Below are positions 1 to 64,000 of a DNA stretch of 64,000 nt, piece after piece. Numbering within the stretch: the first letter of the stretch is position 1; each line of letters begins with the position of its first letter. The DNA lies in assembly GCA_002716825.1 (NCBI GenBank), contig PBCC01000001.1, positions 13,612-77,611 on the forward strand. Direction: 5' to 3'. The notes under the pieces were generated by a model. That model did no database searches and was not told where the DNA came from. It was given only the letters and a program-made list of their open reading frames with translations. Source of the DNA: Halobacteriovorax sp. GTDB taxonomy: Bacteria > Bdellovibrionota > Bacteriovoracia > Bacteriovoracales > Bacteriovoracaceae. Both the position numbers and the translations under genes were made by a program.

Positions 1-1
1 C

Positions 2-883
2 GTCACTTTCTTTAGCGCTAGTCAGGACATTGTGGTCGATGCCTATCGCCGTGAGAGTCTGAGTGATGAAGAGCTAGGGCTTGGCTCAAGTCTTTATGTG
101 AATGGTTATCGCGTTGCCATGCTAGTCTCTGGAGCTGGTGCTCTAGTTCTTGCTGATAATATGAGTTGGCGCTTGGTTTACTTAATTATGGGCGCGATCA
201 TGGGCATCTCTGCTCTTTCTACTCTGTTTGCTGATGAACCAGAGATGACAGAGTCGGCTCCAAGAACACTCAAAGAGAGCGTAATTGATCCGTTTGTGGA
301 ATTTTTTAAACGTGACGGAGCGCTTTGGGCCTTGGCCTTTATTTTCTTTTATAAGGTCGGCGATCAGATGGCCTCGAATATGACCATGCCTCTTTATTTA
401 GATCTTGGCTTTAGCAAAACGGAAGTAGGCGTGATTGTGAAGGCCTTTGGCTTTTGGGCTACCATCGTTGGCGGACTCTTAGGCGGAACCTTAATGATTA
501 AACTAGGGATGGTTCGTTCTCTTGTCATTTTTGGTATTTTGCAAATGATCTCAACGGCCGGATTTTCAGTTCTTGCCATGGTTGGCAAAAACGATAGCGT
601 TCTTGCGGCAGTCATTAGTTTTGAAAACCTATCGGCAGGAATGGGAACAGCTGCCTACGCCGCCTTTATGGCTTCACTCGCTAATAAAAAGTTCACAGCG
701 ACCCAATATGCACTTCTCTCAAGCTTGATGGGAATGCCAAGAGTATTAGCTTCAGCGCCAACGGGATTTATGGCCGCTAATATGGGTTACTCTTCATTCT
801 TTATTTTCTGTACGTTGATTGCGATACCAGGACTGTTTATGATCGCGAAGCTATCTAAGATGTTAAAGTCGCCTCACCGTTAA
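2..883 (+). CDS. AmpG-like MFS permease, 5' end outside window
   Basis: Inner-membrane major facilitator transporter resembling AmpG, which imports anhydro-muropeptides for cell-wall recycling. The reading frame is open to the left edge, so the first half is missing; a GTG at 32 is internal, not a start. The best clue is the run SASQDIVVDAYR at the very start, close to the SATQD..DAxR segment typical of AmpG. At least seven hydrophobic segments follow, ending in a short basic tail. Its last 21 bases overlap the converging gene at 863. Family assignment as MFS is firm; the AmpG substrate is inferred from that one motif, and a related acetyl-CoA or sugar permease is possible. Confidence 0.7.
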   Translation, partial: VTFFSASQDIVVDAYRRESLSDEELGLGSSLYVNGYRVAMLVSGAGALVLADNMSWRLVYLIMGAIMGISALSTLFADEPEMTESAPRTLKESVIDPFVEFFKRDGALWALAFIFFYKVGDQMASNMTMPLYLDLGFSKTEVGVIVKAFGFWATIVGGLLGGTLMIKLGMVRSLVIFGILQMISTAGFSVLAMVGKNDSVLAAVISFENLSAGMGTAAYAAFMASLANKKFTATQYALLSSLMGMPRVLASAPTGFMAANMGYSSFFIFCTLIAIPGLFMIAKLSKMLKSPHR

Positions 884-1267
884 CTTGGCGCTAAGTTGAG
901 CGTGGCAGATTGTATTTCTTCTGCCGCGACATTTAGTTTTCTGCTTAATAATTTCCAGTTCAACTTCGCTTAAGTTTGGATCAAGACCTGTACTTAGAAT
1001 GAGATCTTCAGAGTTTTCGAGTAACCATTCCATCGCTAGTTCTTCAGCTGATTCATCTGATAGATTACTTGAACTAAGATCAAACGATTGTTGTTTACCT
1101 TGAATAACGACCATAGCAGTCCCAATCATCATTTTTTGATTAGGGTTTTGCACCACGCGACTTTGCTCTAGATCGACATCAATGTCGATAACGACTTCAT
1201 AAGCGTAGGCCTTACCCCAGAGGGCAAAGATGCCAATCAGCATAAGCATTTGAACAATAGTTTTCAT
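863..1267 (-). CDS. small secreted protein of unknown function
   Basis: I do not recognise this 134-residue protein. It begins with a clear Sec signal peptide (residues 1-22, MKTIVQMLMLIGIFALWGKA then YA), so it is probably periplasmic. The mature part is acidic, with a beta-like middle (MMIGTAMVVIQG) and two cysteines near the C-terminus (CRGRRNTIC) that could form a disulfide. It converges on the AmpG-like gene and overlaps its last 21 bases. The gene stands alone on its strand. Confidence 0.6.
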   Translation of the reverse strand: MKTIVQMLMLIGIFALWGKAYAYEVVIDIDVDLEQSRVVQNPNQKMMIGTAMVVIQGKQQSFDLSSSNLSDESAEELAMEWLLENSEDLILSTGLDPNLSEVELEIIKQKTKCRGRRNTICHAQLSAKLTVRRL

Positions 1268-1409
1268 GACATGATTATAGATCTAGTGATGTACTTTATA
1301 ACGCTCTGTGTAATTAATATAGGCGTTTTATGCACTCCAACATATTGATTTTATTTGTTTATACCTTGACGACATGGTCCTGGCGCCCATATTAGGTCTT
1401 GGAGGCAAA

Positions 1410-1577
1410 ATGACAAAAGCTACAAAAATTGGCCAGGTCTTTATGATTCAAGAAGGAACCATGATTCCAATTGGCCGTGGTGTGCTTAAAATCCACTTTA
1501 ATAAGACGCAAACGAAGCCAGAGAAAAATTTGGAAGTAGATAAGAAGGATAAAAAAGATAAATTAAAAAAGCCCTAG
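1410..1577 (+). CDS. small lysine-rich protein, unknown
   Basis: A 55-residue protein. The reading frame opens at 1374, but the ATG at 1410 is preceded by GGAGG at 1401-1405, so that start is preferred. The N-terminal half is mixed (MTKATKIGQVFMIQEG) and the C-terminal third is almost only lysine and aspartate (DKKDKKDKLKKP). The last 15 bases overlap the converging gene at 1563. No family recognised; it may bind nucleic acid or an acidic partner, but this is only inferred from charge. Confidence 0.45.
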   Translation: MTKATKIGQVFMIQEGTMIPIGRGVLKIHFNKTQTKPEKNLEVDKKDKKDKLKKP

Positions 1578-2462
1578 CTGTTCAGGCTTAGGTTCAGTCG
1601 AAGGACTACGACGCTTTCTAGGAATAAGAATTTCCCTTTTTTCAAAACTGTTCTCTTTAGTGAAGATAACGAAAAAACTCATATCTGAATATTTTCGTTT
1701 AAGCTCTTTCATCTCTTCTGTTACTAACTCAACATTTTTAGGATCATCATCAGACATACCAAAGCGGTGATGCGGACTATAGCCATAAACTTGGATAGCT
1801 TTCTCGACCGACTCTCTGATGGCGGCACGCTTGAGCTCTGGAACGCTATGCTTAAGCTCTTTGTCACCAAGCTCAATTCTAACGTCAGGATTGGAAACTG
1901 GATAAATTGAGAGGTAGTTGGGCGAATGGGGAAGATGACCATCGCGAACCATAAGGTTAATACCTTCGATCAAGGTATCTTGATTGTGCCCTCTGGCCGT
2001 AATAATTGAGATTGGGCGGCGGTTAAAAGTCGCATGGTAAAAACAATTCCAAGATGGCGCTTTCCAACCATAGTCTTTTGTCTCAAGCGCCTTCTCAATA
2101 TCCTGAAGGAAGACTTGTTTTTTTCGAATAATCTTATCGAGTAATGAAAAGTTTTTATCGCGAAAATGTCTAAAGCTGCCTTGAATATCGTCAAAGTTTA
2201 AAAAATAATCAGCAAATCTTCCGGTCTTTCCAATATTTTTATTTTCTCTAGCAAACTCGCCAGATGAAATAGTTTTTTCTTCGTTCGTATTTTTGTGAAA
2301 AATTACAATCGGTGTAGAGAGATAGGCGACGTTGTCATCAAAATCAAAGAAATAGAAGCTCTTCCCCCCAAGATGGGCGTTTCGATCGAGCTCAAATGGG
2401 CGGCCTATTTCTAACTCTAGCTGAGTTTGATTTTTGGCCTGTTTTTGACGAAGTAGGCGCAT
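1563..2462 (-). CDS. HAD-like hydrolase domain protein
   Basis: A 299-residue protein with the layout of the haloacid dehalogenase superfamily. FYFFDFDDNVAYLSTP (about residues 36-51) matches motif I with the DxD nucleophile pair, ISIITARG matches motif II, and RFGMSDDDPKNVELV matches the acidic metal-binding motif. A large insert between motifs I and II could be a substrate cap. No signal peptide, so probably cytoplasmic. It is the third gene of a cluster: its ATG shares one base with the stop of the preceding gene (TAATG). Substrate cannot be told from sequence. Confidence 0.6.
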   Translation of the reverse strand: MRLLRQKQAKNQTQLELEIGRPFELDRNAHLGGKSFYFFDFDDNVAYLSTPIVIFHKNTNEEKTISSGEFARENKNIGKTGRFADYFLNFDDIQGSFRHFRDKNFSLLDKIIRKKQVFLQDIEKALETKDYGWKAPSWNCFYHATFNRRPISIITARGHNQDTLIEGINLMVRDGHLPHSPNYLSIYPVSNPDVRIELGDKELKHSVPELKRAAIRESVEKAIQVYGYSPHHRFGMSDDDPKNVELVTEEMKELKRKYSDMSFFVIFTKENSFEKREILIPRKRRSPSTEPKPEQLGLF

Positions 2463-3001
2463 TAAGTCTCCGGTAACTCCACCGCTAATTTTGCCAAACG
2501 GTATAACTCAACTGGGGCCGAATCAAAAGATTCACCCGCAACTTCATGAAGATTTGCGAGGCACAAAGCTCTTACACTACTAGGCCATTCGCCCTGGACA
2601 GAGCACGTGCGATAAAAAGCGATCGACTTACCAATGATTAAGCCATCAGTTGGATTGTCGTGGAGTAATTGCTTAATATTGCCGAGCTCTTCTGAGAGTT
2701 CAGCAATTGAAAGTGGCATATGGTGAAGTTCATGTTCGCCCAGCGCGCGAAGCTCCTGCTTGGTTGGCATACCTTTAGAGATACGAGCAATACTCTGATC
2801 CAAGCTCTCTAGCCCTGTTAACTCTTTTTCAACTTCGAGCACTTCTTCAACTGCTTGATCATTTTGAACAAAAACAGAGCGGGTAGTAGGAGCTGACTCG
2901 GGGGCTGCTCTGAGGACTTCTTCATTAAGTTTTTTCTGACTGCCAATCATGGCGGCAACAGCAAAAATAACAACTAGAAAAAGAATTCTTCTCTTATTCA
3001 T
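2462..3001 (-). CDS. membrane-anchored periplasmic protein, unknown
   Basis: A 179-residue protein with a short basic N-terminus (MNKRR) and one hydrophobic stretch (ILFLVVIFAVAAMIGS), either an uncleaved anchor or a signal peptide. The rest is acidic and mostly helical with two cysteines (CSVQGEWPSSVRALC). It is linked to both neighbours by TAATG overlaps, one at 3001-3003 and one at 2462-2464, which suggests translational coupling and a shared job. No family recognised. Confidence 0.55.
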   Translation of the reverse strand: MNKRRILFLVVIFAVAAMIGSQKKLNEEVLRAAPESAPTTRSVFVQNDQAVEEVLEVEKELTGLESLDQSIARISKGMPTKQELRALGEHELHHMPLSIAELSEELGNIKQLLHDNPTDGLIIGKSIAFYRTCSVQGEWPSSVRALCLANLHEVAGESFDSAPVELYRLAKLAVELPET

Positions 3002-4086
3002 TATAACCTCACCGCTTCAGGAGCCGGGTTCCAGTCTGTGGATGGAATGAGTTCAAGTGCATCAGCAGCTTTGGCAGCAGCGAGTACACGTTGTTCGAGA
3101 TCAACAATCTTATTATAGGTAGAAAGTGTAATTCTTCCGGTGATTCGCTCAATCTCATAGAGCGTTTTTTGTGTCGAAAGTTGCAGTTTAAGTGACTCTA
3201 GTTCCATATCGTCTGAATCCAAAACTTTTGGAGTATGGACAAGGACACGGTTGATTGAATCTAGATAACGCAGACGAAGCTTCTCTTTTTCAGAAGCACT
3301 ACAGTCATCACAGTTTTTAATAAACTCTTTAGTGATCTGTGCGCCAACAGTATAGGGCCCATTAAGGTTGCGATCACAGGCATGAACACCTGCAAAGTCG
3401 TGATCAGTTGGGCAAACGGCGTGAAAAAATCCAATCCCAGCGCCAGCGCCATCACTATGTCTGGCTTCGTGAAAAAAGGTCGACATTCTACCAAGCCCAT
3501 TAGCCTTTGATAGTTCGTCTTTCGAATTGATCAAATACTTTTTCATAAACAGGCCTTCACCAATTTGGATGATTCCCGTTCTTGGTGAAACAACCTGGTA
3601 GCTCTTAGATGAAAGAAAGCCAGTCTTAACTTTTAATGTGAAAAGTTGATTGGCCGTTTTGCCAGCATAATAAAGGCCTGTGCCAATATTACTCATGACC
3701 GTTACGCCTTTAGATCCATTGCCTGTGGCAGGTCTTGGCATGGCTTTTTCTATGATGGCCGGCTCATTAACAGGGTAGCGTGAATAGTTTTGTGCCTTGA
3801 TCTTAAGCTTTGTTACATCGGTATCTTCAATCACTACAGATACGCGCTCTCTTAGCCACTGATAAGCTGAAACGGCATTGAGATCATTCATCTCTAAAAG
3901 CTCAAGAGTTTTTGGATCAGCACTTTGTGAGAAAGACATCTCGCGCAGTTGTTCAAGATCGCGCGTCAGCGTTCGACGATAGTCCTTCGAAATTTTTCTC
4001 GAGAGCGTAATATCATCGGCGCCACCATGCACTTGCGGCATCATGGCCATACTGATGGTAAAAGATAGTAGGGACTTTAAAATCAT
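3001..4086 (-). CDS. secreted protein with HExxH-like motif, putative metallopeptidase
   Basis: A 361-residue protein with a Sec signal peptide (about residues 1-21, ending VHG). The central part holds FFHEARHSDG, an HEXXH-type zinc site, followed by a glycine-rich stretch and a segment with five cysteines (CPTDHDF, HACDRN, NCDDC). This layout suggests a zinc-dependent peptidase stabilised by disulfides, but I cannot name the family. It is first in a three-gene cluster with TAATG overlaps. Confidence 0.5.
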   Translation of the reverse strand: MILKSLLSFTISMAMMPQVHGGADDITLSRKISKDYRRTLTRDLEQLREMSFSQSADPKTLELLEMNDLNAVSAYQWLRERVSVVIEDTDVTKLKIKAQNYSRYPVNEPAIIEKAMPRPATGNGSKGVTVMSNIGTGLYYAGKTANQLFTLKVKTGFLSSKSYQVVSPRTGIIQIGEGLFMKKYLINSKDELSKANGLGRMSTFFHEARHSDGAGAGIGFFHAVCPTDHDFAGVHACDRNLNGPYTVGAQITKEFIKNCDDCSASEKEKLRLRYLDSINRVLVHTPKVLDSDDMELESLKLQLSTQKTLYEIERITGRITLSTYNKIVDLEQRVLAAAKAADALELIPSTDWNPAPEAVRL

Positions 4087-4202
4087 CTATATTCCTTTCT
4101 CATTTTGGCCATTTATACCACGCGTCACAAAACCTTCAAGCTGGTCAGTAAAAAGGAAAGAGTCTAGGATTAAAGCAGGTTTAAGCGTTCTTTGGAGTTT
4201 GT

Positions 4203-5774
4203 GTGACTAGATTTAATAGACGAGACTTTGTGACTTTTATGGGTGGATCACTGGCCTTGGCGGCCGTAGGTTGTGCCAAAAAAGCTCCTGAACTTGAGGC
4301 TGTTTCATCAGTAAAATCAATGGGTTTAGCACCGCTAGGCAATGATCAACTGAGTTTGATGCAGGAGTTGAAGTACGAAATCCTCTTGGAATGGGGCCAA
4401 CCTATCTCTAAGAATGCCCACTTTGGGTACAATAATGACTATTTAGCCATTCTTCCAACAAGCGAGCCTGATATCTGGTGGCTTTGGATTAATCACGAAT
4501 ACTGTAATCCGCTTTTTGTTTCTCAATACATTAAGGGAAGCCAAAAGACGAAGGAACAAGTGGCCAAGGAGATGAGCGAAGTCGGCGGCTCGCTGGTTAA
4601 GATCAAAAGAAATTTGAAGACCGGACGCTGGATGTTTGTACCAAGTTCGGGCAAGCGCTTTGATGCGACCTCAAAAATCCCATTTGCTGGCGGCAAAGTG
4701 GCAGGTTCTGATCACGGAATTGGAACAATGGGGAATTGTGCTGGAGGGACGACTCCATGGAATACTTTTTTGACCTGTGAAGAAAACATTGATGGTTATT
4801 ACGGCGATGTAAATTCTAAAGGCAAGCAGATCGACAAGCCATTTCTTCAATGGGAAAACTTTTATAACTATCCTCCACAGCACTACGGTTGGGTTGTTGA
4901 AGTTAATCCCAAAACTCTTGCCGCAAAAAAACTTATCGCTCTCGGGCGTTTTGCCCACGAGAGTTGTACTGTTCATAAACTATCTGATGGTCGAGTTGTA
5001 GCCTATTCAGGTGATGATAAAGCTGACGAACACTTGTATAAATTTGTTTCTTCTAAGGCCAACTCGCTTGAAGAAGGGGAACTCTTTGTTGCCAATATTA
5101 AGAAAGGAAAGTGGTTGAGTCTTTCTTTGGAAAAACAGCCACTTCTTCAAAAACATTTTAAAACGCAAATTGATGTTTTAACTTTTGCCAGAGAAGCCTC
5201 CAAAATACTTGGAGCAACTCCGCTTGATCGACCTGAGGATATTGAAATTCATCCCGCGAGTGGTGAAGTCTTCGTCGCCCTCACTAATAACGTCAATCGT
5301 ATGAATTTCCATGGTTCAATTATGAAACTGACACCAAAAGATGGAGATCATGAGAGCGAAGATTTTAAGGCACAAGACTTTCTGGTTGGCGGTGAGGGAG
5401 TGGGATTTTCTTGTCCTGATAACCTGATGTTTGATCCGAAGGGGAATCTTTGGTTTACCACTGATATGTCAGGGAAGGTTATCGGTAAGCCTCCTTATAA
5501 AAGCTTTGGTAATAATGCGCTTTTTTATGCCCCTTTAAGCGGACCTTACGCAGGAGAAGTTATTAGAGTGGCAGAGGGACCAATGGACTCAGAGCTTACT
5601 GGACTGTGTATCACTCCGGACAAAACGGGGCTGTTTTTGAGTGTTCAACATCCCGGGGAACTTTCAAAGGATGCCGCCAAGCCAACTTCACATTGGCCTC
5701 GCGGTGGTTCTGAAATTCCGCGCCCATGTGTGGTCGAGATTAGAGGTAAGTTTATGGAGCAAGTTCTAGGATGA
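4203..5774 (+). CDS. PhoX-like (DUF839) phosphatase, Tat lipoprotein
   Basis: A 523-residue member of the PhoX/DUF839 family of calcium- and iron-dependent alkaline phosphatases. The N-terminus has a Tat motif (RRDFVTF) and then a lipobox-like ALAAVGC, so it is probably exported folded and lipid-anchored. Family hallmarks seen are GNCAGGTTPWNTFLTCEEN, HESCTVHKLSDGRVVAYSGD, RPEDIEIHP and CPDNLMFDPKGNLWFTTD. Start is GTG with GGAG just upstream. Its stop overlaps the next gene by four bases (ATGA). It is shorter than many PhoX proteins, so enzymatic activity on phosphate esters is likely but not certain. Confidence 0.8.
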   Translation: MTRFNRRDFVTFMGGSLALAAVGCAKKAPELEAVSSVKSMGLAPLGNDQLSLMQELKYEILLEWGQPISKNAHFGYNNDYLAILPTSEPDIWWLWINHEYCNPLFVSQYIKGSQKTKEQVAKEMSEVGGSLVKIKRNLKTGRWMFVPSSGKRFDATSKIPFAGGKVAGSDHGIGTMGNCAGGTTPWNTFLTCEENIDGYYGDVNSKGKQIDKPFLQWENFYNYPPQHYGWVVEVNPKTLAAKKLIALGRFAHESCTVHKLSDGRVVAYSGDDKADEHLYKFVSSKANSLEEGELFVANIKKGKWLSLSLEKQPLLQKHFKTQIDVLTFAREASKILGATPLDRPEDIEIHPASGEVFVALTNNVNRMNFHGSIMKLTPKDGDHESEDFKAQDFLVGGEGVGFSCPDNLMFDPKGNLWFTTDMSGKVIGKPPYKSFGNNALFYAPLSGPYAGEVIRVAEGPMDSELTGLCITPDKTGLFLSVQHPGELSKDAAKPTSHWPRGGSEIPRPCVVEIRGKFMEQVLG

Positions 5775-6478
5775 AGTTCTTATTTTTAGCTCTCTTCTTT
5801 TCACAAGTCGTAGTGGCGCAGACTGCGATAGAAATTGCTTCGATCGATGGCAAGGTTTTGTACTACCGCGATCGTGTTATTTCGATTTTGACAGAAAAGA
5901 CGATCTTGAAAAATGATGACTTGATTATGACGAAAGCCGGTCGAGTTTCATTGCAATTTGAAGATACGACCTTGGATTTTGCCCCTCATTCGCTTTTTAG
6001 GGTCATGAATCTTAAAAATAAAGAGAGACATCAGTTCGGTGAGTTTCTTATGGGGGACTTCTCATCTAGTACGAGAAAGAAGCTTGTTGATACTCGAAGA
6101 CTCGAAGTTCTCTTACCGAAATCAAAAGTTCACGTTATTGGAACGAAATACGTCGTACAAATCGCCGCTAATGTCGAAAAACTTCTGACCAGACAAAAAG
6201 GTGAGTTTGAAGAGTTACCTAGACTTGAACTCATTCCCGAAGTTGTGGCTAGTAATGACCTTGTGACACAGATCACTTGCCTTGAGGGAAAAGTTTTTGT
6301 CAAAACTGATAGTGGACAGGAAAAAACACTAGAGAAAAGTGAGTCTGTTCTTTACTCTGGAAATGGGGCTAACCTTCGCTTGACTCTAAAAGATGAGAGT
6401 GATTTAGAGTCACTTCGAGAGGGGCTTAAATTCTTTTTAGACGTTTCGCCAGAGACGAACGCCAATCCCGCTGAATAG
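5771..6478 (+). CDS. secreted FecR-domain protein
   Basis: A 235-residue protein with a signal peptide (MKFLFLALFFSQVVVAQ). Residues about 22-130 look like a FecR domain: a start of type IASIDGKVLYY, then paired beta strands in DDLIMTKAGRVSLQFEDTTLDFAPHS. A second similar repeat seems to lie near the C-terminus (ITCLEGKVFVKTDSGQEKTL). In this genomic setting FecR domains are usually periplasmic binding or scaffold modules rather than iron regulators. It overlaps the PhoX-like gene by four bases and probably works with it. Its last 53 bases overlap the converging RND gene. Confidence 0.65.
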   Translation: MKFLFLALFFSQVVVAQTAIEIASIDGKVLYYRDRVISILTEKTILKNDDLIMTKAGRVSLQFEDTTLDFAPHSLFRVMNLKNKERHQFGEFLMGDFSSSTRKKLVDTRRLEVLLPKSKVHVIGTKYVVQIAANVEKLLTRQKGEFEELPRLELIPEVVASNDLVTQITCLEGKVFVKTDSGQEKTLEKSESVLYSGNGANLRLTLKDESDLESLREGLKFFLDVSPETNANPAE

Positions 6479-9400
6479 AGACCATGGCCGGAATTAAAAA
6501 GAGGGTTAAGAAAGTTGCAAAGACAAGACCCCAACCCATCGAAAGTGCCAGTGGTTTAGTAAATCCAGAGTCCCCACCAAGCCCATAGGCCATAGGAAAG
6601 ACTCCTCCTAATGTCGTGATACTTGTCAAAAGAATTGGGCGAAGTCGTGATACAGAAGCATCAATAAGACCCTGCCTACCTTCACCGTTAGCTAGTTTTC
6701 TATTAATCGCATCAACCAAAATAAGTGAGTCATTAACAACCACACCGGCCATGCCAATGACGCCAACCATGGCCATAATATCAATCGCTTTATCATGAAG
6801 AGCAAAAGCCGCGATGACACCGATGGAGCCAAATGGAATGGCCAAACCAATAAGTAGAGGCTGAACAATCGAACTTAAGGTGAGGGCCAAGATAAAGAGA
6901 ATCATAGCGATTGCGTAGATCAGCGACTGACTCATTGAACTTTTATTTTTACTGGCTTGGCGATCAGCATCTTCTACTTGAAACTTGAGCATTGGGAATT
7001 TGAGCGCAAGTGGCTCAAGTGCTTTTTCTAGGTCTGCTTGGAAAACTTCTTTTTTCGTTTCATCTTGCAAGTAAGACACTTCAACGGCCACAACACGCTC
7101 AACATTCTCGCGATCAATACGCTTTAGCGCTCTGGTCTTCTTCCACGAACCAAACGTCGATAATGAAGCGATCTGGCCTTCACCGATAATGACGGGAAGA
7201 CTTGAGAGCTGATCAAAGTCTAATCGATCACCAAGGGCGATATAAGAATAGACATTAACATTTTCTCCGTCCCAACGAAGTTGGTGAAGCTTGCTCTCAG
7301 CCACGTATCCACGAATTTGTAGCGAAAGATTTGAAAGCTCCAATCCGTATTGAGTCAGAGCCGCTCGGTTGGGCTCAAAACTCCAGCTGTCTGCGAAGAG
7401 CTTTGGGTCAACTGAAAGTGATTTAAAACCTTTTATATCTTTGGCGCTATCAGAAACTCCGGTCAATAGACGTTCAACGTCTAAGCGGCCTCGGCCCGAG
7501 ATAGCAACGCGAAGAGAGTGATCTTTGGCATCATCAAAGCCATCGAGCCTACGGTCAACTTCGATTCGCTCAAACATCTCTTTATCGACACTTTCAAGCC
7601 CTAGTTCAATGGCCTCTTTGATGGATTGCTTGGCTTGCTCGATATCGTCCATTGTCTGCGAAAAACGCACATTAAACTGGGCATATTTTGGCCCTTCATG
7701 CTTTTCACCTGCAACCCATGCTTCACCAATTTCAGTATCAATATATTGATAAAGCTCTTTATCTAAATTGTTCATGATTTGTTTTATTGGTTCTAATTTC
7801 TTAGATGACTCTTCGACTGAGGTACTTTCTTCAAGCACCGTTAAAACGCGAAGGCGCTCACTACTGATTCTAAGGTCAAACTTAAAGGGAACTTTGGCCG
7901 AAGCAAACCAGATAGCGCCGACGAGAAGAGAGACAAATGAAAAAACTAAAACATAACGAAAGCGAAGACTAAACCACAGAATTTTCTCATAACGACCACG
8001 CAGTCGATCAATCAGTTTGAGCCTTTTGGGATTAAGCGGATTTTTTACAAAGTGAGCCAGGTGGTTGGGTAGAATGAAAAAACATTCAATCCAGCTCATC
8101 GTTAGCGCGGCAATCACAACCCAAGGAATGGCCGCAAGTACGTTGGCGATCCCGCCTCCAGCAAGAAGTAGTGGCATGAAGGCGACAAGTGAAGTGAGAA
8201 CTGTCCCGGTGACTGGGCCAATGGTTTCTAGTACTGCATTGACGGCGGCCTCCCGTGGGGGAGCGCCAGCTTCGAGGTGCTGAGAGTATTGTTCAGTCAC
8301 AATGATGGCATCATCAACCAAAATTCCAAGTACCAAAATCATGCCAACAACAGAGATAATATCGATTGAGATACCGAGGGACTGAAGTACGGCGAAGGTT
8401 GCGAGATAAGCGAGGGGCATGCCGATCGCGGTCATCAAGGCAGCTTTGAATCCGAGGAAAAAATAAAGAATCGCAATCACCAATATCGTTCCGTAGATCG
8501 CGTTGGTGGTAAGAACGTTTAACTGTCGCTCAATAAATGATGGGCCATCTCCAGTTAATAAAACTTCAAGTCCGCTTGGTGGACTTTCTTTTTCCAGCAC
8601 CAGATTAAGACGATCGCGAAGAGTCAGCGTATCGGTGTCCATATCTTTGAATAAAATGATAGTCGCACTTGGCTTACCGTTTACAGTTCTTTCGACTTGA
8701 TCATCAGGCGGTAGGCGCCAATTGACTTGGGCCACTTGAGAAAGTCTGACCACGTTGCCAGAACTATTTCCTTTGATGATGAGATTTGAAACTTGGGAGA
8801 CGTCTCGAAGGGTGTTATCAAATTCAACGACAATATCGCCGCTTTCTTTTTCAATCACCCCGAGTGGGAGTAGAGCAAAGGCAGAGCGAACCTTGTTGGC
8901 TATTTCTGGCAGTGAGACGCGAAAACGGGCCAGATCCTTGGGGCGAAGTTGGACATAGACCTGCTTTTTAGGACTGCGATCATCAATCCTCGTCATACCT
9001 TCAATTCGTCTAAGTCGCTCTGTAAATGCTCTAGTCCATGCCAAGTGAGCATCATTATCTTTATCAAATCCCACTAAGGAGAGAGTACCAAACCAGAAGG
9101 TATTGATTTTGATATTCTCAACCTCAAGATTTTCCAAGTCTTCCGGAAGCTGAGAGCGAATTGATGAGACAGCGCTTTCAACTCTTGAGTGTAGATCTTC
9201 AACATCATCAAAACTGTCAAAAATATCGAGCTTAACTGTGAAGTTGCCGGCCGTAGTATTTGAAGTAATTCTTTCAATGCCTGCAAAACTTCGAACTGTA
9301 TCTTCAATTGGCGCAGTCACAAATTCTTCCATTTGGGCTGCACTCGCTCCCGATAAATTGGCTCGAATTTGAATCATTTTCACTTCAAAAGGAGGAATCA

Positions 9401-9512
9401 AATCGCGCTTCATTGTTAGGACTGCGACAGTTCCAATAATGAATAAAAAAACGCAAACAAGATTGACGATAAATGAATGGTCGATGGCGGCATTGATAAG
9501 TCTTTTTAACAT
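6426..9512 (-). CDS. RND efflux pump, AcrB/MexB-like inner-membrane subunit
   Basis: A 1028-residue RND transporter of normal length, driven by the proton gradient. The first transmembrane helix is at residues 14-36, followed by a large periplasmic loop, a block of six helices (about 335-540), a second loop and a last block of helices. Motifs include GMILVLGILVDDAIIVTEQY and GVIGMAGVVVNDSLILVDA, where acidic residues belong to the proton relay. No membrane-fusion protein or TolC gene is adjacent, so partners must be elsewhere. Its 3' end overlaps the FecR-domain gene by 53 bases. Confidence 0.88.
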   Translation of the reverse strand: MLKRLINAAIDHSFIVNLVCVFLFIIGTVAVLTMKRDLIPPFEVKMIQIRANLSGASAAQMEEFVTAPIEDTVRSFAGIERITSNTTAGNFTVKLDIFDSFDDVEDLHSRVESAVSSIRSQLPEDLENLEVENIKINTFWFGTLSLVGFDKDNDAHLAWTRAFTERLRRIEGMTRIDDRSPKKQVYVQLRPKDLARFRVSLPEIANKVRSAFALLPLGVIEKESGDIVVEFDNTLRDVSQVSNLIIKGNSSGNVVRLSQVAQVNWRLPPDDQVERTVNGKPSATIILFKDMDTDTLTLRDRLNLVLEKESPPSGLEVLLTGDGPSFIERQLNVLTTNAIYGTILVIAILYFFLGFKAALMTAIGMPLAYLATFAVLQSLGISIDIISVVGMILVLGILVDDAIIVTEQYSQHLEAGAPPREAAVNAVLETIGPVTGTVLTSLVAFMPLLLAGGGIANVLAAIPWVVIAALTMSWIECFFILPNHLAHFVKNPLNPKRLKLIDRLRGRYEKILWFSLRFRYVLVFSFVSLLVGAIWFASAKVPFKFDLRISSERLRVLTVLEESTSVEESSKKLEPIKQIMNNLDKELYQYIDTEIGEAWVAGEKHEGPKYAQFNVRFSQTMDDIEQAKQSIKEAIELGLESVDKEMFERIEVDRRLDGFDDAKDHSLRVAISGRGRLDVERLLTGVSDSAKDIKGFKSLSVDPKLFADSWSFEPNRAALTQYGLELSNLSLQIRGYVAESKLHQLRWDGENVNVYSYIALGDRLDFDQLSSLPVIIGEGQIASLSTFGSWKKTRALKRIDRENVERVVAVEVSYLQDETKKEVFQADLEKALEPLALKFPMLKFQVEDADRQASKNKSSMSQSLIYAIAMILFILALTLSSIVQPLLIGLAIPFGSIGVIAAFALHDKAIDIMAMVGVIGMAGVVVNDSLILVDAINRKLANGEGRQGLIDASVSRLRPILLTSITTLGGVFPMAYGLGGDSGFTKPLALSMGWGLVFATFLTLFLIPAMVSIQRDWRSSLAKRLKRI

Positions 9513-9675
9513 CGCAAGAAGGTGCCAGAAAAAGACGACTATTGCAATGCGCTAATGAGCTTTTTTTCGAACATTCAGTGGCTTAAAAAACTATATGAAG
9601 CGCGTCAAAACTGACGAATCGACCCTGTTCTGAGACAATATAGAAGTTACACCACACACGCGTACGAGGCCATTC

Positions 9676-12600
9676 ATGTCACTTCTTGAGACCCATCCGG
9701 ACAGCTTTGTTCACTTGCACCTTCACACACAGTATTCACTACTTGATGGTGCAATCAGACTTCCAGATTTAATCAACCAAGCGAAGGAATGGAATATTCC
9801 GGCCATCGCACAAACTGATCACGGCAATATGTTTGGTGCGATTGATTTTTATACCCGCTGTAAGTCGGCCGGCATCAAGCCAATTCTTGGATCGGAAATT
9901 TATTTTACTCCTGGCTCTCGTTTTGATCGTTCGCCTTCAAAAAAAGCGAAATCAGTTTCTAACCAAGATGCCGAAGAAAGTTCACGCCAGATTCACCACC
10001 TCATTCTTCTTTGTAAGAACAACACAGGTTATGAAAATTTATGTAAGCTCTTATCTCAAGCTTATCTCGAAGGCTTTTACTACAAGCCACGCGCCGATCT
10101 GGATTTACTCAAAGAATTCTCAGAAGGTCTTATTTGTACAACGGCCTGTCTAAAAGGTGAGGTCGGTTACAACTTCTTCACCGACCAAGACGATAGGGCC
10201 AAGAAGGCGATTACAAAGCTTCACGATATTTTTGGTGATGACTTCTACTTAGAGGTTCAACAAAATGGCCTAGAAGAGCAAAAAATTGTGAACGAAAAAG
10301 TGATCGCTTATGCCAAGGAAAACGGCCTACAAGTTGTTGCGACCAATGATGCCCACTACATGACTAAAGAGGACGCGACCGCACAGGAAGTTCTTCTTTG
10401 TGTTCAAACAGGGAAAACTTACGCTGACGAAAACCGCATGCGTATGACGTCACAAGAATTCTATTACAAAAGTCCTGAAGAGATGCGTCGTGCTTTCGCC
10501 GATCATCAAGAGGCATGTGATAATACGCTTCGTATCGCCGATAAATGTAATGTGGAACTCAACTGGACAGATGATAAAGGAAATCAGATTTACCATCTTC
10601 CTGATTACCCAATTGAAACTGACGAAACGGTGGATGATTATTTCACGCGTATGTCTCATGAAGGTTTAGAAGCTAGATTTGCAGGTCCTCATTTTAGAAA
10701 GTTAGTTGAACAAGATAATTGGGAAAGTGAGCTTAAGCCGAAGTATTGGCAGCGTCTCAATGATGAAGTCAAAATGATCCTGCAAATGGGATTTCCTGGT
10801 TATTTCTTAATCGTATCGGATTTCATTAAGTGGTCTAAAGACAACGGAATTCCTGTCGGTCCAGGACGTGGTTCTGGTGCCGGCTCTTTGGTGGCTTACT
10901 CCCTCGATATTACCAACGTCGACCCACTTCCATACAATCTTCTCTTTGAGAGATTCATTAACCCTGAGCGTATCTCAATGCCTGACTTTGACGTCGACTT
11001 TTGTCAAGGTGGGCGCGGTCGAGTGATTGATTACGTCACGCAGAAATACGGCGAAGACCGTGTGGGACAGATTATTACGTTTGGTAAACTTCAAGCTAAG
11101 GCCGTTATTCGTGACGTCGCTCGTGTGTTTGCCCTTCCGTACTCAGAAGCGGACATGATTTCTAAGCTTATTCCTGAAGAGCTTGGCATTACATTAGATA
11201 AAGCGCTCGAGATGGAGCCAAAGCTTCGCGAGCTGATGGATACCGATCCAAAGATTCGCCAGATTATTAATATTTCGAAGCGACTCGAGGGACTTCTTCG
11301 CCACGCCTCGATTCACGCCGCTGGTGTTATTATCACCAACAAACCTTTGGTTTCTTATTGTCCTTTGTTTAAGGGTCGAGAAGGAGAGAAGGTTGTTCAG
11401 TTTGATAAAGACTTCTCAGAAAAAATCGGCCTTGTTAAATTCGACTTCTTGGGGCTAAAAACCCTTACTGTTATTGATCACGCTTCAAAGTTTATTAAGC
11501 GCGACTCTAATCCCGAATTTGATATTGAAGATATCGACCTTGAAGATAAAGAGGTTTACGACTTCATCGGCGATGGAGAAACAATTGGTGTCTTTCAGCT
11601 TGAAAGCTCCGGCATGATTGAGCTGTGTAAGAGAATCAAGCCCAACACACTCGATGATATTACAGCGATTAACGCTCTCTACCGCCCAGGTCCTCTTGAG
11701 TCGGGCATGGTTGATGACTTTATTGAAATCAAGCATGGTCGAAAAGAAATGACCTTCCCATTTGAAGATCTCGCACCAGTTCTCAAAGATACTTACGGTG
11801 TTATCGTTTACCAAGAACAGGTGATGAACGTCGCTCGTATCATCGGCGGCTACACCCTTGGTCAAGCCGATATGCTTAGACGTGCTATGGGTAAGAAGAA
11901 AATTGAAGAGATGGATCGACACCGTGAAATTTTCCGTCAAGGAGCGATCGAACGCGGCTATGATGAGAAAAAAGCCGTCGATCTATTTGAACTCATGGCC
12001 AAATTCGCGGCCTACGGATTTAACAAATCCCACGCTGTGGCCTACGCCCTCATTGCCTATCAGACGGCGTTTCTAAAGAGATACTATCCAGCAGCTTTTT
12101 TTGCAGGACTGCTTTCAACTGAACTTTCCAATATGGATAAAGTCACGGCTTATATCAACGATTGTCGCGGCCGTGGCATCCAGGTTCTCCCACCTGATGT
12201 GAATGAATCCATGTGGCTGTTTAACGTTGTCGAAGAGAATATTCGCTTTGGTATGGGAGCGGTGAAGAACGTTGTGGAGAATGCCGTCGAAGCGCTTATC
12301 CATGAACGCGAAGAAAATGGTCCTTTTGTTGGGTTTGTTGATTTTTGTGAGCGTGTAGATCTTAAGGCCGTAGGTAAAAGAGTTATTGAATCACTGATTA
12401 AAGTTGGTGGCTTCGATGGCTGTGAAAAAGAGCTCAATCGTAAAACCATGCTTGAAAATATGGAGTTGATTGTTGCTTATGCTCAAAAGAAGCAGGAAGA
12501 AAAGGCCTTAGGTCAAAGCAACCTCTTCGATCTTGATGCAGCAGCAACCGAGGACTCAAACCTTCAGCTTGATATTGCAGCAGTAGAAGACTTTGATGAA

Positions 12601-13272
12601 AAAGAGAAGCTCTCTTGGGAAGCTGCCTTGATGGGCATCTATGTTTCAGGCCATCCACTTGATCGCTTCGCCAATGTATTAAAGCAAATGTCTTCCATGA
12701 GTATCTCCGATGTACACGAGATCTCTGGTGGCGATAAAAGAGAGATGATGCTTGCCGGGCTGATTTCTGGTCGAAAAAATATCCTGACTAAAAAAGGCGA
12801 CAAAATGTGTTTCGCTACTTTAGAGGATCTGACGGGTAAGATTGAGTGCATTGTCTTCCCGAGAACATTTGCCGAATACGAGGAGATTTTGGCCGGAGAT
12901 GAGCCATTAATCATGGAAGGGCAGGTTAACTTAGCTGAGGAACCGAGGAAATTCTTCCCGACAAAAATTCAAAAACTTAAGGATCAAGCTGAAGAGCGCG
13001 TGACCGGAGTTCGTATCAGTGTCGAGCGCGAACAATTAAACGAGTCTCGACTCAAGCGCTTTAAACAAGTACTATTAAGCTACCGTGGAAGTGTTCCACT
13101 GCACATGATTGTTATTTCTGATCAAGACAAAGTTCGAATGCCATTTGGACAAGACTTTTTAGTGAATCCGACTCCCCAATTGGCCGCCAAGATTAACGAA
13201 GTCTTCCAAGGAAATAGTGTTCAGTTTGTAGTGGATGGAAAGTTGGAAGATGTTAGTGCATCTCAAATTTAA
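9676..13272 (+). CDS. dnaE: DNA polymerase III alpha subunit
   Basis: The replicative polymerase catalytic subunit, 1198 residues, which is near the usual length of DnaE. The N-terminal PHP domain is seen in FVHLHLHTQYSLLDGAIRL. The polymerase core includes GPGRGSGAGSLVAYSL and the catalytic aspartates in PDFDVDFCQGGRGRV. MRRAMGKKK-like fingers (MLRRAMGKKKIEEM) and a C-terminal OB-fold (about 1000-1080) follow. It opens a run of closely spaced plus-strand genes; the next gene begins eight bases after its stop. Confidence 0.97.
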   Translation: MSLLETHPDSFVHLHLHTQYSLLDGAIRLPDLINQAKEWNIPAIAQTDHGNMFGAIDFYTRCKSAGIKPILGSEIYFTPGSRFDRSPSKKAKSVSNQDAEESSRQIHHLILLCKNNTGYENLCKLLSQAYLEGFYYKPRADLDLLKEFSEGLICTTACLKGEVGYNFFTDQDDRAKKAITKLHDIFGDDFYLEVQQNGLEEQKIVNEKVIAYAKENGLQVVATNDAHYMTKEDATAQEVLLCVQTGKTYADENRMRMTSQEFYYKSPEEMRRAFADHQEACDNTLRIADKCNVELNWTDDKGNQIYHLPDYPIETDETVDDYFTRMSHEGLEARFAGPHFRKLVEQDNWESELKPKYWQRLNDEVKMILQMGFPGYFLIVSDFIKWSKDNGIPVGPGRGSGAGSLVAYSLDITNVDPLPYNLLFERFINPERISMPDFDVDFCQGGRGRVIDYVTQKYGEDRVGQIITFGKLQAKAVIRDVARVFALPYSEADMISKLIPEELGITLDKALEMEPKLRELMDTDPKIRQIINISKRLEGLLRHASIHAAGVIITNKPLVSYCPLFKGREGEKVVQFDKDFSEKIGLVKFDFLGLKTLTVIDHASKFIKRDSNPEFDIEDIDLEDKEVYDFIGDGETIGVFQLESSGMIELCKRIKPNTLDDITAINALYRPGPLESGMVDDFIEIKHGRKEMTFPFEDLAPVLKDTYGVIVYQEQVMNVARIIGGYTLGQADMLRRAMGKKKIEEMDRHREIFRQGAIERGYDEKKAVDLFELMAKFAAYGFNKSHAVAYALIAYQTAFLKRYYPAAFFAGLLSTELSNMDKVTAYINDCRGRGIQVLPPDVNESMWLFNVVEENIRFGMGAVKNVVENAVEALIHEREENGPFVGFVDFCERVDLKAVGKRVIESLIKVGGFDGCEKELNRKTMLENMELIVAYAQKKQEEKALGQSNLFDLDAAATEDSNLQLDIAAVEDFDEKEKLSWEAALMGIYVSGHPLDRFANVLKQMSSMSISDVHEISGGDKREMMLAGLISGRKNILTKKGDKMCFATLEDLTGKIECIVFPRTFAEYEEILAGDEPLIMEGQVNLAEEPRKFFPTKIQKLKDQAEERVTGVRISVEREQLNESRLKRFKQVLLSYRGSVPLHMIVISDQDKVRMPFGQDFLVNPTPQLAAKINEVFQGNSVQFVVDGKLEDVSASQI

Positions 13273-13280
13273 GGTACCGA

Positions 13281-14660
13281 ATGAATTTTAAAACTATAGT
13301 GACTCTCATTTTATTTTTCCTTGCAACATCTGTGAGCGCACAAACGACTGTCTCTGGTGAAGGGCGTTTTTATGCAGGAGATGATGACTCTCTAAGCTTT
13401 GTTAAAGCTCAGCTTCACTATCAAGCAGTACGCGATGTGATCTCAAAAGAGCTCAAAAGTATGGGACTTGATGATAAAGTTTTCTGGCAGCGCTATGAGA
13501 GCAAGTTTTCAGAATACTTTCAAAGTGTCGAAAAGCAGCTTAAAGAGAAATATGCTGATGCGAGTGGAGAAGTTCCAAAAGATAAGAAATTAGACTATGA
13601 AAAAGCATTGAGGGCCAAGAAGCTAGAGGCCATGTCGCGCTATGGACGAATTCAGGGCGTGATTACATCATACTCGGTTAAGCGCATGACGAGATCTCCT
13701 CAAAACCCGCAATCGCGATTTTATCAAATTGAGGCAAAGACTGATCGTCGCAGTGTCAATGAGCTTTATATTAAATTTACTTCTGATGAAGCTGATCGCA
13801 AGTACACTACACTATTTGTCACCGTCGACTTTGCTTTATCTCATATGACATGGACGGACACTGGCGTAGAGGTAGGCAGTGACTTCACTGATGTGGTTCG
13901 TGATCATTGGCGTAAATGGCTCGAAAATAAGTTTACCGGGCAGATCGATGAGATTGTCTTTACTGACGATACAATGCAAAGACAACTTCGAGAGTTTTTA
14001 CTCATTCCAAGAGACATAGAATTTAACCAACGACTTGAAAATGGGGACTCATCATTGTCCCGCTACGGCACAGGTCTGTGGCTGAAAATTAGTATGAAGA
14101 TGGATAAACTACGTGAGGATGAACTCTTAAAGAAACGTGAAATCTCTATTGACGGTGATGTACTCATGATAGAGCTCAGAACCAATCGTAGTATTGCTCA
14201 ATCAAACTTTGAGCCTGAGAAAAAGTTGTTTCACACTGAAGAAGCAAAGAGCTTTAGTTCATCTCTTGCTAGCATGGTTTATTCTAAGCCATTGCCAGCT
14301 TTTGAAGAGGCGAGAAGAGCTACACGTGAAATTTCTATGTCTAGGCAAGACTTTCACCTAAAAGTTGCTTCACTTACTTCTATACAAGACCTGCTAGACG
14401 TAGGAACTCTTCTCACTAACAAAGGTGTCGTTCATCAAGCTCGCACTGAAGTGGTGGGTTTTGATGGCTCAAAAGGAGTACTGAATATTTCTTTTAGAGG
14501 TGGGCGCCAGAATCTAACCAGCTTTCTAAGAGGTATCACAGGAGCTCCCCTAGGTAATGGAAAAGTTCTTCAGGTTAACCCGGAAAAGCCTACCGAGATG
14601 ACTTTAATGGTTATCGAGCAAAACGAGCAACCGACTAAAAATTCTAAAACATCAATTTAA
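13281..14660 (+). CDS. secreted protein, possibly FlgT N-domain-like
   Basis: A 459-residue secreted protein with signal peptide MNFKTIVTLILFFLATSVSA. After it comes TTVSGEGRFYAGDDDSLSFV and a helical segment, which recalls the N-terminal domain of FlgT, a flagellar assembly protein (a G-rich start then an A/Q-rich helix). The rest is not recognised. It sits directly before a lipoprotein with a FlgT/CsgG-like domain, 12 bases away, and the two may act as one envelope complex. The FlgT link is tentative and comes mainly from the neighbour. Confidence 0.5.
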   Translation: MNFKTIVTLILFFLATSVSAQTTVSGEGRFYAGDDDSLSFVKAQLHYQAVRDVISKELKSMGLDDKVFWQRYESKFSEYFQSVEKQLKEKYADASGEVPKDKKLDYEKALRAKKLEAMSRYGRIQGVITSYSVKRMTRSPQNPQSRFYQIEAKTDRRSVNELYIKFTSDEADRKYTTLFVTVDFALSHMTWTDTGVEVGSDFTDVVRDHWRKWLENKFTGQIDEIVFTDDTMQRQLREFLLIPRDIEFNQRLENGDSSLSRYGTGLWLKISMKMDKLREDELLKKREISIDGDVLMIELRTNRSIAQSNFEPEKKLFHTEEAKSFSSSLASMVYSKPLPAFEEARRATREISMSRQDFHLKVASLTSIQDLLDVGTLLTNKGVVHQARTEVVGFDGSKGVLNISFRGGRQNLTSFLRGITGAPLGNGKVLQVNPEKPTEMTLMVIEQNEQPTKNSKTSI

Positions 14661-14672
14661 GGACCGAATTGC

Positions 14673-15590
14673 ATGAAGTTTTTTAATATTTGCCTACTGT
14701 TAGTTTCATTGTTGGCATGTTCTAAACCAGTTATTCGTCGAGATAATGAAGGTCGAAGAGCTGGGCCACCGCCGACAAAAGGCTTTCAAAGTGTAAAAAA
14801 GAAAGTCGCACTTTTAACCTTCTTTAACGAAAGTCCCTATGGTGGCGAAGACTTAGGTATTGTCGCAACTGAAGAACTGAGGAAAGAACTTTCACGCACT
14901 GGTGAGTTTATCGTTGATCCTATGGCCATGAAGATTTTTGGCTCATCTAAAGAAGTATATGCCGGTGGTGGGGTTAAGCTTGTTCAACTGTCTCGTCGTG
15001 CCAAAATTGAAGGTGTGAACCTGGTTGTCTTTGGCCGGGTGGTTGAAGCGCGAGTTCGAGAAAAAACAGATGAAATTGGCTTTGTTAGAGAAACTAAAAG
15101 TTTTACTGAAGCTAAACTCGAGATCAGAATTTTTGATGTAAACAGCAATAAAGAAATCTACACCGAGACCTTGTCAGGTTACGCCGATGATCAAACCTAC
15201 CGCTTCTTTGCAGAGGACCGTGAAAATAGCGTTAATCAGCGTCGCGATCTACTCAGATACGGTGTTCGTGTTGCTGCTAGAAAAGCTGTGCCCAATATGT
15301 TGGATATTTCAAGAAAACTTGATTGGGTAGGGCGTGTTGCGAAAATTGTCGGTACAAGAATTTATGTTAACGCCGGTCGTGAAAGTGGTTTGCAAATAGG
15401 TGATGTGCTTAAGGTGCTCACTGAAGGGCAAGAAATCTTTGACCCAGAAACTGGAGCGTTGATCGGAGTATCTAAAGGTGAGATTAAAGGAACGATTGAA
15501 ATCATCGATTACTTTGGACCTGATGGCACCATTGCCATTCTCCACTCTGGTGGTTCAGTGCTTGATGGTGACTTTGTTCAGCTCTATTAA
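14673..15590 (+). CDS. lipoprotein with CsgG/FlgT-like domain
   Basis: A 305-residue lipoprotein: signal MKFFNICLLLVSLLAC with lipobox LLAC. The middle (VALLTFFNES to IYTETLSGYA) has the fold signature of CsgG/FlgT middle domains, which assemble into outer-membrane rings. The end (GRVAKIVGTRIYVNAGRES, then GLQIGDVLKV) matches the C-terminal domain of FlgT-type proteins. Probable location is the inner face of the outer membrane, with a role in flagellar basal rings or a secretion pore. It lies 12 bases after its partner at 13281. Confidence 0.65.
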   Translation: MKFFNICLLLVSLLACSKPVIRRDNEGRRAGPPPTKGFQSVKKKVALLTFFNESPYGGEDLGIVATEELRKELSRTGEFIVDPMAMKIFGSSKEVYAGGGVKLVQLSRRAKIEGVNLVVFGRVVEARVREKTDEIGFVRETKSFTEAKLEIRIFDVNSNKEIYTETLSGYADDQTYRFFAEDRENSVNQRRDLLRYGVRVAARKAVPNMLDISRKLDWVGRVAKIVGTRIYVNAGRESGLQIGDVLKVLTEGQEIFDPETGALIGVSKGEIKGTIEIIDYFGPDGTIAILHSGGSVLDGDFVQLY

Positions 15591-15599
15591 GACGCTTTA

Positions 15600-16673
15600 A
15601 TGAACACCTATAATTTATTCAAAAATATCGCTTTTAAACTCGATCCAGAATTGATTCATGAATTTTCAATGAAAAGCTTTGGGCTATTTCCCCGAGCTTT
15701 ATCTGGCTTATTTGCAACAGAAGATTTCAGACAAACCCATCAAATAGAGGTTGCAGGCCTTAAGTGGAGCTCTCCCGTGGGTTTAGCTGCAGGCCTGGAT
15801 AAAAATGCAGCGGCGATTGATTTTTTCTCAAGGCTTCCTTTTGGAGCTATCGAAGTTGGAACCGTCACTCCTAAAGCTCAAGAGGGAAATCCGAAACCAC
15901 GACTGTTTCGTCTTGTTGAGCAAGAATCACTGCTTAACCGTATGGGTTTTAATAATCACGGCATGAATGCAGTCCTTGATAATATTACATCACTTGAGCC
16001 CGCCTCTAGACCCGGCTGTCTTGGTGTAAACCTTGGTAAAAACAAGATAACACCGGCCGACAAAGCGGCAATCGACTATCAGGTGCTCTATAAAAAATTC
16101 TGTGACGTCGCCGACTATATGGTGATTAACGTTTCTAGTCCTAACACTCCCGGGCTTCGTGATCTTCAAGAGGAGAGTGCTCTGGCAGAAATTTTTGATG
16201 CTCTTGCCGATGTAAGACAGTTTAAAAATGTACCGCTCTTTTTAAAAGTGGCACCAGATCTTCCCGATCAAGGGCTCGATGCCTGCGTCTCAATTGCTAA
16301 AAAATATAAACTTGCCGGCTTGATTGCGACTAATACCACCATCATTCCAGACATTGGTGTTGGGGGAGTATCCGGTCAACTTCTTAAACAGAAATCAAAG
16401 CGTGTTCGAAGCTATCTGCTTGATAGACTTCGTGAAACACCACGGATCGAACTTATTGGAGTTGGTGGAGTCGCTAGCTTTGATGATGTATGGGAATTTT
16501 GGCGTGAAGGCGGCAGGGCCATGCAAGTCTATACAGGTTTTATCTACAAAGGACCTGGACTGCTAGTTGATATCTCTAAATCCATTGATGTCGTGTTGAA
16601 AAAGACAAATGCAAATGATCTTGCAGAGTTATTAAGTGATCATAAGAAACTTCCAGCGGATTGGCGCATGTGA
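15600..16673 (+). CDS. pyrD: dihydroorotate dehydrogenase, class 2
   Basis: Oxidises dihydroorotate to orotate in pyrimidine synthesis, using quinone, at the inner membrane. The 357 residues match class 2 length, with the N-terminal helical extension for membrane contact (residues 1-40). Flavin and substrate motifs are GLAAGLDKNAAAIDFF, NRMGFNNHG, VNVSSPNTPGLRDLQ-like (INVSSPNTPGLRDLQ) and GLIATNTT. The start ATG lies nine bases after the preceding gene. Its stop overlaps the next gene's GTG start. Confidence 0.95.
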   Translation: MNTYNLFKNIAFKLDPELIHEFSMKSFGLFPRALSGLFATEDFRQTHQIEVAGLKWSSPVGLAAGLDKNAAAIDFFSRLPFGAIEVGTVTPKAQEGNPKPRLFRLVEQESLLNRMGFNNHGMNAVLDNITSLEPASRPGCLGVNLGKNKITPADKAAIDYQVLYKKFCDVADYMVINVSSPNTPGLRDLQEESALAEIFDALADVRQFKNVPLFLKVAPDLPDQGLDACVSIAKKYKLAGLIATNTTIIPDIGVGGVSGQLLKQKSKRVRSYLLDRLRETPRIELIGVGGVASFDDVWEFWREGGRAMQVYTGFIYKGPGLLVDISKSIDVVLKKTNANDLAELLSDHKKLPADWRM

Positions 16674-18556
16674 AGTATTTGGCATTCTTTTTCTTTGCCA
16701 TTCCTATCATTCTTCACGCCTTGGACGGCGAGCTTGAACGAGCTTTATCATTTCCCGTATGGTTTCTTTTAACTCTTAGCCCCGCGATTATTCTAAGTCG
16801 CTTTAAGCTCTCTTGGTCGGTCTCACGAGTCATTGGTCTCTACCTTTTTGGGTTTCCATTTTTTCTCTTGTACACCTTTATTGAACTGCAATTTGTGGGA
16901 GGACTTTATTGGCTTATCGCTACTATCGCTATTGTGGTTCTTTATCGAGATCGAAAAAGGTTTAAGCAAGAGTGTTCGAGTATTTTAAAAACTGAACTGC
17001 TTTTCCTTTGCGTTTTTTCTAGTTTTTTGTTGATTAATTCATTTCACCCCGCCTTGTATTGGGGCGAAAAACCGATGGACTTGTCGCTGTTAGGATACTT
17101 CCTACGCTTTGATTATGGACCGATACAAGATCCTTGGGCCTTTGGAACATCTCTCCAGTACTATGCTTTAGGCTATTTTTCGTGGGCCCTGCCGGCTAGA
17201 GCAAGTTTAATGCCGCTTGAACAAGCTTATGTTTATACCATGGCCGCATTGCCTGCGCTGATGGCACTGGCTTCACTTGATTTTTTCAATGTTTTTAAGG
17301 CCAAGCATCGCTACACACTTTCAGCTCTTGTTCCATTTCTAGGTTCTCTTGGCGTCATCAATTCTTTTGCAAGCGCAACCTTCTCTGAGCCAATGAAAGG
17401 TTTTTGGTCTGCCACAAGACTTTTTACTCATAACCATTTTGCTGAGTTTCCACTTTGGTCCTTTCTTTTTTCTGATCTGCATCCCCACGTCATGGCCTAT
17501 CCAATAATTACTCTAGCTTTTTCTCTGATCATTGTTGCGAGCTTTAGGCCTCCAGGGGTTAAACTGGTTTGGAGTGTCGCTGCCTGCTTGTGTTTATTAC
17601 CTTGGCTCAATGCTTGGGACTTTCTTTTGCTGGCACCACTAGCATTTATAACTCTTGTCTTTCATGGCAAGGCAGTGATGACGAAGACAACTCTTTCTCT
17701 TTCTTTATTTATTGGTCTAAATGCTTTTTGTGCCTTTACTTTTTTAAGCTCAACCAGTCGAAACTCAATCTTTGAGTGGTCAGATTCTTCTGGCCTATAC
17801 GGTCTATTGCTTCACTTTGGAGTTTCGTTGCTGGCTAGCTTTATTGTTATCTTTAAAACGAAGAATAAAAGGCTATGGCCGGTCTTCTTCTATTTCTTCA
17901 CGGCAATTGTATTTTTTGATCACTTCGTGTTTATGGATAGAGTAAACACAGTCTTTAAATTCTTCACAAGTATTGGTCTACTGCTAAGTCTTTTCGTTTT
18001 AGTTTTGCCCGTTATTTTTCCTACAAGATGGGTAAAGAGTCTGATTGCAATATACTTTGTTTTTAATTTAAGCCTTATTCCTATGTTGATTGCTCCTGAA
18101 CATTTTCCGCTCAAGCGTCCAAGTCTTAAGGGACTAAATTTTTTAAAGTACTCACTTCCGTCTGATGCCGGCATTATTGAGTTCCTTGCTGATATTCCTG
18201 GAACTCCACTGGTTCTTGAATACCCTGGCAGTAGCTTTGATTATCAAGCGTCTCGCATTAGCAGTTATACAGGACTGCCCATCCTCTTAGGATGGGACAA
18301 TCATGTCGTTCTCAGGGGGAAGACATGGAAAGAGATTATGGCGCGCAAGCAGTGGATCCAGGCCATGTATGAAAGTACCGATGCCTTAAATATACACACA
18401 CAATTAAGGGATAAAGGTATCGATTATATTGTGGTTGGCCCAACGGAGAAGATTCATTATCACGAAGCGGGATTAAGTAAATTTGATCATTATAGTGGAT
18501 TTTTTAAGCTTGAAAAAACGAGCTTTCAAAGCAAGCTCTACCAGGTGATAAAATAA
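16670..18556 (+). CDS. DUF2298 (YYY) multi-spanning membrane protein
   Basis: A large membrane protein with about 13 hydrophobic helices and a soluble C-terminus. FPLWSFLFSDLHPHVMAYP is the hallmark of the DUF2298/YYY family, and the end (GWDNHVVLRGKTW, DYIVVGPTEK) also fits; such proteins are thought to be glycosyltransferase-like. The frame is open from a TTG at 16661, but the GTG at 16670 overlaps the pyrD stop (ATGTGA) and gives the natural start MKYLAFFFF, so I chose it. Function and substrate are unknown. Confidence 0.75.
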   Translation: MKYLAFFFFAIPIILHALDGELERALSFPVWFLLTLSPAIILSRFKLSWSVSRVIGLYLFGFPFFLLYTFIELQFVGGLYWLIATIAIVVLYRDRKRFKQECSSILKTELLFLCVFSSFLLINSFHPALYWGEKPMDLSLLGYFLRFDYGPIQDPWAFGTSLQYYALGYFSWALPARASLMPLEQAYVYTMAALPALMALASLDFFNVFKAKHRYTLSALVPFLGSLGVINSFASATFSEPMKGFWSATRLFTHNHFAEFPLWSFLFSDLHPHVMAYPIITLAFSLIIVASFRPPGVKLVWSVAACLCLLPWLNAWDFLLLAPLAFITLVFHGKAVMTKTTLSLSLFIGLNAFCAFTFLSSTSRNSIFEWSDSSGLYGLLLHFGVSLLASFIVIFKTKNKRLWPVFFYFFTAIVFFDHFVFMDRVNTVFKFFTSIGLLLSLFVLVLPVIFPTRWVKSLIAIYFVFNLSLIPMLIAPEHFPLKRPSLKGLNFLKYSLPSDAGIIEFLADIPGTPLVLEYPGSSFDYQASRISSYTGLPILLGWDNHVVLRGKTWKEIMARKQWIQAMYESTDALNIHTQLRDKGIDYIVVGPTEKIHYHEAGLSKFDHYSGFFKLEKTSFQSKLYQVIK

Positions 18557-18579
18557 GCACCACTCGCTGGGAGTGGTGC
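18557..18579 (-). terminator. hairpin terminator between convergent genes
   Basis: A nine-pair perfect stem, GCACCACTC with GAGTGGTGC around a five-base loop. On the minus strand it is followed by a T-rich run (TTATTTT), so it best serves clpP; on the plus strand it lacks a T run. It begins one base after the stop of the DUF2298 gene. Confidence 0.7.
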
Positions 18580-18589
18580 TGCGCAATCA

Positions 18590-19171
18590 TTAGAATTTAA
18601 TTTTATTTTCGATCGAATCAACAATGCCGTACTCAAGTGATTCTTGAGCATTCATCCAATAGTCACGATCAAAATCAGTCATAATTTGATCTAAACTCTT
18701 GCCACAATTATCAGCAAGAATCTTTGCACCAAGTTCCTTAGTTTTAAGGATCTGCTTCGCCTGAATTTGAATATCAGATGATTGACCATACATACCTTGG
18801 CCACCAATTGAAGGTTGATGAATCATCACGCGGCCACTTGGGAAAATACTACGTTTACCCTTAGCTCCACCGGAGAGAAGAAGTGATCCCATGCTAGCGG
18901 CTAAGCCCATGCAAACAGTGCGAACAGGAGCACTGATCATTTGCATCGTATCGTAAACGACCATGCCTGAAGTAACCACACCACCTGGTGAGTTAATGAA
19001 AAAAGTGATTTCTTTACCAGGATCCATCATTTCTAAGTAGAGCAGATCATTGGTAATTCTTTCAGCACTCTCATCGTGGACTGGGCCCCATAAAAAGATT
19101 TGTCTTCTTTCTAGGAACTTTTCACGGTGGCGTTGAAGGTTTTCAAATAGTTTCTCAATGGAATTACTCAT
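18590..19171 (-). CDS. clpP: ATP-dependent Clp protease proteolytic subunit
   Basis: The 193-residue serine peptidase that forms the proteolytic barrel of Clp. The catalytic triad is visible: Ser93 in GLAASMGSLLLSGG, His118 in GRVMIHQPS and Asp166 in MTDFDRDYW. The oxyanion segment FFINSPGGVV is also present. No clpX or tig gene is beside it, which differs from the common tig-clpP-clpX order. It stands alone with its own hairpin terminator at 18557. Confidence 0.95.
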   Translation of the reverse strand: MSNSIEKLFENLQRHREKFLERRQIFLWGPVHDESAERITNDLLYLEMMDPGKEITFFINSPGGVVTSGMVVYDTMQMISAPVRTVCMGLAASMGSLLLSGGAKGKRSIFPSGRVMIHQPSIGGQGMYGQSSDIQIQAKQILKTKELGAKILADNCGKSLDQIMTDFDRDYWMNAQESLEYGIVDSIENKIKF

Positions 19172-19264
19172 GGATTCTCCAGCTCTTTCTTTTAATTATA
19201 TCTACTTATCGGCGAGTTCAGATTTTTGTAGAGGAAATAATTCCCCTAGAGATTCACTCCAATA

Positions 19265-19966
19265 CTAAATATATTTTGGTCGTTGATCGTATTCGATAGG
19301 GTCTTCAAGCCCTGCTTGAGCAAAGCCTCTAAGCCTTAGGGCGCAAGAGTCGCAAACACCACAAGCCTTATCGCCTCGTGCATAACAAGACCACGAGTCG
19401 ATAATCGGAGCTTTTAACTCGAGTGCTTTTTTGACGATTTCGAACTTCTTCATCGTGATGACTGGAGTTATAACTTCGATATCTCCATCTTTGGTTCCTT
19501 CTTTAATCAAAGCATTGAGGGCCTTGTAATATGATGGGCGGCAATCGGGATAGCCGGAACTATCTTCATCAACGGCTCCAATATAAATCTTTTTTGCGCC
19601 AATGACTTCGGCCCAACTGACGGCCATAGAAACAATATGGGTATTTCTAAAGGGTACGTAGCTGTCGGGAATATCTTCCGAGTCACCTTTATACTTTTTA
19701 ACGTCAATCCCATCATCGGTTAATGAGCTGCCGCCAATTTGTTTTAAAAAAGTAACGTCGACAACCTTTCTAAGCTCTTTGGGGACGCCGTAATACTCAG
19801 CAATTTTGTGAAAGCACTGAAGTTCACGCTCTTCAGTTTTTTGACCGTAGTTTAAGTGCAGGAAAGCTAGGTGTTGATGTTTTTCGTGGGCCATGGCCGC
19901 GCTAAGAAGTGAATCCATTCCACCACTCACAAGCGCAATTGCTAGCGTGTTTTCTTTTTGGCTCAT
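19265..19966 (-). CDS. queC: 7-cyano-7-deazaguanine (preQ0) synthase
   Basis: Makes preQ0, the precursor of the tRNA base queuosine. The 233-residue protein has the PP-loop ATP motif ALVSGGMDSLLSAA and the zinc site near the C-terminus, CYARGDKACGVCDSC, four conserved cysteines. Its ATG overlaps the stop of the preceding phosphohexomutase gene by four bases (ATGA at 19963-19966). queG, the last step of the same pathway, lies at 35215 in this window. Confidence 0.95.
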   Translation of the reverse strand: MSQKENTLAIALVSGGMDSLLSAAMAHEKHQHLAFLHLNYGQKTEERELQCFHKIAEYYGVPKELRKVVDVTFLKQIGGSSLTDDGIDVKKYKGDSEDIPDSYVPFRNTHIVSMAVSWAEVIGAKKIYIGAVDEDSSGYPDCRPSYYKALNALIKEGTKDGDIEVITPVITMKKFEIVKKALELKAPIIDSWSCYARGDKACGVCDSCALRLRGFAQAGLEDPIEYDQRPKYI

Positions 19967-21690
19967 GCTTGCTCCGCCTTAGCATTAATGAATTTTAAAA
20001 AGGACTCTGTTTTAGCTTTTGCTTTAGATTTCTTTTCATCCAGTGAGCCACTTTTTTCTTGAACCATAATATAGAATTTAATCTTGGGTTCTGTGCCTGA
20101 AGGGCGAAGATACAAGCGATCACCGTCTTCAAAGTGGTAGCCAAGAACATTGGAGCTGGGAAAGCCTTCCATTCCTTTTTGATAGTCTTCAACTCTTAAG
20201 GCTTGGCGGCCGTTGATATCACTGCCAAGGGAGCGAAAGCTCTCCATGATGCGCTTGATTTTATCAGCGCCTTCTTTGCCGAAGTAATCCAGTGAGAGTA
20301 GGTGCTCATAAGAGAATCCATACTCTTTATAAATTTCATCAAGTCCTGCCACGAGACTTAGATTTTGCCTCTTATACCAGAGTGCAATCTCAGACATTAG
20401 TGTTACCGAACTCACACCGTCTTTATCCCTTACATTTTGATGATTGAGATAGCCAAAGCTCTCTTCGGTCGCGAAGAGGAAGTTTCTGTCTTTTTGTGTG
20501 CGCTCAATTTCGTTCATGCGACCACAAATCCACTTAAAGCCAGTGAGTGTATTCTCACAGTCGACATTAAAGGCTTTGGCGATATTTTCTTGTAGGGGAG
20601 TGGTGACAATCGTTTTTACGAAGTAAGGCTTGGCCGGCATTCTCTCTTGCTCTTTTAAGTTCTTCAAAATGTAATGAAGCATAAGTGTGCCGATTTGATT
20701 TCCATTGAGGTAAACGACTTCTCCATTTTCAATGAAGGCCATACCTAAACGATCACCATCGGGATCACTACCCATAACGATGTCAGCTCCTGTGCGCTTC
20801 ATTTGCTCAACCGCTAGGGCGAGTGCTTCAGGATTTTCTGGATTGGGCGATTTGACGGTTGGAAATTTACCATCGGGCTTAGCCTGAGACTCAACCACCG
20901 AAACATTGGTGAAGCCAAGTTTCTCTAGTGCTTCAGAACATGGAACTAAAGCTGAGCCGTGAATTGGAGTATAGACAATTTTTAAATCGCTGCCGTGCTC
21001 GAGACAAAGCTTGGGATTAATCGCCGCCTTGAAGATAGCGTCGTGGTAGGCTTGCTCAACATCTTCACCAACCCAGTGAATAAGACCATCTTTAACGGCT
21101 TGGTCAAAATCCATATGTTTGAGGGCAGAGAAATCATTCAGTGATTGGTAGCGTTTAATAATGCTTTCATCATTGGGTGGTGTAACTTGGGCACCATCAT
21201 TCCAAAAGACTTTATAGCCATTATAGGCAGGAGGGTTGTGAGAAGCAGTGACCATGACTCCTGCATTGGCGTTATGATAGCGAACAGAAAATGAAAGAAG
21301 AGGAACGGGATTAAGGCGCTTGTAGATATAAGCGTGGATGCCATTGGCGGCGTAAACAGTCGCAGCTTCTTTGGCCAACTCAAAACTCATAATGCGAGAG
21401 TCATAGCTAATAGCAATCTTGGCCGGTGATGATGCTTTATGATCGGCAAGTATTTCATCGGCGATAGCTTGGCTGGCTTTTCTAATCGTATAGATATTGA
21501 TGCGATTAAGTCCCGCTCCAAGAATAGATCTAATTCCACCGGTGCCAAACTCAAGGTCTTTATAGAAGCGCTCAGTGATTTCTTTAGTATCTCCGGCATC
21601 TATGAGGTCTTGGATCTCTTTACGACTCTTTGCGTCGAATGTTTTATTGTTTGTCCACCATGTGGCTTTTTCAAGTGCTTGCTTTTCCAT
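19963..21690 (-). CDS. phosphoglucomutase/phosphomannomutase family enzyme
   Basis: A 575-residue alpha-D-phosphohexomutase, which moves the phosphate between C1 and C6 of a hexose. The phospho-serine is Ser150 in VMVTASHNPPAYNGYKVFW, the metal site is GSDPDGDRLGMA, the sugar loop is ATEESFGYL and the phosphate loop RPSGTEPKIKFY. Length and motifs fit the PgcA-like group better than the shorter ManB group. It shares a four-base overlap with queC. Exact substrate, glucose or mannose phosphate, cannot be settled by eye. Confidence 0.9.
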   Translation of the reverse strand: MEKQALEKATWWTNNKTFDAKSRKEIQDLIDAGDTKEITERFYKDLEFGTGGIRSILGAGLNRINIYTIRKASQAIADEILADHKASSPAKIAISYDSRIMSFELAKEAATVYAANGIHAYIYKRLNPVPLLSFSVRYHNANAGVMVTASHNPPAYNGYKVFWNDGAQVTPPNDESIIKRYQSLNDFSALKHMDFDQAVKDGLIHWVGEDVEQAYHDAIFKAAINPKLCLEHGSDLKIVYTPIHGSALVPCSEALEKLGFTNVSVVESQAKPDGKFPTVKSPNPENPEALALAVEQMKRTGADIVMGSDPDGDRLGMAFIENGEVVYLNGNQIGTLMLHYILKNLKEQERMPAKPYFVKTIVTTPLQENIAKAFNVDCENTLTGFKWICGRMNEIERTQKDRNFLFATEESFGYLNHQNVRDKDGVSSVTLMSEIALWYKRQNLSLVAGLDEIYKEYGFSYEHLLSLDYFGKEGADKIKRIMESFRSLGSDINGRQALRVEDYQKGMEGFPSSNVLGYHFEDGDRLYLRPSGTEPKIKFYIMVQEKSGSLDEKKSKAKAKTESFLKFINAKAEQA

Positions 21691-21810
21691 ATCTGTAACC
21701 TTAAATATAGGGGCGAGAGAAATGCCTCATCTTCGCAAAATCAACTAAATGTGGCAACTTAAGTCATTATCTAACTGATTGATTTTATATCCGTTTAAGG
21801 AGCTTCGTCC

Positions 21811-22059
21811 ATGGCTAATAAGAGCATGAAACACCCAAAGAACATCCCTGGTGCTTGGTATTGTACCGATCCCGACGATGATAACGGCGAAGGCTGCATT
21901 GCTTGTAACGTTTGTTACACAGGGGCTCCGGACTTTTTTGCCGAAGATGAAGATGGCACTGCTTACGTTATTAAGCAACCAAGCACGCCGGAAGAGATTG
22001 AACTATGCCAGGAACAATTAGAAGCATGTCCGGTTGCCTCAATTGGTAGTGACGCCTAA
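21811..22059 (+). CDS. small ferredoxin with one [4Fe-4S] cluster
   Basis: An 82-residue electron carrier. Cluster ligands are probably Cys29, Cys32, Cys35 (GCIACNVCYTGAP) and Cys73 (ACPVASI); Cys18 and Cys66 are extra and could pair. The acidic composition is normal for ferredoxins. An AAGGAG ribosome site precedes the ATG. It is monocistronic, divergent from the phosphohexomutase gene. Its redox partner is not visible. Confidence 0.85.
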   Translation: MANKSMKHPKNIPGAWYCTDPDDDNGEGCIACNVCYTGAPDFFAEDEDGTAYVIKQPSTPEEIELCQEQLEACPVASIGSDA

Positions 22060-22142
22060 TTAGATAGGTTTCATAAGTCCTTTCTATTTTTAATATAACT
22101 CTGAAAGGGCTATCAAGGCATCTCAACTTAAAGAGGTTTGCC

Positions 22143-22463
22143 ATGAAAACGATAGCCCTAATTCTTTCTACTTTATTGATCTCAAACGTACACGCCTGCT
22201 ACGACGTTGCTTTGGGCGCTTACACTGCTCAAATGAGTGAGCGTCGCCACGACAATATCTATGTTTCAAAAGAAGTGGTTCGCCTCACTCAAGGCGAGAG
22301 TCATGAATTATTTGGAGTTTTGTTTAGTCATGAACAGTATGAATCCGACGTACTCATTTATGAAGGCTCAAGTGAGTTTTATAGTGGCTATGGTGTTGAA
22401 GCTATCGTTGTTGATGCCAAGAATTGTCACTTGATCGAAATAGTCCAAGTTTACGCAGAATAA
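22143..22463 (+). CDS. small secreted protein, unknown
   Basis: A 106-residue protein with a signal peptide (MKTIALILSTLLISNVHA) followed directly by Cys. The mature part is about 88 residues, with two cysteines (CYDVALG and NCHLIEI) and alternating beta-like segments. Start ATG is preceded by AGAGG. No family recognised; likely periplasmic. Confidence 0.55.
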   Translation: MKTIALILSTLLISNVHACYDVALGAYTAQMSERRHDNIYVSKEVVRLTQGESHELFGVLFSHEQYESDVLIYEGSSEFYSGYGVEAIVVDAKNCHLIEIVQVYAE

Positions 22464-22552
22464 TTGCTAAGTTTTTACTTTCGCGCCGTGCCCATGCTTG
22501 CTAAAATTGGGGCAAGTTAATTTTTTAATCGCCCTTTATCAAGAGGTACGGC

Positions 22553-23863
22553 ATGAATCCAACCACACTGGAAGTGATTGGAACGGCAATGTTCGCATTG
22601 GCAGTTCTGCACACTTTTCTCGTCTCTAAGTTTCAGCATCTCGCTCACAAATATCCAGAAGGCTCAATCGGTGAGAACACTTTTCACTTTCTAGGTGAAG
22701 TAGAAGCCGTCTTTGGTATTTGGTCAGCACTCTTTATTATCTTTTATTCGTTCGTGTCAGGCTTTGCAGTTTACGATGAGTCCCATCATGTTGTTGGTGG
22801 AGCACTCGGATACCTTGAAAGCTTAAATTACACAGAGCCAGCTTTCGTTTTTGTGATTATGTGTATGGCCGGAACTCGCCCTGTGATTATTTTTGCTGAA
22901 AAAATTATCATGTCGATTTCTAAAATTATTCCAATGCCTGCCAAGATGGCATTCTATGTCTCTGCTCTCATTGTTGGACCACTTTTAGGTTCATTTATTA
23001 CTGAGCCAGCGGCCATGACGGTTACTGCACTTATTCTTTTGGATTATTTTTATTCAAATAAAATGAGTTCAAAGTTCATGTACGCAACTTTAGGACTTCT
23101 TTTTGTTAATATTTCTGTTGGTGGCACCTTGACTCACTTTGCTGCACCTCCGGTACTTATGGTGGCGAGTAAGTGGAATTGGGGCATCGGCCATATGTTT
23201 ATGCACTTTGGCTGGAAGGCGGTCATCGCAGTCATCATCTCAACTCTCTCAATCGCTTTCATGTTTAGGGATGAACTAACAGGCAAGCTTGAGATTAAGC
23301 AGAAACACGATAACTACATGGTTCCGACTTGGTGGATTACACTGACTCACCTTGTTTTCATGGCGGGTGTTGTTTATACAGCTCACCATATGGTCTTCTT
23401 CCTAGGTCTGTTCTTATTCTTCCTTGGCTTTCACACTGTGACTCAAGAGTATCAGGATAAAATGAAACTCAAAGAGTCTCTTCTTGTCGGTTTCTTCCTA
23501 GGTGGACTTGTAACTCTTGGTGGAATGCAAGCTTGGTGGCTTAAGCCAATTCTTTCATCTCTTGGTGATCTAACATTATTCTTAGGCTCCACGGCCCTAA
23601 CAGGCATCACTGATAATGCAGCTCTAACTTATCTCGGTTCTCTGGTTGAGCTCACCGATTCACAGAAATATAACCTCGTTGCAGGTGCTGTGACTGGTGG
23701 TGGTCTAACAGTTATTGCCAATGCTCCAAACCCAGCGGGCTTTGGTATCCTTAAGGATTCTTTCAAAGATGGAATTAATCCCATGGGACTGTTGTTAGGT
23801 GCTCTGTTCCCAACCTTTATTTGTATTCTTGCCTATCAGCTCTTACCGAGCTTCGGTCAATAA
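22553..23863 (+). CDS. putative Na+/H+ antiporter family membrane protein
   Basis: A 436-residue inner-membrane protein with about 11 to 13 helices. It resembles the putative Na+/H+ antiporter family (Pfam Na_H_antiport type): the opening AMFALAVLHTFLVSKFQHL and inner segments TDNAALTYLGSLVE and VTGGGLTVIANAPNPAG fit, the last resembling the NhaD/ion-transporter hairpin. The GAGG site lies seven bases before the ATG. Sodium export is inferred from the family, not shown. Confidence 0.7.
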   Translation: MNPTTLEVIGTAMFALAVLHTFLVSKFQHLAHKYPEGSIGENTFHFLGEVEAVFGIWSALFIIFYSFVSGFAVYDESHHVVGGALGYLESLNYTEPAFVFVIMCMAGTRPVIIFAEKIIMSISKIIPMPAKMAFYVSALIVGPLLGSFITEPAAMTVTALILLDYFYSNKMSSKFMYATLGLLFVNISVGGTLTHFAAPPVLMVASKWNWGIGHMFMHFGWKAVIAVIISTLSIAFMFRDELTGKLEIKQKHDNYMVPTWWITLTHLVFMAGVVYTAHHMVFFLGLFLFFLGFHTVTQEYQDKMKLKESLLVGFFLGGLVTLGGMQAWWLKPILSSLGDLTLFLGSTALTGITDNAALTYLGSLVELTDSQKYNLVAGAVTGGGLTVIANAPNPAGFGILKDSFKDGINPMGLLLGALFPTFICILAYQLLPSFGQ

Positions 23864-23874
23864 ATAACAAAAGA

Positions 23875-23902
23875 AAAGCCAGCGTTTAGCTGGCTTTTTT
23901 TT
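23875..23902. terminator. bidirectional rho-independent terminator
   Basis: A nine-pair stem AAAGCCAGC/GCTGGCTTT with a five-base loop, followed by a run of Ts on the plus strand and by TTTTCTTTTG on the minus strand. It separates the convergent antiporter and ilvE genes and touches the ilvE stop codon. Confidence 0.85.
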
Positions 23903-24965
23903 ACCCTAAATTTATAACCCAACTTGGATCGGGCGACTCTCTTCGCCCTTCTTGAATATCGAGAAGAGCTTGTCGAAGAGCAGTGGATTTTGGTCCGGGT
24001 GCCTTAGAAAGCTTATATACCGTTCCATCTTTTTCTGCGATCTGATGAATCGGCGTTAGAATCGCGGCGGTTCCACAGGCAAAAGCTTCAGTGCAGCGAC
24101 CTTCTTTTATGGCCGCTATCAATTCATCAATGGTTAGTTTTTTTTCTTCAACTTGAAGATCAAGAAGGGGAGCAATCTTTAAGAGTGAATTTCTTGTAAT
24201 CCCTTCTAAAATTGAATCTGTGATAGCAGGAGTGACGAGCTTATTATCAATGATACAGGCGAAATTCATACCCGACATTTCTTCAATATTTTTTCTGGTA
24301 ATAGCGTCGAGCCAAAGAGTTTGATCGTGCCCAAGCTTTTTAGTTTCAATCGCGGCCTCAAGAGCAGCCGCGTAGTTGCCACCAGTCTTAGCGTTACCGG
24401 TTCCACCGGGAGCCGCTCTGACGGCAGAGCGTTCAATTAAAACCGAAATCGTACCACCACTGAAGTAGGAGCCAGAAGGTGAAGCTACGATCATAAACTT
24501 AAAAGAGTCCGATGGTTTAATCCCAAGGGCTTCCTCAGTAGAAAACATAAATGGTCTTAAATAAAGAGATTCGCCCGAGCGTCTTGGAATAATGGTGGCA
24601 CAGACTTTTGAGAGTTCCTTAACTGCTTCAACAAAATGTTCAACCGGCACTTCAGGCATGGCCATGCGACGAGCTGAATGATTGAAACGCTTGGCATTTT
24701 GGTCAGGACGAAAGAGGAAAGGTCCGTTACCGCCAATGCGATAAGACTTAAGACCTTCAAAAATTTCTTGGCCGTAGTGCAAAACTTTGGCGGTTGGTAA
24801 CATTGAAATTGGGCCGTAGGGGACTAAATTAAAATCACTCCATTTACCATCTTGGTAATTGGCTTCAACCATGACTGGGGCCATGACGCGACCAAAGCCA
24901 AGTTCATCAGGTAGGGTGAAATTCTCTACAGCTTGCAAAGCTTCAGGGGCAGTTTTAATTTGCAT
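23901..24965 (-). CDS. ilvE: branched-chain amino acid aminotransferase
   Basis: Transfers amino groups between glutamate and the keto acids of leucine, isoleucine and valine with pyridoxal phosphate. At 354 residues it belongs to the longer BCAT type found in eukaryotes and some bacteria. The PLP lysine is Lys193 in GNAKTGGNYAAALEA; EEMSGMNFACI and FACGTAAILTPI contribute to the cofactor pocket. Monocistronic by eye, ending on a shared terminator. Confidence 0.93.
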   Translation of the reverse strand: MQIKTAPEALQAVENFTLPDELGFGRVMAPVMVEANYQDGKWSDFNLVPYGPISMLPTAKVLHYGQEIFEGLKSYRIGGNGPFLFRPDQNAKRFNHSARRMAMPEVPVEHFVEAVKELSKVCATIIPRRSGESLYLRPFMFSTEEALGIKPSDSFKFMIVASPSGSYFSGGTISVLIERSAVRAAPGGTGNAKTGGNYAAALEAAIETKKLGHDQTLWLDAITRKNIEEMSGMNFACIIDNKLVTPAITDSILEGITRNSLLKIAPLLDLQVEEKKLTIDELIAAIKEGRCTEAFACGTAAILTPIHQIAEKDGTVYKLSKAPGPKSTALRQALLDIQEGRRESPDPSWVINLG

Positions 24966-25072
24966 TGAGTCTCCGGCAAAAATAGTCTGGTGACGTTAAC
25001 AAAAAACACACAAATGCGCGAATAGATCATCAAAAATTTGCCCTGCGGCAACAGCTTGATTAAACTTAGTCT

Positions 25073-26134
25073 ATGCAAAGAATTTCAAGAACATTTTTAG
25101 GTCTGTTGATGATTTGTTGTGCGCTGCACTCGGCGTCAGCTGCTGAGCGCTTTTTCGTCAATATTCAAGCTGATCAATCACAGCTCGAAAGTGTTAAGAG
25201 AAGAAGTGAATACCGCATGAGCAAAAACGTTGATTTTTGTCGCGGCGTAAAAATGCCAAAGCCTACTGGTGCATGGATCTGTCGTAAAAACTCAGCCACT
25301 ACAGCTTCTTGTTCGCTTCAATATGAGTGCGCTTTTGTGGATAAAAACTTCAATCGAAAGAGTGAGAGTTTTAGAACTTATCGAGCCATGAAAAGTCTGC
25401 CGGCGATCACGACTTCTTATAAAATTTCTCTGTCAAAAAAATCAAAATTTATTAAGCCTGCTGCAACTAAACGTGTTGCTCAAGCAAAAGTCGCGCCACG
25501 TGTACGGCCAACTCCTAGACCGACGCCGCTTGCCACACCAACTCCAGCCCCTACATTAGAAGAAGATTTATTTGCCGAAGAGCTTCAGCCTCAGCAAGAA
25601 GCTAAAGAAGAAGAAGATGTGTTCGAGCAAGCATTCGCTGAAGAACGACCAACACCTAAGGTCGAAGAAGAATCATCTTCAAATGAACCAGGTGTATCTG
25701 AATGGAGCTGGCTGCGCTTTGATGTGGCTTTGACACAAACCTCTGAAGAATCCGGAAGTCAGTCTGTATTTGAAGCAGCTTGGCGTCCGCGTTGGAAGTT
25801 TTCCAAGGACTGGTCTAGTGAAGTTCGAGTTGGACTATCGCAAAGAAAAACTGTGGCCGACACAGAAGACGAGGCGTTCTCTGTTCTTGAGACGGCCCTT
25901 TGGCTTGGTCGAGATTTTGGCAGTTGGCATTTGGCCGGAGGTTTTGGCCGTCAGTCCTGGAGTGGAGAAGGTGAATTGGGCTCTCAAACACCAACCTTCA
26001 TGGGAGCATCCGTTGCCTACCTTTGGAGTGAGACAAAGTTCTTATCGATGGAGGGGCTTGAGTTCCAATATCTTAGCATTTCAGATGAAGCGGCCAGCAC
26101 GTCAATGCGATTCGGATTTCTCTTCAAATTTTAG
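25073..26134 (+). CDS. secreted proline-rich protein with barrel-like C-terminus
   Basis: A 353-residue protein. A signal peptide ends at SASA (about residue 23). Residues 55-95 hold four cysteines. Residues about 142-160 are a TP-rich linker (RPTPRPTPLATPTPAPT), followed by a strongly acidic stretch. The last 140 residues alternate polar and hydrophobic residues and end in FGFLFKF with a terminal aromatic, as in outer-membrane beta-barrels. I infer a periplasmic head and an outer-membrane anchor. No named family. Confidence 0.55.
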   Translation: MQRISRTFLGLLMICCALHSASAAERFFVNIQADQSQLESVKRRSEYRMSKNVDFCRGVKMPKPTGAWICRKNSATTASCSLQYECAFVDKNFNRKSESFRTYRAMKSLPAITTSYKISLSKKSKFIKPAATKRVAQAKVAPRVRPTPRPTPLATPTPAPTLEEDLFAEELQPQQEAKEEEDVFEQAFAEERPTPKVEEESSSNEPGVSEWSWLRFDVALTQTSEESGSQSVFEAAWRPRWKFSKDWSSEVRVGLSQRKTVADTEDEAFSVLETALWLGRDFGSWHLAGGFGRQSWSGEGELGSQTPTFMGASVAYLWSETKFLSMEGLEFQYLSISDEAASTSMRFGFLFKF

Positions 26135-26226
26135 CTAGTTAAGCCCTACAGATATTACAGTCTCCCTACTCAAAGCAATAAATTCTTTGGATAACACTCT
26201 TCGAGAAGATCGGGAGGTTTTGAATC

Positions 26227-26757
26227 ATGAAAATGTATATTCTTTTTGCCGCGCTCTTAAGCGTAAGCTTTGGAGTATTGGCTCAAGATGAACTGCCAAG
26301 AGATCTGTGGACTTGGATGATTGCCGGCAAACAGCGTTTAGTTGTTCAGTGTCAGTCGCGCGGTAAAGTTGAAATTAATTCTTTTGATAGTGAACTTGAG
26401 ATCATTAAACGCACGACAGGTGTGGACGGCTGTGAAGTCTTCGATGTAATGCATATTCAAGATGATGCTAGAGAAGCATGGATGTCCAATATTCATGTCA
26501 ACGCTACGATCTATGGGCTTGATCGCTTAAAGCGTTCACCATCAAAACTCATGAAGATGGGTTTTGTTGATAGAGTAACTTATCCAATAAAGCTTCTAGG
26601 TGTACGCGTTCAAACAAAACGACTTGGGAAAAAGCTTACGCGCTTTTTAGAGTTTAAAGAGCATCCAAGAACTGAGCAGGTCTCAGTTGAATACTTCAAT
26701 CGTTTTGTTGAGCAATCGCAATTAATCCATGAGGATTATTTAACGCTTTCAAGATAA
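26227..26757 (+). CDS. secreted protein, unknown
   Basis: A 176-residue protein with a signal peptide (MKMYILFAALLSVSFGVLAQ). Two cysteines occur (VVQCQSRG, GVDGCEV). The rest is mixed alpha/beta and basic towards the end. GGAGG at 26214-26218 supports the ATG start. No family recognised; probably periplasmic. It ends nine bases before the converging tRNA-Val. Confidence 0.55.
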   Translation: MKMYILFAALLSVSFGVLAQDELPRDLWTWMIAGKQRLVVQCQSRGKVEINSFDSELEIIKRTTGVDGCEVFDVMHIQDDAREAWMSNIHVNATIYGLDRLKRSPSKLMKMGFVDRVTYPIKLLGVRVQTKRLGKKLTRFLEFKEHPRTEQVSVEYFNRFVEQSQLIHEDYLTLSR

Positions 26758-26765
26758 TAAAATGA

Positions 26766-26840
26766 TGGTTGGGCTAGACAGGGTTGAACTGTCGACCTCT
26801 GCCATGTCAAGGCAGCGCTCTCCCACTGAGCTATAGCCCA
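26766..26840 (-). tRNA. tRNA-Val (GAC), CCA encoded
   Basis: Folds as a full cloverleaf on the minus strand: acceptor TGGGCTA/TAGCCCA with A as discriminator and genomic CCA, D arm AGCTCAGTGGGAGAGC, anticodon stem CTGCC/GGCAG with loop TTGACAT, and T arm with GTTCAAC. The anticodon GAC reads valine codons. No intron or variable-arm anomaly. Confidence 0.96.
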
Positions 26841-26855
26841 TCAGATGATTCAGAC

Positions 26856-26885
26856 AATATAGTGGTCTCGATTAGATTTCGTCAA
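26856..26885 (-). promoter_or_regulatory. sigma70-type promoter for tRNA-Val
   Basis: On the minus strand TTGACG, an 18-base spacer and TATATT lie about 15 bases before the mature 5' end of tRNA-Val. Both boxes are near consensus. Confidence 0.65.
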
Positions 26886-26925
26886 GTGACGGACCGACTC
26901 AATTGGGTCTATCATAGCGAAATCC

Positions 26926-28560
26926 ATGGAAAAACTTAGAGCCAATCGCCTCGATTTAAGCCTTCTCGCACTTATCGTTCGCCAGTTTCGCGAGTTTTGG
27001 TACTACTATTTGGGGGCTCTTTTAACGCTGTTTGCCACTCACTGGATTCAAAGTACATTGCCCTTTTATGCCAAAGACTTGGCCGAGATGGTGGAGAAGG
27101 GAAGCTCGTCCATTGAGACTTGGCCGTTTATCTTACTTGCGGTTGGAATTATTGTCTTTAGAACTTCATCCAGGCTGCTGTTTTTTTACCCTGCTAGGAT
27201 TCAACAAAAACTTCTTCGCGTTGAACTTTTAGAAAGACTTGAAAATACCTCGCCTTATCGTTTTGAAAAAAGAAGCGCCGGTCAGCTCTTTCAAGTTCTC
27301 AATGGTGATCTGGAACATATTCGCGCCTTGATCGGTTTTGCACTTTTACAGATTGGAAATATCATCATCTCGCTGGCAGTTCTTCTTCCAAAGTTAGCGG
27401 CATTTGAAAGTCGACTTCTCATCGCTCTTCTCCCAATGCTTTGCGGATCAATCATTTTTACCTTGTTTGTGGTTAAGTCGCGCAAATGGTTTAGGCAAAG
27501 TCAGGATCGAGCTGGAGAGGTGAATCACTTTCTTATCGAATCTTATGTTGGCAAGCGCACGGTTAAAAACTACCACGCAGAGAAATCTTTTCTCGATATG
27601 TTTAGTCGTACCAGTTGGCACGAACTTGAAGCGTCGTTTCGCTCGGGAGTTAATATCTCTATCGCCATGCCTCTGATTCCTCTTGGAGTTGGACTGTCTC
27701 TCATTTGGGGCGGATGGATTATTTGGCAAGTGGACTTAGGCGCTCCGGCACTTGTCTTGTTTTCAGGATTTGTATTTTTATTCTTGGAACCTCTGGCTTT
27801 TTTCTCCTGGATTGGCGCTGTCTTCTCTTCTTCATCCACGGCATGGGACCGCTTGTCTGAGCTTGTACACGATCTTGAAAAGCCATCTGACTTTGAAAAG
27901 GTTGAAGATGGAAAAGTCGATTTTTGGGGTGAAAGAATAACAATTCCATTTGAGGAAGCTAGGTGGAATGTCATCGTTGGTGCAACTGGCTGTGGTAAAA
28001 CACATGTGCTTAAGCAATTAGCGCAAAATTACAAAGATCAAAACGTAAAAATATCTTATGTGGCACAAGAGCCTTATCTGTATAACGATACTCTCGAGAA
28101 GAATATTTTCTTAGGAAAAGATATCTCCAGCGACATGAGAGCTCGTGCTCTAGAGCTACTTAAATTGTTTGCTTTGGATTTCTTGGAGACTTCCCCTGAG
28201 CGTTTGTTAGCGCTCGAAGTAGGAGAAAACGGTAAGCGCCTCTCCGGTGGACAGGCAAAGCGACTATGTTTAATTCGGACTCTACTTTCGGGTGCCGATG
28301 TTCTCTTGTGGGACGATCCATTTTCTTCGGTCGACCTGATTCACGAACGCCATATTTTAAATGCACTTAAATCTGCGCCAGAACTTAAAAATAAAACATT
28401 ACTCATGACTTCACACCGTCTTTCCACTGTTCGCCAATGCGACATCGTTATTGCGCTAGAAAAAGAAAGTGGTGTGAAAGAATTTGGGAACGCAAGTGAG
28501 CTCGTCGCTCCCGAAGCAAAAAGTTGGACATATGCCTACTTCGAAAAGCAAATGGTCTGA
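26926..28560 (+). CDS. ABC exporter half, degenerate-site subunit
   Basis: A 544-residue fusion of six-helix membrane domain (1-310) and ATPase domain (about 330-544). Walker A is GATGCGKTHVLK, the signature LSGGQAKRL, Walker B VLLWDDPFSSVD and the switch histidine TSHRLS. The residue after the Walker B aspartate is Asp, not the catalytic Glu, which marks this half as the weak side of a heterodimer. It overlaps the next half-transporter and must pair with it. The arrangement recalls MdlAB-type exporters; the substrate is unknown. Confidence 0.88.
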   Translation: MEKLRANRLDLSLLALIVRQFREFWYYYLGALLTLFATHWIQSTLPFYAKDLAEMVEKGSSSIETWPFILLAVGIIVFRTSSRLLFFYPARIQQKLLRVELLERLENTSPYRFEKRSAGQLFQVLNGDLEHIRALIGFALLQIGNIIISLAVLLPKLAAFESRLLIALLPMLCGSIIFTLFVVKSRKWFRQSQDRAGEVNHFLIESYVGKRTVKNYHAEKSFLDMFSRTSWHELEASFRSGVNISIAMPLIPLGVGLSLIWGGWIIWQVDLGAPALVLFSGFVFLFLEPLAFFSWIGAVFSSSSTAWDRLSELVHDLEKPSDFEKVEDGKVDFWGERITIPFEEARWNVIVGATGCGKTHVLKQLAQNYKDQNVKISYVAQEPYLYNDTLEKNIFLGKDISSDMRARALELLKLFALDFLETSPERLLALEVGENGKRLSGGQAKRLCLIRTLLSGADVLLWDDPFSSVDLIHERHILNALKSAPELKNKTLLMTSHRLSTVRQCDIVIALEKESGVKEFGNASELVAPEAKSWTYAYFEKQMV

Positions 28561-30310
28561 TCTACTGTTCTTTAAGGGCTGTGGATTTTTAGTTGCGGCC
28601 GCGGTTGGCTGCTTATTAGTCGCGTCCGGCCTTGGAATTCTTGTGCCTAGACAGGTTACGGAGCTGGCACGTGCCTACGGCAATGAGCACGAGTATATTC
28701 GTGCTTTATGGCTTTTAGGCGCCGTGTTTGTTGGAACCTATATCAATCGCGTGACCTATCAGCTCTTAGTTAATGTCTATATTAGGCGTCTGGTTCAACA
28801 CGTGCGCATGAGCTGTTATAAAAAATGGATGATGGCCCACGATGTGATGACGTCTAAGCACGACATCGCTGAACGCTACCCTCAAGGCGAAGTGATCGCT
28901 AGAATCGTCTCCGACACAGAAGCTCTTCGCGAACTAGTGACCTCAGGAACTTTCGGGATCTTTATCGATATTTTCTTTGTGGTTTCATGCCTTGCTAGTT
29001 TTATTGATTTAAATCCATTCACAGGTACGACATTGGCCGTTTCTGAAATTGCCGCTGCCCTCTTACTTTTATGGGGCAGTCGCAGAATGCGTGAAGTTTT
29101 TCACGCAGTTTCAAAAGCGCGTGGAATGGTTCAACGAACAATTGCCAATCTTGTTGGTGGCTTTAGTGAAACTCATTATAATCAGCACAAAGGCTATGCA
29201 TCTAAAAGAGGGGAGATTGTTTTTAACGATTACCTCGGTAAGATTTTAAAATCTAACGTATGGGATGCAGGGTATTATTCTCTGGCGGAATCCCTTTATC
29301 CACTCCTTTTATGTTTGATGGTCTTCGTTTTCCCTTACTCAGGTATTCGTGAAGCGGCCTTGATCTTCGCGATTGTCGATCTTATTCAGCGCTCAATTGG
29401 TCCAGTCAAAGATATCGCTTCAAAAATTGCGAATGTGCAAAGGGCCAGTGCCGGTGTTAGTCGCTTGCAAGAGTTCCTAGGTGATTTGGATCAAGTGCCT
29501 TCAACTCCCTCGGTTGTTGATCCAAAATTTGATAATCAAAAAATATCATCCATTCATGTCAAGATTGATGAATTCGTTTATCCCCGAAAAAGTGAGGGTG
29601 ATAGTGATCGCTTTCGCGTAAGCGACGTCGACATTAAGGCCCAAGCAGGTCAGGTCGTAGGCATCGTTGGTCTGTCTGGCTGTGGAAAATCAACCGTCTT
29701 AAAAATTATGGCGGCGCAAATTATCCCAGATAAGTTTAAAATTAATTTACAGTTTGAAAACAACTCACAGCTGTCTTGGGATGGAGCCACGATTACCAAT
29801 CATGCTCTCTATCAACGACAAGTGGGACTGGTTTCACAAGAGTCACACCTATTTTCAGATACCGTTCAATTTAATATCAGCATGGACCCAAATCCTAGAG
29901 CTGACTTTGACGAGTTCTGGCATTGGGCCAGCTCACAAATTCCATATCTCAAAATTTGGGGCTTAAAGCCGGATGACACTTTAGAACCTAAAGTTTTATC
30001 CGCCGGCCAGCGCCAATTGCTAGCCGCGATTCGTGCTTGTTATTTAAAAAAGACAGTGGTGCTGCTAGATGAAATCTCCTCAGCTCTTGATTCCGATCTA
30101 GAAGAAGCGCTTCGAGCGGTGGTTAAGCTGATTCAATCCCAGTGTCTTACTTTCGTCGTGGCCCATCGCCTTGAAACCGTGATCAGTGCCGACAAAATCA
30201 TCGTCATGGAAGATGGCCGACTTCTCGAGTCGGGTAAGCACAATGAATTGTTAAATTGTAGTCAAGTCTATCGTGAATTCGTGCACGAACTGTCGCTTTC
30301 ACCGGCCTGA
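28532..30310 (+). CDS. ABC exporter half, catalytic subunit
   Basis: The partner of the previous gene. The frame is open from 28484 but the ATG at 28532 (MPTSKSKWSD) is the better start, overlapping the upstream gene by 29 bases. Membrane domain residues about 10-310; ATPase with Walker A VGLSGCGKSTVLK, signature LSAGQRQLL, Walker B VVLLDEISSALD with the catalytic Glu and VVAHRLE. The Glu here and the LSGGQ in the partner make one full ATP site; the other site (Asp plus LSAGQ) is degenerate. Likely a lipid or drug exporter. Confidence 0.88.
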   Translation: MPTSKSKWSDLLFFKGCGFLVAAAVGCLLVASGLGILVPRQVTELARAYGNEHEYIRALWLLGAVFVGTYINRVTYQLLVNVYIRRLVQHVRMSCYKKWMMAHDVMTSKHDIAERYPQGEVIARIVSDTEALRELVTSGTFGIFIDIFFVVSCLASFIDLNPFTGTTLAVSEIAAALLLLWGSRRMREVFHAVSKARGMVQRTIANLVGGFSETHYNQHKGYASKRGEIVFNDYLGKILKSNVWDAGYYSLAESLYPLLLCLMVFVFPYSGIREAALIFAIVDLIQRSIGPVKDIASKIANVQRASAGVSRLQEFLGDLDQVPSTPSVVDPKFDNQKISSIHVKIDEFVYPRKSEGDSDRFRVSDVDIKAQAGQVVGIVGLSGCGKSTVLKIMAAQIIPDKFKINLQFENNSQLSWDGATITNHALYQRQVGLVSQESHLFSDTVQFNISMDPNPRADFDEFWHWASSQIPYLKIWGLKPDDTLEPKVLSAGQRQLLAAIRACYLKKTVVLLDEISSALDSDLEEALRAVVKLIQSQCLTFVVAHRLETVISADKIIVMEDGRLLESGKHNELLNCSQVYREFVHELSLSPA

Positions 30311-30351
30311 TCAGTTAATATTTCAAGGATTTATTATTAAAAGGAGTTTTA

Positions 30352-31401
30352 ATGAAACGTTCATGGTTCATGACAGGTGTCTTTGTTTTAGCGGCGGCCA
30401 TTGGTTTTAGTTCTTGTTCTCAGGATGCTGATTCAAAGCCTAACTTTATTTTTAAGCCTGCACCAAAAGACGGTATTGTTGCCAAAATTGGTGACGTAGA
30501 AATTTCTGAAAAAGAAATGCTTCAGGGAATTGAAAGCCAAGTTTATGACGCTGAAGTTAAACTTCACGAGCTAAAAATGGGACGCATCCGCTCACTCGTT
30601 TTAAAGTCGTTGATGGAAGCTGACCCTCGCAAGAAAGATCTTTCAAATGACGAGTTCTTGGAAAAACATATCGCTAATGACATTAAGATTTCAAATAAAG
30701 ATATCGATGCATTCATTGCTGAACGTAAAATCCCAAAAGAAAATGTGAATGATCAAATCAAAGAAAAGGTTCGTCAGTTCCTAGAGATGGAAAAGAAAAA
30801 AGAAGCGATTGAAAACTGGATTGGAGAGAAAACGAAGAAGTCTGCAGTCGAAGTTTATATCGCAGAACCTTCACGCCCAGTATTTGAAGTAGACACTGGC
30901 TCAGCTCCTTTTGCAGGCGGCGCTGATGCTAAAGTGACAGTGGTAGAGTTCTCTGATTTTCAGTGTCCGTTTTGTGCTAAAGGTGCTGACATCATGAATG
31001 AGCTTAAAAAGAAGTATGGTTCAAAAATTAAAATCGCTTTCAAAAACTATCCGCTTCCATTTCATACTCACGCCAAAGATGCTGCTCATGCGGGTCTATG
31101 TGTGAATGAACAAAAGAGTGAACTTTTTTGGAAGATGCACGATCTTATGTTTGCTGATCAAACCAAACTCTCTCGTGAAGACCTTAAGGCTTCTGCAAAA
31201 AAAATCGGAGCTAACGCTGAAGAGTTCGATAAGTGTATGAGCAGTAATAAGTTTATGGCCTCGATTGAAGCCGATATGGAGCAGGGGAAAGACCTAGGAG
31301 TTCAATCAACTCCAACTTTCTTTGTGAACGGACAGTTGATCAATGGGGCACACCCAGTTGAGACTTTCTCCGAGATTATTGATAGAGAATTAGCTAAGTA
31401 A
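30352..31401 (+). CDS. lipoprotein with SurA-like N-terminus and DsbA-like domain
   Basis: A 349-residue lipoprotein (signal ending GFSSC, lipid on Cys22). Residues 40-165 look like the N-terminal helical part of SurA/PpiC chaperones (VAKIGDVEISEKEMLQ). From 185 there is a thioredoxin fold of DsbA type with the active site FSDFQCPFC (Cys205, Cys208) and the cis-proline loop QSTPTFFVNG. Probably a periplasmic thiol oxidase or isomerase tethered to a membrane. A hairpin terminator follows. Confidence 0.8.
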   Translation: MKRSWFMTGVFVLAAAIGFSSCSQDADSKPNFIFKPAPKDGIVAKIGDVEISEKEMLQGIESQVYDAEVKLHELKMGRIRSLVLKSLMEADPRKKDLSNDEFLEKHIANDIKISNKDIDAFIAERKIPKENVNDQIKEKVRQFLEMEKKKEAIENWIGEKTKKSAVEVYIAEPSRPVFEVDTGSAPFAGGADAKVTVVEFSDFQCPFCAKGADIMNELKKKYGSKIKIAFKNYPLPFHTHAKDAAHAGLCVNEQKSELFWKMHDLMFADQTKLSREDLKASAKKIGANAEEFDKCMSSNKFMASIEADMEQGKDLGVQSTPTFFVNGQLINGAHPVETFSEIIDRELAK

Positions 31402-31422
31402 TTGAAATTTAGTTCCTGATTG

Positions 31423-31463
31423 AAAGCGTCCGGCGGCGATTCTTGCCCGGGACGCTTTTTTTT
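31423..31463 (+). terminator. rho-independent terminator
   Basis: Nine-pair stem AAAGCGTCC/GGACGCTTT with an 18-base loop that is itself GC-rich, then eight Ts. It ends the DsbA-like lipoprotein transcript. Confidence 0.85.
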
Positions 31464-31532
31464 CGCCTTCGCGCTAAACTTTAAAGGATGCCCCTACTGG
31501 GCCAAGTTTTGAAGTTTTGAGGAATTTCATCA

Positions 31533-33479
31533 ATGGATATCAACGATTACAACACCAAGCTTGCTTCCACCCGAAAACGCTATCGGGATGCAGCCACGTC
31601 GTTGAAAGAGAACTATGAGAAAGATCTCAGTAAAGTTGAATCGACCAATGAAGCCCAAAGAACAAAACAGCGCGAAAATTACCTTGAAGATAAAGTTGCC
31701 CTAGAGAAGAAAGTTGAGCAGATGGGTGATAACTACAACACCAAGACACGCGAAACGATTGAACAAAAACAAAATGAATATAAGAATCGTCTTATGGACC
31801 AAAAGGGTGATTATGACGAGCAAATGGCCGACACTAAAAAGCAGTTTCGCCAAAGATTAGATGATCTCTCACGCAGCTATAATACCAATGCAACTGAAAG
31901 AGAGAGAACTCATGATCAGAACGCAAAATCATCTGAAAATCGTTACAAAGAATCTTTGAACGATACGATTCAAGACTATCGCTCTCAAGCTGATCGCGTA
32001 AGCGAAACTGCTCAAAAGTCACAAGTTGAATTCAAAGATAAAATGAACTCTGAGCGTCGTAACCTCCTCGCAGATCATGCTGAAGAGAGACAAAATCTCA
32101 TTCGTAAGTCTGCCGAATCGAGCAATGCTTCGAAGTCACAACACCAAGAAGAGCTACAGACTCTTCGAAAAGTTCAAGACTCTGAACTCAACACTCGTCA
32201 AGCCCATCACGATAGCTTGATGGGGTCTCAGCGCTATCAGCACGATCTTCAAAATGCACGACTTCGTGAATCTTTTGAGAATCTGACCGACAAAATGGAA
32301 AACTCGACAACGGCGGAGATGAATCGTCTTAACCGCGAAAATAAGAAGAGTAAGCTTGATCTGCAAGATCGCTTTTCTAAAGATCGCGGAGCCCTTGAAA
32401 GAAAACTTTCTGACGTCGAAAAGGCTTCGTCGTACCTTAACGCTGCCAACGCTGAAGAACGCGTCCAAGCAGCCAGTGATACGAGAGTAAAGAATGTCAT
32501 TGCTAAGATGGATGAACAAGCAATGCAAAATGTGATGAAAGAACAGCGTCTTAACGACGGCTTTCAGCAAGAACTAGACTCCCAGGCCATTCGCTCTCGT
32601 CAAGAAATTGAAGATAGAGATAAGCAGATCTTTAAGCTCAACGGCGAAGTTATTGGCGGAATTAAACAAAAGCATATGGAAGATGTTGAGACTTATCAGC
32701 AAGCTAAACGCGACGCCGTAGCTCAAGCTGAAGAAAAAACTCTTAATGCGCAAAAAGCTGGCAAACGTCAGGCGAGCACGTTGCACCTCGAGTATGGTCG
32801 TCAAATCAATGCCCTTCAAAAAGATAATGCCCAAGTTGTTGCCGATCTTAGACAGGAACAAGCAGCTGAACAGATAGCTTATTTGAAGAATGTTCAGAGA
32901 AATGTTCGCAACGAAAAACTCGACTTGAAAGATGACTTTAATAATAAGTTTAATATTAAGGTCGACCAGCTCTCTCAACAAATCGCTAAGCTTGAACAAG
33001 AGCAAAAGCAGACAGTTGAAAAATATGAACAAAAAATTCAAGAGATGAAAAAGCAAGAGCTTCAAAATTCAGTCTCTCAACAACTGGTTGCAGAGGATAG
33101 AAGAACTGAAGATCAGCGCGCTTTCCAACGAGCCTTTAAGAATCAGCAAACTCAATTTGATGATCAACTAAAGCGTATTAAGCGTGATGTTGAAACCCAG
33201 ATGGCGAAGATTAAGCATACTAATGACGTGCAAGTCGCAACGATCACACGTGATTATGACCACCAGATTATGCGCGAGCGTCAAGAAAGCCAAAAAGAAA
33301 TGAAAATGAAGCTTGCGGCAGTTGAAGCTGAGTTTATGCGCTTTAAAGATTTCCACGAGTCTCAAGTGGCCCAAATTAATGACCAATATGAGCTCAAAAT
33401 GGAAAAACTACGCCAGGCCAACGCCGATGCTAACGTAAAGCGTGAAGAACGAGTTTCTTCTGGATTGTATAACGCCTAA
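31533..33479 (+). CDS. long coiled-coil protein, unknown
   Basis: A 648-residue protein that is almost entirely charged and polar (K, E, Q, D, R, N) with hydrophobic residues at heptad spacing, so it should form a long rod-like coiled coil, perhaps 80 nm if continuous. No signal peptide, membrane segment or catalytic motif. Prolines are almost absent. The only cysteine-free, low-complexity makeup gives no family link. A cytoskeletal or scaffold role is inferred from shape only. Confidence 0.75.
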   Translation: MDINDYNTKLASTRKRYRDAATSLKENYEKDLSKVESTNEAQRTKQRENYLEDKVALEKKVEQMGDNYNTKTRETIEQKQNEYKNRLMDQKGDYDEQMADTKKQFRQRLDDLSRSYNTNATERERTHDQNAKSSENRYKESLNDTIQDYRSQADRVSETAQKSQVEFKDKMNSERRNLLADHAEERQNLIRKSAESSNASKSQHQEELQTLRKVQDSELNTRQAHHDSLMGSQRYQHDLQNARLRESFENLTDKMENSTTAEMNRLNRENKKSKLDLQDRFSKDRGALERKLSDVEKASSYLNAANAEERVQAASDTRVKNVIAKMDEQAMQNVMKEQRLNDGFQQELDSQAIRSRQEIEDRDKQIFKLNGEVIGGIKQKHMEDVETYQQAKRDAVAQAEEKTLNAQKAGKRQASTLHLEYGRQINALQKDNAQVVADLRQEQAAEQIAYLKNVQRNVRNEKLDLKDDFNNKFNIKVDQLSQQIAKLEQEQKQTVEKYEQKIQEMKKQELQNSVSQQLVAEDRRTEDQRAFQRAFKNQQTQFDDQLKRIKRDVETQMAKIKHTNDVQVATITRDYDHQIMRERQESQKEMKMKLAAVEAEFMRFKDFHESQVAQINDQYELKMEKLRQANADANVKREERVSSGLYNA

Positions 33480-33532
33480 TTCCCCATAAGCATTCTTACT
33501 GGTAGAATAGACTCTCAATCAGGGAGTCTTTT

Positions 33533-35215
33533 ATGCTACGTCGCGCCAAAATTGTCGCAACTGTCGGTCCTTCATCATCAGATGTGCTCGTCTTGGAAAA
33601 GATGATTCGCGCTGGCCTCGATGTGGCCAGGGTCAATATGAGTCATGGCACTTACGAAGGTCATACTCAGATGATTGCTAAAATTCGCGAGGCCTCAAAA
33701 CTTGCTGATAAAGAGGTCGCGATTTTATTAGACCTCCAAGGCCCTAAAATTCGCGTCGACAAACTTCCAGCACCACTAGAGTTAAAAGAAGACGAAGAGT
33801 GGGTGATCGCACCTTCATCAAAAGCTGATCAGTATCCAGAATATAAAGGCCGCATTATCCCGACCGTATATGAAAACCTAGTTGAAGATTGTCACGACGG
33901 CGCACGCATACTTTTTGATGATGGACTTCTTCGCGCAGTTGCAACTAAACGCGATCGCGATGTTTATAAAATCAAAGTTGAAGTCGGTGGAATTTTAAAA
34001 AGTAACAAGGGGATTAACCTGCCCGATTGCGATGTATCCGCCCCAGCGTTTACCGATAAAGATCGCGATGATCTGATGTTTGGTCTCAAGCAACAGATCG
34101 ATTACATTGCGCTTTCTTTTGTGCGAAAGCGCGAAGATGTAATGCAGGTAAAAGCCTTATTGCATAAGCTTAAAATGAATATTCCTATCATTGCGAAAAT
34201 CGAAAAGCCCCAGGCGATTGATGCTCTAGACGATATTATCGACGTCAGTGATGCCATTATGGTGGCGCGTGGAGACATGGGGGTGGAAGTTGGAAACCAC
34301 TTGGTTCCCTCTATGCAAAAACTCATTATCACCCGTTGTAATCAGGCCATGATCCCAGTCATCACTGCGACTCAGATGCTGGAGAGTATGACCGAAAATC
34401 CATCACCAACTCGCGCAGAAGCCAGTGATGTGGCCAATGCTATTTGGGATGGCACTGATGCGGTTATGCTTTCGGGCGAAACAGCAGCGGGGAAGTGGCC
34501 AGTACAAACCATCAAGATGATGGATCAAATTGTCATCGAAGCAGAAAAAACGCCAAAAGAGAGACCGTTTTTACGAAAGATGGATCTCTCCAATGTTAAT
34601 GCTTCAGTCATGGTGGCAGCCTCGATGATTGCTGAAAAAGTCGATGGGCGTTTTATTTTGTCTATGACTGAATCGGGCAGCTCTTGTCGAAAGATTTCCA
34701 TGTTTAGACCTAGAACTCCGGTGCTTGGGGTGACCAATAGCTTGGCCACGGCAAGACGTATGTGTCTGAACTGGGGAGTGAAGCCCTTCCAAATTCACGA
34801 CTACGGTCGCGATGATTTTAACTTTCAAAAAGATGTCGTGAATAAAGTGAAGGCCGGTATGGGTCTACAAAATGGTGATAAAATCGTTATCACTCGTGGT
34901 GATGGAAAATTCTTCGCTAGGGGAAGTAGTAACTCGGTCAAAGTCGAAATCATCAAAGATATGCCGAAAGTATTGGGCTCATCTGATGTGGTTGATGAAG
35001 CCAGTGATGCTAAGAAAAAAATTCTCTTAGACACTTCAATCTGCGCTTCTTGCCAAAACTGTGTATCAACGTGTCCACACGATATTTGGATGGTGACAAA
35101 AGATATTGATCACAAGACAACGATTGATGCTTCTAAAATCGGAGCCTGCGCCATGGATATGGCCTGTGTTGAAGCCTGTCCAACAGGTGCGATCGAAATT
35201 ATGCCACTCACGTAA
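33533..35215 (+). CDS. pyk: pyruvate kinase fused to a C-terminal ferredoxin-like domain
   Basis: Residues 1 to about 480 are a complete pyruvate kinase, making ATP and pyruvate from phosphoenolpyruvate: RRAKIVATVGPSS, DVARVNMSHG, LLDLQGPKIR, MVARGDMGVE, TATQMLESM and LSGETAAGKWP are all present. After a linker, residues 497-560 form a ferredoxin-like module: Cys504, 507, 510, 514 (CASCQNCVSTCP), then Cys539, Asp542, Cys545, Cys549 (CAMDMACVEACP). The second motif has Asp in place of one Cys. The stop overlaps the queG start (TAATG). The fusion is in one open frame with no sign of sequencing error. Confidence 0.93.
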   Translation: MLRRAKIVATVGPSSSDVLVLEKMIRAGLDVARVNMSHGTYEGHTQMIAKIREASKLADKEVAILLDLQGPKIRVDKLPAPLELKEDEEWVIAPSSKADQYPEYKGRIIPTVYENLVEDCHDGARILFDDGLLRAVATKRDRDVYKIKVEVGGILKSNKGINLPDCDVSAPAFTDKDRDDLMFGLKQQIDYIALSFVRKREDVMQVKALLHKLKMNIPIIAKIEKPQAIDALDDIIDVSDAIMVARGDMGVEVGNHLVPSMQKLIITRCNQAMIPVITATQMLESMTENPSPTRAEASDVANAIWDGTDAVMLSGETAAGKWPVQTIKMMDQIVIEAEKTPKERPFLRKMDLSNVNASVMVAASMIAEKVDGRFILSMTESGSSCRKISMFRPRTPVLGVTNSLATARRMCLNWGVKPFQIHDYGRDDFNFQKDVVNKVKAGMGLQNGDKIVITRGDGKFFARGSSNSVKVEIIKDMPKVLGSSDVVDEASDAKKKILLDTSICASCQNCVSTCPHDIWMVTKDIDHKTTIDASKIGACAMDMACVEACPTGAIEIMPLT

Positions 35216-36198
35216 TGTTAAATGCTGATTTTTTACAAAATCTAGATATCGTCGATTGGGGCTATACAAATAATTTAGAGCCCCTGTCTTACGATAAATA
35301 TATGGCGTGGCTAAAGCAAGAACAGCACGGCTCTCTCTCTTACCTTGAAGGCGAGCGCGCCGATCAAAGAAGAAACTTGAAACTGGTTTACCCCGAGTGC
35401 AAGTCAGCCTTGGTTTTTCTCTTTAGCTACGCTGAGAAAAAATACGCGCTTGAACAAGAAGAATTAGGTCATGCCAAAATTGCAAGCTATGTGACTTCGT
35501 TTGGTGGCCTTGATTATCATCATGTTATTAAAGATCATTTAAATAAAATCACCGACCATCTAAAACAAACTCTTCCAACACTTGAAGCCAGGCCGGCGCT
35601 GGATGTACTGCCGGTGCTTGAGCGCGATCTTGCTCTTAGGGCCGGACTAGGGTGGTTTGGTAAGAACTCCATGATGATTCATAAGAGTGAGGGCAGCTTC
35701 ACCATGATTGGAGCACTACTTCTAAATCAAGAACTCGAACTAGATACGAGTTCAATTGAAGTTGATCATTGCGGTCAGTGCACGGCGTGCGCAGAGGCTT
35801 GTCCAACTCTGGCGATTGATCTCGATACGCGAACGATTAAAGCAGATCTGTGTGTCTCTACCTATACGATTGAAACTTTTAAAGATGCTCCTGCGCCAAA
35901 TGGTTACGCTCAGATGAGTGAGGTTTTTGGCTGTGATATCTGTCAGGATGTCTGCCCTTGGAATAAGCGTTGGCTTCGTCACAGACTCAGCCAGGGCGCT
36001 CTGAAATCGTTTAACTGGAGTGGTCTGGAGATGATGCGCGATACTTTCTTGAAAGGGACAATGACGCAGGTGGCAGATCGAATTAAGTCCTTGGGTGTTC
36101 GTGAATTCAAACGCTTATTTAAAGGAACAGCACTTGAGCGTACCGGGCGAAACGGTTTACTCAAGAATCTACTCCACAAAAAGGATGTCTCGGGCTAG
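35215..36198 (+). CDS. queG: epoxyqueuosine reductase
   Basis: Last step of queuosine synthesis: reduces epoxyqueuosine in tRNA to queuosine with cobalamin and two [4Fe-4S] clusters. Hallmarks are YAEKKYA-type N-terminal region, ERDLALRAGLGWFGKNSMMIH, CGQCTACAEACPTLAID and CDICQDVCPWNKRW. The 327 residues are slightly short of the HEAT-containing forms, which is usual for the minimal type. Start ATG shares one base with the pyk-ferredoxin stop, so the genes are probably translated together. Confidence 0.94.
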   Translation: MLNADFLQNLDIVDWGYTNNLEPLSYDKYMAWLKQEQHGSLSYLEGERADQRRNLKLVYPECKSALVFLFSYAEKKYALEQEELGHAKIASYVTSFGGLDYHHVIKDHLNKITDHLKQTLPTLEARPALDVLPVLERDLALRAGLGWFGKNSMMIHKSEGSFTMIGALLLNQELELDTSSIEVDHCGQCTACAEACPTLAIDLDTRTIKADLCVSTYTIETFKDAPAPNGYAQMSEVFGCDICQDVCPWNKRWLRHRLSQGALKSFNWSGLEMMRDTFLKGTMTQVADRIKSLGVREFKRLFKGTALERTGRNGLLKNLLHKKDVSG

Positions 36199-36207
36199 GC
36201 TCGGCCC

Positions 36208-37362
36208 ATGCGTATTTTATTTATTTTCTTATTTGTACTGATCAGTTCCTCTAGCTTTGCTGCGCCTGTTAAAGAGTTTCGCGGCATGTGGGTGATCACT
36301 TGGGAGATCTTCAAAAAAGACGGAGAGTTTCTGCGTGAGCAAGCGCTTAAAGATCGTATCGTTAAAATTTTAGATGATTCCAAAACGGCCGGGCTCAATG
36401 CACTTATGTGGCAGGTTCGCCAAGGCGGAGCAGTTTATTATCCATCACAGATTGAGCCGTGGGGGAAATGGCTAGGCCATCGCAGTCCTGGTTTTGATCC
36501 CTTGGCCTTCGTTTTAAGCGAAGCTAAAAAAAGAGACATAGAGATTCACGCTTGGATTAATACTTTTGAATCAAGAGAAGTTATTCCAGGAACACCAGCT
36601 GTTGAGCATCCTGAGTGGGTCTCACGCGATGAACTCGATCGTCCGATGCCGGGAGCGATTACGCTTTCACCGGGACTAGCTCCTGTGCGCCAACATATTC
36701 TGTCTGTCGTTGAAGAATTAGTTTCAAACTACAGAGTCGATGGCATTCATTTTGATTATGTTCGTTGGAGTGAATATGCATGGAGTGATTTTAAAGAATT
36801 AAATCCAGATTTTGGTTACGATTCTATGCACCGTTTTATCGATGGAGTTCCCGAGGGGTTTTTGACCTGGGAAGATTGGCGCCGTCATGCTGTTTCAACT
36901 TTTGTTAGGCAGGCCGGTGAGTTGGCCCATTCAATACGACCAGGTATTAATGTTTCTGTTGCGGCCGTTGGTCAGTATGACTGGGGCGTGTGGAATGGTT
37001 ATCACGCCGTCTTTCAAGACGTAGGTTTGTGGCTTAAAGAGGGTTGGATCGATCATGTCATGGGAATGAATTATTACTGGCATACCTATCAGCGTATGTT
37101 TGATCACCTCGTTGGAGGTTGCCCAAGTTGCTGGCAGCGTCCGCTGCAAGCAGGACTGGACCGTGGTGGACGATTCACCGTAGGGGTTGGCTCACTCATG
37201 ATGAAAGAGAAAAGTCTTTGGCACGAACACCCTGAAGTCATTCGCGCTATTAGAGAAGCTGACTATGTCAGTGGCTTTCAATTCTTTAGTTATGGTGACT
37301 TTGAAGAGATGAATTATTTCAAAGAAGCCAGTGAGTTTATTCTAACCAGCCCTGATCTTTAA
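36208..37362 (+). CDS. secreted glycosyl hydrolase-like protein (GHL10/DUF187)
   Basis: A 384-residue protein with signal peptide MRILFIFLFVLISSSSFAA. Then the GHL10 opening EFRGMWVITWEIF, the core GLNALMWQVR, the segment HAWINTFESRE and the conserved strand VDGIHFDYVRWSEYAWSD with acidic residues expected to be catalytic. Members act on cell-wall or capsule sugars in the envelope. It starts nine bases after queG. Its 3' end overlaps the next, converging gene by 26 bases. Confidence 0.82.
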   Translation: MRILFIFLFVLISSSSFAAPVKEFRGMWVITWEIFKKDGEFLREQALKDRIVKILDDSKTAGLNALMWQVRQGGAVYYPSQIEPWGKWLGHRSPGFDPLAFVLSEAKKRDIEIHAWINTFESREVIPGTPAVEHPEWVSRDELDRPMPGAITLSPGLAPVRQHILSVVEELVSNYRVDGIHFDYVRWSEYAWSDFKELNPDFGYDSMHRFIDGVPEGFLTWEDWRRHAVSTFVRQAGELAHSIRPGINVSVAAVGQYDWGVWNGYHAVFQDVGLWLKEGWIDHVMGMNYYWHTYQRMFDHLVGGCPSCWQRPLQAGLDRGGRFTVGVGSLMMKEKSLWHEHPEVIRAIREADYVSGFQFFSYGDFEEMNYFKEASEFILTSPDL

Positions 37363-38128
37363 GAAACTTTTTTATGTGAGGAGCGGCGTTTTCAGGCACG
37401 TGATGGGCCAAGCGTTTTGGTTTTTCAATACTCACATCATTACCATACTTTTCAAGATGCTTTGCAAAGCGCTCCATACCGTCTTCGCCCACAACCATAT
37501 CGTCTTCACCACTAATGAGGTGAATTCGCTTTTGAGAGATTGCTAAATTTTCTTTCTCTTCTTTAATCCAAGGAAAAACATTATCGGGCTTTAAGGCGGG
37601 ACTCACGAGTCCTTCTCGAAGCTTTAATGTTGATTTGTAAAACGGTGTATCGAAAATATGAACAACGCCTTGAGGAGGCATGCCAAGGCCCACACCAATG
37701 GCTATTTTTTGAAGTCGACTAAAGCAAGAAAGATCCAATGCTTTAAGAGCGAGCAGTGCTCCTAACGAATGACCACCGAGAATAACGCGCTCTGGAGCAA
37801 AGTTGAGTTCAAGTAGGGCTTGTTCATAGGCTTCTTGAAAAAGCTCATGAGCTGAAGATTTAAAGTCTGAAAAGTTATCAACTTCGCTAAAATTTCCCAA
37901 ATAATGACCTGGGACATCAAATATCATTGTTGGAATCTTTTCTTCAGCGAGGCGTGTGGCCCAGGCCAGTAAAGAACCTTTATGGGATGTATATCCATGA
38001 CACAGTAGGGCAATACGTCCCAGATGCTGCTCTGGCAGGAGCATAAGGCCATGAGTCGGTGTTAGTAATCGTCCGGACCATGTTAATTGAATTTTTTTGA
38101 TCTCAATATTCATGAGCCAAGAATACAT
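37337..38128 (-). CDS. alpha/beta-hydrolase family protein
   Basis: A 263-residue serine hydrolase of the alpha/beta fold. LLCHGYTSHKGSL is the oxyanion region, VILGGHSLGALLALKAL holds the nucleophile Ser, ISGEDDMVVGEDG the acid and LAHHVPEN the His. No signal peptide. Two ATGs are possible, 38128 and 38113 (MNIEIKK); neither has a strong ribosome site. Substrate not predictable; esterase or lysophospholipase-type activity is most common for such proteins. Confidence 0.8.
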   Translation of the reverse strand: MYSWLMNIEIKKIQLTWSGRLLTPTHGLMLLPEQHLGRIALLCHGYTSHKGSLLAWATRLAEEKIPTMIFDVPGHYLGNFSEVDNFSDFKSSAHELFQEAYEQALLELNFAPERVILGGHSLGALLALKALDLSCFSRLQKIAIGVGLGMPPQGVVHIFDTPFYKSTLKLREGLVSPALKPDNVFPWIKEEKENLAISQKRIHLISGEDDMVVGEDGMERFAKHLEKYGNDVSIEKPKRLAHHVPENAAPHIKKFLKDQGWLE

Positions 38129-38169
38129 AGGAACCCAAGAATTTCATAGCCTTCAATGCGTTTATAGCA

Positions 38170-38198
38170 TTGACGTTATTACTCTCATGATTTAATTT
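38170..38198 (+). promoter_or_regulatory. sigma70-type promoter for tRNA-Phe
   Basis: TTGACG, a 17-base spacer and TAATTT lie 20 bases before the tRNA-Phe 5' end, the expected spacing for a tRNA promoter. Confidence 0.65.
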
Positions 38199-38210
38199 TG
38201 TCCTACTTTT

Positions 38211-39875
38211 TTAGTAACGCCCTGATAGCTCAGTTGGTAGAGCAACGGATTGAAAATCCGTGTGTCCGTGGTTCAAATCCGCGTCGGGGCACCATTCTTT
38301 TGAAGAAGTAAAAAAGCCACTTTTCGGAGTGGCTTTTTTTATTTTAGCCAACTCTTTAAATGGTTTTTTCAAATCATATTCAATACTTACTTCGTCCAAG
38401 CTGTTAACGCTTGTGTTTAATTTCTGGTTCGAGAGTACATCTTTAAGGAAGTTTAACTTTTCTTCTTTCGTTCCCTGATTCCACAATGATTCTGCATTGT
38501 TAGCCAGTTCGAGAATGCGATCACTTGTTTCGTAAAATTTGGTTGTAATGAAGGCTTGTCCTTCTTCAAGCAGATCTTCAAACTTTCTTTTTTTAGTTCT
38601 TATGACTTTAACTTGTCGCTTGTAAGTTGCTTCATCAATACCACTAGATGAAAAGAGTTCATACGCTTTGTCTTCTTCTTGCTCTGTTTGCTTGATAGCA
38701 GTCTTGTAGCCTTCGATATTTCTCTTGTGAGCTTGGAGAGTTTTTTCGTGTGCTTTTTTCAAGGCTTTTGATATTGCTTTTGCTAGTTCCACAGAAATAG
38801 AAATTTCATTTACTGGTGCTTTAAATTTTTCAAGTAATTTGTCTTCAGCTATGTTTTTTTGCTTCTCGTTATTTTCTCTATGATATCTCTTTCCATCTGA
38901 GCAGTGATAGTAATGGTAGGTTCTTTCTTCTCCAGTGGTTCGCAACTTTTTTATTTTTGGATCATATAAAATATGACAACCACACAAAGGCTCAGAGCAG
39001 GTTAAAAATCCACTCAAAAGTCCTGTTGGCATTCTTGAATACATTTTCTTGTTTTTGGAGTGTACGGCTCTAAAGTGCTCTCTTGGAACAATTAATTCAT
39101 GCTTACCTTCGTATTCTTTTTCGTCCCAGTCAAAGCTTCCTCCATAGAATTTGTTATCTAGTATTCCTTCAACTCCGGTTTTACTTAAGGTCTTTCCATT
39201 TGGTATCAAATTCTCTTCTCTTACTTTTTTTAAAATATTAAGCATTGACATGTTTTCGACAGCTCTTAATTCATAAATTCGCTGGATCATTTTTACCATT
39301 AGTGGATTAGGGTCAGGTATGATTGTTGATCGACCACGACCGTTTCCTGAGAGTGATGCTTCTCTGTGATTGATGTAACCGTAAGGGGCTCTCCCTGGTA
39401 GCCAGCCTTGACTTGCTTTTTCAATCATTCCTTTTTTTGATTCACGACTAAGATTCATAGAGTGGTATTTAGAGACAGCTGTTTGTATATCATCTGTGAA
39501 GATTTCAGCAGGACTACAATCTTTATCAAAAATACGTTTATCTTTGTAGTAATGAACCTTTAACTTGCCTGCAACTACTAATAATTGAATTTGCTCCTTG
39601 CTTGCAAAGTTTCTTGAAAGCCGGTCAGGCTTTTCAACGATTAGATGAATGGCATTTTTACTTTTGAGTGCTGTTTTAGTTAGGTAATCGAGTACTTTGG
39701 AAAACTTCTTTCGCTCAGAGCTTTTAGATGCCGTCTCAGTAAAACTATAGGTCTCAATGATTTCAAACTTCTTCTCTGTACAATACTGAATCCCATGTTT
39801 TTCTTGAGCAGCAAGACTATATCCGTCGTTTTGTTTAATATCTGATACTCTACAAAATAATACTGCTTGTTCCAT
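38211..39875 (-). CDS. large serine recombinase (integrase of the element)
   Basis: A 554-residue recombinase. Residues 1-150 are the resolvase catalytic domain with Ser11 in LFCRVSDIKQ; 165-270 is the Recombinase DNA-binding domain (GWLPGRAPYGYINH); about 285-340 holds a zinc ribbon (LTCSEPLCGCHI to YYHCSDGK); a coiled coil follows (KALKKAHEKTLQAHKR). The last 27 or so residues (from WCPDADLNHG on) are the antisense reading of tRNA-Phe, so the C-terminus depends on integration. AAGGAG precedes the ATG. It integrates and, with a helper, excises the element. Confidence 0.92.
   Translation of the reverse strand: MEQAVLFCRVSDIKQNDGYSLAAQEKHGIQYCTEKKFEIIETYSFTETASKSSERKKFSKVLDYLTKTALKSKNAIHLIVEKPDRLSRNFASKEQIQLLVVAGKLKVHYYKDKRIFDKDCSPAEIFTDDIQTAVSKYHSMNLSRESKKGMIEKASQGWLPGRAPYGYINHREASLSGNGRGRSTIIPDPNPLMVKMIQRIYELRAVENMSMLNILKKVREENLIPNGKTLSKTGVEGILDNKFYGGSFDWDEKEYEGKHELIVPREHFRAVHSKNKKMYSRMPTGLLSGFLTCSEPLCGCHILYDPKIKKLRTTGEERTYHYYHCSDGKRYHRENNEKQKNIAEDKLLEKFKAPVNEISISVELAKAISKALKKAHEKTLQAHKRNIEGYKTAIKQTEQEEDKAYELFSSSGIDEATYKRQVKVIRTKKRKFEDLLEEGQAFITTKFYETSDRILELANNAESLWNQGTKEEKLNFLKDVLSNQKLNTSVNSLDEVSIEYDLKKPFKELAKIKKATPKSGFFTSSKEWCPDADLNHGHTDFQSVALPTELSGRY
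38219..38294 (+). tRNA. tRNA-Phe (GAA), CCA encoded; element insertion site
   Basis: A complete cloverleaf: acceptor GCCCTGA/TCGGGGC with A discriminator and CCA, anticodon stem CGGAT/ATCCG around TTGAAAA, T arm with GTTCAAA. Anticodon GAA reads phenylalanine. The 3' half borders an integrated element whose recombinase reads into it from the opposite strand, so it serves as the left attachment site. The gene remains intact. Confidence 0.97.
38264..38294. other. probable left attachment site (attL) in tRNA-Phe 3' half
   Basis: The tRNA 3' end is next to a large serine recombinase gene and to DNA with different base use, the usual sign of tRNA-targeted integration. The exact core cannot be set without attR. 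I found no second copy of this tRNA end by eye between 38300 and 64000, so attR probably lies further right. Confidence 0.45.
38311..38340 (+). terminator. rho-independent terminator after tRNA-Phe
   Basis: Ten-pair stem AAAAAGCCAC/GTGGCTTTTT with an eight-base loop and a T run. It would end the tRNA-Phe transcript. It also lies inside the recombinase reading frame on the other strand, which places it either in the element's own end or in host DNA read through. Confidence 0.8.
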
Positions 39876-39919
39876 TATTAATTCTCCTTACTTACTTTTA
39901 ATTCTTAATAAACTTTTAA

Positions 39920-40306
39920 TCAATGTAAAAGCTTGGTTCGAGAGCGCCCGCCTGGGTGCTGTTGTTTTATTTTTGACCATTTAGATAGGAATATAATTGC
40001 ATTAATTGCGGACTGAAAATCCCTCGTGGTTAATTCCTGTGCAGGATTTTCTTGATTGAATTGATTTAAGATTGCTTCGTTAGACTGAGGTATTGCCAAT
40101 TCCAAATTGTAATTACCACCAGAAGTAATTGAGGGGTTTTTCTGGATAGTGTTTTTCTTGCTAGAGTTTCTACAGTTTTTGCAAAATCGATCGTGGTAAG
40201 TTTTATTCCCATGACTAGATTTTTTATAAAAATTTAGAATCGTTTGCGGAGTCCCACCTGATTTGCAGGCAGGACTTTTGCAGACTTTAGTTCCAGCAAT
40301 ACTCAT
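39920..40306 (-). CDS. small protein with cysteine pairs, zinc-finger-like
   Basis: A 128-residue protein. Four cysteines in the first 45 residues (Cys8, Cys13, then FCKNCRN) suggest a zinc knuckle, like the HNH-associated or recombination directionality type. The C-terminal part is helical and ends in basic residues (HPGGRSRTKLL). It starts four bases after the primase/helicase-like gene and precedes the recombinase, so it could be its accessory factor; that is inference. Confidence 0.55.
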   Translation of the reverse strand: MSIAGTKVCKSPACKSGGTPQTILNFYKKSSHGNKTYHDRFCKNCRNSSKKNTIQKNPSITSGGNYNLELAIPQSNEAILNQFNQENPAQELTTRDFQSAINAIIFLSKWSKIKQQHPGGRSRTKLLH

Positions 40307-40309
40307 GAT

Positions 40310-41890
40310 CTAAAATGGTAATTCGTTGTCAGGGTTGTCATGGTCGTCAGAGATTTTGAATAGCCTGTATGGGCGCTTATCTTCCTGTCGATCCAACTTT
40401 TCAACCCCCACTTTTACAGACAGCAACATGGGAGTGATTCGTTTAAGTTTGTTTGACATCGCTTGAGGAGTTTGAGGGATGTATTTAGACCCAATCAAAT
40501 TCGCAGGTAAAAACCGTAGTAATTCATCCGCAAGCTCACTCATCGTGCCGAACCAGTCTTCGTTTAGTAAGGATTTTGTATGTACGAGGTTTATGATAGC
40601 GAGGGCTACTGGATCAAGGTCAATGCTATTTCTGTTCGTTTCATTTATGTTGGATCTATAAGCATTAATAAATGATTGTTGTGAAATCCCTAGTGCCTCA
40701 GAAGCAGCACAAGAAAATTGAGCGAAGTCTGCCATTCGAGGTTTCTCGTCTAGAGAAATGGTCGGGAGGTTACGTAGGGCAATTACTAATGCGTTAAAAA
40801 CGCCTCCTAGTATCCTTGCTCGATCTTCTTCAAATGCCGACCAAAATTCTTTTTCAGTAATTCTATCCTCGTTTGAAATAACAGGAGGAGTGATCAGTAA
40901 TGATCTACTTATCAGATCTCCTCTTGTGGCAAGATCATCAATACCATTTATAAGAATGGGTCTTGCTGAATAGAAGAATTTCTCTTCGTCGTCAGTGTGT
41001 AATTTTCTAAGACGAACTCCTGATCCCGTCGATAGTCTACAGAAAGTATCAGCTGTATGAGATGATATACCGGATAAATTATCAAAACTTAAAAGTAGGG
41101 AGTTTGATGCTGCGATAAAGATGTCTCTTTCATCTCTGGGTCTTGAGTTAAGTAAAACCGAAGAAGGGTCAATGGTCAGGCATATAACTTTTGAATTCGT
41201 TGTTTTTCCTGTCCCTTGTTCACCATTCATTACTAAAATTGGATACGGACTTGAATAAAGTGACTGAAGAATAAATGCAGAAACCAAGTACCATTGTTCT
41301 TCGTTTGGTAAGTTTAAATATTTTTTTAGAATATTAATGTCGCCGAGAGGATCAGGTCTAACATTTGAAAGCATTCCTTTTTTTCTGATAAATCTCACAG
41401 GTGGATTTTGAATAATCTCCCATGATTCAGGAGAGATTTTAACAATTTCTCTCTGCTCGTTAGCAAGATCATAATAAATGATACCTTTTTGATACATAAC
41501 TCTGATTCCAACCTCATGAACTTCTCCAGAGTCATATGCCATTGCTGAGAAATAGTCTTTGATTTTACTTCTAGACTCTTTGTTTAAAACACCACCTTGC
41601 TCTTTGTAATAGAGAGAATTTAGAAGTCTATTAAATTGAGAAGAATAAACGGGAATCGTTTCAGTATGATTAGAGTTTTGATAATCAACGTAAACTTCAT
41701 CATCAGGAGTTAAGAAAGGTCTAACTTTATCTTTTAAAATATCAATAGCGACCAAATATTGTGGTTTTTTACCATTCTCCTCTTCATCCGCCCCGGTGTC
41801 TCTGCTAATATTTTCTAATTCTTCAGGCGTTAATGGACTTAGGTCAACAGGAAGGCCATGGCCTTCCTGTTGAATGTTATCGATAGTCAT
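40310..41890 (-). CDS. P-loop ATPase of phage/plasmid primase-helicase type
   Basis: A protein of 526 residues counted from the ATG at 41890, which has GAGG six bases before it; the frame is open from 41905. Walker A is VMNGEQGTGKTT, Walker B LLLSFDNLSG and the sensor segment RPILINGIDDLATRGDL, the pattern of superfamily 3-like helicases found C-terminal to mobile-element primases. No primase domain is seen in the N-terminal 180 residues. It probably unwinds DNA for element replication, together with ssb at 45594. It overlaps the preceding gene by 14 bases. Confidence 0.72.
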   Translation of the reverse strand: MTIDNIQQEGHGLPVDLSPLTPEELENISRDTGADEEENGKKPQYLVAIDILKDKVRPFLTPDDEVYVDYQNSNHTETIPVYSSQFNRLLNSLYYKEQGGVLNKESRSKIKDYFSAMAYDSGEVHEVGIRVMYQKGIIYYDLANEQREIVKISPESWEIIQNPPVRFIRKKGMLSNVRPDPLGDINILKKYLNLPNEEQWYLVSAFILQSLYSSPYPILVMNGEQGTGKTTNSKVICLTIDPSSVLLNSRPRDERDIFIAASNSLLLSFDNLSGISSHTADTFCRLSTGSGVRLRKLHTDDEEKFFYSARPILINGIDDLATRGDLISRSLLITPPVISNEDRITEKEFWSAFEEDRARILGGVFNALVIALRNLPTISLDEKPRMADFAQFSCAASEALGISQQSFINAYRSNINETNRNSIDLDPVALAIINLVHTKSLLNEDWFGTMSELADELLRFLPANLIGSKYIPQTPQAMSNKLKRITPMLLSVKVGVEKLDRQEDKRPYRLFKISDDHDNPDNELPF

Positions 41891-42317
41891 GATTAACCTC
41901 ATCATTTAAAACTTCAATACCTCCAAGAGCTGATTCAACTTCATTTAAACTAGCTGCTGCCCTCATTCGAACATCTCCTACTGGTCGAATATTTGATACT
42001 GAAATTCTTCCATCTACTTTTTGTAGGTCAAGTTCAAAGTCTTCGCCAAAGCGGAGAACCTTTGAACCGTTGTAAATACTTTGGTTGCAAATGTTCGATA
42101 GTTTACCGTTGAGACCTTGTTGTGAAAGTTCACGTTTTGCGATTTCAAGACCTTCTCCCTTTAGAGTATAAAACTTTCGATACTCTTCAAAAGACCCATC
42201 AGGATGAGTTTTTCGATAGTTTGTTACACCAAAAAAATCATCATTTTTCTTACCAATATCAGACGAAATGAGCGTTCCGATAACGGTCCTGTTTAATTGT
42301 TCTACCTGCTTTCTCAT
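41877..42317 (-). CDS. unknown 146-residue element protein
   Basis: No family recognised. The protein begins MRKQVEQLNRTVIG and has a mixed alpha/beta makeup with one aromatic-rich segment (NYRKTHPDGSFEEYRKFYTL). AAGGAGAAG lies before the ATG, a strong ribosome site. It overlaps the downstream ATPase gene, so a replication role is plausible only from position. Confidence 0.55.
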   Translation of the reverse strand: MRKQVEQLNRTVIGTLISSDIGKKNDDFFGVTNYRKTHPDGSFEEYRKFYTLKGEGLEIAKRELSQQGLNGKLSNICNQSIYNGSKVLRFGEDFELDLQKVDGRISVSNIRPVGDVRMRAAASLNEVESALGGIEVLNDEVNHDYR

Positions 42318-42480
42318 TACTTCTCCTTTTTGTTGAGTGATTCAGTAAATTGGATCACTTTCAGATTTTTTATTGCCTGCTTTAGGCTTTGTTAAATCTG
42401 GATACAGGAGTATGGCGTCCGTCAAAAGGTTTAACCTTAACGGAAATGAATGATTTATTGTCTTTTCAGTGTGTTGAGTC

Positions 42481-43740
42481 TTATAGGTGTTGTAGAATTT
42501 TAGCCCATGCTTTGTCTTTAAGAACCTCACTCAAGACCTTTCTCGCAAACTCTGAAGATGTGTCTTCGGCGATTTTCAAAAAGGTCTCAGCCCTAGATCG
42601 ATGGTGCCCATGGATTTTATCAAGATAATCACGAATCGACTCACTGGCAGCGATTAGATGGTCGGGCTCATGTGTTATTCCTGACAGTGAAAGATAGGTT
42701 TTGACCATACTTTTAAATTCGTCACAAATCTCAGTTTTTATTTGATCGATCTTGTTATTTGCAAAATTCTTATAAAAGTTTTGTTCATAATCCTCGATAG
42801 AAATAAGAATTGATACCTCCGAAATCAAATTTTCTATTTGGTCAGAATCTGTTCTTTTATGAGATGGTGGCATCACTACAGAAGAGTTTCTCTTATTTGA
42901 AAGAACTTTAGCTGCATTTTTAGCAAAACCATCACTTAATATTTCATCTTTTTTAGATCCTTGGCGAGTTACTTCAAAACTAAACATGCCTCGATTTTGA
43001 TTCCGATAATTATACAGTAAGTTAAAATTCAAATAAAAAGACTCTCTTGCTTTTTCCAGTTTTCTCTTTCCCAGTGTATCAAGTAACTCCATAGGGGAAT
43101 CGACAATTTCTAAGTATTTAGGAAGTGTAATTCTGTTGAAAAGTATTTTATTCGTAATATTTTTTTTCTTATGAGGTGCTCTAAGTTCTAGCATTTCCCA
43201 AATTGGAACATATGGTTGAGGAGTTGGAAGCTCCAGAAACATCTTGCAGAAGCTTTCAAGGCTTAGCCATGGTAAATCCTCTAGAATTGGAAAAATGTAG
43301 CTGTTTTTAGGAAAAGAGGTGGAGTCGATTTTTGTGTGCCTCAATATGGTTTCGATCTCAAACTTGTTAGGGTCATTACTGAGAAGTGATCCTAGAAATT
43401 TCATGAAGTATATATTGAAAACAAACAAGTGTTTCCTGGTTGGGTGAGATGCTAAAGGTTTTATGTATTTACTAAATGAGTTATGAGATTTCGGATTATA
43501 TCGAGATTGATAGCAAGACGGACTTAAAAGCATATCCCTGAAAACTTGCTTTAATGGATCACCACTTTTCTTTTTAGGATCATACAAATTATAAAGTTCT
43601 TGATATTGGGAAGAGTATTTTTCGTATAGTCCATCATCGTCCAAATTTGATTTTATATAACTTAGAACTTCTTCACTTATTTCAGATCCAGACTTTGCTG
43701 CATATTTTTTAATAATTTCTGAAACTTTTGATAACTCCAT
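42481..43740 (-). CDS. unknown 419-residue element protein
   Basis: I do not recognise this protein. It is helical, rich in lysine and serine, with no signal or membrane segment. The frame opens at a TTG (43746), but the ATG at 43740 (MELSKVSEI) has GGAG nine bases upstream and is preferred. It heads the minus-strand operon that runs through the ATPase to the recombinase and is divergent from the 489-residue gene. A role as replication initiator or regulator is possible from place alone. Confidence 0.55.
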   Translation of the reverse strand: MELSKVSEIIKKYAAKSGSEISEEVLSYIKSNLDDDGLYEKYSSQYQELYNLYDPKKKSGDPLKQVFRDMLLSPSCYQSRYNPKSHNSFSKYIKPLASHPTRKHLFVFNIYFMKFLGSLLSNDPNKFEIETILRHTKIDSTSFPKNSYIFPILEDLPWLSLESFCKMFLELPTPQPYVPIWEMLELRAPHKKKNITNKILFNRITLPKYLEIVDSPMELLDTLGKRKLEKARESFYLNFNLLYNYRNQNRGMFSFEVTRQGSKKDEILSDGFAKNAAKVLSNKRNSSVVMPPSHKRTDSDQIENLISEVSILISIEDYEQNFYKNFANNKIDQIKTEICDEFKSMVKTYLSLSGITHEPDHLIAASESIRDYLDKIHGHHRSRAETFLKIAEDTSSEFARKVLSEVLKDKAWAKILQHL

Positions 43741-43916
43741 TTTCAATTAGCTCCATTTTTGGCTTTTCAGGTAATTATACCTTAAATGCCTTATAAGGGG
43801 CATTTTTCGAGACAAAATACCTGGTGTGATTTTGAGGATATCAAAAAACCGGATTCATCCATTCGAGGTACCGGGGTCGTCTCAAAATTCTTAGCTTATT
43901 TCACAGGAGGTTTGTA
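43741..43916. promoter_or_regulatory. divergent control region of the element
   Basis: A 176-base spacer between divergent operons. It holds a seven-pair stem AAATGCC/GGCATTT (43784-43805) whose loop contains the palindrome CCTTATAAGG (43789-43798), and weaker inverted pairs GAGAC (43809-43813) and GTCTC (43879-43883). These could be operator, attenuator or replication-origin structures. Confidence 0.4.
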
Positions 43917-45386
43917 ATGAAAAAGGAAAAAGTGTCTAGAGTAAAGTCGATTGATGATGTTCGTTTAAAAAATGGAGGGATCATGAAGAAATCATTAACT
44001 TTTAAAGATGAAATTTTAAAGATCAGCAAGGAGTTAGAGCTTTGTTATCAAGATGTTGAAGACATTACCTTATCGATAATGTCAGAGATTGTTCTGAATG
44101 ATGAGCATGTCTTGGAACTTGAAAAACTTTTTCAAGAAGTAGATATGTTTTTTTTAAATCAGATTGATTATGGATACTATACCGATTGTGATGAGTCGGT
44201 TGGATGTATTTTAAACAACTCGATTTATAATACAGATTCAGATGTAGAAATTGAAAAAAGAGTTGAGCGAGAAAGGAGAATTCTTCTCGATGGTAGTTCT
44301 GAAGTTAATGATTTGGAAGCGCTAGAGATAGAAGCTAGAGCCTACTTTAATAAACCTGATTGCTACCCAATGAGAGAAGATGATGAATCATCAGATTTAG
44401 TGAAAGGATATATTGGAATTTACTCTCATTCAGTTTTTGATGATAATGGGGGCTCGCTAGATATTTTCAAATCTACTGGCGATATTCTTCAAATGTCAGT
44501 CGATGAATGTAGTAATAGTGAGTATGTGAGAAGCAAGTTGGCTATACTCAACTACAGATTAAGTAGCGTTGTACAGGTTAAGTTTTATGGTAATTCACTA
44601 CATAGTTTAATTGGGAGTACTATTTACAGGTCTGGTGAGGATACTGATTTTGTAACGTTAGACGAGAATTTTCCTAACTTAGTATATGCAGTGCCAAATA
44701 TGGATTATCTTGGTGATGATTCAATCTATTTAGCTCTTAATAAAATCGTGCAGGATGAGGTAATATATGGGCGGACAGCGTCTGAGGTCTTGGGGACTGC
44801 ATTTACTCACTGGAGTCTATGTCGAGAATTCTATGACGTTAGAATTCCTCAAATTCATGAAGTAGAAATAGATAGAAGGTCAGATGAGAAGATTGCCTCT
44901 CTTGTAGGTAAGCGTCTTAAGTTTAAGTCTGGTTTCAGTGAGGAGGTCTGCATCGTAGATAAATTAAATAACGGCGTATTAAGTATTCAAGATTTAGAGA
45001 AGAAATCAGCTCATGAAATTAATAGAATTTTATGGGTTTGTAAATCAAAGGACTTTTCTTGTCGTATAGAAAGTAAAACGGTCTTTGTTCAGATTCAATC
45101 TCTCTCTCGTAAGTTGAAGTCAGTGGAATGCCAAACTTCTCATGTTCGCGAATGTAATGAAGCTAAAAATCTGATTGACTACATTAATCGTGGAAAAGAT
45201 ATTTCGTTGATTGAGATCAGTGATGAACTTCTTAGGATGGTTTTTGCCTTGCTATGGGATAGAGGTAGCCAGGTAAGAATTATACCAGAGTATAAAACAG
45301 TCTATTTCGAATTGAAGAAAAGGTTCTCTTGCCTTGATCGAGATATTAAGTCAGGGAAGAACAACGGATTTAAGTTAAGTGCATAA
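43917..45386 (+). CDS. unknown 489-residue element protein
   Basis: No family recognised. The protein is acidic in its first 200 residues and mixed later, without membrane or signal segments. ATG 43917 has AGGAGG before it; a second in-frame ATG (43984) also has GGAGG, so two forms may be made. It is the first plus-strand gene from the divergent control region and is followed by a structured spacer and ssb, so a DNA-processing role is plausible but unproven. Confidence 0.55.
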   Translation: MKKEKVSRVKSIDDVRLKNGGIMKKSLTFKDEILKISKELELCYQDVEDITLSIMSEIVLNDEHVLELEKLFQEVDMFFLNQIDYGYYTDCDESVGCILNNSIYNTDSDVEIEKRVERERRILLDGSSEVNDLEALEIEARAYFNKPDCYPMREDDESSDLVKGYIGIYSHSVFDDNGGSLDIFKSTGDILQMSVDECSNSEYVRSKLAILNYRLSSVVQVKFYGNSLHSLIGSTIYRSGEDTDFVTLDENFPNLVYAVPNMDYLGDDSIYLALNKIVQDEVIYGRTASEVLGTAFTHWSLCREFYDVRIPQIHEVEIDRRSDEKIASLVGKRLKFKSGFSEEVCIVDKLNNGVLSIQDLEKKSAHEINRILWVCKSKDFSCRIESKTVFVQIQSLSRKLKSVECQTSHVRECNEAKNLIDYINRGKDISLIEISDELLRMVFALLWDRGSQVRIIPEYKTVYFELKKRFSCLDRDIKSGKNNGFKLSA

Positions 45387-45398
45387 ACTCTTGCTCCG

Positions 45399-45516
45399 TA
45401 GATGTATTCTTTTGATGCAGAGGCATTACTTAGTATAGTGGTGTCTCTGCAATTCCATCTATGTGTATCATCCTTGATTTTAAGCACGCCCTTCGTGGGC
45501 GTGACAGTGAAATCAA
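45399..45516. other. structured intergenic element (two nested stem-loops)
   Basis: Two strong stem-loops in a row. The first: TAGATG (45399-45404) pairs with CATCTA (45456-45461), enclosing GCAGAG (45417-45422)/CTCTGC (45445-45450) and an inner CATTACT/AGTGGTG. The second: TTGATTT (45474-45480) pairs with AAATCAA (45510-45516), enclosing CACGCCC/GGGCGTG around five bases. This much pairing in 118 bases beside ssb suggests an origin, priming site or structured RNA. Confidence 0.5.
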
Positions 45517-45593
45517 TCAAAGTAAATTAATTAAAATTTTCAATAACATAAAGATTGAGTTTCAAAATAATTCAATCATAACTGGAGGTTGGT

Positions 45594-45944
45594 ATGAGTA
45601 TTAATAAAGTGATTCTAATAGGTCGACTTGGTGCCGACCCTGAGCTTCGCTATACATCAGAAGGGAATCCTGTTTGCAACCTTTCCGTTGCAACAAGTGA
45701 AAGATGGATTGATGATTCAGGGAATAAGCAAGAAAGAGTTGAATGGCATAGAGCTGTTGCATGGAATAATCTTGCCGAGAATTGTAACAAATATCTTACG
45801 AAAGGAAGAGAGGTTTACATCGAAGGTAAAATCCAAACAAGAAACTATGAGGACAAAGAAGGTGTCACAAAATACACAACTGAAATTGTTGCTCAGAAAG
45901 TTGAGTTTATTGGAGGGCAAGGCAAAGTAAACGAAGCTGCATAA
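45594..45944 (+). CDS. ssb: single-stranded DNA-binding protein
   Basis: A 116-residue SSB. It shows the OB-fold pattern MSINKVILIGRLGADPELRY, NLSVATSERW, VEWHRAVAWNNLAENC and YIEGKIQTRNYEDKEG. It ends soon after the OB domain and lacks the long linker and the acidic DDDIPF-type tip of chromosomal SSB, which is usual for phage and plasmid versions. It coats single-stranded DNA during element replication or transfer. GGAGG precedes the ATG. Confidence 0.93.
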   Translation: MSINKVILIGRLGADPELRYTSEGNPVCNLSVATSERWIDDSGNKQERVEWHRAVAWNNLAENCNKYLTKGREVYIEGKIQTRNYEDKEGVTKYTTEIVAQKVEFIGGQGKVNEAA

Positions 45945-46044
45945 AAAAAAGATCCAGTATAAGTAAAAAGCTGGAAAAGACTTAAAATCTTTTGTGGGCA
46001 AACCACATATCAAAAAGGATTTTATATGGAGAAATTTAGTTTAA

Positions 46045-46290
46045 ATGTATGACGATCAAGAGGATTGTTACTGTGATGAATATCGGTACAGGAGAAGACA
46101 ACCTGAGGGGATTACCCTCGAAGGTGTAGTTGCAACGACAGCACCTTTTCTTGTCAGATCATTACTGAAAAAACATCAGTCTTTAATGCTCGCCATTGCT
46201 TTGGCTGACGTGGCTATAGAGGTCCACAAACAGTACAAAGCAAAACGCCCCATGGGCGAGTTAGTTTTGTTGCATGGGGATTATTCTTAG
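46045..46290 (+). CDS. small unknown element protein
   Basis: An 81-residue protein with an acidic, tyrosine-rich start (MYDDQEDCYCDEYRYRRRQP) and a more hydrophobic second half. A leader ORF of eight codons (46026-46052) has AAGGA before it and its stop overlaps this ATG region, so translation may be coupled. The gene lies between ssb and a strong terminator. No family recognised. Confidence 0.45.
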   Translation: MYDDQEDCYCDEYRYRRRQPEGITLEGVVATTAPFLVRSLLKKHQSLMLAIALADVAIEVHKQYKAKRPMGELVLLHGDYS

Positions 46291-46315
46291 GGTTTAAACT
46301 CACATTTTCCAGCTT

Positions 46316-46358
46316 CCATCAGGGAGCGGGCATAGGGCCCGCTTCCCTTGATGGTTTT
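46316..46358 (+). terminator. strong rho-independent terminator
   Basis: A long stem from CCATC (46316) to GATGG (46354), with GGAGCGGGC/GGCCCGCTTCC pairing in the middle and a four-base loop ATAG, then TTTT. It ends the ssb transcript. Confidence 0.85.
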
Positions 46359-46389
46359 ATTAACAATCATTCCACATAGGAGGAATTTT

Positions 46390-46686
46390 ATGGTTACTGC
46401 AACGAAGAGGAAGTCGTCGATTCAAAACTCGACAGAAAATGAAACATCATTCTTTAGAGAGGGTGGGCTTTTAACAATTACAGGCACAGCTTTTGACGTT
46501 GTTGGGAAAATTGGATTAGCAATCGGTATTACTGGAGTATTGCTGTATTTATTCTCAGCAATTGAAGCATTTATAGGACTTGGTGTCTTATATACGGGTG
46601 CAAGTGTAATTGCTGCAGGTCTAGCTAGTTCCATTGTCGCCAACAAGTTAAATTCTGGATTTTGGTTACAAGGCGCATTCGCCTAA
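46390..46686 (+). CDS. small membrane protein, unknown
   Basis: A protein of 98 residues from the ATG at 46390, with AGGAGG before it; the frame is open from 46348. After a polar N-terminus of about 30 residues there are two hydrophobic helices (FDVVGKIGLAIGITGVLLYL and GLGVLYTGASVIAAGLASS). One of several small membrane proteins in this stretch of the element. No family recognised. Confidence 0.5.
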   Translation: MVTATKRKSSIQNSTENETSFFREGGLLTITGTAFDVVGKIGLAIGITGVLLYLFSAIEAFIGLGVLYTGASVIAAGLASSIVANKLNSGFWLQGAFA

Positions 46687-46695
46687 TAAATTGAG

Positions 46696-46725
46696 TAGGT
46701 GCCGTTAGGATTAGCGGCACCTCTT
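46696..46725 (+). terminator. hairpin terminator
   Basis: Eight-pair stem AGGTGCCG/CGGCACCT with a ten-base loop, then TCTTT. The T run is short, so termination may be partial. Confidence 0.6.
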
Positions 46726-46742
46726 TAGCTGGAGGTATAGAG

Positions 46743-47162
46743 ATGTGTATTAAAACCTTAAGAGATAAAAATAAAGTTGTTGGTCTTTCTATTAACGGGA
46801 AGAACTTTAAACTTGATCGCCAGATTTGTCATGCTCTTGGAATAGAAGAGCTGAAGAGCAAGATAGATGCAAAAGCAATGTCCAGTAGCGCCTTACAAGC
46901 CAAAAACTTGTTAATGGAGAAAGTTTTCAGGGGAAGCTCTGTACTGATGGATATTGAAGTTAGCTATAGCGAAGCAAATGAAATTAATTCAAAAACTGCA
47001 AAAGTTGAATTCAAAAACAAATTTGCTGAAATAAGCGAAGAGAAGAGACTTGAGTTTACTGAATTGCTGGAGAACTTTATTGATTCTTTAAATATGGCAT
47101 CGAAAAGTCATTGTGAAGAAGTTGAAAAAGCAATGAGAGAAATTATTAAAAGAGATAACTAG
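46743..47162 (+). CDS. unknown 139-residue element protein
   Basis: No family recognised. The protein is helical and charged, with a possible DNA-binding helix near the start (LDRQICHALGIEELKSK) and no membrane segment. GGAGG precedes the ATG by seven bases. It starts the run of small genes that ends with the resolvase at 47712. Confidence 0.5.
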   Translation: MCIKTLRDKNKVVGLSINGKNFKLDRQICHALGIEELKSKIDAKAMSSSALQAKNLLMEKVFRGSSVLMDIEVSYSEANEINSKTAKVEFKNKFAEISEEKRLEFTELLENFIDSLNMASKSHCEEVEKAMREIIKRDN

Positions 47163-47171
47163 GAGCCTAGA

Positions 47172-47426
47172 ATGGAAACCAGTACATGTAGAAACATTTC
47201 ACTATTACTTATTGGTACATCTTTATCAATCCTCGGTTCAGTATTCGTGTTTAGTGGGAGCCTGAGCTGGCTTGGATGGAGCATATTCTTTCCTTTAATG
47301 GCAGGAGGACTTGGTCTCGTTGCAACAAGTGCAAATGAGTTAGTAAGTGTTATTCATCCTCAAAATAAATGGAGGTCAGCATGTCTATTGATTCAAAAAA
47401 TATTGCCAAGAAAAATGACCTTCTAA
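47172..47426 (+). CDS. small two-helix membrane protein, unknown
   Basis: An 84-residue protein with two hydrophobic helices (ISLLLIGTSLSILGSVFVF and IFFPLMAGGLGLVATSA) and a basic C-terminus. AGGAG precedes the ATG. Its 3' end overlaps the next gene by 46 bases, which suggests translational coupling. No family recognised. Confidence 0.5.
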   Translation: METSTCRNISLLLIGTSLSILGSVFVFSGSLSWLGWSIFFPLMAGGLGLVATSANELVSVIHPQNKWRSACLLIQKILPRKMTF

Positions 47427-47704
47427 GAACAACCTTTTTAACAGGTAAAGTTGTACTTAGTTTGTCTGTAAGAGAGTCAGTAGACCGAGAACAAGTTATT
47501 ACAGCCGTCAGAGAGTTTGACGACTTTACAGAAGATAATGACCCTTATGGGGAACATGACTGTGGAATGGTTTGTGTTAACGAGGATAACTACATTTTTA
47601 AAATTGATTACTATAATAAAGATTATTCAATGGGAGTTGATCCTTACGATGTTGATGTGGTTGTCCGTAGAGTCCTAACCATAATGCATTCATCTGAGTA
47701 TTGA
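47381..47704 (+). CDS. unknown 107-residue element protein
   Basis: The frame opens at 47369, but the ATG at 47381 (MSIDSKN) has GGAGG just before it and is preferred. The protein is acidic with a hydrophobic strand-helix middle, FDDFTEDNDPYGEHDCGM and a tyrosine-rich end. No family recognised. It lies directly before the resolvase. Confidence 0.5.
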   Translation: MSIDSKNIAKKNDLLRTTFLTGKVVLSLSVRESVDREQVITAVREFDDFTEDNDPYGEHDCGMVCVNEDNYIFKIDYYNKDYSMGVDPYDVDVVVRRVLTIMHSSEY

Positions 47705-47711
47705 GGTGGGT

Positions 47712-48308
47712 ATGGAGAAAAAAGTTGGATTATATCTAAGAACATCAACCGACAGGCAACAGACTGGCTTAGAGGCGCAAAAAAGAGCACTTCTTGAATA
47801 TTGCAAAAGAAATAATATTTCAAACTTCCTAGTTTATTCTGATAGCGGTGTCTCAGGAACTAAAGAGAGTCGACCAAGCCTGAATTCTTTAATGAATGAT
47901 ATTGAAGGCGGAAAGATTAAATCTGTTGTTGTTTATAGTTTTTCAAGATTTGCCAGAAGTGTTTCTCATCTTATGCAAGCAATGGAATTATTCAAAAAGT
48001 TAAATGTTGATTTTGTCAGCCTCACAGAGAACATTGATACTAAAACACCTATTGGAAAAGCAATGTTTGTGATCATCTCGGCAATCTCAGCATTAGAAAG
48101 AGACTTGATTGCAGAGAGAGTTCGCAATGGACTCAAGAATGCCAAAGCGAAAGGTAAACAGATTGGGAGACCAGAGACCGTTCCGGTTGATTCTATTATT
48201 TCATTAAGAGCAAAAGGCTTAACCTATAGGCAAATTGCTGAAGTTTTGAATGTTGGTCACGGCAGTATTACCAGAGCAATGAAATTGCACCAAAAGAAAA
48301 GCACTTAA
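47712..48308 (+). CDS. small serine resolvase/invertase
   Basis: A 198-residue serine recombinase from the ATG at 47712 (the GTG at 47706 is the longer choice). Catalytic Ser12 is in GLYLRTSTDRQ; VVVYSFSRFARS and ALERDLIAERVR are the other hallmarks, and the C-terminal helix-turn-helix is TYRQIAEVLNVGHGSITRAM. Probably resolves element multimers or inverts a segment. It is different from the large recombinase at 38211. GAGG lies upstream. Confidence 0.9.
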   Translation: MEKKVGLYLRTSTDRQQTGLEAQKRALLEYCKRNNISNFLVYSDSGVSGTKESRPSLNSLMNDIEGGKIKSVVVYSFSRFARSVSHLMQAMELFKKLNVDFVSLTENIDTKTPIGKAMFVIISAISALERDLIAERVRNGLKNAKAKGKQIGRPETVPVDSIISLRAKGLTYRQIAEVLNVGHGSITRAMKLHQKKST

Positions 48309-48369
48309 CAATTACTGTCCACAAGTGTCCTGCACCAAAATTATCTGTTTGTGGTGCAAAGGAGGAGTT

Positions 48370-48714
48370 ATGTTTATCACTGAAGATCGGATTTTGATCG
48401 GCTCAGCAATCGTATTGTTTAGCTCCATGATATTTATAGGAAGCACATTGTCCGTAGGAATCATGACAGGACTTATGTCTTCGATGGGGCTGGCAATCAT
48501 TCTAATTAAAGTTCAGAACTGCTACCCACACTATTGGGCAATAATGTGCAAGCACCCAATTCTTTCTGATTTTACAATTTCTACAACACTTTTCATGTTG
48601 GTCGCTTCAAGTACTGCAACAGGAGTAATTGCTGGAGCTTCAGCAAGCTTATTTGCCTCAATTGGACTAACTATGTGGTTTAAGTATTCAGAAGAAGGTT
48701 TAACTACTTGCTAG
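48370..48714 (+). CDS. small membrane protein, unknown
   Basis: A protein of 114 residues from the ATG at 48370, which has AAGGAGG before it; the frame is open from 48325. Four hydrophobic helices are seen, in pairs (LIGSAIVLFSSMIFIGST, GIMTGLMSSMGLAIILI, then two more after residue 70). It is similar in style to the small membrane proteins at 46390 and 47172. No family recognised. Confidence 0.5.
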   Translation: MFITEDRILIGSAIVLFSSMIFIGSTLSVGIMTGLMSSMGLAIILIKVQNCYPHYWAIMCKHPILSDFTISTTLFMLVASSTATGVIAGASASLFASIGLTMWFKYSEEGLTTC

Positions 48715-48734
48715 GCGGGCCACCCCTAAGAACA

Positions 48735-48746
48735 TGAACATGTTCA
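48735..48746. promoter_or_regulatory. palindromic operator candidate
   Basis: TGAACATGTTCA is a perfect 12-base palindrome 103 bases before the XRE regulator gene. Another inverted pair, ATGTC/GACAT, lies at about 48761-48776. Both fit a dimeric repressor site for the regulator at 48849. Confidence 0.5.
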
Positions 48747-48848
48747 CTTTGGACAGGATGATGTCTTTGTTGGACATGATTATGGATTAGCCTTTGGTGC
48801 ACAGCAAAGCTCGTCGATAATAAATAATAAAACATTAATGAGGTTTAT

Positions 48849-49133
48849 ATGCTTGCCGAGATACTTAGAAAGCTTCTCGATGAGCAAGGTATATCCATTG
48901 CGGAACTAGCGAGAAAGACTGATGTCCCAAAATCAAACATCAATACGTGGCTCCAAGGTTCCACTCCCAATATAGAGCAGGTCGATAAGGTTGCTAGGTA
49001 TTTCGGAGTCCCTTTGGAATATCTTGCCTTCGGAAGAGAAAAACAAGATCCATTTGAAGAATTCTTCGAACGTGTTGAGATTCATAAAGGCGAATATGAA
49101 ATCAGCGTAAAGAAGCTAATTCGAAAGAAATAG
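48849..49133 (+). CDS. XRE-family transcriptional regulator
   Basis: A 94-residue Cro/cI-type protein. The helix-turn-helix is residues 5-60 (LRKLLDEQGISIAELARKTD, then PKSNINTWLQG, then YFGVPLEYLAFG). The C-terminal 30 residues are charged. It likely represses its own promoter and the genes after it through the palindrome at 48735. TGAGG precedes the ATG. It starts the transcript that runs to the lipoprotein trio. Confidence 0.85.
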   Translation: MLAEILRKLLDEQGISIAELARKTDVPKSNINTWLQGSTPNIEQVDKVARYFGVPLEYLAFGREKQDPFEEFFERVEIHKGEYEISVKKLIRKK

Positions 49134-49142
49134 GAGTTGTGT

Positions 49143-49775
49143 ATGCTGAAGTCTTATCATACCGATGAAAATTTAAATATTGATATATCAACCGATCTTT
49201 CTGTCGACCTGTCTATAAAATGTTATCGAACTCCCATTGGAGGGTTTGACGTTGTGATTGGCGAAGAAGTTTATCCAATAAATGTTAAAGAGAGAAATAG
49301 ATGGCGGGCAGTGCTTTTTATTATGATGATTGGACCTGCGGGAATTGCAATGAATTATGGTTTTATTGCGGGATTCTTCTCTCTTTTAACCTATGCCTTA
49401 ATCGGAATTAAGTTTGGTTTTATTTACATTGGCTGTTTTCACATCCTCTCAATGCTTTCACCTTTCGTTTATTTCAGTAAGTATAAAATAATAGATCCGG
49501 AAATAAAAAAGAAGGCTAAAGACTACTTGAACACAGAATGGAAAAAGAAAAAAGATCAGCGATCAAAAGACGAAGGTGATTACTACTCTAAAAAGGGTGG
49601 TTCTAAATTAAAAACAGTTTTGTTTGGAAACCCTGAAGCACGAAGCAGTTTAATTAACGCGGGAAAATCTTTTAGCAAAGCGATGAGCGGTGACAAGGCA
49701 GAGTTTGCAAAAGCAAAAGAACATCTAAAAGAATCTCTTGATCCAATAAAAAAAGATAAAGACAAAGCAAGCTAA
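49143..49775 (+). CDS. membrane protein, unknown
   Basis: A protein of 210 residues from the ATG at 49143, with AGGAG before it; a TTG at 49137 is the longer choice. Residues about 55-115 hold two or three membrane helices (VLFIMMIGPAGIAMNYGFIA, FIYIGCFHILSMLSPFVYF). The last 90 residues are basic and probably cytoplasmic. It follows the XRE gene by nine bases and precedes the lipoproteins by 13. No family recognised. Confidence 0.5.
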   Translation: MLKSYHTDENLNIDISTDLSVDLSIKCYRTPIGGFDVVIGEEVYPINVKERNRWRAVLFIMMIGPAGIAMNYGFIAGFFSLLTYALIGIKFGFIYIGCFHILSMLSPFVYFSKYKIIDPEIKKKAKDYLNTEWKKKKDQRSKDEGDYYSKKGGSKLKTVLFGNPEARSSLINAGKSFSKAMSGDKAEFAKAKEHLKESLDPIKKDKDKAS

Positions 49776-49788
49776 TATCGGAGGTAAC

Positions 49789-50385
49789 ATGATAATTAAA
49801 TTAATTCTAATCCTTACTTTAGGAGCATTAGTGTCCTGTTCTTCAGGTGGTAAGAATAGCTCTGTTGATGAAATTAAAGATGATGAAATTGTCGGGAAAG
49901 ATGTCCCCTCTTGGACTGAAGACAATGGGATTATCTCAGGTCGCCTAGTTGCTGTTGGTTACTCTGAAATGGCAGTCAGCAAGTCGCCTCGGTTTGTAGA
50001 AAAGGCTGCGCTAATGGACGGAGAAACAAAATTATTGGCTGATGCTCCCCAGGATTTTAGAATTCTTACACAAAATTCTTTAACTGGTGCGGGAATTGAG
50101 AGCTCTGAGTTTGTTCAGATCCAAACAAGCCTCAAGGAAGTTATGGGAGTTGAAGGGTTTAAGCGCCACGAAAAGACTTGTCGAAAAATTGTAAGATATA
50201 CAGAAAGCAATGATCGAAATATTTTAAGAGGATGCTGGTATCGCGTAAGCGCTGACTTGAATAAATTGCAAGAGGCTTATCGCTATATTCTTGAAAAGAA
50301 GTATGGTCGTGGGAAGGCAGACAAGTTTAAAGAACTAATGGGACAAGAAATAGATAAGATAAATGACCACAAGAAGTTTGATTAG
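49789..50385 (+). CDS. lipoprotein, LPP20-like
   Basis: A 198-residue lipoprotein (MIIKLILILTLGALVSCSSGG, lipid on Cys17). PSWTEDNGIISGRLVAVGYS resembles the start of LPP20/FlgO-type lipoproteins. The rest is charged and helical. It is the first of three lipoprotein genes in a row. The link to LPP20 is by pattern only; function in the element is unknown. Confidence 0.55.
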   Translation: MIIKLILILTLGALVSCSSGGKNSSVDEIKDDEIVGKDVPSWTEDNGIISGRLVAVGYSEMAVSKSPRFVEKAALMDGETKLLADAPQDFRILTQNSLTGAGIESSEFVQIQTSLKEVMGVEGFKRHEKTCRKIVRYTESNDRNILRGCWYRVSADLNKLQEAYRYILEKKYGRGKADKFKELMGQEIDKINDHKKFD

Positions 50386-50393
50386 GCACCAAC

Positions 50394-50819
50394 ATGAAAG
50401 CTTTAATCCTGTTTTTGAGCGGGAGCCTACTTGCCTCCTGCTCACTATTTGGGCTTGGTGGCAAGTATATTTACCCATGTGAAAAAATTCTAAAAGGTCT
50501 TAAGAATGACTCCCGTCTCTTGGTTGTAGAAGGTGAAGGTCCTGTCATTTCTACGAGTGCGTGGGACGTTGATTTAAGGACTGATTCAGTTGGCGAGGGT
50601 GCAGCTTATCAAAGAGGCAAAGCGGATATGCTTCAAAAACTTTATTATAATCATTCAAAGCTAGATATAAAAAAAATAGAAAAAATTACTCATCGAAAGA
50701 AAGGTACGTTTGTTGAAAGTACCAGTGATGAAGATGTTAAAATTTCCTCAAGAAAGATGGTCATCTTATCATGCAAGGGAAGTGTTTACGGGATTGTTAA
50801 GAAAGGAGATTTTCAATGA
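50394..50819 (+). CDS. lipoprotein, unknown
   Basis: A 141-residue lipoprotein with signal MKALILFLSGSLLASC (lipobox LLASC). The mature part has beta-rich segments (RLLVVEGEGPVISTSAWDVD) and a final Cys segment (ILSCKGSVYGIV). Eight bases follow the previous stop, and its own stop overlaps the next lipoprotein by four bases (ATGA). No family recognised. Confidence 0.55.
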   Translation: MKALILFLSGSLLASCSLFGLGGKYIYPCEKILKGLKNDSRLLVVEGEGPVISTSAWDVDLRTDSVGEGAAYQRGKADMLQKLYYNHSKLDIKKIEKITHRKKGTFVESTSDEDVKISSRKMVILSCKGSVYGIVKKGDFQ

Positions 50820-51220
50820 AGCCTGTATTGATAATTTCATTATTTTTCCTGACAAGCTGTGGGTCGATGAAGAAACGAGGCTGCCTTAGTGAAGCGTTGA
50901 GTTTACAGTCTAAGGCAGACCTTGATGATAATTTAGTTTATATCAGAAGCGCCCCAGGTCGGTCTCACGATGGAGCCGCATCGTTATTAAGAAAAGAGAT
51001 GCCAATTTTTTATTACCCAGGGAAAACTATATTAGTTAAAAGATGGCGGAGCAACAACTCAAGAGATGACTATAGAGAGTTTAATAAAACGGGTCTCTGG
51101 ACACTGGAAGATGGATCTCGAAAACAACCAGACTTAATATGCCAGGATAATGAAAATAGTGACTATTATGCTTATGCAGTAATAGATATTTCGGAAATTA
51201 AAAATTTCCTAATCCCGTAG
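50816..51220 (+). CDS. lipoprotein, unknown
   Basis: A 134-residue lipoprotein with signal MKPVLIISLFFLTSC. The mature part has three more cysteines and a basic middle (KTILVKRWRSNNSRDDYREF). Overlaps the previous gene by four bases. Three lipoproteins in tandem suggest a complex at the envelope; surface exclusion is one possibility but nothing in the sequence proves it. Confidence 0.55.
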   Translation: MKPVLIISLFFLTSCGSMKKRGCLSEALSLQSKADLDDNLVYIRSAPGRSHDGAASLLRKEMPIFYYPGKTILVKRWRSNNSRDDYREFNKTGLWTLEDGSRKQPDLICQDNENSDYYAYAVIDISEIKNFLIP

Positions 51221-51233
51221 GAGTTTATCAAAA

Positions 51234-51542
51234 ATGGAAGAGCTTCATATTTTATCAAACTGCATACTGAATAATCTTTCAAAAAATGGACAGCTACTAG
51301 AGGAACACGACCAGTATATATTGGACGCTACTAAGTATGGTCTTGATGAAGTAATCTTTGCGATCTGCAAGGTACTAATTGATATGGGATTAAAAAACCA
51401 AGAAGAAAACAATGAGATTGCTTTAAGTATATTGAGTCGTTCTATTTCAGACGCAATTTCCCAAATAAAGCAAGAAAATGGCAGGTTTCAGAAGCTCTTC
51501 TATTCATGGATTAATAGTCAAGAAGATGGAGAGAATATTTAA
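51234..51542 (+). CDS. small unknown element protein
   Basis: A 102-residue cytoplasmic protein, helical and acidic (EELHILSNCILNNLSKNGQ at the start), without membrane segment. It begins 13 bases after the third lipoprotein and ends the transcript. No family recognised. Confidence 0.45.
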   Translation: MEELHILSNCILNNLSKNGQLLEEHDQYILDATKYGLDEVIFAICKVLIDMGLKNQEENNEIALSILSRSISDAISQIKQENGRFQKLFYSWINSQEDGENI

Positions 51543-51733
51543 AAATAGATAACAGAGTCCTCTTTCGTGACTCCGTTATCATTTTCCCAGATATAATTTG
51601 AGTTATAATACAATTTCAATAGTTTAAAGTGATAAGTCCTAGGATTTAGACCGAATAAAACAAGCTAGGATTAGAATGTTTCCTCATCTGTTTACCTATC
51701 TCTCGACAGTAGATTCTCGTGCAGAGGGATCGA

Positions 51734-51757
51734 GTAGTTTGGCCGAAGGCCAATACT
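51734..51757. repeat. hairpin repeat, copy 1
   Basis: GTAGTTTGGCC GAA GGCCAATACT, a stem with one mismatch and a bulged A around a tight loop. A near-identical copy is at 52439-52465. The two flank the glyoxalase-like gene. GATC and GAG bases extend the arms further. Confidence 0.7.
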
Positions 51758-51782
51758 GATCGAGTTAGGAACTCTCTTTTTA

Positions 51783-51811
51783 TTGACACAGTATATGTAA
51801 GTAAATATTCT
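51783..51811 (+). promoter_or_regulatory. sigma70-type promoter candidate
   Basis: TTGACA, 17 bases, TATTCT. The -35 box is perfect and the -10 box one step from consensus. It is 145 bases before the gene at 51956, the nearest plus-strand gene. Confidence 0.5.
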
Positions 51812-51955
51812 GATGTTGGTTTTTAGAGATATCCAGCCGCTCGCAGCTATAACAGCCATGGTGAAAATTTCTTCTGTGCCTTAAATTGAGTTTAACAACT
51901 TTTTTCAGGACTTCTTAATGCGAGTAGAGAATATAGTCCAAGAAAGGGTTGCAAA

Positions 51956-52420
51956 ATGTCTAAGACTACACCAGAAAGCCTTAAAGAGAAGGCAAAACAA
52001 ATCCGTAAATTTATCAGAGAAAAGAACAATGTGGATATTTCACATAGTCACTGTCTCGAGCTAGCATCAAATCTATTTGGTTTCCATGACTGGAATACCG
52101 CCTCAGCTATTTTGAAGTCCAAAGAGTCGAAAAAGTCTAAAGAAGTCTTTCCTGTTCACATTAAAACTGTTGGGGATATGAAGCAGGCATTAGAAAGCTT
52201 CGAGGATACTGACACAATCGATGCCGACTATACCTTTAAACTTGAAGAAATCTTAGAGGAGCTTGAAGAATTTAGTGCTCCAGACGATGAGATTTATCAA
52301 GAGTTTTCACTTTCAATTGGTGGAAAGAATGATGATATTGTTACTTTTCAACTTAAACTTGAACATGAAAGTATGAGTCAGTCTTCAAAAGGACCCTTTT
52401 ATAGGATCTCTAAACAATAG
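51956..52420 (+). CDS. protein with glyoxalase-related N-terminal domain
   Basis: A 154-residue protein. Residues 1-50 (KAKQIRKFIREKNNVDIS, then HSHCLELASNLFGFHDWNT) match the short domain found in glyoxalase-superfamily related proteins of mobile elements, with the pattern ISHSxxLELxAxxxGxxDWN. The C-terminal 100 residues are acidic and unassigned. Function unknown; flanked by hairpin repeats. Confidence 0.5.
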   Translation: MSKTTPESLKEKAKQIRKFIREKNNVDISHSHCLELASNLFGFHDWNTASAILKSKESKKSKEVFPVHIKTVGDMKQALESFEDTDTIDADYTFKLEEILEELEEFSAPDDEIYQEFSLSIGGKNDDIVTFQLKLEHESMSQSSKGPFYRISKQ

Positions 52421-52438
52421 GACTTGCTTTCATATTGT

Positions 52439-52465
52439 GTAGTTTGGCCGAAAGGCCAATACTAC
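52439..52465. repeat. hairpin repeat, copy 2
   Basis: GTAGTTTGGCC GAAA GGCCAATACTAC, a stem of about ten pairs with a GNRA tetraloop, nearly the same as the copy at 51734. It lies between converging genes and touches the last stop of the methyltransferase frame, so it may also act as a terminator. Confidence 0.7.
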
Positions 52466-53289
52466 AATGGTTTTCTTAGACCTGTAAGAATTTCAAAAGC
52501 GAGCCTTGCCTGATTTGGAACTACTGCATTCCCAAGGGCTTTAATTGAGTCCAATTGGTTGGGAATCCCATGAACCACTCTAGCCACCTCGGGTTCAGTT
52601 TTCCACGTATAGGTCGTGGCATCAATTGTCCGTTTTGACCTATTAATTGAACGTAACGAGCGAGACTTAAGCTCCCTTCTGTCCCTTTTCTGTTTACTTT
52701 TCTCCATGAATTTTTCCTTTTAAAATATGTATCTTGCTCACAAAGAATGGAGCCAGCAGTTGCATCAGTTTTCATCAGTGTTGGATACCGCAAGCATGAA
52801 CCACCTTCGTCTGAGGTGAGAAGCTCCAACTCCGGTAGCAGGTATAACCGTCCATTCAAAACAATAGCCGAGTTGGGTAAACGTTGTGCATACTTCCTTG
52901 AGTGACTTTCCAACGATTCCGTGGACATTTTCCAAGAATACAAATTTGGGTCGTATTTCATTAACAAGTCTTGTGAGCTCAAAGAATAGGATGCTATCTT
53001 TTCCCGCCAGACCTTTTCCCATTGGGTTGTGGGTTGATAGTTGCTGACATGGACTTCCTCCGTAAATGATATCGATGCCTTCTGGAAGGGTATCACTGGA
53101 GAGTGATCTAATATTATCCCAGATTGGTGCATTTGATAGGAGCCCATCAGACATCCTTGAGAGTAATACTGATTGGCAATATTTATCTTTTTCGCAGTAA
53201 GCGATTGTTTCGATGTAAGGTGATAATGCGAGGGTATCACCCCCGATTCCTGAGAACAAACTAAGTCCTCGTAGTTTAGGTAAATCCAC
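52462..53289 (-). pseudogene. C5-cytosine DNA methyltransferase, interrupted by stops
   Basis: A Dcm-type methyltransferase in one frame, cut by TGA (52765-52767), TGA (52738-52740) and TAA (52720-52722). Part A (52765-53289, GTG start) has motif I LSLFSGIGGDTLAL, motif IV GGSPCQQLS with the catalytic Cys, motif VI FVFLENVHGI and motif VIII GASHLRRRWFMLAV. Part B (52462-52707) has ARVVHGIPNQLDSIKALGNA then VVPNQ, motif X. The middle target-recognition part is too short. Activity is probably lost unless a shift joins frames. Confidence 0.75.
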
Positions 53290-53291
53290 AT
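52521..53291 (-). CDS. overlapping alternative-frame ORF, phage DNA-MTase-associated type
   Basis: A 256-codon open frame that overlaps the interrupted methyltransferase in another frame. Its ATG (53291) and the methyltransferase GTG (53289) share one AGGAG ribosome site. Its sequence has pieces I recall from phage proteins next to Dcm genes: DLLMKYDPNLYSWKMS, LNGRLYLLPELELLT, and LNPRWLEWFMGFPTNWTQLK at the end. Since this frame has no stops while the other has three, it may be the one kept. It may instead be a by-product of base use. Confidence 0.45.
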   Translation of the reverse strand: MWIYLNYEDLVCSQESGVIPSHYHLTSKQSLTAKKINIANQYYSQGCLMGSYQMHQSGIILDHSPVIPFQKASISFTEEVHVSNYQPTTQWEKVWREKIASYSLSSQDLLMKYDPNLYSWKMSTESLESHSRKYAQRLPNSAIVLNGRLYLLPELELLTSDEGGSCLRYPTLMKTDATAGSILCEQDTYFKRKNSWRKVNRKGTEGSLSLARYVQLIGQNGQLMPRPIRGKLNPRWLEWFMGFPTNWTQLKPLGMQ

Positions 53292-53325
53292 TTAAACTCC
53301 TATTGATAGTAAATTGTTTAAACTC

Positions 53326-54435
53326 TTAAAAAGGAATGTCATCAAATGAAAAGACATTTACTTCTATCTTAAGAGGAGAAGGTACTATTTCATTTTTAAT
53401 GCATTTGAAGGAACGGTTTCTATACTCTGGTACAGACTTCTTGAGAATTCTAATTGCTCTAGAAATAACTCTACGTTGCTGTTGTTTATTCTTCCAAATA
53501 GTTCCTGGTGGGAATGTTTGGAATAATGGGTAACCGTATTTTGTTTTTGGAGAGTTGACTCCAATAACACGTGAAAACGTACTTGAAGCAAAAGTGTAGC
53601 GTCTCTCATAAGGGTACTTGCAGATAAATTGCTTAAAGTTTTTGAGATATTTATCGATAGTCTTATTGCGAATACTCGTTTTTAAAGCACCATTCTTATT
53701 TCGATAGATGATTAATCCTAGTCGCTCAAGTACCTTGGTGGAATTTGCGTGAGTATTTGATACAACTAAACCTTTTTTGTTATCTAGAGAATGGATTTTT
53801 ATCAAGAGCAAATTATTTAGAAAACTATAGATATTTGTTAACAAAACAATATGACTCATTCTATCTGCATAGAAAACGAAGTCATCAACATAGAGCTGAA
53901 ATTGGTAATTTATTCCAAGTATATGTTTTCCTAAAAAGTTGAATGTCTTTGAAATATTAAATTGAGTTAGTTTAAAGATTGCCTCAGTTGATGACAGTCC
54001 AGGTCTTAAACCGAGAAGTTTTGTCTTTTGAAAAACTTCAGTACTTCGCAATGGAGAGATGTAAAGCACTACTAGCGGAACAAAAGTCTTTATTATTAGC
54101 AAAGGATTAAATAGAAAGTTCCATATAAGTAACAAAAAGATATTCGAAGAATAATAAGCGTCTTTTATGTCTCCATACCCAACCCACTTAAAACTATTAG
54201 TGAATTTGATATCATTAAGACTTTGGTTGAAACGATTACTATGTATTAGTTCAAGACGGTGTTCATTCGCTATGTGATGTCTTATTGCACTTGCGGTTCT
54301 TTTGTCCAATTCTTTATGTTCTTCTTGAGATATGGAGATTTCACGCTTTTTTCCACTAATATTAGGAGTGATAATCTTCACGCTGTCATTATAGGCTTCT
54401 AGGTATTTTCTAATGGTTATAAATGGATTGTTCAT
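53326..54435 (-). CDS. divergent reverse transcriptase
   Basis: A 369-residue protein with reverse transcriptase landmarks: GDIKDAYYSS (residues 88-97) as the first catalytic Asp region, GLRPGLSSTEAI (142-153) in place of the usual PQG segment, and the catalytic YVDDFVFYAD (182-191). RLGLIIYRN (238-246) fits the following hydrophobic motif. It has about 130 residues of basic C-terminal domain. No maturase, integrase or retron VTG motif was seen. It is 36 bases before the methyltransferase remnant on the same strand. Probably a defence-related or unknown-group RT. Confidence 0.8.
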   Translation of the reverse strand: MNNPFITIRKYLEAYNDSVKIITPNISGKKREISISQEEHKELDKRTASAIRHHIANEHRLELIHSNRFNQSLNDIKFTNSFKWVGYGDIKDAYYSSNIFLLLIWNFLFNPLLIIKTFVPLVVLYISPLRSTEVFQKTKLLGLRPGLSSTEAIFKLTQFNISKTFNFLGKHILGINYQFQLYVDDFVFYADRMSHIVLLTNIYSFLNNLLLIKIHSLDNKKGLVVSNTHANSTKVLERLGLIIYRNKNGALKTSIRNKTIDKYLKNFKQFICKYPYERRYTFASSTFSRVIGVNSPKTKYGYPLFQTFPPGTIWKNKQQQRRVISRAIRILKKSVPEYRNRSFKCIKNEIVPSPLKIEVNVFSFDDIPF

Positions 54436-54454
54436 ATTTACCTCTACGAAAAGT

Positions 54455-54547
54455 GGTGGGATACCCTGCCTACATTATTGCTAGATCAAAGACAGGTTGA
54501 GTCTCTAGATATTAATACAGGCCAGCACACCTCCCACCGGAATGTGC
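54455..54547 (-). ncRNA. candidate structured RNA before the reverse transcriptase
   Basis: On the minus strand a hairpin GCACA/TGTGC (54547-54543 with 54529-54525) has a loop with GGTGGGA that can pair with TCCCACC at 54461-54455, making a pseudoknot. Between them is a second hairpin, CTAG AGAC with GTCT, CTAG (54508 to 54481), and CCTG/CAGG pairs around it. It ends 20 bases before the RT start. The place fits a retron-type msr/msd or a translation switch; no branching G or repeat pair was proven. Confidence 0.4.
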
Positions 54548-54577
54548 AGGATACTTTTATTAATTAAATTAAAAATT

Positions 54578-55054
54578 TTAAGGATGAATAGTATTATTTT
54601 TGCATAATATATTTGAGAAGTTTCCTCGTATAGAATCCATTTTTAGAAAAAAATCAGGTATCCTGTAACATTCAGAAACATCTTGTATGTCAATAAAATG
54701 CTCACCTCTAGATTCGATTAAAGTGACGACCTGTTCTTTCGAAGGCTGGTTCTGCAGTGAGATTTCAGTAATCATAACGGTGTAGCAGAAGTCTGAATCA
54801 AGCTTAATCGCGAATTGTTTATAAAGCCTTACAATCTCTTTCTTTATAGAATCTGTAACAAATGTAGTTTCAAAAAATTTTCCATTATTTTTTTCTGCGT
54901 TGCCGGTAATATGGTAGATGAAATATTCTTCTTTAATATTTATATCATTCTCAAATTCTCTTATAACCCGAATCGCTTTTTGGGGAAGGATTTGATTTAT
55001 AGTAAAACTTCTATCGTCTTTATCCGCTTGTGTTGTTTTTTGATTCAAATTCAT
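54578..55054 (-). CDS. unknown protein upstream of the reverse transcriptase
   Basis: A 158-residue protein of mixed alpha/beta type without membrane segment (MNLNQKTTQADKDDRSFTIN at the start, aromatic-rich NIKEEYFIYHITG in the middle). No family recognised. On the minus strand it comes first, then the structured spacer, then the RT gene, which is the order of an effector or partner in RT defence units. The -GGAG ribosome site (AAGGAGTT) lies before the ATG. Confidence 0.5.
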   Translation of the reverse strand: MNLNQKTTQADKDDRSFTINQILPQKAIRVIREFENDINIKEEYFIYHITGNAEKNNGKFFETTFVTDSIKKEIVRLYKQFAIKLDSDFCYTVMITEISLQNQPSKEQVVTLIESRGEHFIDIQDVSECYRIPDFFLKMDSIRGNFSNILCKNNTIHP

Positions 55055-55309
55055 TAATAACTCCTTAATCCTAATTATTGATATTCATAACTTTTATAAT
55101 TTTTTAATTTCCTTCAAATAATTTTATTTCCCCAATTAATCTTTGTTTTTTGTCTTAGATAATTTTTTGTTTCCCCCCGCAAAGAATGAGTTTCCGATGG
55201 TTTGTTACCTTTATTGAAGATAACGGATCGCTATAGGCGGGTATTGAAGGTTAAGAAATCTTAATCCTTGGTATCTGTTAGTAACTGCTTGTCATTACCT
55301 AGTTGCTAG

Positions 55310-55326
55310 ACGATAATTTTAATCGT
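55310..55326. promoter_or_regulatory. inverted repeat before the defence operon
   Basis: ACGAT (55310-55314) and ATCGT (55322-55326) around seven AT bases, 15 bases before the first operon gene. A likely site for its HTH protein or a local terminator. The wider gap from 55055 to 55340 is AT-rich and divergent. Confidence 0.4.
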
Positions 55327-55340
55327 TTACCTATTTAAAT

Positions 55341-55547
55341 ATGGAGTATGTGTTGGAACTAGCTATCAAGGACCGATGGTTGTCTGTAGTTGAAATTGCC
55401 CAATATGTTGGAGTTTCCAAGGAAACTATTTACAGATGGGTAGAGCAAGGAAAAATTCCCTCTCATAAAGTTGGAAAGCAGTGGAAGTTTAAGACTGTAG
55501 AGGTCGATGACTGGATTAGAAGCGGCGGAGCAGAAATTAATAATTAA
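55341..55547 (+). CDS. excisionase-like helix-turn-helix protein
   Basis: A 68-residue MerR/excisionase-type DNA-binding protein: RWLSVVEIAQYVGVSKETIY, RWVEQGKIPSHKVGKQWKF, then VDDWIRSGG. It starts the defence operon and is 18 bases before the Res gene. Such proteins often control phage-defence operons. A GTG at 55350 is an alternative start, with GGAG four bases upstream. Confidence 0.85.
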   Translation: MEYVLELAIKDRWLSVVEIAQYVGVSKETIYRWVEQGKIPSHKVGKQWKFKTVEVDDWIRSGGAEINN

Positions 55548-55565
55548 AAGCACAGGGATGATGCT

Positions 55566-58500
55566 ATGTCAGAATATGATTTTTTTGAAAAACCAATATT
55601 AAATTCACCATATGAATACCCGTCGCGTCACTGGGAAATTGATGAAAGTGGGCAGCCAACACAAAAAGTTATTGAAAAAAGAAGAATTGTTAAATTCATT
55701 ACGCCAATACCTAAACCTAGAAAGAAAAAAGGTGTTGAAGTTCAGACACAGTTTGATTTAGGGGGTGATGAAGCAGGAGGTCTCTCAAGAGATGGTCAAC
55801 TATATGACCCAACTCCCATTATAAATGAATTAAGAACGCATATTGATAAATGGAGAGAAATTTCTGATCCGAATAAGTGGAAAGTGACTCCTGAAACTGC
55901 AAGATTATTGCAACATTGGCGTCATCATAATTTCCAATCGATAAGACCTTTTTTTTGCCAGGTAGAAGCAGTGGAGACAGCAATTTGGCTAACTGAGGTA
56001 GCCCCAACTCTTGGGAAAAAAGGGCAGTCTTTTCTTGATCACCTCGAAAGGGCCAACCTAGATGCTAACCCAGAAATAATGAGACTAGCTTTAAAGCTTG
56101 CAACAGGTGCAGGCAAGACTACCGTTATGGCAATGTTGATTGCATGGCAAACAATAAACTCCGTGAGAAGACCTCAAAGCAAGAAGTTTACTAAAGGATT
56201 TCTAATTGTTGCTCCGGGATTAACGATTAAAGACCGGCTAAGAGTTTTACAACCCAATGACCCTGATAGTTACTTTGAGTCGAGAGAACTAATACCAAAT
56301 GATTTGATCCATGAGCTTAAGAAAGCAAAAATCGTCATCACAAATTATCATGCATTTAAGTTAAGAGAAAAAATTGAACTATCTAAAGGTGGACGCTCTT
56401 TACTTCAGGGACGTGGTGAAGACCTCAACACTCTTGAGACAGAAGGACAAATGCTCCAAAGAGTTATTCCTGAATTGATGGGAATGAAAAATATATTAGT
56501 AATAAATGATGAGGCTCATCACTGTTATAGAGAGAAACCAGATGATCCTGAAGAAGAAAATCTAAAGGGTGATGATCGAAAGGAAGCAGAGAAGAACAAA
56601 GAAGCTGCTCGTCTTTGGATTTCAGGAATAGAGGCTGCCAATAGAAAAATTGGTGTAGCACGAGTAATTGATTTGTCAGCAACGCCATTTTTCCTATCAG
56701 GGTCTGGCTATGCTGAAGGAACCTTATTCCCCTGGACGATGAGTGACTTCTCCCTAATGGATGCAATTGAAAGTGGAATCGTAAAACTTCCACGAGTTCC
56801 TGTTGCTGATAATATTCCTGGTGAGGAAATGCCTAAGTTCAGGGTCCTTTGGGAACATATTGGAAAAAGGATGCCAAAGAAAGCCAGAGGATCTTCTGGT
56901 GACCTTGACCCATTAAGTATTCCAACAGAATTGCAAACAGCGCTATCTGCTTTATATGGTCATTATGAAAAAACATTTAATCTTTGGCAGGAGTCAGGGA
57001 TAAAGGTGCCACCATGCTTTATAGTCGTATGCAATAATACTTCTACTTCAAAGCTTGTTTATGATTATATCTCAGGGTTTAATCGAAAAAATAATGATGG
57101 CTCTGAGCAATTAGAAATGGGGCGTTTAAAACTTTTTCGTAATCATGATGAACATGGAAATCCACTTGCAAGACCAAGAACTCTACTGATTGACTCTCAA
57201 CAATTAGAATCGGGTGACGCTCTTGATAAAAACTTTAGAGATATGGCGAGTGATGAAATTGAGAGATTTAAAAGAGAAATTATTGAAAGAACCGGTGATA
57301 GAAAGCAAGCTGAAAACTTAAATGAAGCTGATCTTCTTCGAGAAGTTATGAATACAGTCGGGCGTGAAGGAAGGCTTGGCGAATCTATTAGATGTGTTGT
57401 TTCTGTTTCGATGTTAACGGAAGGTTGGGATACAAATACGGTTACGCATGTTTTAGGTGTTAGAGCTTTTGGTACTCAATTGCTATGTGAACAAGTAATT
57501 GGTAGGGCCCTTAGAAGGCAATCATATGAATTAAATGAAGATGGAAGATTTAATGTTGAATATGCAGACGTTCTTGGCATTCCATTCGATTTTACAGCAA
57601 AGCCTGTTGTTTCTAAACCTCAGCCTCCTAGAGAAACAATACACGTTAAAGCCATAAGTCCAGAGCGAGATAGTTTAGAGATAACTTTTCCAAGAGTAGC
57701 AGGTTATAGAGTTGAACTTCCTGAGGAAAGGCTCGATGCCGAGTTTAATAAAGATTCGATTCTTGAACTGACTCCAGACTTGGTAGGACCCTCAAAAACA
57801 AATAATGAGGGAATTATTGGAGAGGGAGTAAGTTTAGATCTAGAGCACTTGGATAAAGTTAGGAGCTCTACCTTGTTGTTTAACTTAACTCAAAGGTTGC
57901 TTTATACAAAATGGAGAGACCCTGGAGAAGAACCGAAACTTCATTTATTTGGACAGTTAAAAAGAGTTACTCGGCAATGGCTTGATAGCTGCTTAGTTTG
58001 CAAGGGAGATACATTTCCTGCGCAGCTTATGTATCAAGAGTTGGCTGACATGGCATGCAATAAGATAACCGCAGGTATAACAAGAAAGCTTATTGGTGAA
58101 AAACCAATCAAAGCTATTTTAGATTCATTTAATCCAACAGGCTCTACAATGTCTGTTAGTTTTAATACCTCTAAGACGAATAGATGGGAAACGGACTCTC
58201 GTAAGAGTCATGTAAACTGGGCTATTTTGGACAGTGATTGGGAGGGAGAATTTTGCAGAGTTGTAGAAGGTCACCCCAAAGTCGTGTCATATGTGAAAAA
58301 TCAAAGTATGGGATTTGAAGTTCCCTATCGTTACGGATCTACTGTTCGTAAATATATCCCCGATTTTATAGTTCGTATTGATGATGGTCATGGCGAAGAA
58401 GATCTACTTAACCTAATTGTGGAGATAAAGGGTTACCGGCGTGAAGATGCAAAAGAGAAGAAAACGACAATGGAGCAATACTGGGTTCCCGGTGTGAATA

Positions 58501-58613
58501 ATTCAAATAAGTTTGGGCGGTGGGCTTTCGTGGAATTTAATGAAGTATTCGAGTTTGATAATGAGTTTGATAATTTAATTAGAAAATATACTAAGAATGG
58601 TGAAGAATTATGA
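55566..58613 (+). CDS. type III-like restriction helicase-nuclease (Res)
   Basis: A 1015-residue superfamily 2 helicase. Walker A LATGAGKTTVMA (179-186), DEAH at 315-318, SAT at 371-373, motif V/VI LTEGWDTNTVTHVLG and QVIGRALRRQ near 650. The C-terminal part carries a PD-(D/E)xK nuclease: Pro932-Asp933 in YIPDFIVRI and Glu953-Ile-Lys955 in IVEIKGY. This is the Res type of restriction systems, near the BPTD_3080 family as I recall. It probably moves along DNA and cuts. Its stop overlaps the methyltransferase start by four bases (ATGA). Confidence 0.9.
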   Translation: MSEYDFFEKPILNSPYEYPSRHWEIDESGQPTQKVIEKRRIVKFITPIPKPRKKKGVEVQTQFDLGGDEAGGLSRDGQLYDPTPIINELRTHIDKWREISDPNKWKVTPETARLLQHWRHHNFQSIRPFFCQVEAVETAIWLTEVAPTLGKKGQSFLDHLERANLDANPEIMRLALKLATGAGKTTVMAMLIAWQTINSVRRPQSKKFTKGFLIVAPGLTIKDRLRVLQPNDPDSYFESRELIPNDLIHELKKAKIVITNYHAFKLREKIELSKGGRSLLQGRGEDLNTLETEGQMLQRVIPELMGMKNILVINDEAHHCYREKPDDPEEENLKGDDRKEAEKNKEAARLWISGIEAANRKIGVARVIDLSATPFFLSGSGYAEGTLFPWTMSDFSLMDAIESGIVKLPRVPVADNIPGEEMPKFRVLWEHIGKRMPKKARGSSGDLDPLSIPTELQTALSALYGHYEKTFNLWQESGIKVPPCFIVVCNNTSTSKLVYDYISGFNRKNNDGSEQLEMGRLKLFRNHDEHGNPLARPRTLLIDSQQLESGDALDKNFRDMASDEIERFKREIIERTGDRKQAENLNEADLLREVMNTVGREGRLGESIRCVVSVSMLTEGWDTNTVTHVLGVRAFGTQLLCEQVIGRALRRQSYELNEDGRFNVEYADVLGIPFDFTAKPVVSKPQPPRETIHVKAISPERDSLEITFPRVAGYRVELPEERLDAEFNKDSILELTPDLVGPSKTNNEGIIGEGVSLDLEHLDKVRSSTLLFNLTQRLLYTKWRDPGEEPKLHLFGQLKRVTRQWLDSCLVCKGDTFPAQLMYQELADMACNKITAGITRKLIGEKPIKAILDSFNPTGSTMSVSFNTSKTNRWETDSRKSHVNWAILDSDWEGEFCRVVEGHPKVVSYVKNQSMGFEVPYRYGSTVRKYIPDFIVRIDDGHGEEDLLNLIVEIKGYRREDAKEKKTTMEQYWVPGVNNSNKFGRWAFVEFNEVFEFDNEFDNLIRKYTKNGEEL

Positions 58614-61345
58614 GACAGAAAATTGATAACATTACGCATGAAGATGCGACTAGAAAAAATATCCCAACTGCGGAGCTGCAATCAATAATGCAGAAGGGGG
58701 ATCTAACACCTGTTCAAGTTGCTTATATGCGACGGAATGCCGATCTAGATCCTCAGTTGGTTTGGAGAGGTAAGGATCTTGTAAATTCATCAGATTTAGT
58801 TTCTTATGCACCACCTTTGTACATACAAGAGAAAGTACACCCTAAGGTGTTAATTGATAGTTTGGCGAGATATTCAAACAAAGATATTGGCGAACAGGTT
58901 GATCTATTTGATGACTTCAATGGTTTACCTGATGAAGATGCTAAGACTGAGTTTTACAAGCACGAAGGGCATTGGACAAACCGGATGATTTTAGGTGATG
59001 GCTTGCAAGTGATGGTGTCACTTGCTGAGCGTGAATCCTTAAGAGGAAAGGTTCAGTCTATATTTATCGATCCTCCATATGGAATTAAGTTCAATTCTAA
59101 CTTTCAGTGGTCAACGACGTCTCTGGATGTAAAAGACGGAAAAATGGACCATATTACCCGTGAGCCGGAGCAAGTAAAAGCTTTCAGAGATACATGGAGA
59201 GACGGTATTCATTCATACTTAAGTTATTTACGTGACAGGGTTACAGTCGCCAGAGATCTTCTTCATGACACGGGCTCTATTTTTGTACAGATTGGAGATG
59301 AGAATGTACATCTTGTTAGATCATTACTAGATGAGATATTCGGTAGAGATAGCTTTGTAAGTCAAATCTCTTTTGTTAAGGCTGGTGCACTTGGTGCAAC
59401 GGGGTTACCAAGACGCCTTGATTATGTTCTTTGGTATTCTAAAAATCAAGGGAGTTATAAATATAGAAAATTTCTTATTGAAAAAGATGTATCGGAACGA
59501 GGGGCTTACAATAGAATCGTTAATGACGATTATTCATTAAGACCTCTGTCTAAAGATGAAAAACAAGATCCCAAGTTGATAGATGTTACAAAGCTATGTC
59601 GAACAGTTTCTTTTACAAAGCCAGGACCTGGAGCTCGTTATCCATTAAAGTTCAGGGGAAGTGAGTATCATCCAGGTAGGCGCTGGTGGGGCTTCCCTGA
59701 GGAGAGCGCTCAAAAGGTAATTAGGGCTGGTCGACTAGTACAGACTGGAAAAAGTGTGGAAAGTTTACGATATTGGAATGACTATGCTGCTCAGGAGATT
59801 TCAAACTTGTGGACTGATACTGGCTCAGGTAGCGGTATGAAAAAAGTTTATGTTGTTCAAACGAACGTAGAAGTTATCAAACGCTGCATACTAATGTCTA
59901 CCGACCCCGGAGACCTCGTACTTGATCCAACTTGTGGCTCAGGAACAACAGCATATGTAGCAGAGCAATGGGGGCGAAGATGGATAACAATTGATACTTC
60001 AAGAGTTGCTCTAGCGTTAGCGCGATCTAGAATAATGGGAGCAAAGTTTCCATACTATCTACTTTCTGATAGTGAAGAGGGTGCAAAGAAAGAATCAGAA
60101 TTATCAATGCAGGACTTTCAGCCAAGGAAAACATTTAGAAATATAATGCATGGATTTGTCTATAAAAGGGTTCCTCGTATAACTCTTAAAGCTATTACTC
60201 AGAACCATGAAATTGATAACATATGTGATAAATTTGAACCCTTGATAAAGGCTCGATTAGACTCATTTAACAAATTGAATAAATCTAAATTAAATGAATG
60301 GGAATTGCCCTCTGAGGCTTCGTGTGATTGGTCTTCGAAATCTGTTGAAGAATACAAAGAATTGAAAAAACTTCAAATCCAGAAGCAAAATCAAATTGAT
60401 AATGCAATTAACGCACGTGCAAGCTTTGAACATCTTTATGACCAGCCATACGAGGATAATAGTAGAGTAAGAGTTTCTGGTCCGTTTACTGTAGAGTCTA
60501 TATCTCCACACAAAAGTCTACCTTTAGATGAGAATGATGAAATTATTAATTCTAAAACAAATGGCATTACAAATGGAGAACAGGATTTTGTTTCAATTAT
60601 TATGGAGAATATTAAGAGTGCAGGAGTTCAGCAAGTAGCAAAGAATGACAAGATTGAATTTGAATCAATTGCCCCGTGGCCCGGAGAGTTTATTTGTGCA
60701 GACGGAGTTTATTACGAGGGAGATAAACGTAAAAGGGCTGCGATCTTAATAGGACCAGAGTTTGGAACCTTGTCTCGACCAGATCTAGTTTCAGCAGCTA
60801 GAGAGGCTGCCGAGGCTGACTTTGATGCTCTAATTACATTTGCGTTTAATTATGATGCACACTCTTCTGAGTTTAGTAGGCTTGGACGAATTCCAGTGTT
60901 GAAAGCGAGAATGAACGCTGACTTGCATATGGCAGATGATCTGAAAAATACTGGGAAAGGTAACTTGTTTGTCATATTTGGAGAGCCAGATATAGATATA
61001 ATAGACCTTGGGGAAACGTTGAAGGTTAAAGTAAATGGCGTGGATATATTTGACCCTTCTTCTGGTGAAGTACGTAGCGATAGCGTTGATGGTATAGCTT
61101 GCTGGTTTATAGACACAAATTACAATGAAGAAAGTTTCTTTGTGAGGCACGCATACTTTATTGGTGCGAATGATCCATATGATGCTCTGAAAAAAACTTT
61201 GCGTAATGAGATAAATGAAGAGGCGTGGGAGTCTGTCAACAGTGATATTTCGCAGGAGTTTTACAAACCAACAACAGGCAGGATTGCAGTTAAAGTGATA
61301 AACCACTTAGGCGATGAAGTCATGAAAGTCTACAAGGTTGATTAA
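58610..61345 (+). CDS. type III-like DNA methyltransferase (Mod)
   Basis: A 911-residue beta-class methyltransferase. Motif IV IFIDPPYGIK is at 152-160 and motif I LVLDPTCGSGTTAYVAEQWG near 440, the order found in Mod proteins (adenine or N4-cytosine). The first 120 residues and the last 350 are extra and probably carry target recognition or partner contact. It should protect host sites from the Res partner. The gene overlaps Res by four bases and the next gene by one (TAATG). Confidence 0.9.
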   Translation: MRQKIDNITHEDATRKNIPTAELQSIMQKGDLTPVQVAYMRRNADLDPQLVWRGKDLVNSSDLVSYAPPLYIQEKVHPKVLIDSLARYSNKDIGEQVDLFDDFNGLPDEDAKTEFYKHEGHWTNRMILGDGLQVMVSLAERESLRGKVQSIFIDPPYGIKFNSNFQWSTTSLDVKDGKMDHITREPEQVKAFRDTWRDGIHSYLSYLRDRVTVARDLLHDTGSIFVQIGDENVHLVRSLLDEIFGRDSFVSQISFVKAGALGATGLPRRLDYVLWYSKNQGSYKYRKFLIEKDVSERGAYNRIVNDDYSLRPLSKDEKQDPKLIDVTKLCRTVSFTKPGPGARYPLKFRGSEYHPGRRWWGFPEESAQKVIRAGRLVQTGKSVESLRYWNDYAAQEISNLWTDTGSGSGMKKVYVVQTNVEVIKRCILMSTDPGDLVLDPTCGSGTTAYVAEQWGRRWITIDTSRVALALARSRIMGAKFPYYLLSDSEEGAKKESELSMQDFQPRKTFRNIMHGFVYKRVPRITLKAITQNHEIDNICDKFEPLIKARLDSFNKLNKSKLNEWELPSEASCDWSSKSVEEYKELKKLQIQKQNQIDNAINARASFEHLYDQPYEDNSRVRVSGPFTVESISPHKSLPLDENDEIINSKTNGITNGEQDFVSIIMENIKSAGVQQVAKNDKIEFESIAPWPGEFICADGVYYEGDKRKRAAILIGPEFGTLSRPDLVSAAREAAEADFDALITFAFNYDAHSSEFSRLGRIPVLKARMNADLHMADDLKNTGKGNLFVIFGEPDIDIIDLGETLKVKVNGVDIFDPSSGEVRSDSVDGIACWFIDTNYNEESFFVRHAYFIGANDPYDALKKTLRNEINEEAWESVNSDISQEFYKPTTGRIAVKVINHLGDEVMKVYKVD

Positions 61346-63411
61346 TGGAATTTCGAATTTCAGATACATTTACCTCTAGTCTCGGGAAGTTGACTAACGA
61401 TGAGCAAAAGGCTGTTAAAACAACTTCATTTGACCTTCAGGTGAACCCTGCAAATCCAGGTCTGCAGTTTCATAGAATAGAAAAATCAAAAGATGATAAT
61501 TTTTGGTCAATAAGAGTAAGCAGAGATATTCGAGTTATAGTTCATAAGACTAACTCAAGCTTAATGCTTTGTTATGTTGATCACCATGACAAGGCATATG
61601 AGTGGGCAAGCCGAAGGAAGATTGACAAGCATCCTGTTACGGGGGCTGCACAGCTCGTTGAAGTTAGAGAGTCAATAAAAGAAATTGTAATACCTAGGTA
61701 TATTGAAAAAGAAACTAATGTTACAAAGCCTCCACTATTTGAGTCTTACGATGATAGCTATCTTTTAGGTTTTGGAATCCCTTCTGATTGGCTTGAAGAT
61801 GTAAAACTGGCTCATGAAGATAATTTATTCTCAATTTTAGAACATCTCCCAGCTGAAGCATCTGAGGCATTGCTCGAAATTGCTACAGGTGGGACGCCGC
61901 AAAGCCAAGTGCCCGTAGCTGTTGAAGATCCTTTTGAACATCCAGATGCCCAAAGACGTTTTAAAACGGTAGAAACATCAGAAGAACTACAGAGAGCATT
62001 GGATTACCCTTGGGAGAAATGGACAATCTTTCTTCATCCAAGCCAATCTGATTTAGTTGAGAAAACATATAATGGTCCCGCTCGTATTTCTGGATCAGCA
62101 GGAACTGGAAAGACTATAGTCGCTCTTCATCGCGCAGTTTTTTTAGTTAAAAGCAATGATGAATGCAGGGTTTTATTAACAACATTTTCTGAAACTCTGG
62201 CAAATGCATTAAGAGTCAGGTTAAAAAGGCTTATTGGAAATGAACCAAAACTCGGAGATCGGATTGAGGTTCATTCCATGCGCGATATTGGAGAACGTCT
62301 TTTTAAAAGAGTTAACTCAGATAAACGCGTTCTCTCGCAGCTCGAAGAGAAAGAGCTTGTTTTCTCTATCTCTAACAAAATAGATCATCCATTTAGCAAC
62401 GGATTTATATATAGCGAATGGTCCAATATTGTTGATTCATGGAGAGTTAAGGATTGGGATGATTATAAGAATGTAAAGCGACTAGGAAGAAAAAAAAGAT
62501 TAGCTGAAACTCAACGCAAGATTGTCTGGGGTGTATGCTTTGTAATTATTAAAGCTCTAGAAGATTTAAATGCGATAACCTTATCTGAGATGTATAGCTT
62601 AGTCTCAGATACCGTTGAAGGTTTCAAGAACAAACCGTTTGAATATATTGTTGTAGATGAATGCCAAGACCTAAGTGTGGCCCAGCTAAGGTTTTTAGCC
62701 TCACTTGGAAGAAATGAGACTGATAGCCTCTTTCTCGCTGGTGATTTGGGGCAAAGAATTTTTCAGCAACCATTTTCATGGAAATCATTAGGAATTGATA
62801 TACGGGGAAGATCACAAACACTGAGGGTGAATTACCGTACTTCTCAGGAAATCAGATCTAGAGCTGATCATCTTTTGCCTGATGAGATAACTGATGTCGA
62901 TGGTAATAGTGAATCACGATTAAATACGGTATCGATGTTCAAAGGCGAACCGCCCCTATTGAAAATATTTAATGATGAGAAGTCTGAATCAAGTTTTGTG
63001 AGTGAACAGATAAATGAACTTGTTGCCAAAGGTTATAAACCTCACGAGATCGGTATTTTCGTAAGGACAGTATCACAAAGTATTCGAGCAATAGAGTCCG
63101 TAAACAAGTCGAATTTAAATTTTTCAATACTAGATGAAAGCTTAGATATTAAACCTAATCATCTTTCAATCGGAACAATGCACTTGGCTAAGGGATTAGA
63201 GTTTCGAGCGGTTTTTGTAATGTGTTGTGATGATGAGGTTATACCCTTGCAATCAAGGATTGAGTCAGTTTCAGATGAGTCTGACCTAGAGGAAGTTTAC
63301 AATACAGAACGACACTTACTTTATGTTGCTTGTACTAGGGCAAGAGACTATTTAGCGATTACGGCGACTGATCCAGAGTCGGAGTTCTTAGATGACTTTA
63401 ATATGAAATAA
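61345..63411 (+). CDS. RelE-like domain fused to UvrD-family helicase
   Basis: A 688-residue fusion. Residues 1-92 match the RelE/ParE fold: NPANPGLQFHRIEKS, FWSIRVSRDIRVIVHK, CYVDHHDKAYEWA. From about 228 a superfamily 1 helicase follows: Walker A GSAGTGKT (250-257), IVVDECQDLS, GDLGQRIFQQPFSW, LRVNYRTSQEIRSRA, GTMHLAKGLEF and LYVACTRARDY. The RelE part may sense or bind nucleic acid rather than act as a toxin. It is joined to the methyltransferase gene by TAATG. Confidence 0.9.
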   Translation: MEFRISDTFTSSLGKLTNDEQKAVKTTSFDLQVNPANPGLQFHRIEKSKDDNFWSIRVSRDIRVIVHKTNSSLMLCYVDHHDKAYEWASRRKIDKHPVTGAAQLVEVRESIKEIVIPRYIEKETNVTKPPLFESYDDSYLLGFGIPSDWLEDVKLAHEDNLFSILEHLPAEASEALLEIATGGTPQSQVPVAVEDPFEHPDAQRRFKTVETSEELQRALDYPWEKWTIFLHPSQSDLVEKTYNGPARISGSAGTGKTIVALHRAVFLVKSNDECRVLLTTFSETLANALRVRLKRLIGNEPKLGDRIEVHSMRDIGERLFKRVNSDKRVLSQLEEKELVFSISNKIDHPFSNGFIYSEWSNIVDSWRVKDWDDYKNVKRLGRKKRLAETQRKIVWGVCFVIIKALEDLNAITLSEMYSLVSDTVEGFKNKPFEYIVVDECQDLSVAQLRFLASLGRNETDSLFLAGDLGQRIFQQPFSWKSLGIDIRGRSQTLRVNYRTSQEIRSRADHLLPDEITDVDGNSESRLNTVSMFKGEPPLLKIFNDEKSESSFVSEQINELVAKGYKPHEIGIFVRTVSQSIRAIESVNKSNLNFSILDESLDIKPNHLSIGTMHLAKGLEFRAVFVMCCDDEVIPLQSRIESVSDESDLEEVYNTERHLLYVACTRARDYLAITATDPESEFLDDFNMK

Positions 63412-63442
63412 TTTTTATAAATGCAAAACATGGAAGTTAAAA

Positions 63443-63628
63443 TTGGTAGAAGATAAGAGAGCTAAGAATTTGGAGCTTCTCAAAGAGAAGCTTAAGACAG
63501 AACTCGGAAAAGAGATGTTGACGGAGTATTTAAAGGGAGAAGAAGGCATCCCTTTGAGGGATATTTTAAGTAGCCATTACAATAGTAATCAGGAAGATAA
63601 AAATGAAGTTAAAGACCTTAAGGATTAA
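63443..63628 (+). CDS. small protein before the ATPase, unknown
   Basis: A 61-residue charged helical protein (VEDKRAKNLELLKEKLKTEL). The start is a TTG with GGAAG six to seven bases before it; no ATG is in frame. It lies 31 bases after the helicase and overlaps the next gene by 26 bases, so it is in the operon. No family recognised. Confidence 0.45.
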   Translation: MVEDKRAKNLELLKEKLKTELGKEMLTEYLKGEEGIPLRDILSSHYNSNQEDKNEVKDLKD

Positions 63629-64000
63629 AGGATTTAGGTCTTACGGGTTAGAAGTCCAAGAACTAGAACTTTCAGAGAAGGCAAATTTTATCTGGGGTGG
63701 AAACAGTCAAGGGAAAACAGGCTTCACTGAGGCTATAGAGTTTTTACTAACTGGAAATATTTCAAGAAGAGAAATGCTTTCTAGTAGTAAAGATGAATTT
63801 GCGAACTCATTAAGAAATGCTTTCCTAGACAAAGACGAAGATGTGTTCGTCGAACTAGTTATAGCGTTCAAGGGCAAAGATGTTTCAATCAAAAGATTTT
63901 TACTAGAGGATTATGGAAAGAAGAGTGACTGTAAATCAAAACTACTTATAGATACTATCGAGAGTAGTCAGCGTGATTTGGAAAACTATGGTTTTAAGTT
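63603..64000 (+). CDS. SMC/RecF-like AAA ATPase, 3' end outside window
   Basis: The first 132 residues of a protein cut by the right edge. The start MKLKTLRIKGFRSYGLEVQE is typical of RecF/SMC-type ATPases and Walker A is IWGGNSQGKTGFTEAIEFLL (GGNSQGKT). GGAAG lies before the ATG. It overlaps the small gene by 26 bases. It is the sixth gene of the operon and may be the sensor or DNA-clamp part; a nuclease domain could follow beyond the window. Confidence 0.82.
   Translation, partial: MKLKTLRIKGFRSYGLEVQELELSEKANFIWGGNSQGKTGFTEAIEFLLTGNISRREMLSSSKDEFANSLRNAFLDKDEDVFVELVIAFKGKDVSIKRFLLEDYGKKSDCKSKLLIDTIESSQRDLENYGFK

Follow-up and report, generated by a model that had tools for sequence, protein, structure and literature searches.

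A DNA methyltransferase (Dcm) gene broken in its own frame, yet crossed by a second long frame without stops, raises the question of whether the locus is a dead enzyme gene with a fortuitous ORF or a place where two proteins are encoded in the same DNA. Analysis of the window (the whole stretch of 64,000 nucleotides that contains the locus) confirmed on the minus strand that three stops interrupt the Dcm frame while a 256-codon frame is open across the same DNA.

Two frames at the window locus

The catalytic part of the Dcm frame (alpha-N, 52765..53289, minus) comprises 174 codons from GTG 53289, and from its residues motifs I (FSGIGG), IV (SPCQ), VI (ENV), and VIII (HLRRR) can be read; it matches the Pfam family DNA_methylase (PF00145) with an E value of 4.4e-32 and phrog_363 with 7e-40. 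Downstream lies a linker (52720..52767, minus) with the three in-frame stops (52767-52765, 52740-52738, and 52722-52720), and beyond it an 81-codon ORF (alpha-C, 52462..52707, minus) that has its own ATG, contains KALGNAVVP, carries motif X (TEPEVARVVHGIPNQLDSIKALGNAVVP), and matches phrog_32758 (3.9e-9). One continuous frame through motif X is therefore absent in the window alpha, with the stops falling between motifs VIII and X. Because the frame is identical on both sides of the stops, the three breaks are nonsense codons and not a frameshift. A Shine-Dalgarno-like AAGGA (52715..52719, minus) lies 7 nt before ATG 52707; a restart with such a site before motif X arises in 27% of shuffles, and we regard the AAGGA as weak evidence for a motif-X restart.

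The second ORF (P0001, 52521..53291, minus) lies in the +1 frame, begins with ATG, and has no internal stop. It contains YDPNLYSWKMS, one TRD-type module (YPTLMKTDATAGSI...GSLSLARYV), and the motif LNPRWLEWFMGFPTNW, and its end, WFMGFPTNWTQLKPLGMQ, is indeed the shifted reading of VVHGIPNQLDSIKALGNA. In 1000 synonymous shuffles of the window Dcm the alternative frame held 9.9 stops on average and never fewer than 4, compared with none observed. A family model built without P0001 gave P0001 94.4 bits, whereas the best of 1000 shuffles reached 58.7 and their mean was 29.9; the PHROG 1008 profile also matched P0001 (E 1.7e-8), mainly over residues 228-249. The absence of stops is significant over nested codons 49-256 (0 observed versus 8.05 expected), whereas the openness of codons 2-48, the extension up to the shared ribosome site, has a chance probability of 0.10. 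Since this extension upstream of ATG 53147 is not significant, ATG 53147 is the likelier nested start in the window compared with ATG 53291; it is preceded at 6 nt by an AAGGA resembling a Shine-Dalgarno sequence (53154..53158, minus) and occupies the position typical of the family. The original prediction had both frames starting at one ribosome site, and an AGGAG (53297..53301, minus) does precede both ATG 53291 and GTG 53289, but the likeliest translated form of the nested gene is the shorter 52521..53147 (minus).

Selection on both frames among relatives

A tblastn search of phages with P0001 gave no matches at 1e-5, and leads appeared when E was relaxed to 10; a scan with the window alpha-N found no close relatives. 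In nine phage or viral loci inspected by hand, the Dcm is intact and an open +1 frame with shared motifs runs across its C-terminal half. Scanning IMG/VR for the pattern of the alternative motif, and adding loci already collected, yielded 120 ORFs that carry the motif and have a Dcm upstream; for 119 of them the motif is in a frame other than that of Dcm, nearly always +1. Between motif VIII and the end motif, 102 loci hold no +1 stops compared with 182.5 expected from synonymous Dcm shuffles, while the third frame, as a control in the same sample, holds 784 compared with 783.9 expected. When the nested protein is instead held fixed, the Dcm frame has 8 stops where 378 are expected and is open in 102 of 105 loci (7.3 expected); all 8 stops are confined to loci L104 and L126 and the window.

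A second, unbiased sample consisted of 106 viral Dcm genes picked by a main-frame motif only. Here we found a single +1 stop (164.1 expected), a +1 frame open in 105 of the 106 genes (26.6 expected), and the same C-terminal alternative motif in 105 of 106. The same pattern in bacterial genomes gave 109 dual cases, 2 in the same frame, and none without a Dcm, with 7 at contig ends. The depletion of stops in each frame, together with the unbiased sample and the bacterial genomes, indicates that both frames are under selection. Judged from these sequences, the +1 frame is a true second gene nested within the phage-type Dcm gene, with relatives in hundreds of phages and prophages.

Nested residues are conserved beyond the synonymous null from about Dcm column 59-65, just before motif IV, to the end (z to -27), and at that same place a start codon with a Shine-Dalgarno sequence occurs in 96 of 139 loci, compared with 18.6 ± 4.3 expected. 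Ratios of dN/dS, which are pairwise substitution counts from non-independent pairs with divergence uncorrected for multiple hits, change along the gene: upstream of the nested start they are 1.01-1.14 in the alternative frame and 0.17-0.19 in the main frame, in the overlap with motifs IV-VIII 0.39-0.70 and 0.18-0.32, and in the TRD region (motif VIII to the end motif) 0.19-0.35 and 0.71-1.28. By these ratios, purifying selection on the nested frame is strong in the TRD region, where the Dcm frame is nearly neutral. This contrast suggests that the nested frame is the one that encodes the recognition region, the Dcm frame there being a spacer that must only stay open. The dual-coding family originally proposed is thus strongly supported by stop depletion, conservation, Shine-Dalgarno enrichment, and dN/dS, the last with nested values well below 1 in the TRD region and near 1 upstream of the nested start. 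Shuffled Dcm frames still score on the alternative model (mean 29.9 bits), so that the motif partly follows from the Dcm protein, but it is hardly credible that Dcm protein sequence and codon bias alone leave the +1 frame open, with an ordinary dead methyltransferase in the window, because stop depletion, conservation, and Shine-Dalgarno enrichment exceed those of synonymous shuffles with a third-frame control and the nested frame is under purifying selection where the control region lies near 1.

The family had been placed beside phage Dcm genes; it is a real family, but its members lie inside those genes. PHROG 1008 (329 positions, labelled 'DNA methyltransferase') matches 85 of 85 nested proteins, at best with 8e-74, and on these profile matches is the nested-protein family, so that its label hides the fact that these proteins are the nested partner and not the catalytic chain. 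As a family the nested proteins have no match in Pfam or PDB. In the open-licence literature we did not find the phage-wide Dcm overlap described, although one such nested gene is entered in the annotation of Paenibacillus phage Shelly as 'g55 internal gene'. Tandem copies also occur: two nested Dcm genes follow one another in L068, and L094 has a duplicated Dcm C-terminus.

Second-frame stops beside an intact methyltransferase were seen only in conventional Dcms, including those of the window's own bacterial family, in which the TRD and motif IX are in the main frame and the +1 frame has stops. Because their TRD and motif IX are in the main frame, these genes delimit the nested class and do not speak against it. 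Conventional single-chain enzymes of the Dcm/M.HhaI type (PF00145) share motifs I-VIII and X with the Dcm-frame product of the nested class and differ in that one frame encodes the TRD and motif IX together with the catalytic part.

A putative methyltransferase in two chains

We propose, with a probability of roughly 0.8, that the locus encodes a nested two-subunit m5C DNA methyltransferase. The main frame would give alpha, the AdoMet-binding and catalytic part (motifs I-VIII) joined to motif X by a spacer without a TRD; the +1 frame would give beta, a separate gene with its own ribosome site and a start just before motif IV, supplying the recognition region and motif IX. By analogy with M.EcoHK31I, the two chains would come together as one enzyme, both assembly and methylation being what we infer. 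Beta most likely encodes the DNA-recognition half of the Dcm enzyme. The alpha profile aligns to M.HhaI only at 12-178 and 300-319 (motif X). In an AlphaFold model of a minimal alpha member, residues 1-165 have high confidence and 168-221 a pLDDT below 50, so that the spacer between motifs VIII and X is predicted to be disordered; one beta protein modelled alone had a pLDDT of 62 and no confident fold. Because the alpha spacer is near-neutral and predicted to be disordered while the nested frame is constrained, alpha appears to be without a TRD and motif IX, which beta would carry.

Among single-chain actinophage Dcms, L327 has an in-frame TRD/IX that the nested model matches at 2.3e-12, and LNPxWVEWLMGFP of beta fits the motif IX pattern and matches the in-frame motif IX of actinophage Dcms. 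Profile-profile comparison of beta with the C-halves of conventional Dcms was not significant, so the identity of motif IX rests on the pattern L.P.{7}GFP, on position, and on the actinophage link. A shift-derived protein had been suggested, and the nested C-half does have homologues that are read in frame, namely the TRD and motif IX of the single-chain actinophage Dcms, but this does not set the direction of change. A frameshift origin of 'EPxVGRVADGVP' from 'LNPxWVEWLMGFP' is at most a candidate reading, because L126 and L202 carry both, standing in series.

Other layouts show the parts redistributed. In the window's bacterial family, L016:1498-2628 (minus) has a catalytic Dcm with motif X followed by a nested-type TRD and motif IX in a single frame, and matches P0001 167-250 with 31% identity (E 2.4e-8); two other members (L015/L317 and L318) keep an intact nested gene. 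The motif order of the L016 fusion is permuted. The alpha frame carries motif IX in L057 and L303; the beta frame carries motif X in L126 and L202, in which the Dcm frame past motif VIII is lost. The L016 fusion and the single-chain relatives with an in-frame TRD/IX support beta as the recognition part.

The two frames adjoin, and the offset between them is +1 in nearly every case, as would be expected if a programmed frameshift linked the catalytic part to the nested frame in one chain. We think this very unlikely, as beta is equipped with a start and a ribosome site of its own, as constraint on it sets in well before motif VIII, and as the ribosome would have to shift back again to read motif X.

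A stronger competitor, still improbable in our estimate, is that the nested protein is real yet outside the methyltransferase, an independent phage protein (for example a clamp-binding one) inside the Dcm gene. Near the nested start, 60 of 139 loci have Q..L[FWL] (3.7 expected), in variants such as QLTLF, QKDLF, and QMSLF, a motif that we take to resemble the sliding-clamp (beta-clamp) binding motif. Moreover, Streptococcus and Lactococcus phage Dcms that are complete, with their own TRD, IX, and X, also hold a nested +1 ORF (L331:1292-1777, L332:1280-1774, L333:1349-1777; also L334-L413) with 0 stops compared with 135.6 expected and an SN/SS of 0.34 inside and 0.95 downstream. This ORF matches PHROG 16143 and ends in SLSDILEEQVDERYFLS; its N-half is the same as that of beta and its C-half is without TRD or IX. 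Retention of a selected N-half by complete Dcms indicates that the N-half of beta has a role beyond supplying a TRD. Against a wholly independent protein stand the selection pattern in the TRD region, an alpha without a TRD, the in-frame homologues and the fusion, and the swapping of motifs IX and X between chains. A more speculative extension, which we hold to be rather unlikely, is that many phage Dcms, as a class, almost universally need a nested partner gene with a clamp-binding-like start. This gene would come in two C-terminal types, one with TRD plus IX and the other, in complete Dcms, with SLSDILEE...YFLS, and the window would hold a natural three-chain enzyme whose catalytic chain is split in the linker.

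The closest known system to the proposed two-chain enzyme is M.EcoHK31I, in which the large gene also encodes the small chain, in an alternative frame; the likeness is in the division of motifs over two chains and not drawn from sequence comparison. Both traits recur here, the small chain in an alternative frame within the large gene in the family, and a large chain with I-VIII and X but without IX (in the window as separate ORFs). In PMC3404938 (citing Lee et al. 1995), M.EcoHK31I is a YGGCCR m5C methyltransferase with motifs I-VIII and X on the large chain and motif IX on the small one, and its predicted TRD is placed on the large chain; in the phage nested genes, by contrast, the TRD-like part is selected in the nested frame, and the window differs further in that its alpha is cut in two. 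The same source describes M.AquI as a split m5C methyltransferase with motifs I-VIII on one chain and the recognition part and motif IX on the other. L126 and L202 share this layout, with motif X on beta, whereas the typical nested pair keeps motif X on alpha and shares DNA over most of the length of beta. The nested class is real and selected, and probably a novel form of the known two-chain C5-methyltransferases; what surprises is the generality of the nesting, masked by the label 'DNA methyltransferase'.

If this reading is true, a very common phage gene annotated as plain Dcm is two genes, PHROG 1008 and 16143 are mislabelled as DNA methyltransferases, and anyone who predicts methylation specificity or assays the enzyme from only the main frame is working with a protein that lacks the recognition domain. 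DNA phages would also have in it a long same-strand overlap that is very widespread, with natural fusions, motif transfers, and breaks that illustrate how overlapping genes merge and separate.

State of the window copy and its neighbourhood

In the window, alpha is cut in the neutral spacer into catalytic and motif-X pieces, with beta whole. The original prediction that the enzyme had been lost goes beyond the evidence: the stops lie only in the near-neutral linker, and the catalytic and motif-X parts still avoid them. With the nested protein fixed, alpha-N has 0 stops compared with 6.8 expected, and alpha outside the linker avoids stops section by section (P 0.05; 0 versus 4.5, P 0.003; and for the motif-X piece 0 versus 2.6, P 0.04), whereas the linker, with 3 observed and 1.8 expected, has no stop avoidance. 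We nevertheless give an even chance to alpha being, in the window only, a pseudogene beside which beta persists for another function or merely because too little time has passed. In its favour are the three stops, the rarity of a broken alpha (3 of the 105 loci in one sample), and the loss of four near-invariant alpha residues (S.AG to STHN; A4 R213 to Q and R216 to S), which is consistent with decay. The stop avoidance outside the linker argues against it, as do intact PCQ and ENV and the restart ATG with a Shine-Dalgarno-like site before motif X; GNAVVP is kept as well. On balance we lean towards an alpha that recently began to decay, and an active three-piece enzyme, which would fit as well, seems somewhat less likely.

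On the same strand, 35 nt upstream of the Dcm locus, is a reverse-transcriptase-like gene (53326..54435, minus; RVT_1 1e-4, YVDD), for which PADLOC gave no match. Adjoining the locus at 55566-63411 are type III restriction and modification genes and then a UvrD-like helicase gene, and the SSB-like and resolvase genes lying at 45594-48308 point to a mobile element.

Follow-up and report, generated by a model that had tools for sequence, protein, structure and literature searches.

A type III-like restriction-modification operon of three core genes, borne on a genomic island of Halobacteriovorax sp., probably uses the junction between the stop of its Mod gene and the start of its RelE-UvrD gene as a docking site for other defence systems. 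The window, a stretch of 64,000 nucleotides from contig PBCC01000001.1, carries this operon close to its right end. Judged from sequence comparisons, the conserved unit, which is widespread, comprises a BPTD_3080-family Res, a type III-like Mod and the fusion protein RelE-UvrD; Res-Mod-RelE/UvrD was found in genomes of many phyla. Up to now the assembly of defence islands has mostly been inferred from co-location. Here, one three-gene host occurs in many phyla with varied defences at a fixed junction, and in some loci footprints give the order and the borders of the additions; therefore the growth of such islands becomes testable by an ordinary recombination assay. If true, a cassette dock would be a readable record of defence operon growth. 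Embedded defences as such are a published theme, and new here is the Mod/RelE-UvrD junction as a dock with border scars; no published report of a type III-like host dock or of scars was found in the literature searched, which lay mostly outside bioRxiv.

The island has a tRNA-Phe gene (38219..38294, + strand) as its left border and encodes a large serine recombinase (38211..39875, − strand; PHROG 95 integrase, E 1.9e-47). About 30.6 kb are absent from a same-genus genome, which matches the contig of the window up to 38348 and again from ~68887, and a 55-bp imperfect match is present at the right end of the island in this comparison. When the tRNA-Phe region (37900-38500) was compared with the sequence from 50000 onwards, no exact repeat of at least 15 nt was found.

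Between 55341 and 64000 the ORFs are tightly packed on the + strand, neighbours overlapping or being separated by gaps of at most 31 nt, and the coordinates, strand and spacing given for six genes in the preliminary description proved correct. The first ORF encodes an HTH_17/excisionase-type DNA-binding protein of 68 aa (55341..55547, +; Pfam HTH_17 67 bits), a probable local regulator outside the conserved core. Core gene 1, Res (55566..58613, +), encodes a predicted SF2 helicase-endonuclease of 1015 aa, which reaches 1372 bits with NCBIfam NF046055 BPTD_3080 (cut-off 800) and, in Pfam, 38.9 bits with ResIII and 20.5 bits with RE_endonuc, the latter slightly below the cut-off of 23.4. Walker A, DEAH, PD...EIK and motif VI are kept across 58 rows, so that both the SF2 ATPase motifs and the PD-EXK nuclease of type III Res proteins are present; a PDB search by sequence gave no match at E<=0.01. 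With a 4-nt overlap follows core gene 2, Mod (58610..61345, +), a DNA methyltransferase of 911 aa matching N6_N4_Mtase, PADLOC MTase_III (1183 bits) and, by sequence search, type III Mod proteins in two PDB entries (6k0w and 4zcf). Its N6-adenine-type motif IV (DPPY) precedes motif I as in type III enzymes, and DPPYG and DPTCGSGTT are kept across 67 rows. By these motifs and family matches Res is a predicted helicase-nuclease and Mod a predicted N6-adenine-type methyltransferase, in agreement with the type III-like pair recognised earlier.

Core gene 3 (61345..63411, +) overlaps Mod by 1 nt and encodes an ArmD-like RelE-UvrD fusion of 688 aa. Its UvrD part is recognised by Pfam (UvrD_C, UvrD-helicase), contains the UvrD catalytic motifs sought and is GajB-like (107 bits). 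By sequence the RelE part scores 20.5 bits with HigB, under the Pfam cut-off of 27, and gave no PDB match in a single-sequence search. Residues 1-110 were modelled as a RelE fold (pLDDT 90.9), and in a fold search with this model each of the 27 PDB entries matched at E<=0.001 was a RelE/YoeB/YafQ-type protein or an H. pylori relative; the RelE domain is clear by its predicted fold. A full-length model (pLDDT 72, pTM 0.39) was left out of the fold search. In phage records 18 weak matches to RelE-UvrD were detected, none covering >80% of the protein.

An E. coli ArmD-type protein is a full-length homologue (33% over residues 5-682), and in the alignment its Walker A lysine 266 corresponds to K256 in the window's RelE-UvrD. 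PMC12458937 describes the RelE-UvrD architecture as ArmD of ARMADA type II and reports that protection was abolished when armD was deleted or its Walker A lysine exchanged (K266A). Such a homologue might be what is left of an ARMADA type II system that decayed or was rearranged, with ArmA, ArmB and ArmC replaced. This origin is highly improbable: no giant YprA-like helicase was found among the ORFs listed for window positions 36000-64000 and the 11 kb beyond, Res-Mod-RelE/UvrD recurs in many phyla, and the core motifs are present.

Behind the core, a 61-aa ORF without family match (63443..63628, +) is followed by the gene of an SMC/RecF-like ATPase of 735 aa (63603..65810 in window numbering, 8263-10470 in L006, +; SMC_N 49.5 bits). 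The window holds just the N-terminal part of the latter (63603..64000), the rest lying past the window end. As had been proposed, the operon continues beyond 64000: the ATPase gene is succeeded by a 91-aa ORF, for which profile searches found no family match, and a CoiA-nuclease-like ORF with a CoiA_nuc match. The common strand and the close spacing, with overlaps or with gaps no wider than 31 nt, had led to the view of the six genes as one system; taken strictly, this would be a single multi-subunit machine that depends on all six and in which the SMC-like ATPase does part of the work. Such a machine is very unlikely, as none of the 166 comparison loci (L008-L173) has a relative of the ATPase, the 61-aa or the 91-aa ORF (tblastn, E 1e-6, at which very short ORFs may escape detection); the same applies to the CoiA-like ORF, and the HTH protein has homologues in two of these loci (L039, L060). 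Moreover, among 129 genomes of the class the ATPase occurs in its own genome and in none of the other 128; a search of 395 genomes of another phylum gave one partial match, plasmids gave two weak partial matches, and none was confirmed in viral contigs. While Res, Mod and RelE-UvrD stay linked in other genomes, the ATPase, the small ORF and the HTH gene do not and are local additions. The ATPase, the small ORFs and the CoiA-like nuclease are best described as separate, putative local cargo behind the core, and the CoiA_nuc neighbour of the ATPase could be an effector.

Two genome draws, whose centre genomes (those with L092 and L042) were chosen for carrying RelE-UvrD, supplied 71 Res places at which its distribution was followed. 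In the stretches read, RelE-UvrD is present at 12 of 27 places of Res subfamily I (10/25 without the draw centres), at 0/8 of subfamily II and at 0/36 of subfamily III, i.e. at 0/44 outside subfamily I. In a tree of 65 rows, built by a quick method whose tool warned of long branches meeting, subfamily I forms a single clade (SH-aLRT 100) that encloses all 13 UvrD rows (12 and the window); a label test within subfamily I (500/500 shuffles as low) carried no information. Mod and UvrD co-diverge (r 0.80, n=51, 0/2000 permutations), as do Res and UvrD (r 0.69, n=39) and Res and Mod (r 0.58, n=46), which may be partly the plain descent of whole loci. Where at least 6 kb upstream of RelE-UvrD could be seen (58 loci), Mod is found on the same strand in 53 and Res in 45; five loci are without Mod and four without both. 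On plasmids, 10 of 40 Res records are also among the 40 RelE-UvrD records listed (of 113). In the genomes drawn, RelE-UvrD is confined to one Res clade and co-diverges with Mod, and the link of the fusion to Res/Mod made in the preliminary description was borne out.

The same distribution bears on a simpler reading, an ordinary two-gene type III restriction system with RelE-UvrD as just another passenger of the defence island. It would account for the lack of RelE-UvrD in the stretches read of subfamilies II and III and at 4 of the 16 subfamily I places that could be judged (4/14 without the draw centres), and also for other partners of the family, in ARMADA-like loci and in L016, where a 44%-identical RelE-UvrD has other neighbours, namely genes for a RecB-like nuclease and a DUF4011 protein. 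We nevertheless consider it unlikely, given the restriction to one Res clade, the correlation with Mod, the last position after Res, Mod and dock cargo, and the requirement of the homologue ArmD for ARMADA defence reported in PMC12458937. Deviating arrangements exist: in L017 Res and Mod stand behind RelE-UvrD on the opposite strand, and L127 and L171 have neither a complete Mod nor RelE-UvrD in the 9-10 kb seen.

The second part of the favoured reading, the dock, concerns the Mod/RelE-UvrD junction (61342..61348, +), which is empty in the window, where the genes overlap by 1 nt. In 60 of 76 loci this junction is at least 150 bp wide, the window being among the 16 narrow ones, and ORFs of at least 100 aa lie between Mod and UvrD in 56/76. 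Of the 76 docks, 61 come from L018-L097, which were the 80 top-ranking loci out of at least 568 relatives, so that these proportions apply to the sampled set only; in the genome draws dock ORFs are present in 7/12 (6/10 without the draw centres). Unrelated predicted defence modules occupy the junction in many relatives. PADLOC named IetA/IetS (IetAS), SIR2/HerA and Dsr1 and, among the matches listed (25 of 363 families), HamB of Hachiman (1374 bits), the reverse transcriptase RT_UG5 (866 bits), PDC-S06 (637 bits) and the Lamassu-type ATPase LmuB (533 bits), in a tally that omits 17 of 107 dock proteins (near-duplicates, members of represented families and one scar ORF). Modules between the genes of a host defence operon, the hallmark of embedded defence, are found in relatives and the dock of the window is empty. 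UvrD similarity is 0.704 in loci with a common cargo family versus 0.650, 1/2000 permutations being as high, in a comparison that includes one duplicate pair; dock cargo travels partly with the core. SoFic was scanned from the Res-Mod slot.

Fragments of the UvrD start and the Mod end (scars) mark borders between modules. They were found in 11 loci, UvrD-start fragments in nine and Mod-end fragments in five, always in the sense strand. Of 85 core segments only six are represented among them, four from the very start of UvrD and two from the very end of Mod. UvrD-start scars begin 3-64 bp after the upstream cargo ORF in 8/9 cases, the one of L107 being 551 bp from the preceding cargo ORF, and Mod-end scars end 5-35 bp ahead of the next cargo ORF in 5/5. 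The three loci with both (L021, L079, L131) show UvrD-start then Mod-end, fused in one frame in L079 and abutting in different frames in L021. L030, L108 and L131 bear scars and are outside the 76 docks because one core gene is cut or in another stretch. Contig-end truncations were not scored, nor were L133, in which the UvrD start lies at a contig end, and L171, which has only a Mod start. The dock of L107 was masked in the first scan and its scar comes from other scans; in an unmasked re-scan the Mod-end match of L107 reads as its own Mod, and the inner Mod segments matched in L010 read as the remainder of its resident Mod after a frame shift. Likewise, a slot-1 match in L008 reads as the beginning of the resident Mod, shifted in frame. 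The window's own dock contains neither a scar nor dock cargo.

Since some scars are short (16-27 residues), and the matches are weak in L068 (E 0.0066), in L058 (1.4e-4) and, for the Mod end, in L021 (3.3e-5), they might be chance matches or pseudogene debris with no bearing on the arrival of cargo. This explanation is very unlikely, as the fragments come solely from the dock-facing gene ends and always from the sense strand, keep the same succession in 3/3 loci with both and are placed at ORF borders. The scars tell in which order modules were added and where their borders lie; they do not identify the enzyme involved or the form of DNA that moved. The odds seem even that the junction is a true cassette dock, in which modules circulate as units with the Mod 3' end and the UvrD 5' end as their borders, enter through homologous recombination, perhaps in circular form or via tandem duplication, and stack, leaving UvrD-start/Mod-end scars.

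For the docking operon the following course can be proposed. Mod would mark host sites, and Res, guided by Mod, would translocate on and cut unmodified phage DNA. RelE-UvrD may then load on the cut or single-stranded product and drive ATP-dependent unwinding, which would render restriction irreversible, and its RelE domain may bind or cut RNA encountered on this DNA. Modules could arrive or stack by homologous recombination via the two conserved flanks, each incoming module leaving a flank copy behind in a stepwise accretion.

In comparison with known systems, no named system matched the operon as a whole, as had been expected, and the RelE-UvrD architecture on its own is already known as ArmD. 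With type III restriction (EcoP15I-like; NCBIfam BPTD_3080 endonuclease) the operon shares a Mod with DPPY before motif I and a Res with SF2 helicase and PD-EXK motifs, but it has RelE-UvrD as an extra core gene in one clade. With ARMADA type II (ArmABCD; PMC12458937) it has a methyltransferase, helicases and the RelE-UvrD protein in common, whereas Res and a type III-like Mod replace the BrxHII-like ArmA, PglX-like ArmB and YprA-like ArmC, none of which was found in the operon. In ARMADA-like loci, named by gene length and annotation, the gene preceding RelE-UvrD is at most 35 bp away in 8/8 read (two being near-identical E. coli copies), and therefore there is no dock. ARMADA and type III restriction are linked via this one common component.

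MADS is an operon of eight mad genes. The HTH protein is mad1-like, with 78.0 bits for the NCBIfam model MADS1 (cut-off 80); the ATPase is weakly similar to mad3 (28 bits, among the matches listed), and the core genes gave no match to other mad models among the matches listed (best 25 for Mod and RelE-UvrD). MADS was rejected, the operon genes being Res, Mod and RelE-UvrD. The ATPase is weakly LmuB-like (64 bits, the strongest match lying in the N-terminal third, within the first 256 aa) and GajA-like; LmuA and LmuC were not found beside it. Gabija, suggested by the GajB matches, was rejected as well, since the ATPase has no TOPRIM domain (Pfam) and its best GajA score is 35 bits. Defence systems embedded within the operon of another one are already known under the term guilt-by-embedding (cited as Payne 2024, preprint), and RptR/DarTG2 in type I restriction-modification (PMC12255303) is alike in its embedded module and small first-gene regulator. 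In contrast to these embedded defences, the host here is a type III-like operon with Mod-end and UvrD-start scars at the borders. The orphan toxin modules of polymorphic toxins (CDI/Rhs) are displaced and retain pieces of the core gene at the margin, whereas the modules described here are whole defence systems in an operon.

In the window, which is part of contig C1 of a 2.6-Mb draft genome, and in 20 kb around its end, genes for an HTH protein, Res, Mod, the RelE-UvrD fusion, a 61-aa ORF, a 735-aa SMC/RecF-like ATPase, a 91-aa ORF and a 254-aa CoiA-nuclease-like protein follow each other on one strand; a GmrSD-type HEC-05 gene lies beyond on the opposite strand. The operon had been described as continuing past the window, and the ATPase, the 91-aa ORF and the CoiA-nuclease-like gene (behind the ATPase, 10829-11593 of L006, the own-genome stretch) are indeed read on the same strand there. 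Res and Mod overlap by 4 nt, Mod and RelE-UvrD by 1 nt. Res scores 1372 bits against the NCBIfam BPTD_3080 restriction endonucleases and Mod 1183 bits against PADLOC MTase_III, and every catalytic motif searched for in the three core genes (Res, Mod and RelE-UvrD) is present. The HTH gene (window 55341-55547) reaches 78.0 bits with the NCBIfam MADS1 model, whose cut-off is 80, so a small first-gene regulator of this kind may be common to defence operons of different types. A 369-aa ORF directly before the operon but on the opposite strand (window 53326-54435, minus strand) carries YVDDF, which we take to be a reverse-transcriptase-like motif; this ORF is without a PADLOC or PHROG family and without a PDB or phage match. 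At window 52462-53291 (minus strand), pieces in different frames resembling one C5-type DNA methyltransferase look like a broken gene, and a 174-aa piece among them matches a PHROG methyltransferase.

Low GC starts at a tRNA-Phe (38219-38294) adjoining a large serine recombinase, and in a same-genus genome the match to the own contig breaks off at 38348 and resumes at about 68887. Because both flanks are matched and their ends meet at one place in that genome, the operon is, as judged by this alignment, carried on an island of about 30.6 kb. At the right end of the island lies the HEC-05/GmrSD_N gene (L006 11603-13354), a strong match of 647 bits. Within the class, a Res above the family cut-off was found in the own genome only (1/129).

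The preliminary description suggested that six genes form one system. Tblastn against 166 comparison loci (L008-L173) found the ATPase and the 61-aa ORF, as well as the 91-aa and CoiA-like genes, in none, the HTH gene in two and the GmrSD gene as a weak match in one. A profile of nine RelE-UvrD proteins gave at least 568 relatives in a collection of 84,980 genomes, and the best 80, picked by closeness to the window protein, became L018-L097. Clustering of the ORFs of 91 loci (L006 and L008-L097) placed RelE-UvrD in 87, Mod in 71 and Res in 51, with many contigs of the comparison set short and many loci cut by contig ends. Among the 58 of these 80 best relatives that have at least 6 kb of upstream sequence, Mod precedes on the same strand in 53 and Res in 45; neither is upstream in L024, L026, L043 and L044. 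On plasmids, Res occurs in 40 records and Mod in 41. Of 113 RelE-UvrD records 40 are listed, and these include ten of the records with Res.

In the reverse direction, Res above cut-off was found in two genome draws (23/369 genomes, 26 places; 42/395, 45 places), and all 71 places were read, L092 and L042 lying in the draw-centre genomes. Subfamily I, with a Res identity of 60 % or more and the order Res-Mod, comprises 27 places, nine of them cut short, with RelE-UvrD in 12 (10/25 without the draw centres). The fusion is absent over at least 9 kb in four (L106, L110, L137, L139), and L127 and L171 showed neither a complete Mod nor RelE-UvrD within 9-10 kb. RelE-UvrD was found in 0/8 places of subfamily II (Res 45-48 %), several of which are cut short, and in 0/36 of subfamily III (Res 30-40 %, order mostly Mod-Res). 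In a Res tree of 65 rows made by a quick method, subfamily I is one clade (SH-aLRT 100) with all UvrD rows inside. The distances of Mod show a correlation of 0.80 with those of RelE-UvrD (n=51; 0/2000 permutations) and of 0.58 with those of Res. Mod is broken into at least two frames in L131, L132, L015, L077 and L106; in the first two its parts are separated by an ORF, 458 or 504 aa long. A Methylomagnum plasmid (L099 12697-18183) has a Res/Mod pair followed by a CBASS-type phospholipase and a nucleotidyltransferase, RelE-UvrD being absent from the stretch read.

The junction between the Mod stop and the RelE-UvrD start, here called the dock, was compared in 76 loci with both genes on the same strand (the window, six plasmid loci, 61 of L018-L097 and eight from the draws). 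The gap is below 150 bp in 16 of them, and 56 hold ORFs of at least 100 aa, 107 proteins in total; in the draws a dock ORF is present in 7/12 UvrD-positive places (6/10 without draw centres). The first cargo gene starts -20 to +60 bp from Mod in 46 of 52 loci. Among the dock proteins PADLOC recognises IetA/IetS, SIR2/HerA, Dsr1, Hachiman HamB (1374 bits), RT_UG5 (866), PDC-S06 (637), LmuB (533), HEC-06-like (237) and PD-Lambda-5-like (170) proteins; its tally covers 90 of these 107. Nearest RelE-UvrD relatives have a cargo family in common in 4/53 cases, two of which are one duplicate pair. The Res-Mod slot carries cargo in 35/82 loci, and no scar was found there. A SoFic protein comes from this slot in L109, its cluster also occurring in the L037 dock. 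A DUF4062-HATPase protein of about 490 aa occurs in 13 loci, in ten of them in the Res-Mod slot (L025, L035, L063, L074, L095, L105, L132, L133, L139, L144).

Fragments of the core genes, or scars, were sought with 85 segment models of 60 residues each across the three core genes against six frames of the collected loci (E<=0.01; matches due to truncation at contig ends or to frame shifts in resident genes set aside). Dock matches are confined to UvrD segments one to four (reaching about residue 116) and the final two segments of Mod, all on the sense strand. UvrD starts are found in L018, L021, L030, L046, L068 (weak), L079, L107, L108 and L131, Mod ends in L021, L038, L058, L079 and L131. 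Scars are thus present in eight docks out of the 76 and, outside this set, in L030, L108 and L131. When 58 docks were scanned again without masking, the only new matches were resident Mod sequence, in L010 and L107. The UvrD starts begin 3-64 bp past the preceding cargo ORF in 8/9 (551 bp in L107), and the Mod ends stop 5-35 bp ahead of the following one in 5/5. In L079 a single reading frame runs through the UvrD start and on into the Mod end, while in L021 these two fragments adjoin each other in different frames. A scar separates Hachiman from a 334-aa gene (L021), a PDC-S15-like module (51 bits) from IetAS (L038) and an LmuB-cluster module from a 334-aa gene (L030). Given scars at its border, each such module seems once to have been a guest beside Mod or RelE-UvrD, to which a later module was added.

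Residues 1-110 of RelE-UvrD are predicted as a RelE fold (pLDDT 90.9, pTM 0.84), and the 27 PDB matches of this model (E<=0.001) are RelE, YoeB or YafQ-type toxins or Helicobacter pylori relatives. R63, H81, Y85, W87 and R91 are invariant across 91 rows, and the SF1 motifs searched for are conserved. A third context of the RelE-UvrD family was seen on a Qipengyuania plasmid (L016 4787-16757), where the gene follows a TM0106 RecB-like nuclease gene and another, small gene, and a 1900-aa DUF4011 gene comes after it.

Defence genes embedded within other defence operons are already published, examples being a type I RM system with DarTG2 and the regulator RptR (PMC12255303), Hma-embedded candidates (PMC12988326), BREX operons with nucleases (PMC12839542) and a type IC locus with PrrC inside (PMC12707154). 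The literature searched contained no report of a type III-like host, of RelE-UvrD as its core gene or of border scars. Unlike at this dock, the gene preceding RelE-UvrD in ARMADA-like loci lies at most 35 bp away (8/8). The ARMADA-like homologue of Escherichia coli (L012 and L195 1-16115; Walker A lysine 266) is 33 % identical to the window protein over the full length. Matches to its gene occur in 525 of the 5426 E. coli genomes (510/532 places chromosomal), and the two records read show it next to a DruE-scoring giant helicase and a large methyltransferase. We infer the mechanism of RelE-UvrD, and by analogy the protein would be needed for defence here, much as ArmD is in ARMADA type II (PMC12458937).
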